This document shows positions 1 to 29,677 of a stretch of 29,677 nt of DNA, one piece after another. Source of the DNA: a virus; the IMG/VR virus record IMGVR_UViG_3300037502_000902, positions 1 through 29,677 of that record; one strand, 5' to 3'. How positions within the stretch are numbered: position 1 is the first letter of the stretch; every line of letters starts with the position of its first letter. The translations under genes and the position numbers were made by a program. The notes under the pieces are model-generated. The model saw only the letters and a list, made by a program, of their open reading frames with translations, was not told the origin of the DNA and searched no databases.

Positions 1-127
1 TCTTGACGCTTCCGTTTCACTTAACGTTTTATAATTAAGTTCACGTTGCAAAGTATTTAATGCGTCCGCTTGTTCTTTTGCTTTTTCCGCTTCTTCTTTG
101 TCAAACTTGTCATTTACCGCTTGTCTT
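1..127. repeat. Terminal direct repeat, left copy (contig closure)
   Basis: The first 127 bases are identical to 29551-29677. The tape measure reading frame continues in phase through the repeat. The length equals a common assembler k-mer size, so this most likely shows a circular or circularly permuted genome closed by the assembler and not a biological terminal repeat. Unique length is 29,550 bp. Confidence 0.93.
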
Positions 128-1365
128 TCAGCGTTGTAATTTGCTAGTAAAGTGGTCGTGCTCTGTCCGTATTTTTTCGCTAACTGAAACGCTTCTTTAT
201 AGTTTGCGTCAATATCTTCAAGTTCTTGTTTTCGTTCGCTTAGTTGGTTATAACGAAATTTATCTTCTAATTCAGCAATTTTTTCTAAGGCTTCTTTTCG
301 GTCTTCAATTCGTTTTTTATTATTTTCAGCTGCCTTGGTTGTCGATTCAGTTGACGCAGTTGCTTCAATTATTTGAAGTTGGTTATATGAATCCGCAATT
401 GAATTAAAGGCGTCGTTTGCACCTTTGCGTGCTTCGTCTCGTCTTTTCGTGTAATCGTCCAAAACTTGCCCTTTTAATTCAGCGTCAATATTAGCCATTT
501 CAACCTGGTCAATTAAAGCCTGCATTACCTTTTCATTCAACTTTAATTCTTTTTGTAATGACAATTGGTAACGCATTGACGCAAGTAATTTTTGCTTTTC
601 AAGTTCCGTTGTTGTTTTACCTTCGGCTTTTGCTAAATCTATTTTTCTTTGTACTTGCGCTTGTTCATTGTTGAAATTCATTTCACGAACCGCACTAAGT
701 TCTTCACGTCTGCGCATTTCGTTTTTATGTCGTTCTTCTGCGTTGGCTTCACCTTCTTCGGCTGCGCCCTCACCAATACCAAACCACGAAAGAAATTCTT
801 TTATAGCGTCAATTACTATATTTATAACGTCACCAATAAACCCAAAAACCACACCGATAATATCTAGTATAGGCTGAAGTATTCCGAGTGCATTCATTAA
901 GGCGGCGACAGCTCCAACGATTGCGGTAATAGCGATAACCAGTAAAAAGATAGGGTTAGTTAATAACATTATTCCAAACTGAATAAACGTCTTTCCTAAC
1001 GTGGTAACAGTACTTGTTAAACCTTTAATACCGTTTGATATTGTTTCAGGATTTATCGATGTTACAGTTTGTTGAAATATTTTTGCTTTGTCACTTGCTT
1101 CTTCAAAGTCCAAGTTCATTATTGAATCTTTGAGACTTCCAAAAGAGTTGTTTATTTGTTCGAACTTAGAGCCACTTGCAAAGACCGTGATTTGTTCGTT
1201 TGCGTCTCCTATTCTGTCTTTGAGTTCACCCGCTGCGGTTGCGAGTTCTTGCATTCTTTTCGGGTCGGTTGCATTTAGTAACTCGTCACGAACCGCTTTT
1301 AACTCGGCTTTGAGTTCTTTTAAACCACCTACTTGAATTGTTCCAACGTTAATCGTTCCCGCCAT
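1..1365 (-). CDS. Tape measure protein, N-terminal 455 residues (gene split by contig ends)
   Basis: This is the 5' part of the tail tape measure gene, which sets siphovirus tail length and is thought to help DNA enter the cell. It starts at an ATG at 1365 (MAGTINVGTIQ) and is open to base 1. It continues in the same frame at 29550 and ends at 28636, giving 759 residues in all. A strongly hydrophobic stretch spans about residues 125-200 (for example TNPIFLLVIAITAIVGAVAA), typical of tape measure proteins. Long charged coiled-coil sequence follows, including repeats of 77 residues beginning near residues 362, 439 and 516. At about 0.15 nm per residue the predicted tail is roughly 110 nm long (inference). 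The start is preceded by the CTATTAT-N5-ATG late-gene signal. Only a join of the two contig ends gives the real gene. Confidence 0.9.
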   Translation of the reverse strand, partial: MAGTINVGTIQVGGLKELKAELKAVRDELLNATDPKRMQELATAAGELKDRIGDANEQITVFASGSKFEQINNSFGSLKDSIMNLDFEEASDKAKIFQQTVTSINPETISNGIKGLTSTVTTLGKTFIQFGIMLLTNPIFLLVIAITAIVGAVAALMNALGILQPILDIIGVVFGFIGDVINIVIDAIKEFLSWFGIGEGAAEEGEANAEERHKNEMRRREELSAVREMNFNNEQAQVQRKIDLAKAEGKTTTELEKQKLLASMRYQLSLQKELKLNEKVMQALIDQVEMANIDAELKGQVLDDYTKRRDEARKGANDAFNSIADSYNQLQIIEATASTESTTKAAENNKKRIEDRKEALEKIAELEDKFRYNQLSERKQELEDIDANYKEAFQLAKKYGQSTTTLLANYNAERQAVNDKFDKEEAEKAKEQADALNTLQRELNYKTLSETEASR

Positions 1366-1370
1366 AATTT

Positions 1371-1396
1371 ATAATAGTAAAATTTCGTTCGTGTTT
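1371..1396 (-). promoter_or_regulatory. Late-unit two-box motif before the tape measure gene
   Basis: On the minus strand AAACACGAA (1396-1388) is followed after 10 bases by CTATTAT (1377-1371) and after 5 more by the ATG at 1365. The same arrangement occurs before the genes at 5515 and 8369. It could be a phage-specific late promoter or a translation signal. The fixed 5-base distance to ATG favours a role for the second box in initiation of translation or near-leaderless transcription. Confidence 0.4.
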
Positions 1397-4107
1397 TAAA
1401 TGGTTAACCACTCCGTCCCTGAATCTAAAACAGTAACAGCGTCCCATTGTGTTAAAGTAAAAGTTAACGCTCCGTCAATCGTATCACCACCCGTTCCTTG
1501 AACGTCAACATTAAAAGTTGAAACGTTTTTAATATAGTAGGTTTTACCAAAGTTGCCAACTGGCGGCAAAGTAACATCAACTAAAGCTGCACCGTTGGAA
1601 ATTATAAGCGTATCGTCTGCGGTTGCCGTGTAGTCTTGGTCGATAAAAGTTGGGTTGAAAAATATTCCGTAAGGGTTAAAGTTGCTTAACGATTTACCGT
1701 TTATATTGTCTGTCCATATTCCTGAATCCCCTGAACTTACCGATTTGTTATTACCGATAACCACACCTTGAAAACCTTGTTGAATTACGTTACCTTGACC
1801 GAACACTAAAGCGTTACTTCCAAGGCTTATTACATTCGTGTTTTCGTAGTTACTATTTATGATTGGTGTTGTAATATTACCGACCTCGCTAGGTGTTGGA
1901 AAAATAGGTTTGCCCGTTGTGAACCTAGCGTAATCAATTTCAGTATCCACGCTCAACAACTCGACCTTCGTTAACTTTGGATTGTTGCAATCGTAGTCAA
2001 TAATTTTGTTTATATTCCACCAACTGTTATCAATCCGAATCTTGTCGTTTAGTTTTAAAGTAGCGATGTCAGTTTCTCGTAAATCGAATTCAGCGGTTAA
2101 CATTTTACCCGTGTCAATTTGTCCTATTGTTCGTCGCCAGTAAAGGTTAAAGAGGTTATTATTAGTTAAAACGTTTTGTTGGTAAAAGTAATAATCGCAA
2201 ACCCCGAAATTTAAATCAAAGGTTGGAACGTTAGGGTTATCAAAATGAATTATCGACGGATATTGAACGAGGTTAGTTTGTCCCGTTGTTCCGTAGTCGT
2301 AAATGTTAAAAGGGTTGCAAGGAAACATACCACCGTCAAAAAGTATTCTTATGTTCGTCTTTGGCGCAGCTCCCGCAATTAAAGGAACAACAGCATCGAA
2401 AACAGTTTTACCCATCGGTGTGGGACTGAATAGAATTTCTTTTTTGTCAACGTTCTTTACATACTCGTTTTCAAACACGTATTCAACTTGACCGTAAATT
2501 TCATTAGTGGCGTTAAAGTAAGTTGTGTTCGGGCTGTCCTTGTCGTCTTTGTAAGTTAGTATTAAACGCTTTGATGTTATTTCCGGAAGGAACTTTAAAT
2601 CTTGTTCACGGTCTTTTGCTAGTTTATAAGTCCAGTCTTTTTCAAGTCCGGCGTCGTAATAGTCGTCACGGTGTGAAAGAATAAGTTTATTCGGGTTGTC
2701 GGGGTCTATCTCGGTGTAAAGATTGTACATTGTGAAAATCGCCTTAACGAAATCCGATTGTTTTATTTTTTTAGGAACGTAATTGTTTACTATTAGCGTA
2801 CCGCCAAACCCATTAATAGTTGAGCTTGGCAAAATACTCATTGCAATATTGGTAATATCAAGTTGAACGTCAATAGGCACTAAATTGCCACCACCATTTC
2901 TCCACCTTATAATTCCGTTCGTGTTTGTGGGGCTGTAAGCTTGAATTGCCAAACCCGCTTGAACTTGAATAACGTCACCTATATTACAGTTAGAAATTGC
3001 AACGTTAATTGATTTAATAAAAGTTCCGAGGTTAGTAGTTCCGTTCGGTATCGTCGTTCCGTTAACTACAAAAGTGTCGTAAGGATTCGCACCCGAATTA
3101 TATCCTTGATTCGTTGTTAAATTAACCACTGCTATTGTAAGCGAGTACCTATAACGCATATCGTTCGTTGTTCCATACGATTGAACTAAAGTAGCATTTG
3201 CACCCGTTGTGTTTAGTAAGTTAATATCGTATTGACACGCAAAATTAAAGTTTATACTATCACCTGAATTAACAGTAAACGTGTTTGTATAGATACCCGT
3301 CAAAGGGGTGAATAAACCAAATGTGTCTAAGGTCTCAGTCCAGTTTGTTAATTGCTCATAGAATCCTATATTTTCACCCGTTATAGTTTGGTAACCGTCT
3401 ATTGTTACGGCTTGATTTGCTTGAACATTATAAGCGCTAAAATCGAAATTCTCAAGTTCACCGTTATAAGGAATTAACAACTTATCAAAATACGATGCGC
3501 TTAAAGTTGACCAATCGTAACTAAACCCAGCATTCGAAAAGATACGGTCGAAATAAGTCTTCGCGTAAATAGCGGGTTTCATTTCTTTCAGTGGGTAAAA
3601 GTTGTCACCCGAATAAGGCAATAAATATTTATAACCATCAGCAACCGTGTTTGACCAACTTGCAACAATCGTTGAACTATCGTAAGTGTGGTTAAGGTCA
3701 CTAAAGTCCAGGTCAGTTAATTCGTTCGCACCTAGTTCGGTAAAAAAATCCGATTGTGAATCTTTAACCAAAACTTCGTAAGTAACGCTCTGCTCGTAAG
3801 CGTCGTTTGTTTGAACTTTCTTAACCGCGATAAGCTGTAGTGAAGCGTCCTCCATTACGGGTATTCCGTTTTGAATTACACTACATTTTGTAATAGTGTT
3901 TATGTCGAATGTCCCCGCCTCAATATTTACATCGTAATAGTGGTTTAATAAGTCGTGGTTGTTCTTTGTGTCCTCAAGAACTATCGTCTTTGAGAACGCT
4001 CCTTTACGAGTTGACACGTCACGAATGTCACCGACTTGAAAGTTTAACGGGAACGCTGTGTTATCCTTTACGTCAAGGTATCCGTTTTGTAATTGTATTC
4101 TAACCAT
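1396..4107 (-). CDS. Large virion tail/baseplate protein (903 aa)
   Basis: This is a large structural protein, probably at the distal tail, where siphoviruses place the tail hub and receptor-binding proteins. I do not recognise a named family for the N-terminal 650 residues, which are Asn/Thr/Tyr-rich and predicted to be mostly beta. The last 150 residues look like fibre sequence: a Gly/Asn-rich stretch (about 770-800) followed by a beta domain with TLPPVGNFGKTYYIKN and an IDG...TL...WD.VTVL.SGT.W pattern, common at phage fibre tips. It overlaps the preceding tail gene by 8 bases and stops just before the tape measure start. The position between terminase/tail and tape measure genes supports a tail role. 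An adsorption function is inference. Confidence 0.7.
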   Translation of the reverse strand: MVRIQLQNGYLDVKDNTAFPLNFQVGDIRDVSTRKGAFSKTIVLEDTKNNHDLLNHYYDVNIEAGTFDINTITKCSVIQNGIPVMEDASLQLIAVKKVQTNDAYEQSVTYEVLVKDSQSDFFTELGANELTDLDFSDLNHTYDSSTIVASWSNTVADGYKYLLPYSGDNFYPLKEMKPAIYAKTYFDRIFSNAGFSYDWSTLSASYFDKLLIPYNGELENFDFSAYNVQANQAVTIDGYQTITGENIGFYEQLTNWTETLDTFGLFTPLTGIYTNTFTVNSGDSINFNFACQYDINLLNTTGANATLVQSYGTTNDMRYRYSLTIAVVNLTTNQGYNSGANPYDTFVVNGTTIPNGTTNLGTFIKSINVAISNCNIGDVIQVQAGLAIQAYSPTNTNGIIRWRNGGGNLVPIDVQLDITNIAMSILPSSTINGFGGTLIVNNYVPKKIKQSDFVKAIFTMYNLYTEIDPDNPNKLILSHRDDYYDAGLEKDWTYKLAKDREQDLKFLPEITSKRLILTYKDDKDSPNTTYFNATNEIYGQVEYVFENEYVKNVDKKEILFSPTPMGKTVFDAVVPLIAGAAPKTNIRILFDGGMFPCNPFNIYDYGTTGQTNLVQYPSIIHFDNPNVPTFDLNFGVCDYYFYQQNVLTNNNLFNLYWRRTIGQIDTGKMLTAEFDLRETDIATLKLNDKIRIDNSWWNINKIIDYDCNNPKLTKVELLSVDTEIDYARFTTGKPIFPTPSEVGNITTPIINSNYENTNVISLGSNALVFGQGNVIQQGFQGVVIGNNKSVSSGDSGIWTDNINGKSLSNFNPYGIFFNPTFIDQDYTATADDTLIISNGAALVDVTLPPVGNFGKTYYIKNVSTFNVDVQGTGGDTIDGALTFTLTQWDAVTVLDSGTEWLTI

Positions 4108-5515
4108 TTATTGCGTCTTGGTTTGAAAGCATCACACTAATTGAATGCTTAATTAAATTCTTGTTCTTTTGCCTTGCGACCTCAAACGATGTTTCATTAA
4201 TCACGCAAGCGAAGTAACGACCGTTAATTTTAATATATGTTTCGGGTGAAGTCATTAATTCTTGGAAGTAATTATCCATTTCAACACTTAACCAATTGGT
4301 GTTTAATTGAATCGTCTTTGTGACCGTTGGATTTATTACTCGCGTTCCCTTTTCGTCGGGTGAATATGTCCACATACCCGAATCAGTAAATCCAGTAACG
4401 TCTTGTTTATAGGTCTGCTTATTAACGTCGCCTTGTTCGTATGCACGTAACTGAAAAGCAAAAGAACCGAATGAACCTAACCTATCCAAGAAAGCAATTT
4501 CGAACGGTTCGATTTTACAACGTGTGTCTAAGTATATTTTGTGTATTTGAGAATGGTCGTTATAACTTGCATCCGTGTAAACAAAAGAATAATATGTTGT
4601 TGTTGGTTTGATGAGCGGAGGTGTTCCAACCAAAGTTGTTAACGTTCCGTAATTATTTGCACCAACCCCTACTTGAGTTATTAAAGCGTTGTCGGTTATC
4701 GGCTTTGCTAATATATCACCATCCGAGTTTCCAAACACAATAAAACCAGTCGTTACAAAGTTGTTCATTATATTAACCCACAAATCTTGTTCAGGTGTAA
4801 TCTTGAATCCTGTGGTTGGTATATTGGTTAATAAGCTGTCGTTAGGGTCGTCAAGTATAAAATTGTTTTCGCTGTAAGTTCTAAAGCCACTCCAAGAAAT
4901 AGCACCGTTAAACACGTATTTGTCTAAAGCGGTTTCAATATCTCGAGTAACCGTCTTTCGGTTGTCGGCATAACTTACGCTTCCGTTATCAGTTGGATTC
5001 AGCACATTAGCGAAAAGAGCATTTATTGTGAAGTTCGTTGTTCCACTTACTGCAATGACCGTCCAAAGTCCACTTATTGCCGTGTTAGCAATACCCGCAT
5101 TTAAAATAATTTGGTCGCCTACAACAAACGTGTGCGCAACAGTTGGCGTTATTTGAACGTTGCCGCCGTTATTAACTAAGTTAGCCGTGTACGTATACGA
5201 GGTAACAAACTCTTCGCCAACCTTTAAATCGTATTTATAATAACTATTCGTTGCTGGGTCACTTTCACTCAAGTTTGGGTCGAAGTCAAACGTCACTTTG
5301 TTTTGTAATAACTTGCTCAAGTCTATTTCACCATAGCCGTCCCCGTATCTTGGGAACACTCTATATTCAGCTATCTTGTTTGAAGTCCCACTTTCGTAAA
5401 CATCAAAGATGTATTTAAACCCTAGATTGTTTTTGTTTGTTGAGTTGTACAAGAACTTAATCGGGTTGTAAGCGGGTGTCCTGTCGTAAGGTTCGTTTAT
5501 TGTTGTTATTGCCAT
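4100..5515 (-). CDS. Virion tail protein (471 aa), possible distal tail component
   Basis: This is a structural protein of unrecognised family, rich in Thr, Asn, Tyr and Phe with beta-type periodicity. Residues 110-180 look like a small beta insertion (TYTANLVNNGGNVQITPTV followed by VGDQIILNAG and a WTVIAVSGTTNFTI pattern), as in immunoglobulin-like modules of phage tail proteins. It begins with ATG at 5515, five bases after a CTATTAT box, and is the first gene after the large terminase, so it probably opens a late transcription unit. The 3' end overlaps the 903-residue protein by 8 bases. A distal tail or baseplate role is inferred from position next to the tape measure and fibre-like protein. 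Confidence 0.65.
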   Translation of the reverse strand: MAITTINEPYDRTPAYNPIKFLYNSTNKNNLGFKYIFDVYESGTSNKIAEYRVFPRYGDGYGEIDLSKLLQNKVTFDFDPNLSESDPATNSYYKYDLKVGEEFVTSYTYTANLVNNGGNVQITPTVAHTFVVGDQIILNAGIANTAISGLWTVIAVSGTTNFTINALFANVLNPTDNGSVSYADNRKTVTRDIETALDKYVFNGAISWSGFRTYSENNFILDDPNDSLLTNIPTTGFKITPEQDLWVNIMNNFVTTGFIVFGNSDGDILAKPITDNALITQVGVGANNYGTLTTLVGTPPLIKPTTTYYSFVYTDASYNDHSQIHKIYLDTRCKIEPFEIAFLDRLGSFGSFAFQLRAYEQGDVNKQTYKQDVTGFTDSGMWTYSPDEKGTRVINPTVTKTIQLNTNWLSVEMDNYFQELMTSPETYIKINGRYFACVINETSFEVARQKNKNLIKHSISVMLSNQDAING

Positions 5516-5520
5516 ATCTT

Positions 5521-5546
5521 ATAATAGTAAATAAGGTTTCGTGTTT
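5521..5546 (-). promoter_or_regulatory. Late-unit two-box motif before the 471-aa tail gene
   Basis: AAACACGAA (5546-5538), 10 bases, CTATTAT (5527-5521), 5 bases, ATG at 5515. The first box begins directly at the terminase stop codon (TAA followed by AACACGAA). Confidence 0.4.
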
Positions 5547-6697
5547 TAGAACGCGATGTAACTGTCCTCGGTAAAATACATTTCTTTAATAAACATAACC
5601 GCATACCTCACGGCATCCATTGCATCGTCGTATAGTTTAACGGGTTGGTCTGTTATTGTGTCGCCGATTTTTTTCCACTTGTAGTTCTCATATTCCTTCT
5701 TTAGGTTCTCGTCTTGCTTACACCACACCTTAAAAGTTTTAACGGCGTTTATTCCTGACTGGACGTTCTTGTTTGCGTTGTTCACGTTAAACCCAGCATT
5801 TTGCATTTCGGCTATTATTTCAGGTCTTGAGTAGTCCGCTAGTATGTCAACGTTTTGTTCAATGTTTAGTTGTTTAAAACGTTCGATTAATTCGCTCGTT
5901 GTTAAATAGGATTCGTATAGAACTGGCTCGATGTAAATATCACCTTCGCACCAATAGACACGCATTAAGGCCGTCGGGTGGTTATAACCGAAGTCCAACC
6001 CGTAAACGTAATTTCTAAATCGTTCAGGCTTTTGAGTTATAAACTCCCAAGTGTTAAAAATGTTTGTCTTGCTAATTGCCTTTTCACCTAAAGCATAGAT
6101 TTGATATAACGCCTCATCTGTCCGTGCAAGGTCTTCGATTTGTCTTATAATACTTTCGGGTAAAAACGGGTTATCTTTGTACGTGGATTTGATTAAAACA
6201 CTTTCGTCTTTTGGAAGTTCGTACAACCAAGAACTTGAGTCCGACGGGTTATAGTCGAAAATCATTTTAGTCTCGGTTCTCATATTGAGCTGCTGAAAAT
6301 CTTCGAACCATAACTCATTTGCTTCGTTACACCAACCGATGTCACGTTTACGACCTCTAACCTTTTGTTCATCGTCTACTGAGAAGAACTCAACTATTGA
6401 ACCGTTGGCAAAGCGGTAAATGTTTTCTGACATATTGTGCGAACTCTTTTCGTAAAGCTCCAAGTCTTTAAGAACCTCGAAGAAGTCACGCATCACCGTA
6501 GCCCTCAAAGCTGGGAAGGTCTTTCGAACTATCGACACTACCTTGTTCGGATTTTGTAGACAATAGACTATTAACACCTGACAAAGTGAGTAAGTCTTGG
6601 AACTACGTGAGCCGCCTTGGTTAATTATAAACCTTATTGACGGGTCTTGTAACGCGTCGAAGTTTTCCTCAAATATTTTAGTTGCCTGAATTTCCAT
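5546..6697 (-). CDS. terL: Terminase large subunit
   Basis: This is the packaging motor ATPase and headful nuclease that loads DNA into proheads. The 383 residues match the short Terminase_3/PBSX-type class. Walker A is GGSRSSKT (about 28-35). The Walker B-like segment is DIGWCNEAN (about 119-127), and a coupling-type segment with FDYNPSD follows. The RNase H-like nuclease shows YGLDFGYNHPTA (about 232-243), ADYSRPE (about 287-293) and the C-terminal DDAMDAVRYA (about 357-366), which together give the metal-binding Asp set. The start ATG overlaps the stop of the 76-residue gene upstream. All catalytic parts are visible, so this call is firm. Confidence 0.95.
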   Translation of the reverse strand: MEIQATKIFEENFDALQDPSIRFIINQGGSRSSKTYSLCQVLIVYCLQNPNKVVSIVRKTFPALRATVMRDFFEVLKDLELYEKSSHNMSENIYRFANGSIVEFFSVDDEQKVRGRKRDIGWCNEANELWFEDFQQLNMRTETKMIFDYNPSDSSSWLYELPKDESVLIKSTYKDNPFLPESIIRQIEDLARTDEALYQIYALGEKAISKTNIFNTWEFITQKPERFRNYVYGLDFGYNHPTALMRVYWCEGDIYIEPVLYESYLTTSELIERFKQLNIEQNVDILADYSRPEIIAEMQNAGFNVNNANKNVQSGINAVKTFKVWCKQDENLKKEYENYKWKKIGDTITDQPVKLYDDAMDAVRYAVMFIKEMYFTEDSYIAF

Positions 6698-6927
6698 TAC
6701 ATATCCCTAACGATACCCAAAATTTTATATTTTAAAATCTCAAGTTCGTCATCATTCCAAATGCAAGTATATTTTTGTTGTTCGCCAAAACTAACATCAA
6801 GCGGTATACTTGTTTGAAGTATTTGTTGTAACGACATTAATTTATCCATTGCCAATCTTGTAGGCATTTGTTCAATCTCTTTTATAGTTTTTTGCTCGTT
6901 TAACAACTGTTCTTTCGTTTTAGCCAT
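6697..6927 (-). CDS. Small protein between terminase subunits (76 aa)
   Basis: I do not recognise the family. It is a short helical protein with a charged N-terminus and a C-terminal WNDDELEILKYKI segment. It overlaps the small terminase gene by 8 bases and the large terminase gene by one base, so it is made with both and may have a packaging role (inference from position only). Confidence 0.7.
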   Translation of the reverse strand: MAKTKEQLLNEQKTIKEIEQMPTRLAMDKLMSLQQILQTSIPLDVSFGEQQKYTCIWNDDELEILKYKILGIVRDM

Positions 6928-7339
6928 TTTGATTATTCCTTACGATGTTTACTTTGATTTCGTTTATCTCTTTGCCGTTTGTGGTTACGTCCGTCTTTTC
7001 GGTTAGTCCGTTTAACCTAGCAACTATGTTCTGTTGATACTGACCAACTAAAGCACCTTCGATTTGGTCTTGTCGGATTTCTTCTTTAATGCACGTAACG
7101 ATACTTACATACTCTGAATACTCACCGCCCACGTTATAGAAATATCTGTTTATATCGTTTCCTTTTCTGTTGCAATACGTTTTGAATCCGTCTATTGTTA
7201 ACGGTGGAATATGTTCTTCGTATAGTACGCCTTTATTGGTTGCTTTTGGGACTGCTCTTACTCTATTCTTTGTTTCCTTATAGTAGTCTTCGAATAGTTC
7301 CCATAGTTGCTGTGGTGTTTCTATGTACTTTGGTTTCAT
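6920..7339 (-). CDS. terS: Terminase small subunit
   Basis: This is the DNA-recognition subunit of the packaging machine. At 139 residues it resembles the P22 gp3-like small terminases of Bacteroidota phages. The N-terminus has PQQLWELFEDYYKETK; the middle has IDGFKTYCNRKG, which looks like a winged-helix or HTH region; and the C-terminal half has EEIRQDQIEGALVGQYQQNI with GLTEKTDV, the usual transition to the oligomerisation tail. It lies two genes upstream of the large subunit, the normal order. An AAACACGAA box sits about 7 bases before its ATG. Confidence 0.85.
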   Translation of the reverse strand: MKPKYIETPQQLWELFEDYYKETKNRVRAVPKATNKGVLYEEHIPPLTIDGFKTYCNRKGNDINRYFYNVGGEYSEYVSIVTCIKEEIRQDQIEGALVGQYQQNIVARLNGLTEKTDVTTNGKEINEIKVNIVRNNQNG

Positions 7340-7345
7340 CTTATG

Positions 7346-7354
7346 TTCGTGTTT
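7346..7354 (-). promoter_or_regulatory. AAACACGAA box before the small terminase gene
   Basis: This is a single copy of the first box of the late motif, between the stop of the 155-residue gene and the ATG at 7339. The CTATTAT box is missing here, so this copy is weaker evidence. Confidence 0.25.
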
Positions 7355-7822
7355 TTATAGTTCTCCTAATTGTTTTAATTTACTTTCTGACCATCTTTTA
7401 CCAGCAAGACCACCCCATAATAAATAAGATATGTAACCGCAGCTTTTCGTATCGCCTTTTTGATAGTACACTTCAGCACGGCTTAAATAACTGTACATTC
7501 TTTTCACGGTCTCAACGGTTATCTTTTGCTTTTGTGCTAATTGCTGCGCTCTAACTTTACCGACTTGGGTTGCGCACTTGTTATTGACTTTCTCATTTAA
7601 TTCTATTCCGCGCTTTGCGTTGTTTGAAACTGCGTCGGGGTAATCATTGAAGCTTTCCGCAAAGTATTCTTTTATCTTGTCTTGGGCGGTTAGTCTTTCG
7701 CTGTCCCAAATAGCCTCGCAATATGCGATACGTTGTTCTTGGTTTGGGTATTCGTCTTTTGCTTCCGACATACAACGGTTTAAATAAGCATTCTTTGTTT
7801 CTTCGGGTTTAGGTATTGGCAT
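7355..7822 (-). CDS. Conserved phage protein with head-gene-associated domain (155 aa)
   Basis: The protein has two parts. The N-terminal 50 residues (PKPEETKNAYLNRCM ... YPNQEQRIAYCEAIW) form a short motif also seen in phage head proteins of Bacteroidota. The C-terminal hundred (DYPDAVSNNAKRGIELNEK, then CATQVGKVRAQQLAQ, MYSYLSRAEVYY and SCGYISYLLWGGLAGKRW) resembles a domain that I recall fused to prohead proteases and portals in other phages. Its biochemical role is not known to me. Here it is a separate gene just before the small terminase, which fits a packaging or head role. It overlaps the upstream gene by 14 bases. Confidence 0.7.
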   Translation of the reverse strand: MPIPKPEETKNAYLNRCMSEAKDEYPNQEQRIAYCEAIWDSERLTAQDKIKEYFAESFNDYPDAVSNNAKRGIELNEKVNNKCATQVGKVRAQQLAQKQKITVETVKRMYSYLSRAEVYYQKGDTKSCGYISYLLWGGLAGKRWSESKLKQLGEL

Positions 7823-8012
7823 TTTCTTTATATTTTTTAAAGTGGTTTAAGAATTCATCTTCGTCTATTTCTTCTATTGCTAGGTAATGGTCTTGACTTG
7901 TTAGGTAACTTACAAAGTGATATCCGTTTTTTCGCATTGCGTCTTCTATTGTTTCGGCAATTGATAACATCTTTTCCCCAGTGTCTATGATAAAGAATCT
8001 ATTTTTTTCCAT
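7809..8012 (-). CDS. Hypothetical protein (67 aa)
   Basis: The family is not recognised. It is a small acidic protein with alternating strand/helix pattern (FFIIDTGEKMLSI, then a helix, then HYLAIEEIDEDEF). It overlaps both neighbours by 14 bases and so belongs to the packaging operon. Confidence 0.65.
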   Translation of the reverse strand: MEKNRFFIIDTGEKMLSIAETIEDAMRKNGYHFVSYLTSQDHYLAIEEIDEDEFLNHFKKYKENANT

Positions 8013-8232
8013 TGGTTCGTCTTTTTCTAGGTTTCTTTGGCTTAACTACCTCTTCGACTGGTTGCGGTTCTTTAATTACCTCAAATATAAAACTAAAGCC
8101 GTATTTCTTTAGCTGCGGAATCTGCTCTGGTTTAATTCTATCAACTTCGATAGTTCTTACTCCAAGTATTGGGTCTGTAATGCTTACAACACAACCTTTA
8201 TACTCCGCTTTTATTTGTTCATTTTGTGCCAT
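7999..8232 (-). CDS. Hypothetical protein with basic tail (77 aa)
   Basis: The family is not recognised. The first 55 residues look like a compact beta domain (YKGCVVSITDPILGVRTIEV). The end is Pro/Lys/Arg-rich (KPKKPRKRRTNGKK), a tail that could bind nucleic acid or acidic partners. It overlaps the upstream membrane peptide gene by 22 bases and the next gene by 14. Confidence 0.65.
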   Translation of the reverse strand: MAQNEQIKAEYKGCVVSITDPILGVRTIEVDRIKPEQIPQLKKYGFSFIFEVIKEPQPVEEVVKPKKPRKRRTNGKK

Positions 8233-8369
8233 TCGTTTAAAAATAAGTAAGTAATGTAAGAAATTAAAGCCACAGCTCCAAATTTATTCGTCAAATCTGA
8301 GTCGTTGAATAAACCAACTGCGAAGCCTACCGTACTAATTAAGGTAATTAAGCTAATAAAGTCTTTCAT
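8211..8369 (-). CDS. Small membrane protein, MKD type (52 aa)
   Basis: The ATG at 8369 gives MKDFISLITLISTVGFAVGL, a hydrophobic segment, then a polar turn (NDSDLTNK) and a second hydrophobic segment, ending in a basic tail; two membrane passes are likely. It fills the gap between the sigma-like gene and the 77-residue gene, starts five bases after a CTATTAT box, and its 3' end overlaps the next gene. Two other tiny genes in the genome also start MKD followed by a membrane segment. Function unknown; a holin-like or anti-host membrane role is only a guess. Confidence 0.65.
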   Translation of the reverse strand: MKDFISLITLISTVGFAVGLFNDSDLTNKFGAVALISYITYLFLNEWHKMNK

Positions 8370-8374
8370 AATTG

Positions 8375-8401
8375 ATAATAGATTTAATTGAGTTCGTGTT
8401 T
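8375..8401 (-). promoter_or_regulatory. Late-unit two-box motif before the packaging operon
   Basis: AAACACGAA (8401-8393), 11 bases, CTATTAT (8381-8375), 5 bases, ATG at 8369. The first box lies inside the last codons of the sigma-like gene. This is the third copy of the arrangement seen at 1371-1396 and 5521-5546. Confidence 0.4.
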
Positions 8402-8911
8402 TTCTAGTATTTGCCGAATGTCTTGTTTCATCTCCGTAATTAATCCGTGTGAACTGAACTCCGAAATGTTAAAATGCTTTGCGATGGAGCGCACCGTGTT
8501 ATAACCTTTGTCGAAATAGGTCTCAAAGAATATCTTTTTTACTCGGTCTTTTTGGGTGTTTCTATAAATCTCCATAGCAACCCGTTGATTTTGTAGTTTG
8601 AATTCGTGTTCGAGTTTGATTAGAAAGTCGTCAGGTTCTTCTTTTTGTAAATAATCATCAATAGCGTTTGTGAGTTCCTTTTTGCTTTCGGTGTCACGCC
8701 AGATAATCTCCGTTTTGATTAGGTGGAAAAGGTAGCCTTTCGCTTCGTAATCGTGTTTTACGTCAGGGTTTATGTTGAGGTAACGAAGGTAAGCGTTTGA
8801 AATTACCGTTTGAACTGAAAGTTTAAGTTTGGAGCGTTTAATAAAATAGGACGTGTATTTTTCGACCTCTTTGTAATTACATTGTATGTACGTATCAATT
8901 AACGCTTTCAT
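8384..8911 (-). CDS. Sigma-factor-like transcription regulator
   Basis: This 175-residue protein resembles the divergent sigma-70-type factors of Bacteroidota phages. The N-terminal part is helical with SVQTVISNAYLRYLN (about 32-46), like a region-2 segment. The C-terminal part has KDRVKKIFFETYFDKGYNTV followed by RSIAKHFNISEFSSHGLITE (about 141-160), a helix-turn-helix of the region-4 kind. It would direct host RNA polymerase to phage promoters or act as an activator. It is the last gene of the small-gene operon and lies just before the packaging and tail genes, the place expected for a late-gene switch. The candidate target, the AAACACGAA/CTATTAT motif, begins within its own 3' end. Family membership is a moderate call; the target is inference. 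Confidence 0.65.
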   Translation of the reverse strand: MKALIDTYIQCNYKEVEKYTSYFIKRSKLKLSVQTVISNAYLRYLNINPDVKHDYEAKGYLFHLIKTEIIWRDTESKKELTNAIDDYLQKEEPDDFLIKLEHEFKLQNQRVAMEIYRNTQKDRVKKIFFETYFDKGYNTVRSIAKHFNISEFSSHGLITEMKQDIRQILEKHELN

Positions 8912-9098
8912 ACCACGTTAAAAAGTCTTTAATATAAATCTTTCGATAAACCATACCACACATACAGTTATCTTCAGACCCGTTTAAAACCCTATTTCGT
9001 ATCTTTTGAAACTGTTTTGCAACCGATTTAGAATATCGAGTAGTTTCAGGAAGTGAAAGAACCATTTCTATAAACTTGATTTCAGCCTCTGTAAACAT
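8895..9098 (-). CDS. Small conserved protein with CMC motif (67 aa)
   Basis: I take the ATG at 9098 (MFTEAEIKFIEMVLSLP) because the longer frame to 9185 would lie wholly inside the membrane-protein gene. The mature sequence is helical with a Cys pair in NCMCGMVYRKIYIKDF, a pattern I associate with small flavobacterial phage proteins of unknown function. It overlaps the upstream gene by 31 bases and the sigma-like gene by 17. Confidence 0.65.
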   Translation of the reverse strand: MFTEAEIKFIEMVLSLPETTRYSKSVAKQFQKIRNRVLNGSEDNCMCGMVYRKIYIKDFLTWYESVN

Positions 9099-9325
9099 AG
9101 ATTTAATATAAAGGTAAGTAAAGATACCAAACAAGCGGTGAAAACGTCTCCAGTGTACGCAAAAGCACTCCAAAACGCAACACACTTAACGCAAGATAAA
9201 CCTCCGTGAATCCAATTGAGATAAAAAGACGGTTTAAACTGACCGAAAAGGTAATCAATAAAATAGTGTATTGGTTCAAATTCGCACCACCACCAAGAAA
9301 AGGCTATTAAATAAACTATTGTCAT
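9068..9325 (-). CDS. Small integral membrane protein (85 aa)
   Basis: This is a hydrophobic protein with a Trp-rich first segment (IAFSWWWCEFEP), a CVKC pair near residue 46 and further membrane-type segments to the end. The ATG at 9325 overlaps the stop of the 38-residue gene in an ATGA. It resembles small membrane proteins found beside regulators in Bacteroidota phages. I cannot assign a function. Confidence 0.7.
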   Translation of the reverse strand: MTIVYLIAFSWWWCEFEPIHYFIDYLFGQFKPSFYLNWIHGGLSCVKCVAFWSAFAYTGDVFTACLVSLLTFILNLCLQRLKSSL

Positions 9326-9438
9326 TCGTCTGGGTTTAGTTCACGTTCAATTTTCTTCGTTTTTTGAACACGTTTACGTTTTCGTGTATCATTTTGACGA
9401 AAATTTATACATAAAAGTTTTTTAAGTAATCTGTTCAT
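9322..9438 (-). CDS. Tiny basic protein (38 aa)
   Basis: The short frame from ATG 9438 (MNRLLKKLLCINF ...) has a hydrophobic start and a very basic middle with several Arg/Lys pairs. Its stop overlaps the next ATG as ATGA, the coupling used throughout this operon, which supports it being real. Function unknown. Confidence 0.5.
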   Translation of the reverse strand: MNRLLKKLLCINFRQNDTRKRKRVQKTKKIERELNPDE

Positions 9439-9442
9439 TGGT

Positions 9443-9577
9443 TCAAATATACAACTTTTTTAATTCTTTTAACTTTTGTTTAAAGTCTTGAGCGTGTTTA
9501 AGTGGAATCCTTACCGCTATCGTTGTAGTTGGTTCGCCTTTTTTACGTCCTGAGTTTTCTCTTTTACCGCCTCTCAT
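9443..9577 (-). CDS. Small ribbon-helix-helix-like protein (44 aa)
   Basis: The sequence starts MRGGKRENSGRKKGEPTTTI and continues AVRIPLKHAQDFKQKLKEL. A GRKKGE basic start, a beta strand with alternating hydrophobic residues and a following helix fit small RHH-type DNA-binding proteins. Its ATG overlaps the upstream stop. A role as a phage repressor is possible but unproven. Confidence 0.55.
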   Translation of the reverse strand: MRGGKRENSGRKKGEPTTTIAVRIPLKHAQDFKQKLKELKKLYI

Positions 9578-9732
9578 AAACCGCTAACTTTATACTGACC
9601 TATTTTATTGCCTAATTTTATAGACCAATCTTTTTTATAAAAATAAACAGCTTCACTCAAGTTGTTAAATTTAAAAGACGTTACGTGAAACCATCCGTAA
9701 CGCCCCTTTCTATATAAGTTAAAATAAATCAT
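9574..9732 (-). CDS. Small protein (52 aa)
   Basis: The frame from ATG 9732 has an aromatic-rich start (MIYFNLYRKGRYGWFHVTSF) and a NLSEAVYFYKKDW helix. Both ends overlap neighbours in ATGA or near-ATGA form. Family not recognised. It resembles small single-domain proteins predicted to form a strand-helix fold. Confidence 0.55.
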   Translation of the reverse strand: MIYFNLYRKGRYGWFHVTSFKFNNLSEAVYFYKKDWSIKLGNKIGQYKVSGL

Positions 9733-9908
9733 TTTGTTATATTGTTGTCAATTATAAATTGAGCCATTTTTCTTAACCCGTTAACACCTTTTCTTTCTTC
9801 GTTGGTAAAAAATTTCATTACCTTATTATATCTTTCCATTGGTGTTAAAGTATTCCAAATTTTGTATCCTACTTTTAATTTTTCTGATTTAATTTCTGTT
9901 GTTGTCAT
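9729..9908 (-). CDS. First gene after the 9.96 kb promoter (59 aa)
   Basis: The frame from ATG 9908 (MTTTEIKSEKLKVGYKI ...) has a TPMERYNKVMKFFTNEER segment and ends FIIDNNITK. It lies 24 bases downstream of a good Bacteroidota-type promoter and is coupled to the next gene (AAAATGATT). Family unknown. Confidence 0.6.
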   Translation of the reverse strand: MTTTEIKSEKLKVGYKIWNTLTPMERYNKVMKFFTNEERKGVNGLRKMAQFIIDNNITK

Positions 9909-9932
9909 TGTTTCTTGTTTTTGATTACCTTA

Positions 9933-9963
9933 CAAAGATACACAAGTTTTTGATATTTGCAAA
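9933..9963 (-). promoter_or_regulatory. Bacteroidota-type promoter for the small-gene/sigma operon
   Basis: On the minus strand TTTG (9963-9960), exactly 19 bases, then TATCTTTG (9940-9933), matching the TTTG-N19-TAnnTTTG consensus of the housekeeping sigma of Bacteroidota. A-rich sequence lies upstream. The 16 bases from 9936 to 9921 are identical to the block at the 18.0 kb promoter. It should be read by host polymerase. Confidence 0.8.
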
Positions 9964-9969
9964 CTTTTT

Positions 9970-10128
9970 TCAAATATTTTTTATTTTTTTTATTTCTTTC
10001 TGCATTTCAAGCATTATTAAACGGTGTTTCAATTTGTGTTTTGGTTCAAATCCGCATTTATGCAATTTTTCACGGTTATAAATATAGCGTCCTTTTCGAC
10101 CCCATTTAAACTTATAAACCGCACCCAT
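9970..10128 (-). CDS. Small basic protein (52 aa)
   Basis: The frame from ATG 10128 (MGAVYKFKWGRKGRYIYNRE ...) is strongly basic with aromatic residues and a Lys/Ile-rich C-terminal helix. It overlaps the end of the NinG gene by 17 bases and is the last gene before the 9.96 kb promoter. A nucleic-acid-binding role is plausible from charge only. Confidence 0.55.
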   Translation of the reverse strand: MGAVYKFKWGRKGRYIYNREKLHKCGFEPKHKLKHRLIMLEMQKEIKKIKNI

Positions 10129-10651
10129 TTTTTAATTCTTTTAACTTTTCTTTGTAAATCGTGTTTATTTCTTGGAGTTCCTCAATAGTCCATTTCTTTG
10201 TGACGTGTGCGAGTTCGTGTAGCTTTATAAATCTTTCACTACCTATTTTAAATAATAGTTCGTTATTGTATAAAATAAGATTACCCGATAAAAATTGATT
10301 GCATTTCTCACATTGAACGTGAACATTGTCTTCGTTAAACCTAACGTTTGAATGACCACCAGCACTCCAAAAATGTCCAGCGTTTACTTTCTTCGGTTTT
10401 TGTTTACAAGAAATACACAATTGACCCTTGTCACGTTCCCTTATAAACTTGTTAAAAGTCTGTTGCGCTATCTTAAGCCAGTCTGAAGCAGTCATTAAGT
10501 CTTTTTTCAACTTCGTCTTTTTCTTGTTCCAAGTTTTTAATTCAACATCTTTGACGGCTTGTTTTATACATTCGTAATTATAACAGCATTTTTGTAGTGT
10601 CGTCTTTGGGAAGTATTCTTCTTTGCAGTATCGACAGTTTTTAGTTTTCAT
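10112..10651 (-). CDS. ninG: NinG-like recombination nuclease
   Basis: This is a homologue of lambda NinG (Rap), a structure-specific endonuclease that acts on branched recombination intermediates. The 179 residues have an N-terminal zinc cluster (C6, C9, C22/23, C28), then a long basic helical part, CISCKQK (about 79-85), the conserved GHFWSAGGHSNVRFNEDNV core (about 92-110) and VQCEKCNQFLSGN. Order and motifs agree with the NinG family. It follows the methyltransferase directly (TAATG overlap) and belongs to the recombination/replication operon with ERF and YqaJ. Confidence 0.9.
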   Translation of the reverse strand: MKTKNCRYCKEEYFPKTTLQKCCYNYECIKQAVKDVELKTWNKKKTKLKKDLMTASDWLKIAQQTFNKFIRERDKGQLCISCKQKPKKVNAGHFWSAGGHSNVRFNEDNVHVQCEKCNQFLSGNLILYNNELLFKIGSERFIKLHELAHVTKKWTIEELQEINTIYKEKLKELKNGCGL

Positions 10652-11274
10652 TAAAATAATTTTTGTTGTGCAACGTGGTTCTTTATTCGTTCAATCGCTT
10701 TTTCGTAATATTCTGTATCAAGTTCACAAGCAGTTAACTCGAATCCGTAATCGTGACAGGCTATTGCTATGCTTCCACTTCCGAGGTGCGTGTCAAGTAT
10801 TTTGTCTCCATCTTTTGCGTATTTATCTAAAATCCATTTGTAAAGTGCAACAGGTTTTTGAGTAGGGTGTATTCGTTCTAATTGATTAGGATTTAATTTG
10901 TAAATTCTTGTACCTCCATTTCTTACCCACGCAAACTCACACTCAGCAAAATCTCTTCCATACATTGTTTCTCCTTTGTCCCAAATTGCAAAATATCGAC
11001 TCATAGGCAAATTAAAATAGTTACCTCCCCAAATAATTTGGTTTTTACTAATTCTAAATAATTCATTAAAATATTCTTGATTAGGTGTTTTATTATCCCA
11101 ATTTTTATTTTTATCTGGTTTAACTGTTTTTCTTCCACCCATACATTCATTAGTTATATTTATACCGTAAGGCGGGTCAACAATAGCCAAATCAAAATAT
11201 TTATCAGGATAACGACCCATTAATAACATATTGTCTTCGTTGGTTATCGTTAGTTTGTCTGTTATTTTAGTCAT
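10651..11274 (-). CDS. DNA methyltransferase (N6-A/N4-C type)
   Basis: This is an S-adenosylmethionine-dependent DNA base methylase. The catalytic DPPYGIN lies at about 33-39, HPTQKP at about 136-141, and the cofactor loop DTHLGSGSIAIA at about 161-172, so the catalytic motif precedes the cofactor motif, the order of the beta-type N6/N4 methylases. At 207 residues it lacks an obvious target-recognition extension. No restriction nuclease is beside it, so it is an orphan methylase that may protect phage DNA from host restriction. Its N-terminal half is much more AT-rich than its neighbours (about 20-23% GC in 11041-11160), a sign of separate acquisition. Confidence 0.92.
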   Translation of the reverse strand: MTKITDKLTITNEDNMLLMGRYPDKYFDLAIVDPPYGINITNECMGGRKTVKPDKNKNWDNKTPNQEYFNELFRISKNQIIWGGNYFNLPMSRYFAIWDKGETMYGRDFAECEFAWVRNGGTRIYKLNPNQLERIHPTQKPVALYKWILDKYAKDGDKILDTHLGSGSIAIACHDYGFELTACELDTEYYEKAIERIKNHVAQQKLF

Positions 11275-11524
11275 AAACTTCTTTATAATCGGTTAGTTTT
11301 TTCTGTGTTTCAAGTAACTCTATTTGCATTGACAATAACTTGTTACTTAACGCCCTATTTTCCTTTACTATGGTGTTTAAAAGGGACTTTATCTGTTCGA
11401 GTTCGTCTTGCTGTTGTGCGATACCTTCCGCTCGTTTTGGTTCGAGACGCTTTCGAAACTCGAATTTATTCCAAAGTGAGTTAAGGTTTATGTAAGCGAG
11501 TTGTATTCTTATTTCTTTATCCAT
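11267..11524 (-). CDS. Coiled-coil protein (85 aa)
   Basis: Residues 30-80 form a clear heptad-rich helix (EQIKSLLNTIVKENRALSNK ...). Family not recognised. It overlaps the methyltransferase by 8 bases and the upstream 59-residue gene by 8 bases, so it is in the replication operon. Confidence 0.65.
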   Translation of the reverse strand: MDKEIRIQLAYINLNSLWNKFEFRKRLEPKRAEGIAQQQDELEQIKSLLNTIVKENRALSNKLLSMQIELLETQKKLTDYKEVYD

Positions 11525-11696
11525 AGTTATAATTTAGGAATTCGTCTTTTGTAACTCGTTTAACGTCCATTACTTTTTCTTCACTGGTAAAGGATATTAC
11601 AAACTTCGAGTTTTGTTCTTTCAATAGGTCGCATAAAAGCAAAGCTGATTCGATGTCGTTAATAGACCAGTTTATTATAAAATATTTTTCTTCCAT
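11517..11696 (-). CDS. Hypothetical protein (59 aa)
   Basis: The frame from ATG 11696 (MEEKYFIINWSINDIESALL ...) fills the space between the helicase-like gene and the coiled-coil gene. Two strand-helix units are suggested (YFIINW, then SALLLCDLL, then KFVISFTS). Its stop overlaps the next start. Function unknown. Confidence 0.55.
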   Translation of the reverse strand: MEEKYFIINWSINDIESALLLCDLLKEQNSKFVISFTSEEKVMDVKRVTKDEFLNYNYG

Positions 11697-11698
11697 AG

Positions 11699-12592
11699 TT
11701 AAAAGGGTAAATCAAAATTAGTATTTCTTTTTATTTCGTGTTTTTGTTGCAAGGGATTAACGCCACCAATCGTAAAACCTTTACCGAAATTGTAATCAAA
11801 TAAAAGCGGTTGGTTTAACTCGGTTTGTTGTCCTCCTGTGTCACGGTCTTTAATTTTTTCGATATCAATCATTGTAAAGTATTTCATTGATTCGTGTTTT
11901 ACAAGTCTATGGATTACAAGCATATCGTCGCAACGATTTAAAAACGGTTTACCGCCTTCAATATGCGCTTTCAATGGTGGCTTAAGGTGTCCGTTCCATA
12001 CGTGGTCTTGAGGGTAAAGCATAGAAGTCCTTCCGCTTTCGCTTGTCGGGTGTGTTGAAATATACAAAGTTTTTCCAGTGCGGTTGCAAAAGTCTCTTGT
12101 CGTGTTTAAGAATTCGTAGTTGTCGCTGTGTTGCATACCTCTATTTAATCCAGTGAACGGGTCTATAAAAGCAACGTCGCATTCTTGAGTTTCAATTAAC
12201 TTTAACATCTCCTGAGGTGTATACATTTGTTCGTTGCTGACAAATTTAAACCATTGCTCAATAGTTTTGTTATAAGTTAGTATTTCGTCTTTTGATAGGT
12301 CGCTAAACTTATTCCCTGAATACATTTGTATTAAGTCCCGCATCACTTGACCGCTTGAGTTCTCACCCATCCACAACACGAACTTCAAATTGTGTTTAAC
12401 AGCCAAACAAAGAAAGTACCACAGCATAAAATAAGATTTACCGACGTTATCGTGTCCAAGTACGATGTTTAGTTGTTTTCGCTTGAATCGAATGTAATCG
12501 TCTAAAACGCATCCTATACCTAAACCCATCGATATTTTACCGTCTTTGTAGTCAAGTAGGTAATTTGTGCTATGTCCGTCGTTTAAAATCAT
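11699..12592 (-). CDS. DnaB/RecA-like replicative ATPase (helicase)
   Basis: This is probably the phage helicase-type ATPase of the replisome. At 297 residues it is a single RecA-fold domain without the DnaB N-terminal domain. Walker A is GHDNVGKS (about 46-53), WMGENSS follows strand 2, Walker B is DVAFIDPFTG (about 139-148), and YISTHPT (about 177-183) corresponds to the sensor strand of DnaB/Twinkle-type enzymes. It is coupled by ATGA to the DUF6291 protein, which may act as its loader or initiator (inference). The enzyme could alternatively be a RecA-like recombinase, but the HPT sensor favours DnaB-type. Confidence 0.87.
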   Translation of the reverse strand: MILNDGHSTNYLLDYKDGKISMGLGIGCVLDDYIRFKRKQLNIVLGHDNVGKSYFMLWYFLCLAVKHNLKFVLWMGENSSGQVMRDLIQMYSGNKFSDLSKDEILTYNKTIEQWFKFVSNEQMYTPQEMLKLIETQECDVAFIDPFTGLNRGMQHSDNYEFLNTTRDFCNRTGKTLYISTHPTSESGRTSMLYPQDHVWNGHLKPPLKAHIEGGKPFLNRCDDMLVIHRLVKHESMKYFTMIDIEKIKDRDTGGQQTELNQPLLFDYNFGKGFTIGGVNPLQQKHEIKRNTNFDLPF

Positions 12593-13170
12593 TTGTAAGC
12601 GTTTACTTGTTTCATTACATTCTCGTAGAAAAGCTGGTCGTTCGACTTTTGTTGTTTAGGAAGTTCTGAAGAACTTTTTTCCCACGTCCTAACACACGCT
12701 TTCCAATCCTTCATTTTATTCTTACCAACCATCCAACCTTTAGACTCATAAAAATCTATAAACTTATTTACATCAACTCCGTTATTCCGTTGCATACAAT
12801 AACCTAAAACATCATTAAATGTAGGTGGCTTAAATATCTTATTATTATCACTATCATTATCATTATCACTATCGGCTTTTTTGGGTTTTAAAATAACCGA
12901 TTGGGTTTCTTGGCTTTCTGTGGGTTTCTTTGGTCGACCACCTTTAGAACCATTTTCACGGTTTTTCTCACAAGTCTTTTCATAGTTAGCAGCATCACGT
13001 TTAAACTGAAGCTCAAACGGTAAAAAAGCCATTCTTAAAGCAAAGTCAAGTTCAGGATTCAAACCCATTTGATAAGACTTAATTGCCTTAAATAATAAAC
13101 CAGCTTGTTCATCTGTCAACTCGTCTAAAACCGCCAAGGTGTCAATGTGTAAAATAAAAGATTTCTTCAT
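12589..13170 (-). CDS. DUF6291-type replication protein
   Basis: I place the start at 13170 (MKKSFILHIDTLAVLDELTD), since the longer frame to 13221 covers the structured leader. The N-terminal 75 residues match the DUF6291 pattern (LTDEQAGLLFKAIKSYQ, then ALRMAFLPFELQFKRD). A basic NGSKGGRPKK linker follows, then an acidic Asp-Asn-Ser tract, then a C-terminal domain PPTFNDVLGYCMQRNN with KMKDWKACVRTWE, which resembles the end of DnaD-like or replisome-organiser proteins. With the ATPase directly downstream it is a good candidate for the replication initiator or helicase loader. Confidence 0.75.
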   Translation of the reverse strand: MKKSFILHIDTLAVLDELTDEQAGLLFKAIKSYQMGLNPELDFALRMAFLPFELQFKRDAANYEKTCEKNRENGSKGGRPKKPTESQETQSVILKPKKADSDNDNDSDNNKIFKPPTFNDVLGYCMQRNNGVDVNKFIDFYESKGWMVGKNKMKDWKACVRTWEKSSSELPKQQKSNDQLFYENVMKQVNAYK

Positions 13171-13303
13171 TTTGTAAATTTTAAGCAATAAAAAACCCTC
13201 CGTAAATCCATAGGCTCCCACATCTACTTCATTACAAAGGGTTAATAACTTCTTAAGGTTCTATAACGTGGGAAGCGAACCTACTAAATAATAGTATAAA
13301 AAG
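13171..13303 (-). promoter_or_regulatory. Folded leader before the replication gene
   Basis: This 133-base gap holds several complementary pairs on the minus strand: AGGTTC/GAACCT (13282-13277 and 13262-13257), a loop segment TCCCAC able to pair with GTGGGA about 50 bases downstream, TACTA/TAGTA around 13280-13295, and AACCCT/AGGGTT followed by T6. Together they suggest a folded leader with an attenuator-like end. It shares TTTGTAATGA with the element at 15633-15695. No known riboswitch consensus is recognised. Confidence 0.35.
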
Positions 13304-13549
13304 TTAAAGTGTTTTTTTTCTATCGCAATATTTTCGCCACTCCTCCATCGTCCACACTTCAAAGACTAATTTAGGATGCAGGTCTAACCGTTTAACAGCG
13401 TCTTCTTTCGAGTAGGCTTGGACAATAAAGTAATCGACTTTGTTTTCAATCCAAGTGTAAACCCTAAACGGACGCTCAGAAGGGTACGTCAAACACGCTT
13501 TCTTCTTTCTTGAAAGGTTCGGATAGTTTAGCACTGAAGAATTTTCCAT
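13304..13549 (-). CDS. Hypothetical protein (up to 81 aa)
   Basis: The reading frame is open from ATG 13549, but that start lies 74 bases inside the DUF736-like gene. A TTG at 13492 would leave a 17-base overlap and give a more compact domain (FRVYTWIENKVDYFIVQAYS, then KEDAVKRLDL and VWTMEEWRKYC). The strand-helix pattern with KEDAVKRL resembles small phage proteins of unknown role. It is the last gene before the structured leader. Confidence 0.6.
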   Translation of the reverse strand: MENSSVLNYPNLSRKKKACLTYPSERPFRVYTWIENKVDYFIVQAYSKEDAVKRLDLHPKLVFEVWTMEEWRKYCDRKKTL

Positions 13550-13685
13550 TTTTTCCCTCTTTTACCCATAAAGCAATTTCGATTTCTTCGCCTTTGTAGT
13601 TAAGTTTTCCTTTGTATTCTGGATGCGCATCGGTCGTCTTTTTGTCGTTCTTGAATATCGCGCCTGTGTTTTCTCTTTGTTCCAT
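13476..13685 (-). CDS. DUF736-like small protein (69 aa)
   Basis: The sequence NTGAIFKNDKKTTDAHPEYK followed by GKLNYKGEEIEIALWVKEG and KNGKFFSAKLSEPF matches the DUF736-like pattern common in phages and plasmids: a small beta-barrel with a conserved GA.FKN...DHP.Y.G start. The fold resembles OB-type single-stranded DNA-binding proteins and such genes often stand near recombination genes, as here. DNA binding is inference. Confidence 0.75.
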   Translation of the reverse strand: MEQRENTGAIFKNDKKTTDAHPEYKGKLNYKGEEIEIALWVKEGKNGKFFSAKLSEPFKKEESVFDVPF

Positions 13686-13706
13686 TTGTTTTTGTTTTAA
13701 ATTTAG

Positions 13707-13961
13707 TTATTTTATTTCATTATTAAAAATATCGTCTAAATAATCACTTCTAAACGACAAGCCTCCAATTTCGTTTTCTTGAGGCGGTTCGATTGTGTGG
13801 TCTTGTTTTATTTTAAAATCAACAAAAACACGTTTAAAAACCTCTAAACTATCTCTTACCATACTTGGAGCATAAGTGTGCCTACCGTGTGCATACCTTG
13901 CGGCTATCCATAAAATATCTTCAATGGCTTTTTGTAGTTCTTCTTTTTCTTGTTTTTTCAT
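13707..13961 (-). CDS. Conserved phage protein (84 aa)
   Basis: The core IEDILWIAARYAHGRHTYAP is a pattern I recognise from small phage proteins of unknown function (ARRYADGRSTYAP type). The acidic C-terminus is variable. The ATG overlaps the upstream stop in ATGA, and the gene belongs to the recombination/replication operon. Confidence 0.7.
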   Translation of the reverse strand: MKKQEKEELQKAIEDILWIAARYAHGRHTYAPSMVRDSLEVFKRVFVDFKIKQDHTIEPPQENEIGGLSFRSDYLDDIFNNEIK

Positions 13962-14170
13962 TTTAATTCTCGTTTAAGTTTTTCAATGTATAGTGTTGCA
14001 TCCATCAACTCCTCTTGCAAGTGGTTTAACCATCCTAACAAATCAACGTCCGTTCGGTCTAAGTTGGTTCCGTATTTCTGTTGTCCGAGTTTTGACCGTT
14101 CCCAGTATTTACCAAGTACCGCTATTAAAACGGTGTCTTCGTGTTGTATGCTTTCATTTGTTATGTTCAT
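13958..14170 (-). CDS. MazG-like or dNTP-hydrolase-related small protein (70 aa)
   Basis: The sequence has KYGTNLDRTDVDLLGWLNHL followed by QEELMDATLYIEKLKRELK. The WLNH.QEE.MDA..Y.EKL helix, with its acidic pairs, resembles the metal-binding helices of MazG-type or phage dATP/dGTP diphosphohydrolase proteins, which handle nucleotides. At 70 residues it could be a minimal version. It overlaps both neighbours by 4 bases. Confidence 0.6.
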   Translation of the reverse strand: MNITNESIQHEDTVLIAVLGKYWERSKLGQQKYGTNLDRTDVDLLGWLNHLQEELMDATLYIEKLKRELK

Positions 14171-14367
14171 TTTTCAAAAGTTTTATTATAACATTCTTCA
14201 AATCCGTATTCACAACCTGAGTATAAATGTCCTATATCGTAAAAGAATTTTATTTGCTGTTTTTCCATTTCTTTGGCTTTATCAACAAAATAATCGAGTT
14301 GTTGTCTTGTTTTATCTTGGTTATTATCTAACTGATTAATTAACCATTGCACCGCTGTTTGTATCAT
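14167..14367 (-). CDS. KAKEMEK-family small protein, copy 2 (66 aa)
   Basis: I place the start at 14367 (MIQTAVQWLINQLD) because it forms an ATGA with the stop of the tiny gene upstream; the longer frame to 14415 lies in that gene. The protein has TAVQWL at the N-terminus, DYFVDKAKEMEKQQIKFFYD in the middle and YNKTFEK at the end. The same pattern appears in the gene at 16961-17170, so the two are paralogues. This small family is widespread in flavobacterial phages; function unknown. Confidence 0.75.
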   Translation of the reverse strand: MIQTAVQWLINQLDNNQDKTRQQLDYFVDKAKEMEKQQIKFFYDIGHLYSGCEYGFEECYNKTFEK

Positions 14368-14444
14368 TTTTTCGTGTTTTGATAAATACTTAATAACGCT
14401 ACTGCTGTTATCCACATATAAATATAAATTATTACGTCTTTCAT
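14364..14444 (-). CDS. Tiny MKD-type membrane peptide (26 aa)
   Basis: The ATG at 14444 overlaps the YqaJ stop, and the TGA overlaps the next start (14367), so the frame is bounded by ATGA junctions on both sides. The peptide begins MKDVIIYIYMWITAVALL and ends with Asn-Thr-Lys-Lys: one membrane pass with a basic tail. It resembles the tiny gene at 17907-17981. Function unknown. Confidence 0.55.
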   Translation of the reverse strand: MKDVIIYIYMWITAVALLSIYQNTKK

Positions 14445-15118
14445 CTTATCAATTCGTTAAAATAGGTTCGACAATGTTCAATTCGTGTTTTCATCTCGTT
14501 AACAACACCTTCATTATATTCAACGTGGAAAGCTTTTACTCTTCGGTCTTTCGGTATATGGTCGAAATTATGAACAGACATAACATCTCGAATAGTTTCT
14601 TCAGAGGGTTCGATTTCGTATTTTCCCCAAGCGGTGCGTCGTATTTCATCGTTGACAATTTCTTCAGGTGTGTTAATTAAACAATAACTTATTAAAGCGT
14701 TTTTCTTTCCAGTAAGCCACATATAACCCATAACTTGGTAATAATAGTCTTTATTTGGTAGTTCGTCTTCAAAGAACGGGAATGTATCTCCAGACCAACT
14801 ACTTTTTACGTCAATTACTAAAGAGTGAGTAATTATGTCGGGTGTTCCTTTAATGTAATCGTTTTGGTAGTAGTCTTCGTTCTTGGTTAAAAACTCAAAT
14901 CCCAAAACCTCTTCAGTGAGTTCGATTGCTTTCTCTTCGACTTCGTTTCCTTTGTCAGTGTAACGCGACTTAAACACCTTTTTAATGCCGAACAAGTGTT
15001 CTTTCGCAAGTTCTTCGACGTAGGTCTTTGCGGTTTGACTTAACACCTCAGATTTACTCCGAGAGCTTGTCATAATGCGACCTAATTGTGAAGCTCTAAT
15101 TTTTAATTCATTTTTCAT
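14441..15118 (-). CDS. YqaJ-type recombination exonuclease
   Basis: This is a lambda-exonuclease-like 5'-3' exonuclease that works with a single-strand annealing protein. It has 225 residues. The PD-(D/E)XK core is visible: E59/E61 in DKGNEVEEKAIE, GTPDIITHSLVIDVKSSW (about 91-108) with the Asp and the Asp-x-Lys pair, and YYYQVMGYMWLTG (about 125-137), the usual Gln-bearing helix. ERF, its functional partner, lies just upstream beyond the HNH gene. Together they form a recombination module for repair and concatemer formation. Confidence 0.9.
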   Translation of the reverse strand: MKNELKIRASQLGRIMTSSRSKSEVLSQTAKTYVEELAKEHLFGIKKVFKSRYTDKGNEVEEKAIELTEEVLGFEFLTKNEDYYQNDYIKGTPDIITHSLVIDVKSSWSGDTFPFFEDELPNKDYYYQVMGYMWLTGKKNALISYCLINTPEEIVNDEIRRTAWGKYEIEPSEETIRDVMSVHNFDHIPKDRRVKAFHVEYNEGVVNEMKTRIEHCRTYFNELIR

Positions 15119-15597
15119 TTTATACTTTTTAAATAATTATCTCTTTCGTTAATAGCATCTTCTAAATTCACAAAATATCCAATATGTTTAGAACCTTCTG
15201 AACTATAAATAATAACCCTATATTTATTACGTACTTTATAAATATTATATAAACCAGTATTACTATTTGTGGATTTTCTTTTATTTTCTCGTTGAGTAAT
15301 TAATTGTAAATTACACAGCCTGTTATCATTTTTATCATTATTAATATGGTCAATAGCTGTTTTACCTTTTATTGAATTTATATTATTAAAAGCATTATAA
15401 ACAAGCCGATGAATATAAAATGTTTTTTTTGATTTATTCGATAACATTACGTGTAAATAACCATTACCATTATTACTTGGACACAATATTTTTTCAATAT
15501 TTGCAGTTCCATTTCTTGGTAAACTTTTAACTCTACCTAAATTACTAACTTGATACAATCCTTCGTATCCAATTACATCTTTCCAAACTTCTTTCAT
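15115..15597 (-). CDS. NUMOD4-HNH homing endonuclease
   Basis: This is a free-standing homing-type endonuclease. NUMOD4 is at about 5-27 (WKDVIGYEGLYQVSNLGRVK), an HNH core is at about 63-100 (HRLVYNAF, then DHINNDKNDNRLCNL), and an AP2-like DNA-binding end is at about 114-157 (NTGLYNIYKVRNKYRVII, GYFVNLEDAINERD). The gene is far more AT-rich than its neighbours (13 G/C in the 60 bases from 15241, against 24 in the 60 from 14941 in YqaJ), a sign of recent arrival. It sits between ERF and YqaJ but is joined to YqaJ by ATGA, so it does not break expression. Two 13-base direct repeats and a structured element lie just upstream. Confidence 0.9.
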   Translation of the reverse strand: MKEVWKDVIGYEGLYQVSNLGRVKSLPRNGTANIEKILCPSNNGNGYLHVMLSNKSKKTFYIHRLVYNAFNNINSIKGKTAIDHINNDKNDNRLCNLQLITQRENKRKSTNSNTGLYNIYKVRNKYRVIIYSSEGSKHIGYFVNLEDAINERDNYLKSIK

Positions 15598-15602
15598 TTT
15601 TT

Positions 15603-15629
15603 TTGCGTTTAAATTATTGCGTTTAAATT
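15603..15629. repeat. Tandem 13-bp direct repeats before the HNH gene
   Basis: The 13 bases TTGCGTTTAAATT occur at 15603-15615 and 15617-15629 (plus strand), a 14-base period. They lie between the three-way-junction element and the HNH start codon. They could be a protein-binding site or a mark of insertion. Confidence 0.55.
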
Positions 15630-15632
15630 GAA

Positions 15633-15693
15633 AATGAGGAAAGCGTAAACGCTTCGCTTTTTCAGTTGGTAGCTACTCCAACCTATCCTCATT
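15633..15693 (-). ncRNA. Predicted three-way-junction RNA element
   Basis: On the minus strand the ends AATGAGGA (15693-15686) and TCCTCATT (15640-15633) pair perfectly over 8 bases. Inside are hairpin P2, GTTGG/CCAAC (15682-15678 with 15669-15665, 8-base loop), and hairpin P3, AAGCG-TTTA-CGCTT (15654-15641), stacked directly on the closing stem. A TATATTTG promoter box ends two bases upstream, so a transcript would begin at about the first stem. It may be a 5' regulatory structure for the HNH/YqaJ genes or a small phage RNA. No ribozyme or riboswitch consensus was recognised, and a DNA role of the inverted repeat is possible. Confidence 0.5.
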
Positions 15694-15694
15694 A

Positions 15695-15702
15695 CAAATA
15701 TA
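15695..15702 (-). promoter_or_regulatory. Host-type -7 box beside the structured element
   Basis: TATATTTG on the minus strand fits TAnnTTTG and is followed by TAATGA as at the leader near 13.23 kb. No TTTG is found 19 bases upstream, so the promoter is weaker than those at 9.96 and 18.04 kb. It would start a transcript covering the structured element, HNH and YqaJ. Confidence 0.45.
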
Positions 15703-15709
15703 ACAAAAA

Positions 15710-16237
15710 TTATAGTTCGTTAAGTTTAGTTAGTTGTTCTTTAGTTAGTTCAAACTTAAATAAGTCTTGTTTCGACACAGACCCACTTTTTATCGCTTCT
15801 AACGCCTTTAAAAATCTTTCTTGGCTTAATCCTTGTTTTTGACTTTTAACAGCCTCAGAGCTTAAATTTGCATCGTCATCGACAGCTTGAAGACTTAAAA
15901 GTGACTGCAAAGTGTATCGTCTGTAATAAGTAACTGCACTTCCTATCTTTTGAGGGTCTTGTATTTCGGGCAACTTCATACAACTTTCTGCAATTTCACC
16001 TGAGTCAATATCAACTATTCGTGTATAAACGTAACCGTCTTCAATTGGTTGTAATAATAGAAGTCTGTTTTCCAAAAGGATAGGTTCGACCTCTTCAATT
16101 AATGCATTAATGTCTGCGTAATTGTTTTTAAAGTGTGGGTTTTTCGCGTTCTTCGCTATCTTTTTAATTGATTGCTTTGCGCTGTGCAACTTTTGTAGAA
16201 AGGTCGCAACCTCAACTGTTTCTTCTTGTTTTTTCAT
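15710..16237 (-). CDS. erf: ERF-family single-strand annealing protein
   Basis: This is the recombination mediator that coats and anneals single-stranded DNA. It has 175 residues, short for the family, which often carries a longer C-terminal tail. Typical ERF motifs are present: NPHFKNNYADINALIEEVEP (about 33-52), the beta segment with YVYTRIVDIDSGE, and DPQKIGSAVTYYRRYTLQSL (about 94-113), followed by DDDAN. It pairs with the YqaJ exonuclease at 14441-15118. It starts 12 bases after the DnaA-IV-like gene and is in the early operon. Confidence 0.93.
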   Translation of the reverse strand: MKKQEETVEVATFLQKLHSAKQSIKKIAKNAKNPHFKNNYADINALIEEVEPILLENRLLLLQPIEDGYVYTRIVDIDSGEIAESCMKLPEIQDPQKIGSAVTYYRRYTLQSLLSLQAVDDDANLSSEAVKSQKQGLSQERFLKALEAIKSGSVSKQDLFKFELTKEQLTKLNEL

Positions 16238-16249
16238 TTTATTTTGTTT

Positions 16250-16666
16250 TTAGATTTCTGCTAATTTAACTCTTTTGTGATAAAGTTCGTCTAATCGAAC
16301 TAAATTTTTTGCGTAATTTACCCAAAGGTCGTTTTCAGGGTAGTAATTTAAAGGGAAACACGATTTAACTTTCTCGATGTTTTCAATTATTTCAGGGTGT
16401 CCGTAACCCTCATAAGCATTTATAACCGCTTTTATTGCGTGAATAACGTTTGCGTGGTCGCGGTGAAATTCTTTACCGCTTTCAGCAAGTGACGAACCGC
16501 CAAGCCACTTCCATAACATACCAACCGAGCGCCAAAGCACAACCTCTCTTTTACGGGTGTCAATAAATTCACCCTCAAACACGAAAGGACAAGCGTTGTA
16601 AAAGTCAATCATTTCGAATTTAGTGCATTCAGTTAGCTTTCCTATTTTACCTCTGTTGTATTTCAT
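16250..16666 (-). CDS. DnaA-domain-IV-like DNA-binding protein
   Basis: The middle of this 138-residue protein, LAESGKEFHRDHANVIHAIK (about 60-79), matches the DnaA domain IV signature (R-D-H-[TS]-[TS]-V-x-H-A), the helix-turn-helix that binds DnaA boxes. No Walker motifs or AAA+ domain exist, so it cannot act as a full DnaA. It may mark the phage origin, compete with host DnaA or regulate replication genes. It stands just upstream of ERF in the early operon and overlaps a 45-residue gene by 20 bases. Similarity is clear in the motif; the function is inference. Confidence 0.75.
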   Translation of the reverse strand: MKYNRGKIGKLTECTKFEMIDFYNACPFVFEGEFIDTRKREVVLWRSVGMLWKWLGGSSLAESGKEFHRDHANVIHAIKAVINAYEGYGHPEIIENIEKVKSCFPLNYYPENDLWVNYAKNLVRLDELYHKRVKLAEI

Positions 16667-16784
16667 TGCTTTTTGCTTTTAAGATTTGTAAGTAAAGTTC
16701 AAGGTTAAAGTTTCCGCCTTTGTCGCCTTCGTGTTTCTGACCTTGCCAGTAGTTTATAATTGTGTTTAAGTCTATATAATTCAT
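16647..16784 (-). CDS. Small hypothetical protein (45 aa)
   Basis: The frame from ATG 16784 (MNYIDLNTIINYWQGQKHEG ...) is helical and polar with NLELYLQILKAKS near the end. It overlaps the next start by 20 bases. The first codons lie in the 27-base direct repeat at 16779-16805. Function unknown. Confidence 0.5.
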   Translation of the reverse strand: MNYIDLNTIINYWQGQKHEGDKGGNFNLELYLQILKAKSNEIQQR

Positions 16785-16805
16785 TCTATTCTGATTTAAA
16801 GGTTT
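16779..16805. repeat. 27-bp direct repeat, copy 1
   Basis: This 27-base stretch is identical to 16954-16980. It holds the stop codon of one small gene and the start codon of the next, so the same gene junction is present twice. Confidence 0.9.
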
Positions 16806-16959
16806 GTTTTTTAGTTTTGGCTAAATAGTAAAGCTCTGCGTATTCTTGCATTGCTATCAATGCTTGTGACCTATCAATGATACCATCATAATCAGTATAC
16901 TTGTTTAGTATTTCTTCTTTTGAACCAAGCAATATTATTTCTTTTTGTTCCTCATTCAT
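16786..16959 (-). CDS. Small hypothetical protein (57 aa)
   Basis: The frame from ATG 16959 (MNEEQKEIILLGSKEEILNK ...) has a SQALIAMQEYAELYYLAKTK helix and ends KQTFKSE. The last residues and both gene junctions are shared with the upstream gene through the 27-base repeat, so the gene seems to lie between two copies of a duplicated junction. Function unknown. Confidence 0.55.
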   Translation of the reverse strand: MNEEQKEIILLGSKEEILNKYTDYDGIIDRSQALIAMQEYAELYYLAKTKKQTFKSE

Positions 16960-16980
16960 TCTATTCTGATTTAAAGGTTT
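16954..16980. repeat. 27-bp direct repeat, copy 2
   Basis: This is the second copy of 16779-16805, 175 bases away. It encodes the shared end TFKSE-stop of the 69-residue protein and the Met-Asn start of the 57-residue protein. Confidence 0.9.
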
Positions 16981-17170
16981 CGTTACATTCTCTTAATAAT
17001 TCAATCGTTTTTTTATCGCCGATTATCTCTGATACCTTACCGATAAATAATTGATATTTTAATTTTTGATTCTTCTCCATTTCTTTGGCTTTTGTAAAAT
17101 CTTCTGCATAAAGATTACCTTCTGTTTGAAGAAATCTACTTTCTAACCACTCCACTGCTGTCTGTTTCAT
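16961..17170 (-). CDS. KAKEMEK-family small protein, copy 1 (69 aa)
   Basis: The protein has TAVEWLESRFLQ at the N-terminus, EDFTKAKEMEKNQKLKYQLF in the middle and NETFKSE at the end. The paralogue at 14167-14367 has the same layout (TAVQWL, KAKEMEKQQ, NKTFEK). Such proteins are common in flavobacterial phages, and their function is unknown. It overlaps the upstream gene by 4 bases. Confidence 0.75.
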   Translation of the reverse strand: MKQTAVEWLESRFLQTEGNLYAEDFTKAKEMEKNQKLKYQLFIGKVSEIIGDKKTIELLRECNETFKSE

Positions 17171-17373
17171 AAGTCTATTTTATAAGTGTTTAACGTTTCG
17201 TTGAAACTTTCGTAAATCTTATCGAGCATCTCAAACTCTTTTCCTTCATAGTCTCCGTGTTTCCATTCACTACGAAGCCATTGTTTAAATTCGTGTAACG
17301 CTAGGTAATATTCGCCACCTTTTAAATGGTCTTCAGCGTCTTCGTAACTGTCAAATTCAAGTGTAATTTTCAT
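17167..17373 (-). CDS. Hypothetical protein (68 aa)
   Basis: It begins MKITLEFDSYEDAEDHLKGG and continues with YYLALHEFKQWLRSEWKHGD, a strand followed by two helices, a layout seen in small phage proteins of unknown role. It is acidic with a Trp-rich centre and overlaps the next gene by 4 bases. Confidence 0.7.
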   Translation of the reverse strand: MKITLEFDSYEDAEDHLKGGEYYLALHEFKQWLRSEWKHGDYEGKEFEMLDKIYESFNETLNTYKIDL

Positions 17374-17376
17374 AGC

Positions 17377-17724
17377 TTAGTAATTAAATGATTGCTGTTT
17401 TTGTTCTAAATAATCGTCGATATCTTCGTCTGGGTCGTAGGTATAGTTTTGTTCAAACCAAATTCGTATTTCGTCGTTTATTTCGTCGTGAATGTATTCA
17501 ATAAGCTTTGAATCGATACCGTGTTTTTCTAAGTCTTCGCTCTCAAGAATAACATCATCAAAGAACTCGTTAATAAAGTTGAACTTCATACTGCTATAAA
17601 TGCAAGTGTAGTTTTTAATCTCAAAGTCAATTCGGTACATTTTACCGTTTACTTCCAATTCGGCATACTCGTCGTTTAAATAAGTTTTAAAATAATCAAA
17701 TTTTTTGCTAAATAAATAATACAT
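17377..17724 (-). CDS. Hypothetical acidic protein (115 aa)
   Basis: Family not recognised. It has an aromatic, basic N-terminus (MYYLFSKKFDYFKTYL) and a strongly acidic C-terminal half (YDPDEDIDDYLEQKQ). No known motif is visible. The position near the front of the first operon suggests early expression; acidic proteins at this place sometimes act against host DNA-binding proteins, but nothing in the sequence proves that. Confidence 0.65.
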   Translation of the reverse strand: MYYLFSKKFDYFKTYLNDEYAELEVNGKMYRIDFEIKNYTCIYSSMKFNFINEFFDDVILESEDLEKHGIDSKLIEYIHDEINDEIRIWFEQNYTYDPDEDIDDYLEQKQQSFNY

Positions 17725-17735
17725 AATTCTTGTTT

Positions 17736-17894
17736 TTAAAGGTTATTAATACAAAGGTTAATTAACACGTTATATTGGTTGAGTAAGTCCGTGTAAACGT
17801 CTACTAATATTTGTTTGTTTTCTTTTTTAGCTTGGTCAATTAATCGAGAATACTCGTTTGCTTTTAATTGGTAGTTAATTAGTTTTTCTGTCAT
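17736..17894 (-). CDS. Small helical protein (52 aa)
   Basis: The frame from ATG 17894 (MTEKLINYQLKANEYSRLID ...) is a single helix-rich, coiled-coil-like protein ending INLCINNL. It lies 12 bases downstream of the 24-residue gene and 11 bases before the 115-residue gene. Function unknown. Confidence 0.55.
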   Translation of the reverse strand: MTEKLINYQLKANEYSRLIDQAKKENKQILVDVYTDLLNQYNVLINLCINNL

Positions 17895-17906
17895 GATTTC
17901 TTGTTT

Positions 17907-17981
17907 TTAAATGCTTTCAATAATTCCGATAATTAAACCGAGTAAATAAACTGCGAGGGCAAATTTTAAAAAGTCTTTCAT
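17907..17981 (-). CDS. Tiny MKD-type membrane peptide (24 aa)
   Basis: The first possible gene after the 18.04 kb promoter starts at ATG 17981. It reads MKDFLKFALAVYLLGLIIG and ends with Glu-Ser-Ile: one membrane pass. Its N-terminus resembles the 52-residue gene at 8211 (MKDFISLITL) and the 26-residue gene at 14364 (MKDVIIYIY). Because of its size the call rests on position, the A-rich start region and the repeated theme. Confidence 0.45.
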   Translation of the reverse strand: MKDFLKFALAVYLLGLIIGIIESI

Positions 17982-18012
17982 AATTTCTGTTTTTTCGTTG
18001 TTGATTACCTTA

Positions 18013-18043
18013 CAAATGTACATAACTTTTTTAAACGTGCAAA
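18013..18043 (-). promoter_or_regulatory. Bacteroidota-type promoter for the first operon
   Basis: On the minus strand TTTG (18043-18040), exactly 19 bases, then TACATTTG (18020-18013), a full TTTG-N19-TAnnTTTG match. The 16 bases 18001-18016 are identical to 9921-9936 at the second promoter. An A/T-rich block upstream is also similar. Transcription runs left into the replication and recombination genes. Confidence 0.82.
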
Positions 18044-18138
18044 ACTTTTTTAATATTTTTTTGAATTATTTTTAGTTTTCCAATGTTTATTAAGGTTATA
18101 GACTGAAAAAATAAATAAATATTTAAGGTTATAAGCAT
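18044..18138. other. AT-rich gap upstream of the first operon
   Basis: Between the exonuclease terminator and the 18.04 kb promoter lies A/T-rich sequence with A/T runs and no reading frame I would call. It could hold UP-like promoter sequence. The whole gene-free stretch from 17982 to 18204 contains only the promoter, this gap and the terminator. Confidence 0.5.
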
Positions 18139-18161
18139 AAAAAAAGCGGTATTTCTACCGC
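18139..18161 (-). terminator. Intrinsic terminator after the exonuclease gene
   Basis: On the minus strand GCGGTA-GAAA-TACCGC forms a 6-bp stem with a GNRA-type loop, followed by seven T. It lies about 45 bases after the stop at 18205 and insulates the early promoter from late transcription. Confidence 0.9.
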
Positions 18162-18204
18162 CTTCTTACATCAAACCTAACCGAAAAAACAAGATAGGGC
18201 TAAT

Positions 18205-18981
18205 TTAATGAATATTTTTCTGTTTTAATTGGTGTGTTAATAAGTCGGTGTAGGTCTTTTGATTAAAAATAAACGTTCCACCTTGACAACTTCGACACCT
18301 CATTTGATATTTAACTGTCCCAGCTGCGGTTGTGTAACGAGCGTGTGTTCTTATGTTATAACTTGAACAATGCGGGCAACTAAATTTTTCTTCGCCAAAC
18401 ATAACACCGTAGTGTTGGGTAGGTTTTATATAAGGCTCTAATTTATGATAAACTTGTTCTAAAATCTGAACGTCTTTTTTACAATAGTTAACCATACGTT
18501 CTAAAGCGTCTTCGTCTTTTTCTAAAACTATCTTTCGCCACGTATCGAACCCACCGTTTTCAAGTTTACCTTGACCGAGTAAAACTTTACCTAAGTAATC
18601 GAGTTTGTTAGAATTAAAATAAAAGCCGTTTTTAGCCTTTTTAAGCGTGTCTATTGAAACGTAGTGAGCCAACATATCAACACCTTGAATTATTGCCCGT
18701 GTGCGTAGCCATTTAGTATCAAAACGGTCTGAATTGTGTCCGACTATTTCGTGAGCTGAATTAAGGACCTTAATAAAGTCCTTGAGTAGCTTCTTATCGT
18801 TTTGCTTTTTATCCCACGTTAAAGAATGAACCTCGTTTTCGCTTTCCCACTTCCAACAAACACAAATGATTTTACGCTCTTCGATAATGTTGTCGGGGTC
18901 GATGTTTAGTTTATAACCAGCACGCCACGAAAAAACAATATTGGGGCTCACTTCCAAGTCAAAGAATAAGCGTTTACGCAT
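18205..18981 (-). CDS. DEDDy 3'-5' exonuclease with C-terminal zinc ribbon
   Basis: This is a ribonuclease H-fold 3'-5' exonuclease. D8 and E10 in FFDLEVSP give motif I, VGHNSDRFDTKWL (about 80-92) gives motif II, and MVNYCKKDVQILEQVY (about 163-178) gives the Tyr/Asp motif III, so the DEDDy set is complete. No polymerase domain is attached. The last 60 residues hold a zinc ribbon, CPHC (202-205) and CRSC (229-232), that may bind DNA or RNA. The gene lies between two intrinsic terminators, apart from the replication operon, and I see no clear promoter in the 33-base gap before it. It might trim recombination or replication ends, or degrade host nucleic acid. Confidence 0.85.
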   Translation of the reverse strand: MRKRLFFDLEVSPNIVFSWRAGYKLNIDPDNIIEERKIICVCWKWESENEVHSLTWDKKQNDKKLLKDFIKVLNSAHEIVGHNSDRFDTKWLRTRAIIQGVDMLAHYVSIDTLKKAKNGFYFNSNKLDYLGKVLLGQGKLENGGFDTWRKIVLEKDEDALERMVNYCKKDVQILEQVYHKLEPYIKPTQHYGVMFGEEKFSCPHCSSYNIRTHARYTTAAGTVKYQMRCRSCQGGTFIFNQKTYTDLLTHQLKQKNIH

Positions 18982-19000
18982 ATAAAAGGTTTAGGTAAAT

Positions 19001-19025
19001 AAAAAAAGCGGTTGTTATTCCGCTT
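19001..19025 (-). terminator. Intrinsic terminator overlapping the endolysin stop
   Basis: On the minus strand AAGCGG, an 8-base loop and CCGCTT are followed by seven T. The endolysin stop codon is in the loop. It ends the head/lysis transcript. Confidence 0.85.
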
Positions 19026-19572
19026 CAAATTCGTCTATTATTACGAAAGACCACGTTCGTTGTGGCTTAAATAGGTTAAGAATCTTAACATATTCAGGTG
19101 TGTTGTTGAATACAAGGCAACCTTCAGACCAACCGCCTATCTGACTAACTACTATTGTCGATTTCAGGTTATGAGTTGCTGCGTGAAAATTAAAACCTCT
19201 AATATCGTTCTTTATTTCTGTTGTTGGGTTCGTCTTTCCGTCTGTTGTAAAGTCGCGACGATATGGAAAACCTTTCACTTGTACACCCGCTGGAGTTTTT
19301 CCGCGATGTAATCCTAATTTATACCCGTCGTAGTTCCAAACGTTCGCTTCAACTACTCCTGAACCTTTGTGCCCTTTGTTAGTGGTGCAAGTTGTAACCG
19401 TCACGAATTTCGACCCGTTGAAAATATAACACTTGTCGTCGAATAAGTTCGCAGCATCTTCGTTTGAGCGTACAAATAAAGCCCAATAGTTAGAAGGAAT
19501 ACTTTCGAAGGTGTCTAAGGATTTAACCTTGTCAAGTAGTTGTTTGTCGGTGTATTTTCTTACATTGTTCAT
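19015..19572 (-). CDS. Endolysin-like protein with SxGC motif
   Basis: This 185-residue protein lies directly after holin and spanin genes and is the likely cell-wall-degrading lysin. It starts with a YTDKQLLDKVKSL segment and a SNYWALFVRSNEDA region. The C-terminal part has RGFNFHAATHN (about 125-135) and IGGWSEGCLVFNN (about 145-157), the His and Ser-x-Gly-Cys arrangement of L,D-transpeptidase-fold (YkuD-like) enzymes; similar proteins occur in other Bacteroidota phages. No signal peptide is visible, which fits release through the holin. Whether it cleaves or exchanges peptide crosslinks cannot be told from sequence. Its 5' end overlaps the spanin gene by 4 bases. Confidence 0.75.
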   Translation of the reverse strand: MNNVRKYTDKQLLDKVKSLDTFESIPSNYWALFVRSNEDAANLFDDKCYIFNGSKFVTVTTCTTNKGHKGSGVVEANVWNYDGYKLGLHRGKTPAGVQVKGFPYRRDFTTDGKTNPTTEIKNDIRGFNFHAATHNLKSTIVVSQIGGWSEGCLVFNNTPEYVKILNLFKPQRTWSFVIIDEFEAE

Positions 19573-20039
19573 AATCCTATTTTTTTATTTGCTCTTAAAA
19601 GTAAAACAATTAATAAGACAAGTCCAAGAATAACGGCAATAACTTTGAGTGTTGAACTTAATGAAGTCTTTTTTTCCGCTTGTATTTCTTTACGGTCGGT
19701 CTTTGCGTCTTGCTTTAATTGCAGTCTGTCCGTCTTGGCGTCTTGTTGTATTTGTTCTTTGATTATTTTGTACTCGGTTTTAGTTTGGTATCGTGTTTTT
19801 GGTACGTAAACTGTGTTATTTTGAATTATTGTATCTCGATAGTTGTAAAAGTATTCTTTGAATCCGTCTTTTATTACTGAGTCCCTGAAGTAAACGCGAA
19901 CCGTATCTATTCGAGAATCGATTTTAACACCCTTTTTAACCGCTTTCTCAAGGTGGTATGTAGCAGAACATCTAAATAATAAAACGTAGGCTAAAACAAG
20001 CATTAAAATAAACGTGAATTTATTTGTGTTTAGTGTCAT
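19569..20039 (-). CDS. Spanin-like lysis protein, possibly one-piece
   Basis: This 156-residue protein has a hydrophobic N-terminus (about 9-23) ending in Phe-Arg-Cys-Ser with Cys24, a periplasm-type charged centre with strands (IDTVRVYFRDS, YRDTIIQNNTVYV) and a coiled coil containing QDAKTDR twice, and a C-terminal membrane segment (about 131-148) followed by RANKK. A lipid-anchor-like N-terminus plus a C-terminal inner-membrane anchor is the layout of unimolecular spanins such as T1 gp11, which join both membranes. The Arg just before Cys is unusual for a lipobox, so a simple membrane anchor is the alternative. Position between holin and lysin, with 4-base overlaps, supports a lysis role. 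Confidence 0.65.
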   Translation of the reverse strand: MTLNTNKFTFILMLVLAYVLLFRCSATYHLEKAVKKGVKIDSRIDTVRVYFRDSVIKDGFKEYFYNYRDTIIQNNTVYVPKTRYQTKTEYKIIKEQIQQDAKTDRLQLKQDAKTDRKEIQAEKKTSLSSTLKVIAVILGLVLLIVLLLRANKKIGL

Positions 20040-20461
20040 TCTTGGAGTTCTTTTTTAACGTCTTTAACTTTCTTTACTAGGTTAGTAATCTTGGTTATAA
20101 ACGAATAACCTTTAACCTTCGTGAAACTTTCGTCCATTGATTTAACCTCAATGCTTATAAGAACCAGCGCAAGTAGTTTAGTGCTTAAATGGTCAACGGC
20201 GACAACCGTTTGTGTTAAGTCGTTTAGAATATAATAATCCGTGGCATAAGTAATAATAACAGCAGCACAATAAGTAATTAATTTCGGTACGAATCCGTGA
20301 CGTAACTTTTTAGACTGAATGCTTTCGCCTACGTTGTGAGCTTTCCAAATACCGAAAAAGGTATCTATAACCGTAGATAAGGCGACAAGTAAAACGATAA
20401 ATTTAATCGGACTCAAAAAGACCAACAACGAATTGAACAAAGTAATAAGGTATGTTTTCAA
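20036..20461 (-). CDS. Holin
   Basis: This is a 141-residue membrane protein with at least two and probably three membrane segments (about 12-38 with IKFIVLLVALSTVIDTFFGI, 61-79, and 90-103 with LLALVLISIEVKSMDE). The pattern matches the phage holin 4 family of Bacteroidota and Bacillota. It makes the timed lesion in the inner membrane that frees the lysin. The basic, helical C-terminus (KKVKDVKKELQE) is in the cytoplasm. It overlaps the connector gene upstream and the spanin gene downstream by 4 bases each. Confidence 0.85.
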   Translation of the reverse strand: MKTYLITLFNSLLVFLSPIKFIVLLVALSTVIDTFFGIWKAHNVGESIQSKKLRHGFVPKLITYCAAVIITYATDYYILNDLTQTVVAVDHLSTKLLALVLISIEVKSMDESFTKVKGYSFITKITNLVKKVKDVKKELQE

Positions 20462-20967
20462 AGTACTAAAATTTGAGTTGTATATCCTGTGTCCTCTTTC
20501 TTGCTTGGCTTAATATCTGAATCCTTGTTAAGGTCTGAAATGAATTCAGGAAACAAGTCTTTGTTTTCCTTTAAATATCTAAATAACCTTGCTTCGTAGA
20601 AACTAGCCTTTTGCCCGTAGTGTTCCATCGAAAAAGCAACTTCGTTTTGTGTAACCGCGTTTGAGTAGTCTCCAAATTGTTGTTGTATACCTTTGTTTTT
20701 AAGTTGATAAGATAAGCCGAAAACAGCATCTTCAGCAGAACGCCACGCTACCACTGGTTGAATATAAGTAACGAGTGTTTCTTCATCGTTATTCAAAGTC
20801 TGCGCGTTATAACCCGTCAACATATAATTGTAAAAGTACGTGCCTAAAATTGGTTGAACACGCATATCCGACTGAGTTCGAATATACGGTGTAACGTCGT
20901 TAACGTCTACGTTTGCCGTTATCGGTGTTTGCGTCTTTAAGTAGTTTTCAGTTATAAAGTAAATCAT
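20458..20967 (-). CDS. Head-tail connector protein (DUF6712-like)
   Basis: The 169 residues begin with FITENYLKTQTPITANVDVN and contain DVTPYIRTQSDMRVQPILGT, then helices with VAWRSAEDAVFGLSYQLKNK. This matches the DUF6712-type adaptor proteins that bind the portal in Bacteroidota phages and widen the ring for tail attachment. It follows the portal gene with a 4-base overlap, the usual order. Confidence 0.8.
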   Translation of the reverse strand: MIYFITENYLKTQTPITANVDVNDVTPYIRTQSDMRVQPILGTYFYNYMLTGYNAQTLNNDEETLVTYIQPVVAWRSAEDAVFGLSYQLKNKGIQQQFGDYSNAVTQNEVAFSMEHYGQKASFYEARLFRYLKENKDLFPEFISDLNKDSDIKPSKKEDTGYTTQILVL

Positions 20968-22268
20968 AATGTCGGTGTTTGCGGTTCTTGAATTGCTGGA
21001 AGTCCAACCATCGCACGAATTTCGTTAACGGTCATTGTTTCAATTACTTTTTTTGCTAACTCTGGGTTCATAGTGTTTAAAGCGTCGTTAACTGCGCTTG
21101 TATTTTCGTCAAGTTCAACGATTGTTTCGTTTACGATTTGGAAATTGTTTATAGTAAAGTCCGCTTTAACATCTGCGATTTTTAACAAGTCGTTTACGAT
21201 GTCTTCGATAATATTTCTAAGTGGAATAATTGTGTTTTTTTCGAATATAATGTACGCTTGTTTTATGTCACTACCTGAGCCAAGTTTTCCACTTACACGA
21301 ATACCCATTAAGATAGGGTCGATAATATGAGCTTGACAAATCTTTGAATCTATGGACTCGGTAGTGTTTTGAAACAAGTTGTCGTTTGAATTTGTAGGAA
21401 TGCTTTCAATTTTAGGTAAACTTTCAGCGTTGTTTGCAAAGAATGCTATTGCTTTACCACCGTTTTGTGCGCCTTTCGCCTTGTCAATAGTGTTTTTGAT
21501 TGCTATTTTCTCCTCTTCGCTCTGTGGCTTTTTAGGAAACATCATTGCAAACGATGGAAAAATTGAGTTTATTATATTACTCTTTTGCAAGTAACTCATT
21601 TCACCGTCTAAAAACGCCCAATTCATTGCGCTCGAATATTGCGGTAACGGGTAAACGTCTTGTCCGACTGATTTATTTTCGTAAACATACAAGCATTCAC
21701 GTTGTTTAATATTCCATCGGTAAGGCTTTATTTCTTTAATATCAATTTGACTGCTCCAATCCTCGCAAATAAAGTAGGTTTCACCGTATTTGTCTTTACG
21801 AATCTTTTCAGCTCCGATGTGTTTGATTTTAATTAGGTCTCCAATTTGGTTAAAGCAAAGGTAAAAGTAAGCCCTATTGTGAATAATAACGTCTTTCGTT
21901 AGTACGGGAACAAGCTGTTTTAAGTTAGTGCGCTTGTCAAAGGTATAAACGTCTACTTTTTCCGTTGCTGTTGCGTTCTTGTCTACTGTTAATTCAAAGC
22001 CACCACCGACCGCAGCGTTTGTTTTATAATCCACTATAGCACCGTGTAAAGGTGATGTGTAATACATTTGATTTAATAGCTGTGGATAAAGGTCGTCGCT
22101 TCCGAATCTAATTCGACCGTTAACAACTTGTCTTGAGTTTACGTAAGGTAGTGAAAGGTTACCTTCACCTACTCTTAAAAACGGTGTTGAGAACGCTTGG
22201 TAGTTATTACCTTGAACAACTTCAACGCTGTCTTTTTTACCTCCGATTTCTATTCCGAATATTTTCAT
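20964..22268 (-). CDS. Portal protein
   Basis: The dodecameric portal ring at the capsid vertex is the channel for DNA. At 434 residues it agrees with portals of Bacteroidota siphoviruses. Supporting motifs are FGSDDLYPQLLNQMYYTSPL and the next helix GAIVDYKTNAAVGGGFEL in the N-terminal third, an internal wing region with LTKDVIIHNRAYFYLCFNQ, and a C-terminal helical part with LGSGSDIKQAYIIFEKNTI and TMNPELAKKVIETMTVNEIR. It lies between a small structural gene and the connector gene. Unlike the usual phage order, terminase genes are far away (7 kb region) and the portal is transcribed after the capsid gene. Confidence 0.88.
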   Translation of the reverse strand: MKIFGIEIGGKKDSVEVVQGNNYQAFSTPFLRVGEGNLSLPYVNSRQVVNGRIRFGSDDLYPQLLNQMYYTSPLHGAIVDYKTNAAVGGGFELTVDKNATATEKVDVYTFDKRTNLKQLVPVLTKDVIIHNRAYFYLCFNQIGDLIKIKHIGAEKIRKDKYGETYFICEDWSSQIDIKEIKPYRWNIKQRECLYVYENKSVGQDVYPLPQYSSAMNWAFLDGEMSYLQKSNIINSIFPSFAMMFPKKPQSEEEKIAIKNTIDKAKGAQNGGKAIAFFANNAESLPKIESIPTNSNDNLFQNTTESIDSKICQAHIIDPILMGIRVSGKLGSGSDIKQAYIIFEKNTIIPLRNIIEDIVNDLLKIADVKADFTINNFQIVNETIVELDENTSAVNDALNTMNPELAKKVIETMTVNEIRAMVGLPAIQEPQTPTL

Positions 22269-22271
22269 AAA

Positions 22272-22622
22272 TTAATCATATATTGAACTTGGTGCGTCAC
22301 CATTAACCACCATTCGACCTTCCTCAACTAAATTCAAACCGTTTGCATTCGTGTTTGGGTCAACTATTATTGGCACGGGACTTTCGTAAACTTTGTATGT
22401 ATATTGACCTATAATTAAAGTCAAGTCAACGCCTTCCTCTAAAGTAAATAAATTGTACCGATAAGTGTAAGGTGACGTGTCAACTCCTACCCAGTAAATC
22501 GGTTGTGCTTCCGTGTTAAATTCGTTTTCAAAGACGAACAGCCAAAAAGGGGTGTTAAGCGTTGCGCTCTCACTTAATGTTAATACAAACGTGTTTATTT
22601 CGCCTTTGTCTAAATAAATCAT
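22272..22622 (-). CDS. Small structural protein (116 aa)
   Basis: I place the start at 22622 (MIYLDKGEINTFVLTLSES): the longer frame to 22679 runs into the terminator behind the tail tube gene. The protein is beta-rich (FWLFVFENEF, TYRYNLFTL, LIIGQYTYKVYE) and ends LVEEGRMVVNGD. Proteins of this type are common in head-tail regions of Bacteroidota phages; a decoration or connector role is inferred. It is followed by the portal gene after 3 bases. Confidence 0.7.
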   Translation of the reverse strand: MIYLDKGEINTFVLTLSESATLNTPFWLFVFENEFNTEAQPIYWVGVDTSPYTYRYNLFTLEEGVDLTLIIGQYTYKVYESPVPIIVDPNTNANGLNLVEEGRMVVNGDAPSSIYD

Positions 22623-22663
22623 CTTAATAGATAATGGGGTTAATAGTGTGTTTGTTATAAAAC

Positions 22664-22689
22664 AAAAAACCCCCGACAAAAATCGAGGG
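22664..22689 (-). terminator. Intrinsic terminator after the tail tube gene
   Basis: On the minus strand CCCTCGA, loop TTTTTG, TCGGGGG forms a 7-bp stem (one G-T pair), then six T. It lies 20 bases after the tail tube stop. Confidence 0.88.
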
Positions 22690-22709
22690 TCTTAAGTTGT
22701 TTGCGTGGT

Positions 22710-23216
22710 TTATATTACCGTTGGAATAACGTCAGGGTCAACCTCGTAAGCCAAGTTTTCAGCTTCCGCAGTCAATACAAGTGAGTATTTAGAACCGTCA
22801 GCTTTCGCCGTTCCTGAACCTTCACCGTAAGCAGTTACCTGAACTTTTTCAAAATACCAATACTTACCGTTTCCATCAAGAACGATTACTGCAAGGTCTC
22901 TTTGACCTTCGCCAAGAATTTTGATTGCTCTTGACTTCGCTCCTTCGCGTCTGTGGAACATTAAGTTAATTGTTTGAGTAACGAAAGACGAACCGTTAAT
23001 CAAGTCGATTGCAGCTTCTTCTGTGTAGTTTGAAGTGTTACGTCTGAACTCAAATTCTTCGAAGTCAGCAGTTACCGTTATCGCTGTTATAATCCAGTTT
23101 GGAATATCCTCTGTAACCGCTGTTACATTCTCTTGGTCGTTAATATAAATTTTGGTAATCGAACCGATGTTATTATCACATCCTTTTACGATTGCCTCTA
23201 AAGTTGTACAAGCCAT
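22710..23216 (-). CDS. Major tail tube protein
   Basis: This 168-residue protein begins MACTTLEAIVKGCDNNIGSI, the typical start of tail tube proteins in Bacteroidota siphoviruses, and has a beta pattern throughout (ITAITVTADFEEFEFRRNTS, then KSRAIKILGEGQRDLAVIVL and WYFEKVQVTAYGEGSG). It forms the stacked rings of the tail around the tape measure. It lies between the capsid gene and its own terminator, a single-gene unit that suits a very abundant protein. No promoter was found in the short gap after the capsid terminator, so readthrough from the capsid gene probably supplies its message. Confidence 0.85.
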   Translation of the reverse strand: MACTTLEAIVKGCDNNIGSITKIYINDQENVTAVTEDIPNWIITAITVTADFEEFEFRRNTSNYTEEAAIDLINGSSFVTQTINLMFHRREGAKSRAIKILGEGQRDLAVIVLDGNGKYWYFEKVQVTAYGEGSGTAKADGSKYSLVLTAEAENLAYEVDPDVIPTVI

Positions 23217-23229
23217 ATTTTAAAGTATT

Positions 23230-23261
23230 AAAAAAGGGGTAAGGGATAACCCCACCCCCTT
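23230..23261 (-). terminator. Intrinsic terminator between capsid and tail tube genes
   Basis: On the minus strand a G/C-rich arm (AAGGGGGTGGGG), loop TTAT and CCCTTACCCCTT form a long stem with one bulge, then six T. Only 14 bases separate the T run from the tail tube ATG, so it likely acts as a partial terminator. Confidence 0.82.
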
Positions 23262-23281
23262 CAAATTATTAATTAAATTAA

Positions 23282-24214
23282 TTAGTCAAAACAGATGTTA
23301 TAAACTACTATTTCAGCTGGGTTAGTGTAGTAGAAACCTACTTTCATATTTGCACGAGTTCTCAAGTAAGGCTCTGCAACTGTGTCAGTAAGGTTAACCG
23401 CTTTCAACGCTTTGCTATCTCCTTCACCATCGAATGCGTAGATAAGGTTAGACTTAAGTGTCAATACCATTGTGTCGTTTGGCATACCGTCAGCAACTAC
23501 AACTTTAACACCTAAGAAAGTTAAACCTAAAGGAAGTGTCACGTAAGTTTGAGTGTTACCACTAGCAGCAGCCAACTCATACGCAGCAGCAACGTTTGAA
23601 GAAACATAAAATCTCAAGTCAGCTTTCTTACGGATAACCGCAGGAGGTAAAGAAGTATATACAGCAGTCATTTGAGCGATTACGTTAGTTGAATCAATTA
23701 CACCCGCATAAAGACCAGCAGCTATGTTTTCATCACCACAAAGTTTAACTAGATAACCGTCACACAAAGAAAGCACAGGGTCTTCCCCAGTTGTGTCACC
23801 TTGCCAACGGATAAGCTCTAAATCTTCTTGGATCTTCAAAGACATTTCATTCCAATAGTAGTTCATAAAAGAAGCAACTGTGAAATCTCCGTTAGAACCT
23901 TGAGCCATTTGCAAAGAAACAAAAGACTGCTCTAAATCAAACTGACAAATTTGAGCCATTGCAGACAAAGGACATACATCGATGTCGATTGCATCAAGTG
24001 AATCGTTAGGCGCTGTAAAGTTACAGTTTGAAGCTGCAAGGATTTTACCGAAAGCAACGTTAGCAAGTTTAGTAGCTGACTTAATTCCAGGCAAAGTACG
24101 GTAATTGTCAACAAGGTCTTCTGTTAAATAAGCACGAGAGTAAAACTCGTCAGGGTTAGCACACAAAAGTGCGTTTGTTTCGATGTCCAAATCGAATTTT
24201 AATTTTCTGTTCAT
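23282..24214 (-). CDS. Major capsid protein (HK97 fold)
   Basis: This is the main shell protein. The 310 residues show features of HK97-type capsid proteins: an N-arm region, a central spine part with FVSSNVAAAYELAAAS-like helix segments (about 195-215), TYVTLPLGLTFLGVKVVVAD and GMPNDTMVLTLKSNLIYAFD near the end, which are typical A-domain/P-domain patterns in Bacteroidota phages. No long scaffold (delta) domain is present, which fits the scaffold tail on the upstream protease. It starts one base after the protease gene and is followed by a strong terminator. Confidence 0.9.
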   Translation of the reverse strand: MNRKLKFDLDIETNALLCANPDEFYSRAYLTEDLVDNYRTLPGIKSATKLANVAFGKILAASNCNFTAPNDSLDAIDIDVCPLSAMAQICQFDLEQSFVSLQMAQGSNGDFTVASFMNYYWNEMSLKIQEDLELIRWQGDTTGEDPVLSLCDGYLVKLCGDENIAAGLYAGVIDSTNVIAQMTAVYTSLPPAVIRKKADLRFYVSSNVAAAYELAAASGNTQTYVTLPLGLTFLGVKVVVADGMPNDTMVLTLKSNLIYAFDGEGDSKALKAVNLTDTVAEPYLRTRANMKVGFYYTNPAEIVVYNICFD

Positions 24215-24215
24215 T

Positions 24216-25181
24216 TTAGTTTTCTTTAAATAATTGTCTGTATTTTTTTAGCGTTTCAATTGCGGAAAATTTTTGCTCCGACAATTCAACTTCTTCTTCT
24301 TCCGTTTCTTCAACAACGGGAATCAATGCTTTTACTTCTGCGATAGCTTTCATTAACTCGGTAGCCATTGCATCTAAAACAGGTTGCACGATAGCAAGAA
24401 CCGCTTCAGAATCTGTTTGAGGGTCAACCGCCATTGCGATTTCTTCTTCAACTTTTTCTTCAACTTCCGCTGCCACAACCTCTTCGGCTTCAACTTCAGC
24501 TTCAACAACTTCTTCAGCCATTTCCGCTTCCATTTCCGCTGGAACTTCTTCCTTAATCTCGATAATTTCTCCGTCTTTTACAACGTAGATTTTACCCTCA
24601 ATCAAGTGTTCACCGTCAGGTAATTTCATAGAAAATTTATTTATATTATTACTTAATTTAAGACCTAAAAAACCCTCAATTGAGAAGCCGACTTGGTCTT
24701 TATTTACCAACTCTTGGTAATATTTTTTGTCTGTAATTTGTGCGGTTAACATTAAAGTCCCTTTAGGAACTTCGATACCGTATGTTGAATACGACTTGTC
24801 CTCTTTCGGATTGTCAACTATCCAAGCCTCTAAAATGTAAGCGGGTACTTTCTTTTCTGTATGTTCAAGGTTAAACAAGTTTTGATTATTCAAGTCTTGC
24901 ATGAACTTAGAGTAAATGTTTTCAATCTCTTGTTCGGTAAATTGAACGTAATACTCTTCACCCTCGTCGTTTCGATAGATGTTCATTGGAATCATCGCTG
25001 GTGCAACAATCCTCATTTTTGGTTCGTCTTTAAAAAAGAAATTTTCAACAGCTTTAAACGCCATACCTTTAACCATAACGGCGGGCTTTGACGTGAACGC
25101 TATCATATCAATACCGAGTTCTTCGCCTTCGCTATATTCTTCGTCGATAGTTATTTTGTAAAGTGGTAACTCCTCTTTCAT
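24216..25181 (-). CDS. XkdF-type prohead protease fused to scaffold
   Basis: This 321-residue protein joins a serine protease to an internal scaffold. Residues 100-175 have FNLEHTEK with H107, ILEAWIVDNPKEDKSYSTYG, a KGTLML strand and VGFSIEGFLGL with Ser167, the pattern of XkdF-like prohead proteases. From about 210 to 300 the sequence is very rich in Glu, Ala and Val (an acidic coil), and it ends with a helix (FSAIETLKKYRQLFKEN) that could contact the capsid protein. The scaffold would be removed by the protease after assembly. The start follows CTATTAT by 6 bases, and the capsid gene follows after one base. Confidence 0.85.
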   Translation of the reverse strand: MKEELPLYKITIDEEYSEGEELGIDMIAFTSKPAVMVKGMAFKAVENFFFKDEPKMRIVAPAMIPMNIYRNDEGEEYYVQFTEQEIENIYSKFMQDLNNQNLFNLEHTEKKVPAYILEAWIVDNPKEDKSYSTYGIEVPKGTLMLTAQITDKKYYQELVNKDQVGFSIEGFLGLKLSNNINKFSMKLPDGEHLIEGKIYVVKDGEIIEIKEEVPAEMEAEMAEEVVEAEVEAEEVVAAEVEEKVEEEIAMAVDPQTDSEAVLAIVQPVLDAMATELMKAIAEVKALIPVVEETEEEEVELSEQKFSAIETLKKYRQLFKEN

Positions 25182-25221
25182 TACTAAATAATAGGTGTTA
25201 TTTTATAAGTGTTATTTTTTT

Positions 25222-25229
25222 TATATTTG
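25222..25229 (+). promoter_or_regulatory. Host-type -7 box for the plus-strand gene pair
   Basis: TATATTTG fits TAnnTTTG and ends 12 bases before the ATG at 25242, so the transcript would have a very short leader. No TTTG is found 19 bases upstream. It is also the reason for choosing 25242 over the in-frame ATG at 25209, which lies upstream of this box. Confidence 0.55.
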
Positions 25230-25241
25230 TTAAAAAAAGTT

Positions 25242-25808
25242 ATGTTAAAAATCGGAAGTAAAGAAGTGCCAAACGTTATCAATGAACTATCAATTGAACA
25301 GTTTGAAAAGGTTTCAGAAATAACCAGCCAAGAATTAGACGCCTTTGAAAAGTGGGTAACTATATTCGTGTTTTTGGGTGCTGATGAAACAGAGGTTAAC
25401 GAGTTAGAGTTTACTGAATTCAAAGACAAGGTAAAAGAGTTTAATGCTATCACTTACAAAGCATCAAAGAAGTTTTTAAAGTCGTTTGAACTTGAAGGCT
25501 ATACCTACAAAAGCCACGATAAGAAGCTTACTATTTCGGTTCGTGATATGAAACATATTGAAAAAATAATCAAGAATAATCCTAACAGCTATATTTCTAA
25601 AGTTATCGCGGTGCTATTTAAACGAACGGATTTAAAAGACCAAGAACACTACACGGACGCTCACATCAAACACAAAGCAAACCTATTCAAGAAACTAAAC
25701 GCTGAATTTACACTTCCTTATATTGCTTTTATAGGTGAGAAAATGAAAGACACCGCTAAACAAATCAATGATGAAGTTGCCAAAGGGTTGGAATCAAATA
25801 ACGGTTAA
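25242..25808 (+). CDS. Tail assembly chaperone-like protein A (188 aa)
   Basis: It is the first of two plus-strand genes, starting MLKIGSKEVPNVINELSIEQ. The opening motif (VPNVINELSIEQFEKVSEIT, then AFEKWVTIFVFLG and TEVNELEFTEFKDKVKEF) matches that of the next protein (LPKGWNQITVNQFTELASLE, VETLSILLD, YDLEVDELNNVLKDLNWL), so the two are paralogues. A pair of small overlapping genes between tail genes, upstream in map terms of the tape measure, is the classic place for tail assembly chaperones, which fold the tape measure before tube growth. Chaperone function is inference; paralogy is seen directly. Confidence 0.7.
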   Translation: MLKIGSKEVPNVINELSIEQFEKVSEITSQELDAFEKWVTIFVFLGADETEVNELEFTEFKDKVKEFNAITYKASKKFLKSFELEGYTYKSHDKKLTISVRDMKHIEKIIKNNPNSYISKVIAVLFKRTDLKDQEHYTDAHIKHKANLFKKLNAEFTLPYIAFIGEKMKDTAKQINDEVAKGLESNNG

Positions 25809-26502
25809 CCAGTTTACCGAGTTAGCAAGTTTAGAGGAAAAGGATTTTGATAGCGTTTTCGAAATGCAAGTAGAGACGCTTTCAATTTTACTTGACGAAG
25901 ACCCCGAAGACCTTTACGACCTTGAAGTCGATGAACTAAACAACGTTTTAAAGGATTTGAATTGGCTAAGGTCTGAACCCCGTGTTAAAATCAACGAACA
26001 AATAGACAAATATAGTTTCAAACCATTCGACAAAATTACTTTAGGAGAATTTATAGATGCTGATTATTTCACAGTTAAAGACAAAATCGGTAATATTCCG
26101 ATTATTACAGCAATATTTTACAGGCAAACTAAATTAGACGAGTGGGGAAATCGTGTTTTTGAACCTTATAATTATAATTTATTCGAACGTTCAAATGTGT
26201 TTAAAGAAATACCAGTTACTGCGGTGTTTGGTTTAGTTTCCGAGTATCTTAAATTTCGTGATAATTTCACAAAGCAATACGAGAACTTATTTGCACCTCA
26301 ATTCGAAGACGATGAAGATACAACCGAACTAACCCCCGAAGAAAAAAAAGAAGTTGAAGCCGAAAAGAAAAAAAGTAAGTACGCTTGGGAATCTTTACTT
26401 TATAGTTTAGCTGGTGAGGACATAACCAAGATTAACGAAATTACCGACTTACCTTTAACTTTTGTGTTCAATATGTTATCAATGAAACACGTTCTTAATT
26501 AA
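25768..26502 (+). CDS. Tail assembly chaperone-like protein B (244 aa)
   Basis: It overlaps protein A by 41 bases in the +1 frame and starts at ATGATG (MMKLPKGWNQITVNQF). The first 70 residues are homologous to protein A. The middle has DKITLGEFIDADYFTVKDKI and PIITAIFYRQ, then a Glu/Lys-rich linker (about 195-215), and the end has WESLLYSLAGEDITKINEIT. An in-frame stop at 25744-25746 limits a possible frameshift fusion with A to 25747-25808; independent initiation is simpler. Its stop codon overlaps the stop of the minus-strand gene at 26499. Tail chaperone role is inferred from position and layout. Confidence 0.7.
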   Translation: MMKLPKGWNQITVNQFTELASLEEKDFDSVFEMQVETLSILLDEDPEDLYDLEVDELNNVLKDLNWLRSEPRVKINEQIDKYSFKPFDKITLGEFIDADYFTVKDKIGNIPIITAIFYRQTKLDEWGNRVFEPYNYNLFERSNVFKEIPVTAVFGLVSEYLKFRDNFTKQYENLFAPQFEDDEDTTELTPEEKKEVEAEKKKSKYAWESLLYSLAGEDITKINEITDLPLTFVFNMLSMKHVLN

Positions 26503-26930
26503 AAGAAAGCTGTTGTCGGTGCTGTTGGTAAATCTAGGTAAGGTGAATCAATCCAGTTAAATTGTATTTCAACTTTTGGATTATTTAAAATTGGTGCTAA
26601 ATCCAATAACGGATAAGTTTGAAATTGCCATTGAATATACTCATTTACTATTTCGCCTATTATCGCTTGAGTGTCTTGACGTTGTAACCATTTGTCAGTA
26701 ATTGAATAAGGTGGTATGCCGCGACTTGTTCCCTCATCTAGGAATAAATAATAATACATCGCGTTAATAGTAATCATTAACTCATTAATAACATCACCAC
26801 TTACCGCACTAATTTTAATTGAATCGTAAAGCGTTCCTTCGTCAATTAAACCAAGCGCACGAATTTCTTTTTGCAAAGACCTTGCAAGTTTGTTTCTTGT
26901 CGGGTATTTTACTTTAAACTTTTTAGCCAT
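26499..26930 (-). CDS. HK97 gp10-like head-tail protein (143 aa)
   Basis: The sequence has KLARSLQKEIRALGLIDEGT followed by LYDSIKISAV and a YYYLFLDEGTSRGIPP segment, as in HK97 gp10-type proteins, which begin with a helix, carry a [SD]GxLxxSI motif and a strand with xxxEfGT. They join head and tail or cap the tube. The end is variable and Pro-rich. It abuts the 75-residue gene upstream and converges with the plus-strand chaperone pair. Confidence 0.65.
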   Translation of the reverse strand: MAKKFKVKYPTRNKLARSLQKEIRALGLIDEGTLYDSIKISAVSGDVINELMITINAMYYYLFLDEGTSRGIPPYSITDKWLQRQDTQAIIGEIVNEYIQWQFQTYPLLDLAPILNNPKVEIQFNWIDSPYLDLPTAPTTAFF

Positions 26931-27158
26931 TTACACTTCGTATTTTTGTAGTTCGATTTCAACCCACGCTTTTACCTCGTCGTCGTTCCAAGTTATCTCG
27001 TAAGTAAAGCCGTTTAAAGTTACGCCAAATATAGCGTTTTCAGTTACAAGTTGAATTTCAACGGAACAAGTTTTGTCGTTTATAAAATCGTTTACATTAA
27101 CTACTATAACAGTAGGGTTCGTTATTTCAACATTGAATTGTTCAAATTTATAAGTCAT
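26931..27158 (-). CDS. Hypothetical structural-region protein (75 aa)
   Basis: Family not recognised. It is a small all-beta protein (VEITNPTVIVVNVNDF, CSVEIQLVTENAIFGVTLNG, FTYEITW) with an acidic end. It lies between the DUF1566 fusion gene and the gp10-like gene in the same direction, with its stop next to the next start, so a virion assembly role is likely but not proven. Confidence 0.65.
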   Translation of the reverse strand: MTYKFEQFNVEITNPTVIVVNVNDFINDKTCSVEIQLVTENAIFGVTLNGFTYEITWNDDEVKAWVEIELQKYEV

Positions 27159-27163
27159 ATTTT

Positions 27164-28639
27164 TTAAGTTAAAGTTGTTCCATTTACTGTAAAGTTTCTC
27201 ACTCCGACAAACCTTCCTGAAGCATTTGTTTTTGTACTGATTTGAATAATTCCACTTGAATTAATTGCCCAGTTATTTGTAGTTGTAAAACCCCAAGTTG
27301 TTGAAGTTTGAAACGCGTAACCTCCAAAATTAAAAGGTGCATAATTTAATGTAGATGTTAACCCCCAATTCATTATACTTGCGAATTCCATAATATTCGG
27401 AAGCCTCCACCCTGTTGTAAATCCTGTAACAGAAATTGTTAACGCTCCATCAACAGCAGCGTTCCAAGAAACATTTGAAGCGTTCGGTGTTCTATACCAA
27501 CCAAGAACGTTTGTGCCATTGTATGCACTCCAATCAATTACTATATTTTTAGTGTACGTTTGACCGCCTAACTCGTCTGTAAATCGGTTCGTGTTTCCAA
27601 ACGGATTGTTACTAGCTAAAACAGAAAACGATGTTGCTCGACCAGCTTCAATGTCGCCATCGTCGCCTGTTCGATAAGACGTTGTTTGACCCGTCTTCAT
27701 TAAGGTTGCACCAACAGGAGCAAAAGACGAAGTATTAATTACTGCGGTTACGTGGTTTGAATTACCGTTATAAGTTACCGACGTTGGATTTAAGTTGCTT
27801 CCGTTTTGGTCGTGAATTCGAATATCGAGTGGGTCAGTTGCGTGAATTGAAAACGGGAACGCTTGGTTAACAGTTAAATCATTATCAGCTACAAAATAAG
27901 TTTCAGTTGCACCGCTTGGTATAGCTTCAACGTGAATAGTACCGTCGTTTTCTTTTTTAATTTGTAGTGTTGCGTCAGGTGCAATTATTTGTTCAGTTGT
28001 TCCGCAATCAACTGACTCGGTAAGTAAAAGAGTTAAATCCGTGTTTACAAGGTTAATCGTTGCGGGTTCGCACTCGATAGGGTCAGGAACTTGAATCGTT
28101 AAACTCCCACCGCTTGGAATTGTACCTTCTTGAATATCTGTACCGTTTTCGTATTCTACTAAATAACTTGCTGGTTCACAACTTGGTGTTGATGGCGTAA
28201 TTGGTTCGACTGGAATAGCGCAGACGCTGTATTGGTCAACCTCAAATGTAAATGTACCAACCCATCCAGCAACATAGTCTAAATCGAAGTTGTTTAACGG
28301 TGTCATTGTAGGGTCAGTTATTACCGTTACGCTTAAATCACTTCCGTCTGTGTAATATAAATAAAGGTCGTTTAATATTAATTGACAATCACTTAAAATC
28401 GTGTTTATATTGGCTCGGTCTTTTTGAATAATGTCAACGCAATAAACCTCCAAAGTAAATACGTTCGTGTTCATTCCGCTTATCTCTGAGGTAGGAACAA
28501 CGTAAACCAAAGGGTAACGCTCGTCCATCGTTGAAAAGTTCGGCATCTGTTCTCTAAATTCACCGCCAAATTTCTTTACTTGTAAGTGAGCATTAAAGAA
28601 CGTTTCTAACTTATTTAATAGTACGTAATAACTTGTCAT
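27164..28639 (-). CDS. Tail protein with C-terminal DUF1566 lectin-like domain (491 aa)
   Basis: The N-terminal 145 residues (LLNKLETFFNAHLQVKKFGG, RYPLVYVVPTSEI, VFTLEVYCVDIIQKDRANIN) resemble tail terminator/completion proteins of Bacteroidota siphoviruses. A Pro/Thr linker and beta segments follow (about 145-330), then TGQTTSYRTGDDGDIEAGR and NPFGNTNRFTDELGGQTYT. The last 80 residues hold WRLPNIMEFASIMNWG and RFVGVRN, the signature of DUF1566 (a C-type-lectin-like fold). So a tail-tip or neck protein carries a surface-binding domain, perhaps for host glycans. Its start overlaps the tape measure stop by 4 bases. Confidence 0.75.
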   Translation of the reverse strand: MTSYYVLLNKLETFFNAHLQVKKFGGEFREQMPNFSTMDERYPLVYVVPTSEISGMNTNVFTLEVYCVDIIQKDRANINTILSDCQLILNDLYLYYTDGSDLSVTVITDPTMTPLNNFDLDYVAGWVGTFTFEVDQYSVCAIPVEPITPSTPSCEPASYLVEYENGTDIQEGTIPSGGSLTIQVPDPIECEPATINLVNTDLTLLLTESVDCGTTEQIIAPDATLQIKKENDGTIHVEAIPSGATETYFVADNDLTVNQAFPFSIHATDPLDIRIHDQNGSNLNPTSVTYNGNSNHVTAVINTSSFAPVGATLMKTGQTTSYRTGDDGDIEAGRATSFSVLASNNPFGNTNRFTDELGGQTYTKNIVIDWSAYNGTNVLGWYRTPNASNVSWNAAVDGALTISVTGFTTGWRLPNIMEFASIMNWGLTSTLNYAPFNFGGYAFQTSTTWGFTTTNNWAINSSGIIQISTKTNASGRFVGVRNFTVNGTTLT

Positions 28640-29677
28640 AATGTCGCGTTTTCTTCCATTCGTTTAATTCTACTTTGTGAGCTTGTAATGTCGCTTTCAA
28701 CAACAACCGCCTTAACAATTTGAGGTTGGCTTTCGACACTTTGCGCACCTTGTAAAGTATTCATATTATTACCTTGCCCGAAAAGGTTTGTTTGTGGGGT
28801 TGCTGGTTGAACACCGCCACCACCACCACTCGCACCAGCACCGCCCGAAGCACCCGAAGCAGTTGCCCCTTTGAACTGTGTTGCTGATATTTTTTTAATG
28901 TTTGCAATACCCGCAGCCGTAACCATTGCCGCAGCAATAGCGCCACGAATAATACTTGTCGGGTCTCCAGCTACTATCTGACTTGTATAGGCAGCAACCG
29001 CACCTTTCAAAGTGTCAATTACTGACATTGCAATATTAGCCGCCTTGTTAACCTTAAACGCTTTCTCTTGTTGCTTTTCACTTTCACCCGCGAATGCTTG
29101 AATAACATCGTTAACGGTACTTAAACCCGTCTTTGTGGCGTCCGCAACTGCGTTGCCTTTTTCAATAGCAAGTTTAACCTCGGCATCACGTTCCGCTTTA
29201 ATTAAATCCATTTTCTTTTGTTGGTAAGCCAACTGAATTTCTTCTTGAACCGCAGCATCTAGTTTTGCAAGTTCCATTTTTTCAGCATACCAACTTTCTA
29301 AAGCCGCTCTTTCGTTTTGACGTGCTATTTCTTCGTCACTTAAACCTACTTGGTTAAGTTCTTTTTGTAGTGTATTTATTTGGTCGTTGTATGTTTTTAG
29401 TTTTTCAGCGTCTTCTTTTGCGTACTTTTCAACTAAGGCTTGTTCGTCTAGTAATTGTTGTTCTTGAAGTTGCGCGGTTGTAGCTGCATCGTCTTTATAT
29501 AGTTCTAATTTTTCTTTATACCAATCGTTTAAACCGTCTCTTTCTTTTTGTCTTGACGCTTCCGTTTCACTTAACGTTTTATAATTAAGTTCACGTTGCA
29601 AAGTATTTAATGCGTCCGCTTGTTCTTTTGCTTTTTCCGCTTCTTCTTTGTCAAACTTGTCATTTACCGCTTGTCTT
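28636..29677 (-). CDS. Tape measure protein, C-terminal part (gene split by contig ends)
   Basis: This is the 3' part of the tape measure gene. The frame is open to the right contig end and matches the frame at positions 1-127, so a TTG at 29601 that could be taken for a start is internal (residue 439 of 759). It holds the second and third 77-residue repeats, with the shared pattern LQ[RK]ELN, LS[ED], then [DE][SD]WY[KA]EK. The C-terminal third has a conserved Ala-rich helical segment (ANIAMSVIDTLKGAVAAYTS) that is often found near the end of Bacteroidota tape measure proteins, and a Gly/Ala-rich linker. The stop overlaps the start of the next gene by 4 bases, so the two are likely coupled in translation. 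Confidence 0.9.
   Translation of the reverse strand, partial: RQAVNDKFDKEEAEKAKEQADALNTLQRELNYKTLSETEASRQKERDGLNDWYKEKLELYKDDAATTAQLQEQQLLDEQALVEKYAKEDAEKLKTYNDQINTLQKELNQVGLSDEEIARQNERAALESWYAEKMELAKLDAAVQEEIQLAYQQKKMDLIKAERDAEVKLAIEKGNAVADATKTGLSTVNDVIQAFAGESEKQQEKAFKVNKAANIAMSVIDTLKGAVAAYTSQIVAGDPTSIIRGAIAAAMVTAAGIANIKKISATQFKGATASGASGGAGASGGGGGVQPATPQTNLFGQGNNMNTLQGAQSVESQPQIVKAVVVESDITSSQSRIKRMEENATL
29551..29677. repeat. Terminal direct repeat, right copy (contig closure)
   Basis: This is the second copy of positions 1-127. One copy should be removed to obtain the circular genome. It lies inside the tape measure gene, in the second of its three internal 77-residue repeats. Confidence 0.93.

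Follow-up and report, generated by a model that had tools for sequence, protein, structure and literature searches.

A conserved three-way-junction leader RNA with a self-complementary loop before homing-endonuclease genes of many phages

Among the non-coding elements of phage genomes, we found an unlisted RNA family that, in many phages, lies before genes for homing endonucleases and before other mobile genes. Its starting member is in a window of 29,677 nt, the whole stretch of DNA that was analysed (IMG/VR virus record IMGVR_UViG_3300037502_000902). A first-pass annotation of the window had described a three-way junction at a promoter, between the ERF and HNH genes; this observation is correct, and understated. 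The main finding is the combination of two features that it overlooked: a hairpin loop (L) that can pair with either of two downstream sites (R1 and R2), and a palindromic loop in the second hairpin (P2). At the level of sequence, comparison of relatives establishes the stems, the complementarity of L to R1 and R2 and the loop palindromes, as well as the place of the promoter and the association with the downstream genes. We are moderately confident that the element is a cis-acting leader which controls translation of the homing endonuclease, with L:R1 as the on state and L:R2 as the off state, biased by RNA–RNA dimerisation so as to give a self-sensing control of dose.

Architecture of the element

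The closing stem AATGAGGA/TCCTCATT, the P2 and P3 hairpins and the TATATTTG box of the first-pass annotation were all located on the minus strand at 15633-15702. The parts of the element and its gene are as follows.

15632-15694, minus strand: conserved three-way-junction RNA, 63 nt
15695-15702, minus strand: TATATTTG, the -7 box of a Bacteroidota-type promoter (TAnnTTTG)
15690, minus strand: predicted transcription start G, inside P1 (box spacing according to PMC9723704)
15687-15693, minus strand: P1 5' strand AATGAGG (closing stem); 6 of 7 pairs with two-sided changes
15633-15639, minus strand: P1 3' strand CCTCATT, partner of 15687-15693
15684-15686, minus strand: junction strand AUA, invariant (31/31)
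15664-15683, minus strand: P2 hairpin GGTTGGAGTAGCTACCAACT with a basal G.U invariant in 31/31; 4 of 6 pairs with two-sided changes
15670-15675, minus strand: self-complementary hexamer UAGCUA of the P2 loop (core AGCU, 15671-15674), proposed kissing-loop site
15661-15663, minus strand: junction strand GAA (consensus GAN), G and A invariant
15640-15660, minus strand: P3 hairpin AAAGCG-AAGCGTTTA-CGCTTT; 4 of 6 pairs with two-sided changes, 98.9% paired
15646-15652, minus strand: L, GCGTTTA (RNA GCGUUUA), in the P3 loop, complement of R1 and R2
15619-15625, minus strand: R1, TAAACGC (RNA UAAACGC), first complement of L
15605-15611, minus strand: R2, TAAACGC (RNA UAAACGC), second complement of L, 7 nt upstream of the ATG
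15115-15597, minus strand: NUMOD4/HNH_3 homing endonuclease gene after the leader (Pfam NUMOD4 6e-15, HNH_3 9e-8)

In the family form, P3 directly abuts P1 and has a loop of 9 nt. The smaller hairpin AAGCG-TTTA-CGCTT that was drawn initially, and that also appears in the minimum-energy fold, is a misregister or local alternative, as the family pairs AAAGCG (15660-15655) with CGCTTT (15645-15640) around AAGCGTTTA. Folding against shuffled controls, the check proposed in the first-pass annotation, gave modest support (MFE -19.8 kcal/mol, z -2.7, 2 of 200 shuffles as good), but the opposite strand reached z -3.2, and single-sequence folding is undecisive because the reverse strand scores alike. 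For the predicted transcript from the element's own promoter, taken as far as the start codon (15690-15594), folding was no better than in shuffles (z -0.8), by a measure that covers nested energy only and ignores pseudoknots.

Family membership and conservation

Members were gathered by pattern scans of IMG/VR, of which one used a pattern shifted by one base, by a single protein-based scan and then by covariance model searches. Removal of near-duplicates left 74 non-redundant elements, a set that excludes chromosomal and prophage copies in Bacteroidota host genomes. The exact P2 19-mer occurs in four environmental phage contigs with different surroundings; three of these share the architecture with different stem sequences, and the element is therefore a real conserved one. 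The phages that carry it are mostly those of Bacteroidota, including the isolated Polaribacter phage P12002L (L007) and Parabacteroides phage PD491P1 (L033), together with a few phages with TATAAT promoters (L072 and L082) and genomes of Pseudomonadota type. Among the GC-rich members are L027, L031 (Mariprofundus micogutta), L175 and L176. The TATAAT and GC-rich members suggest that the family spans more than one phylum, the weakest of them (28-41 bits) being less certain.

A model search of 391 Clostridia genomes returned one weak match (L171), a plain hairpin judged to be false, and the model is therefore specific; matches were found in 5 of 398 genomes from the phylum of Mariprofundus. The scan of genome contigs with the pattern that was off by one base gave three loci, of which L030 and L032 have no model match and the third, the Mariprofundus locus L031, is likely a real member. 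L166 and L022 were removed from the family as false, and a Rhizobium phage with an exact 18-mer match lacks the rest of the element. Short BLAST queries against isolated phages returned mainly chance matches.

Structure statistics were computed from 31 members aligned without gaps over 63 nt. Pairing was kept in 94.9% of 589 pair cells, with 143 double-sided changes as compared to 43 in shuffles, and 14 of the 19 pairs had such changes (P1 6, P2 4, P3 4). The covariation score was 0.645 against 0.195 for shuffled alignments (reached by 0 of 500), and at most 0.145 when the pairing was slid; all measures except the number of pair types beat all 500 shuffles. Compensating changes, which the first-pass annotation had asked for, are thus extensive and two-sided, and all three stems are kept. 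The positions G8 A9 U10 A11 G12, U20 (in the P2 loop), U31 G32 A33, A35 A36 and U54 U55 C56 are invariant in 31 of 31 sequences.

That no known RNA pattern fits, as had been remarked from the letters alone, was borne out by the Rfam scans. At the gathering threshold, no Rfam 15 family matches the window or L012, L014, L040, L072 and L130, and under permissive settings no score rose above chance level, the best being nqrA-II with 18.2 bits versus 55. No ribozyme family reaches its gathering score in these scans, which argues against a self-cleaving ribozyme. For a self-splicing intron, there is no intron model match in the Rfam scan, and the element sits between intact ERF and YqaJ genes. In the openly searchable literature we found no description of such an element; Fremin and Bhatt list thousands of unnamed candidates (PMC8040213), and an earlier listing without a name is possible.

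Promoter and transcription start

A TAnnTTTG box stands immediately upstream of the element in 53 of the 74 non-redundant copies, as compared to 2% of random windows, while the motif alone is common in our window (46 found, 44 expected). No good -33 box is visible by eye in the window. In Flavobacterium, the TAnnTTTG box is at -12 to -5 (PMC9723704). With this spacing, P1 is paired at 91–100% from +1 on, at 62–68% at -1 and -2, and at 21% at -4. The box spacing and the pairing profile thus place the start of the RNA, probably, within P1. The first-pass proposal that the RNA begins at the junction itself holds in outline; the predicted start, G15690, lies inside the closing stem and would leave 4 bp of it.

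Positions -1 to -3 of P1 are paired at 62–96%, as compared to 33–73% with shuffled partners, and this above-chance pairing upstream of +1 may reflect start-site variation or read-through transcripts. The same excess, together with the location of the cassette within an operon, would fit a timing device like that of T4 I-TevI, in which the full P1 forms only in read-through transcripts and own-promoter transcripts fold differently. We regard such a device as improbable: own-promoter transcripts retain a median of about 4 P1 pairs, with 91–100% pairing from +1, so P1 forms either way.

Downstream genes

In nearly all copies, the element directly precedes the gene that it accompanies, at a near-constant distance from the start codon, and control of the HNH gene is the best supported of the roles considered in the first-pass annotation. 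Control of YqaJ, also put forward there, does not agree with the relatives, whose element accompanies whichever gene comes immediately after. Among 69 downstream proteins scanned, there were 26 with HNH_3, 24 with NUMOD4, 7 with NUMOD1, 5 with DUF723, 4 with GIY-YIG, 4 with phage integrase and 2 with AP2 domains, and one each with Bro-N, KilA-N, DUF6291 and prim-pol. The downstream genes are therefore mainly homing endonucleases unrelated to each other (HNH/NUMOD, GIY-YIG, DUF723). The same type of leader also stands before a 328-aa tyrosine recombinase in several contigs (L014, L017, L046, L050 and L052), where its palindrome varies between close relatives.

In the window and in L003, the element and the HNH gene are placed between ERF and YqaJ, while in Nonlabens phage P12024S the ERF and YqaJ genes adjoin, without the element or the HNH gene. 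Together, the element and its gene resemble a mobile cassette that brings along its own promoter and leader.

Pairing of the P3 loop with two downstream sites

A site of at least 6 nt complementary to L was found downstream in 71 of the 74 elements, as compared to a mean of 8.2 when L was permuted among elements. Two such R sites of at least 6 nt were present in 57 of 74, with a mean of 2.2 and a maximum of 8 in 200 permutations of L. The same core of L is complemented twice in 62 elements, which have 51 different cores; a few members (L042, L125, L168 and L172) have no clear second R copy. R1 and R2 are usually spaced by 13-19 nt. The end of R2 is a median of 4 nt from the start codon, and the first model position is a median of 97 nt before it; the structure is thus held at a fixed distance directly upstream of the endonuclease gene, as in a cis-acting translational regulator.

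L can pair with only one R site at any time, so that the two pairings are mutually exclusive. Their computed strength is similar, with a median of -11.2 kcal/mol for L:R1 and -9.75 kcal/mol for L:R2 against -3.2 for a mismatched control, and the stronger partner of L is R1 in 48 of 74 elements and R2 in 16. Bacteroidota are without Shine–Dalgarno signals, and their translation is influenced by A residues at -3, -6 and -11 to -15 (PMC7366714). R2 overlaps this stretch of A residues, and in the TATAAT member L082 it overlaps a Shine–Dalgarno-like CGGAGG.

Several other leaders show loop-to-leader pairing. In the 95 nt that precede the gene start in L065 and L066 (locus 2001 / 1305), the leader is driven by TATAAT and has neither P2 nor a three-way junction; a hairpin loop CTCGACCA is followed by two copies of TGGTCGAG ahead of the ATG, so that the platform is kept behind a simpler front. 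Upstream of position 2001, the leader of an HNH gene in L060 contains a loop TTCACGTT, two ACGTGAA copies and a different P2-like part, and is perhaps a sister class. The endonuclease leader of Flavobacterium phage hattifnatt9-1 (L008, 1660-1772) carries CCACCAA and one downstream TTGGTGG after a TACATTTG box, and is perhaps a one-target version. Within the window itself, at 13190-13300 on the minus strand, a hairpin AGGTTC/GAACCT has a 15-nt loop (TTCCCAC) complementary to GTGGGAG further on; this leader precedes a DUF6291-like gene (phrog_15768, as for the gene after the L010 element). By the model it is a non-member, perhaps with a different loop-to-leader pairing, and the block TTTGTAATGA that the first-pass annotation saw as common to both leaders is uninformative.

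The palindromic loop of P2

A palindromic tetramer is present in 59 of 59 distinct P2 hairpins, with seven cores (AGCT, GGCC, CATG, GATC, AATT, CGCG and GTAC). Three further P2 hairpins, outside this scripted count and judged by eye, have the palindromes AGCT, GGCC and AATT. When the columns of the seven cores were shuffled, about one palindrome was obtained on average, and never seven of seven in 2000 shuffles. As to how the loops were sampled, some pattern scans fixed the loop AGTAGCTA and others left it free, and the whole-record model search added loops. The self-complementarity is kept through sequence change across all 59 hairpins and seven cores, as it would be in a kissing loop. In some members, only the four palindromic bases are self-complementary and their flanks do not pair (GGTCATGT, A[CT]TGATCC).

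The palindrome is not enriched elsewhere in its own leader (10 observed, 11.4 expected), which leaves pairing of the P2 loop within that leader unsupported, and the partner is therefore another molecule with the same loop. The palindromes point to loop–loop homodimers, which would form in the cell. The loop is exchanged between relatives: L101 and L126 are 99% identical outside P2 and have the whole loop swapped (TTTGGCCA versus AGTCATGA), and the P2 loops of the integrase leaders L017 and L050 likewise differ. Phages often carry two or three elements (three in L130; two in L036/L097, L025, L040, L045 and others), and in the 12 pairs within one phage the palindromes and L always differ. All 12 pairs fit avoidance of each other's palindrome by paralogues, without reaching significance (P = 0.11).

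As P2 is an inverted repeat and the element always accompanies mobile genes, it could in principle be a DNA element, such as a protein operator, a DNA-mobility hairpin or the target of a homing enzyme. The details speak for RNA: in nearly all members the centre of the palindrome is displaced by one base in the 3' direction from that of the hairpin (plus or minus half a base in a few), so that the DNA has no single dyad; G-U pairs are used; and the positions of R2 and P1 follow the start codon and the transcription start, respectively. We consider a DNA element extremely improbable.

The junction offers another reading. Its nucleotides (AUA, UGAN and G.U), invariant in 31 of 31, might bind a small molecule, or else a protein of the phage or its host, in a ligand-gated riboswitch, for which L:R1 and L:R2 would be the expression platform and P2 dimerisation a side feature. 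Two mutually exclusive pairings are a classic platform of this kind, but only about six unpaired junction bases are conserved, which is few for a metabolite pocket, and the regulated genes have no common metabolism. A riboswitch would also leave unexplained why the P2 loop stays palindromic through seven sequences, and we find it unlikely.

Proposed mechanism

In the scheme of a self-sensing leader, transcription from the cassette's own promoter would start inside P1 and give an RNA that opens with the P1-P2-P3 junction. R1 lies some 20-28 nt ahead of the start codon, and its pairing with L would leave the start site open; alternatively, pairing of L with R2, against the start codon, would block the ribosome. 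Through the self-complementary P2 loop, two copies of the RNA would bind each other, and this contact, which depends on the amount of the same RNA, may bias the choice between L:R1 and L:R2. In this way each element would specifically regulate itself, and a DNA-cutting enzyme with the potential for harm would stay at a low level. We infer the switching, its direction, the dimerisation in the cell, the repression by L:R2 and the logic of the feedback.

The least certain step is what directs L onto R2 in cis, as L:R1 is often the stronger pairing. Dimerisation by itself does not force L onto R2, since two full-length mRNAs bring two L and four R into the homodimer. One consistent scheme is that the molecule's own L sits on R1, while the L of a second molecule, docked by P2:P2, takes R2. 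Such docking would account for the palindrome as well as for the second copy of R, and the system would then sense its own abundance.

The second L might also come from a short P1–P3 transcript acting in trans, ended at the pyrimidine- or U-rich stretch after P1 or left as a decay remnant, which would pair with R2 of the full mRNA after nucleation by P2:P2 kissing, in the manner of the antisense RNAs of plasmid copy control. Such a small RNA would account for the two R copies and the self-recognising loop; P3 and its tail resemble a terminator (1 site on this strand and 2 on both strands, 0.1 expected), and the three positions surrounding the P1 end are U at 66–78%. The GC-rich members L027, L031 and L175 do not conserve this U tract. 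A phage small RNA, as the first-pass annotation suggested, is possible but not favoured as the sole role, and we regard the trans-acting form as rather unlikely.

More tentatively, the self-sensing leader may represent a class of self-recognising riboregulators with two self-addressed codes, the palindromic kissing loop and the L/R1/R2 triplet, in which an mRNA is silenced only by its own kind. If this were true, the palindrome swaps of L101 and L126 would be incompatibility-type changes between selfish genes competing in one cell.

If the proposed reading is correct, the selfish genes that are commonest in phages are coupled to a widespread RNA family which Rfam does not recognise. The comparative evidence for RNA–RNA homodimerisation is unusually clean here, and raises the question of whether a bacterial mRNA senses its own abundance by pairing with another copy. 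The family would also be a natural source of numerous loop and switch codes that differ from one another, and the element could serve as a marker for mobile cassettes in uncultured phages.

Comparison with known systems

As a cis-acting leader RNA, the element is of a kind already known; self-recognition would be the more novel case. In plasmid copy control of the CopA/CopT and RNAI/RNAII type, loop–loop recognition likewise uses diversified, self-specific sequences, with sense and antisense RNAs from opposite strands, whereas here a single RNA is predicted to recognise itself. HEARO and omega RNAs are conserved RNAs adjoining IscB HNH genes. Our element has no Rfam match, its genes are free-standing (HNH, GIY-YIG, DUF723 and integrase), and the RNA is a short leader before the gene. 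GOLLD and ROOL are phage-associated multimerising RNAs, ROOL acting via kissing loops (PMC12286853), but they are several hundred nt long, are not gene leaders, and had no match in our Rfam scans.

The dimerisation initiation site of HIV-1 has a similar loop palindrome of 6 nt (or 4 nt) with 5' flanking bases and pairs with a copy of itself (PMC7357161), while in our case the palindrome belongs to the leader of a phage mRNA, next to a predicted start-site switch, and is exchanged between relatives. Homing endonucleases need to be held down, and hairpins that hide the start site limit the translation of I-TevI, segB and mobE (PMC2988022). The T4-type hairpins (I-TevI, I-TevII, I-TevIII, segB and Aeh1 mobE) resemble our element in that a 5' RNA structure hides the start of a phage endonuclease (PMC2988022), but they are simple, hide the ribosome binding site and are coupled to late promoters. 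The element described here joins a conserved three-way junction to a loop with two alternative targets and to another that is predicted to pair with itself, and it is shared by unrelated endonuclease families and probably by more than one phylum. The T4-type hairpins are its nearest counterparts in purpose and the HIV-type kissing loops in the dimer motif, and neither combines these parts.
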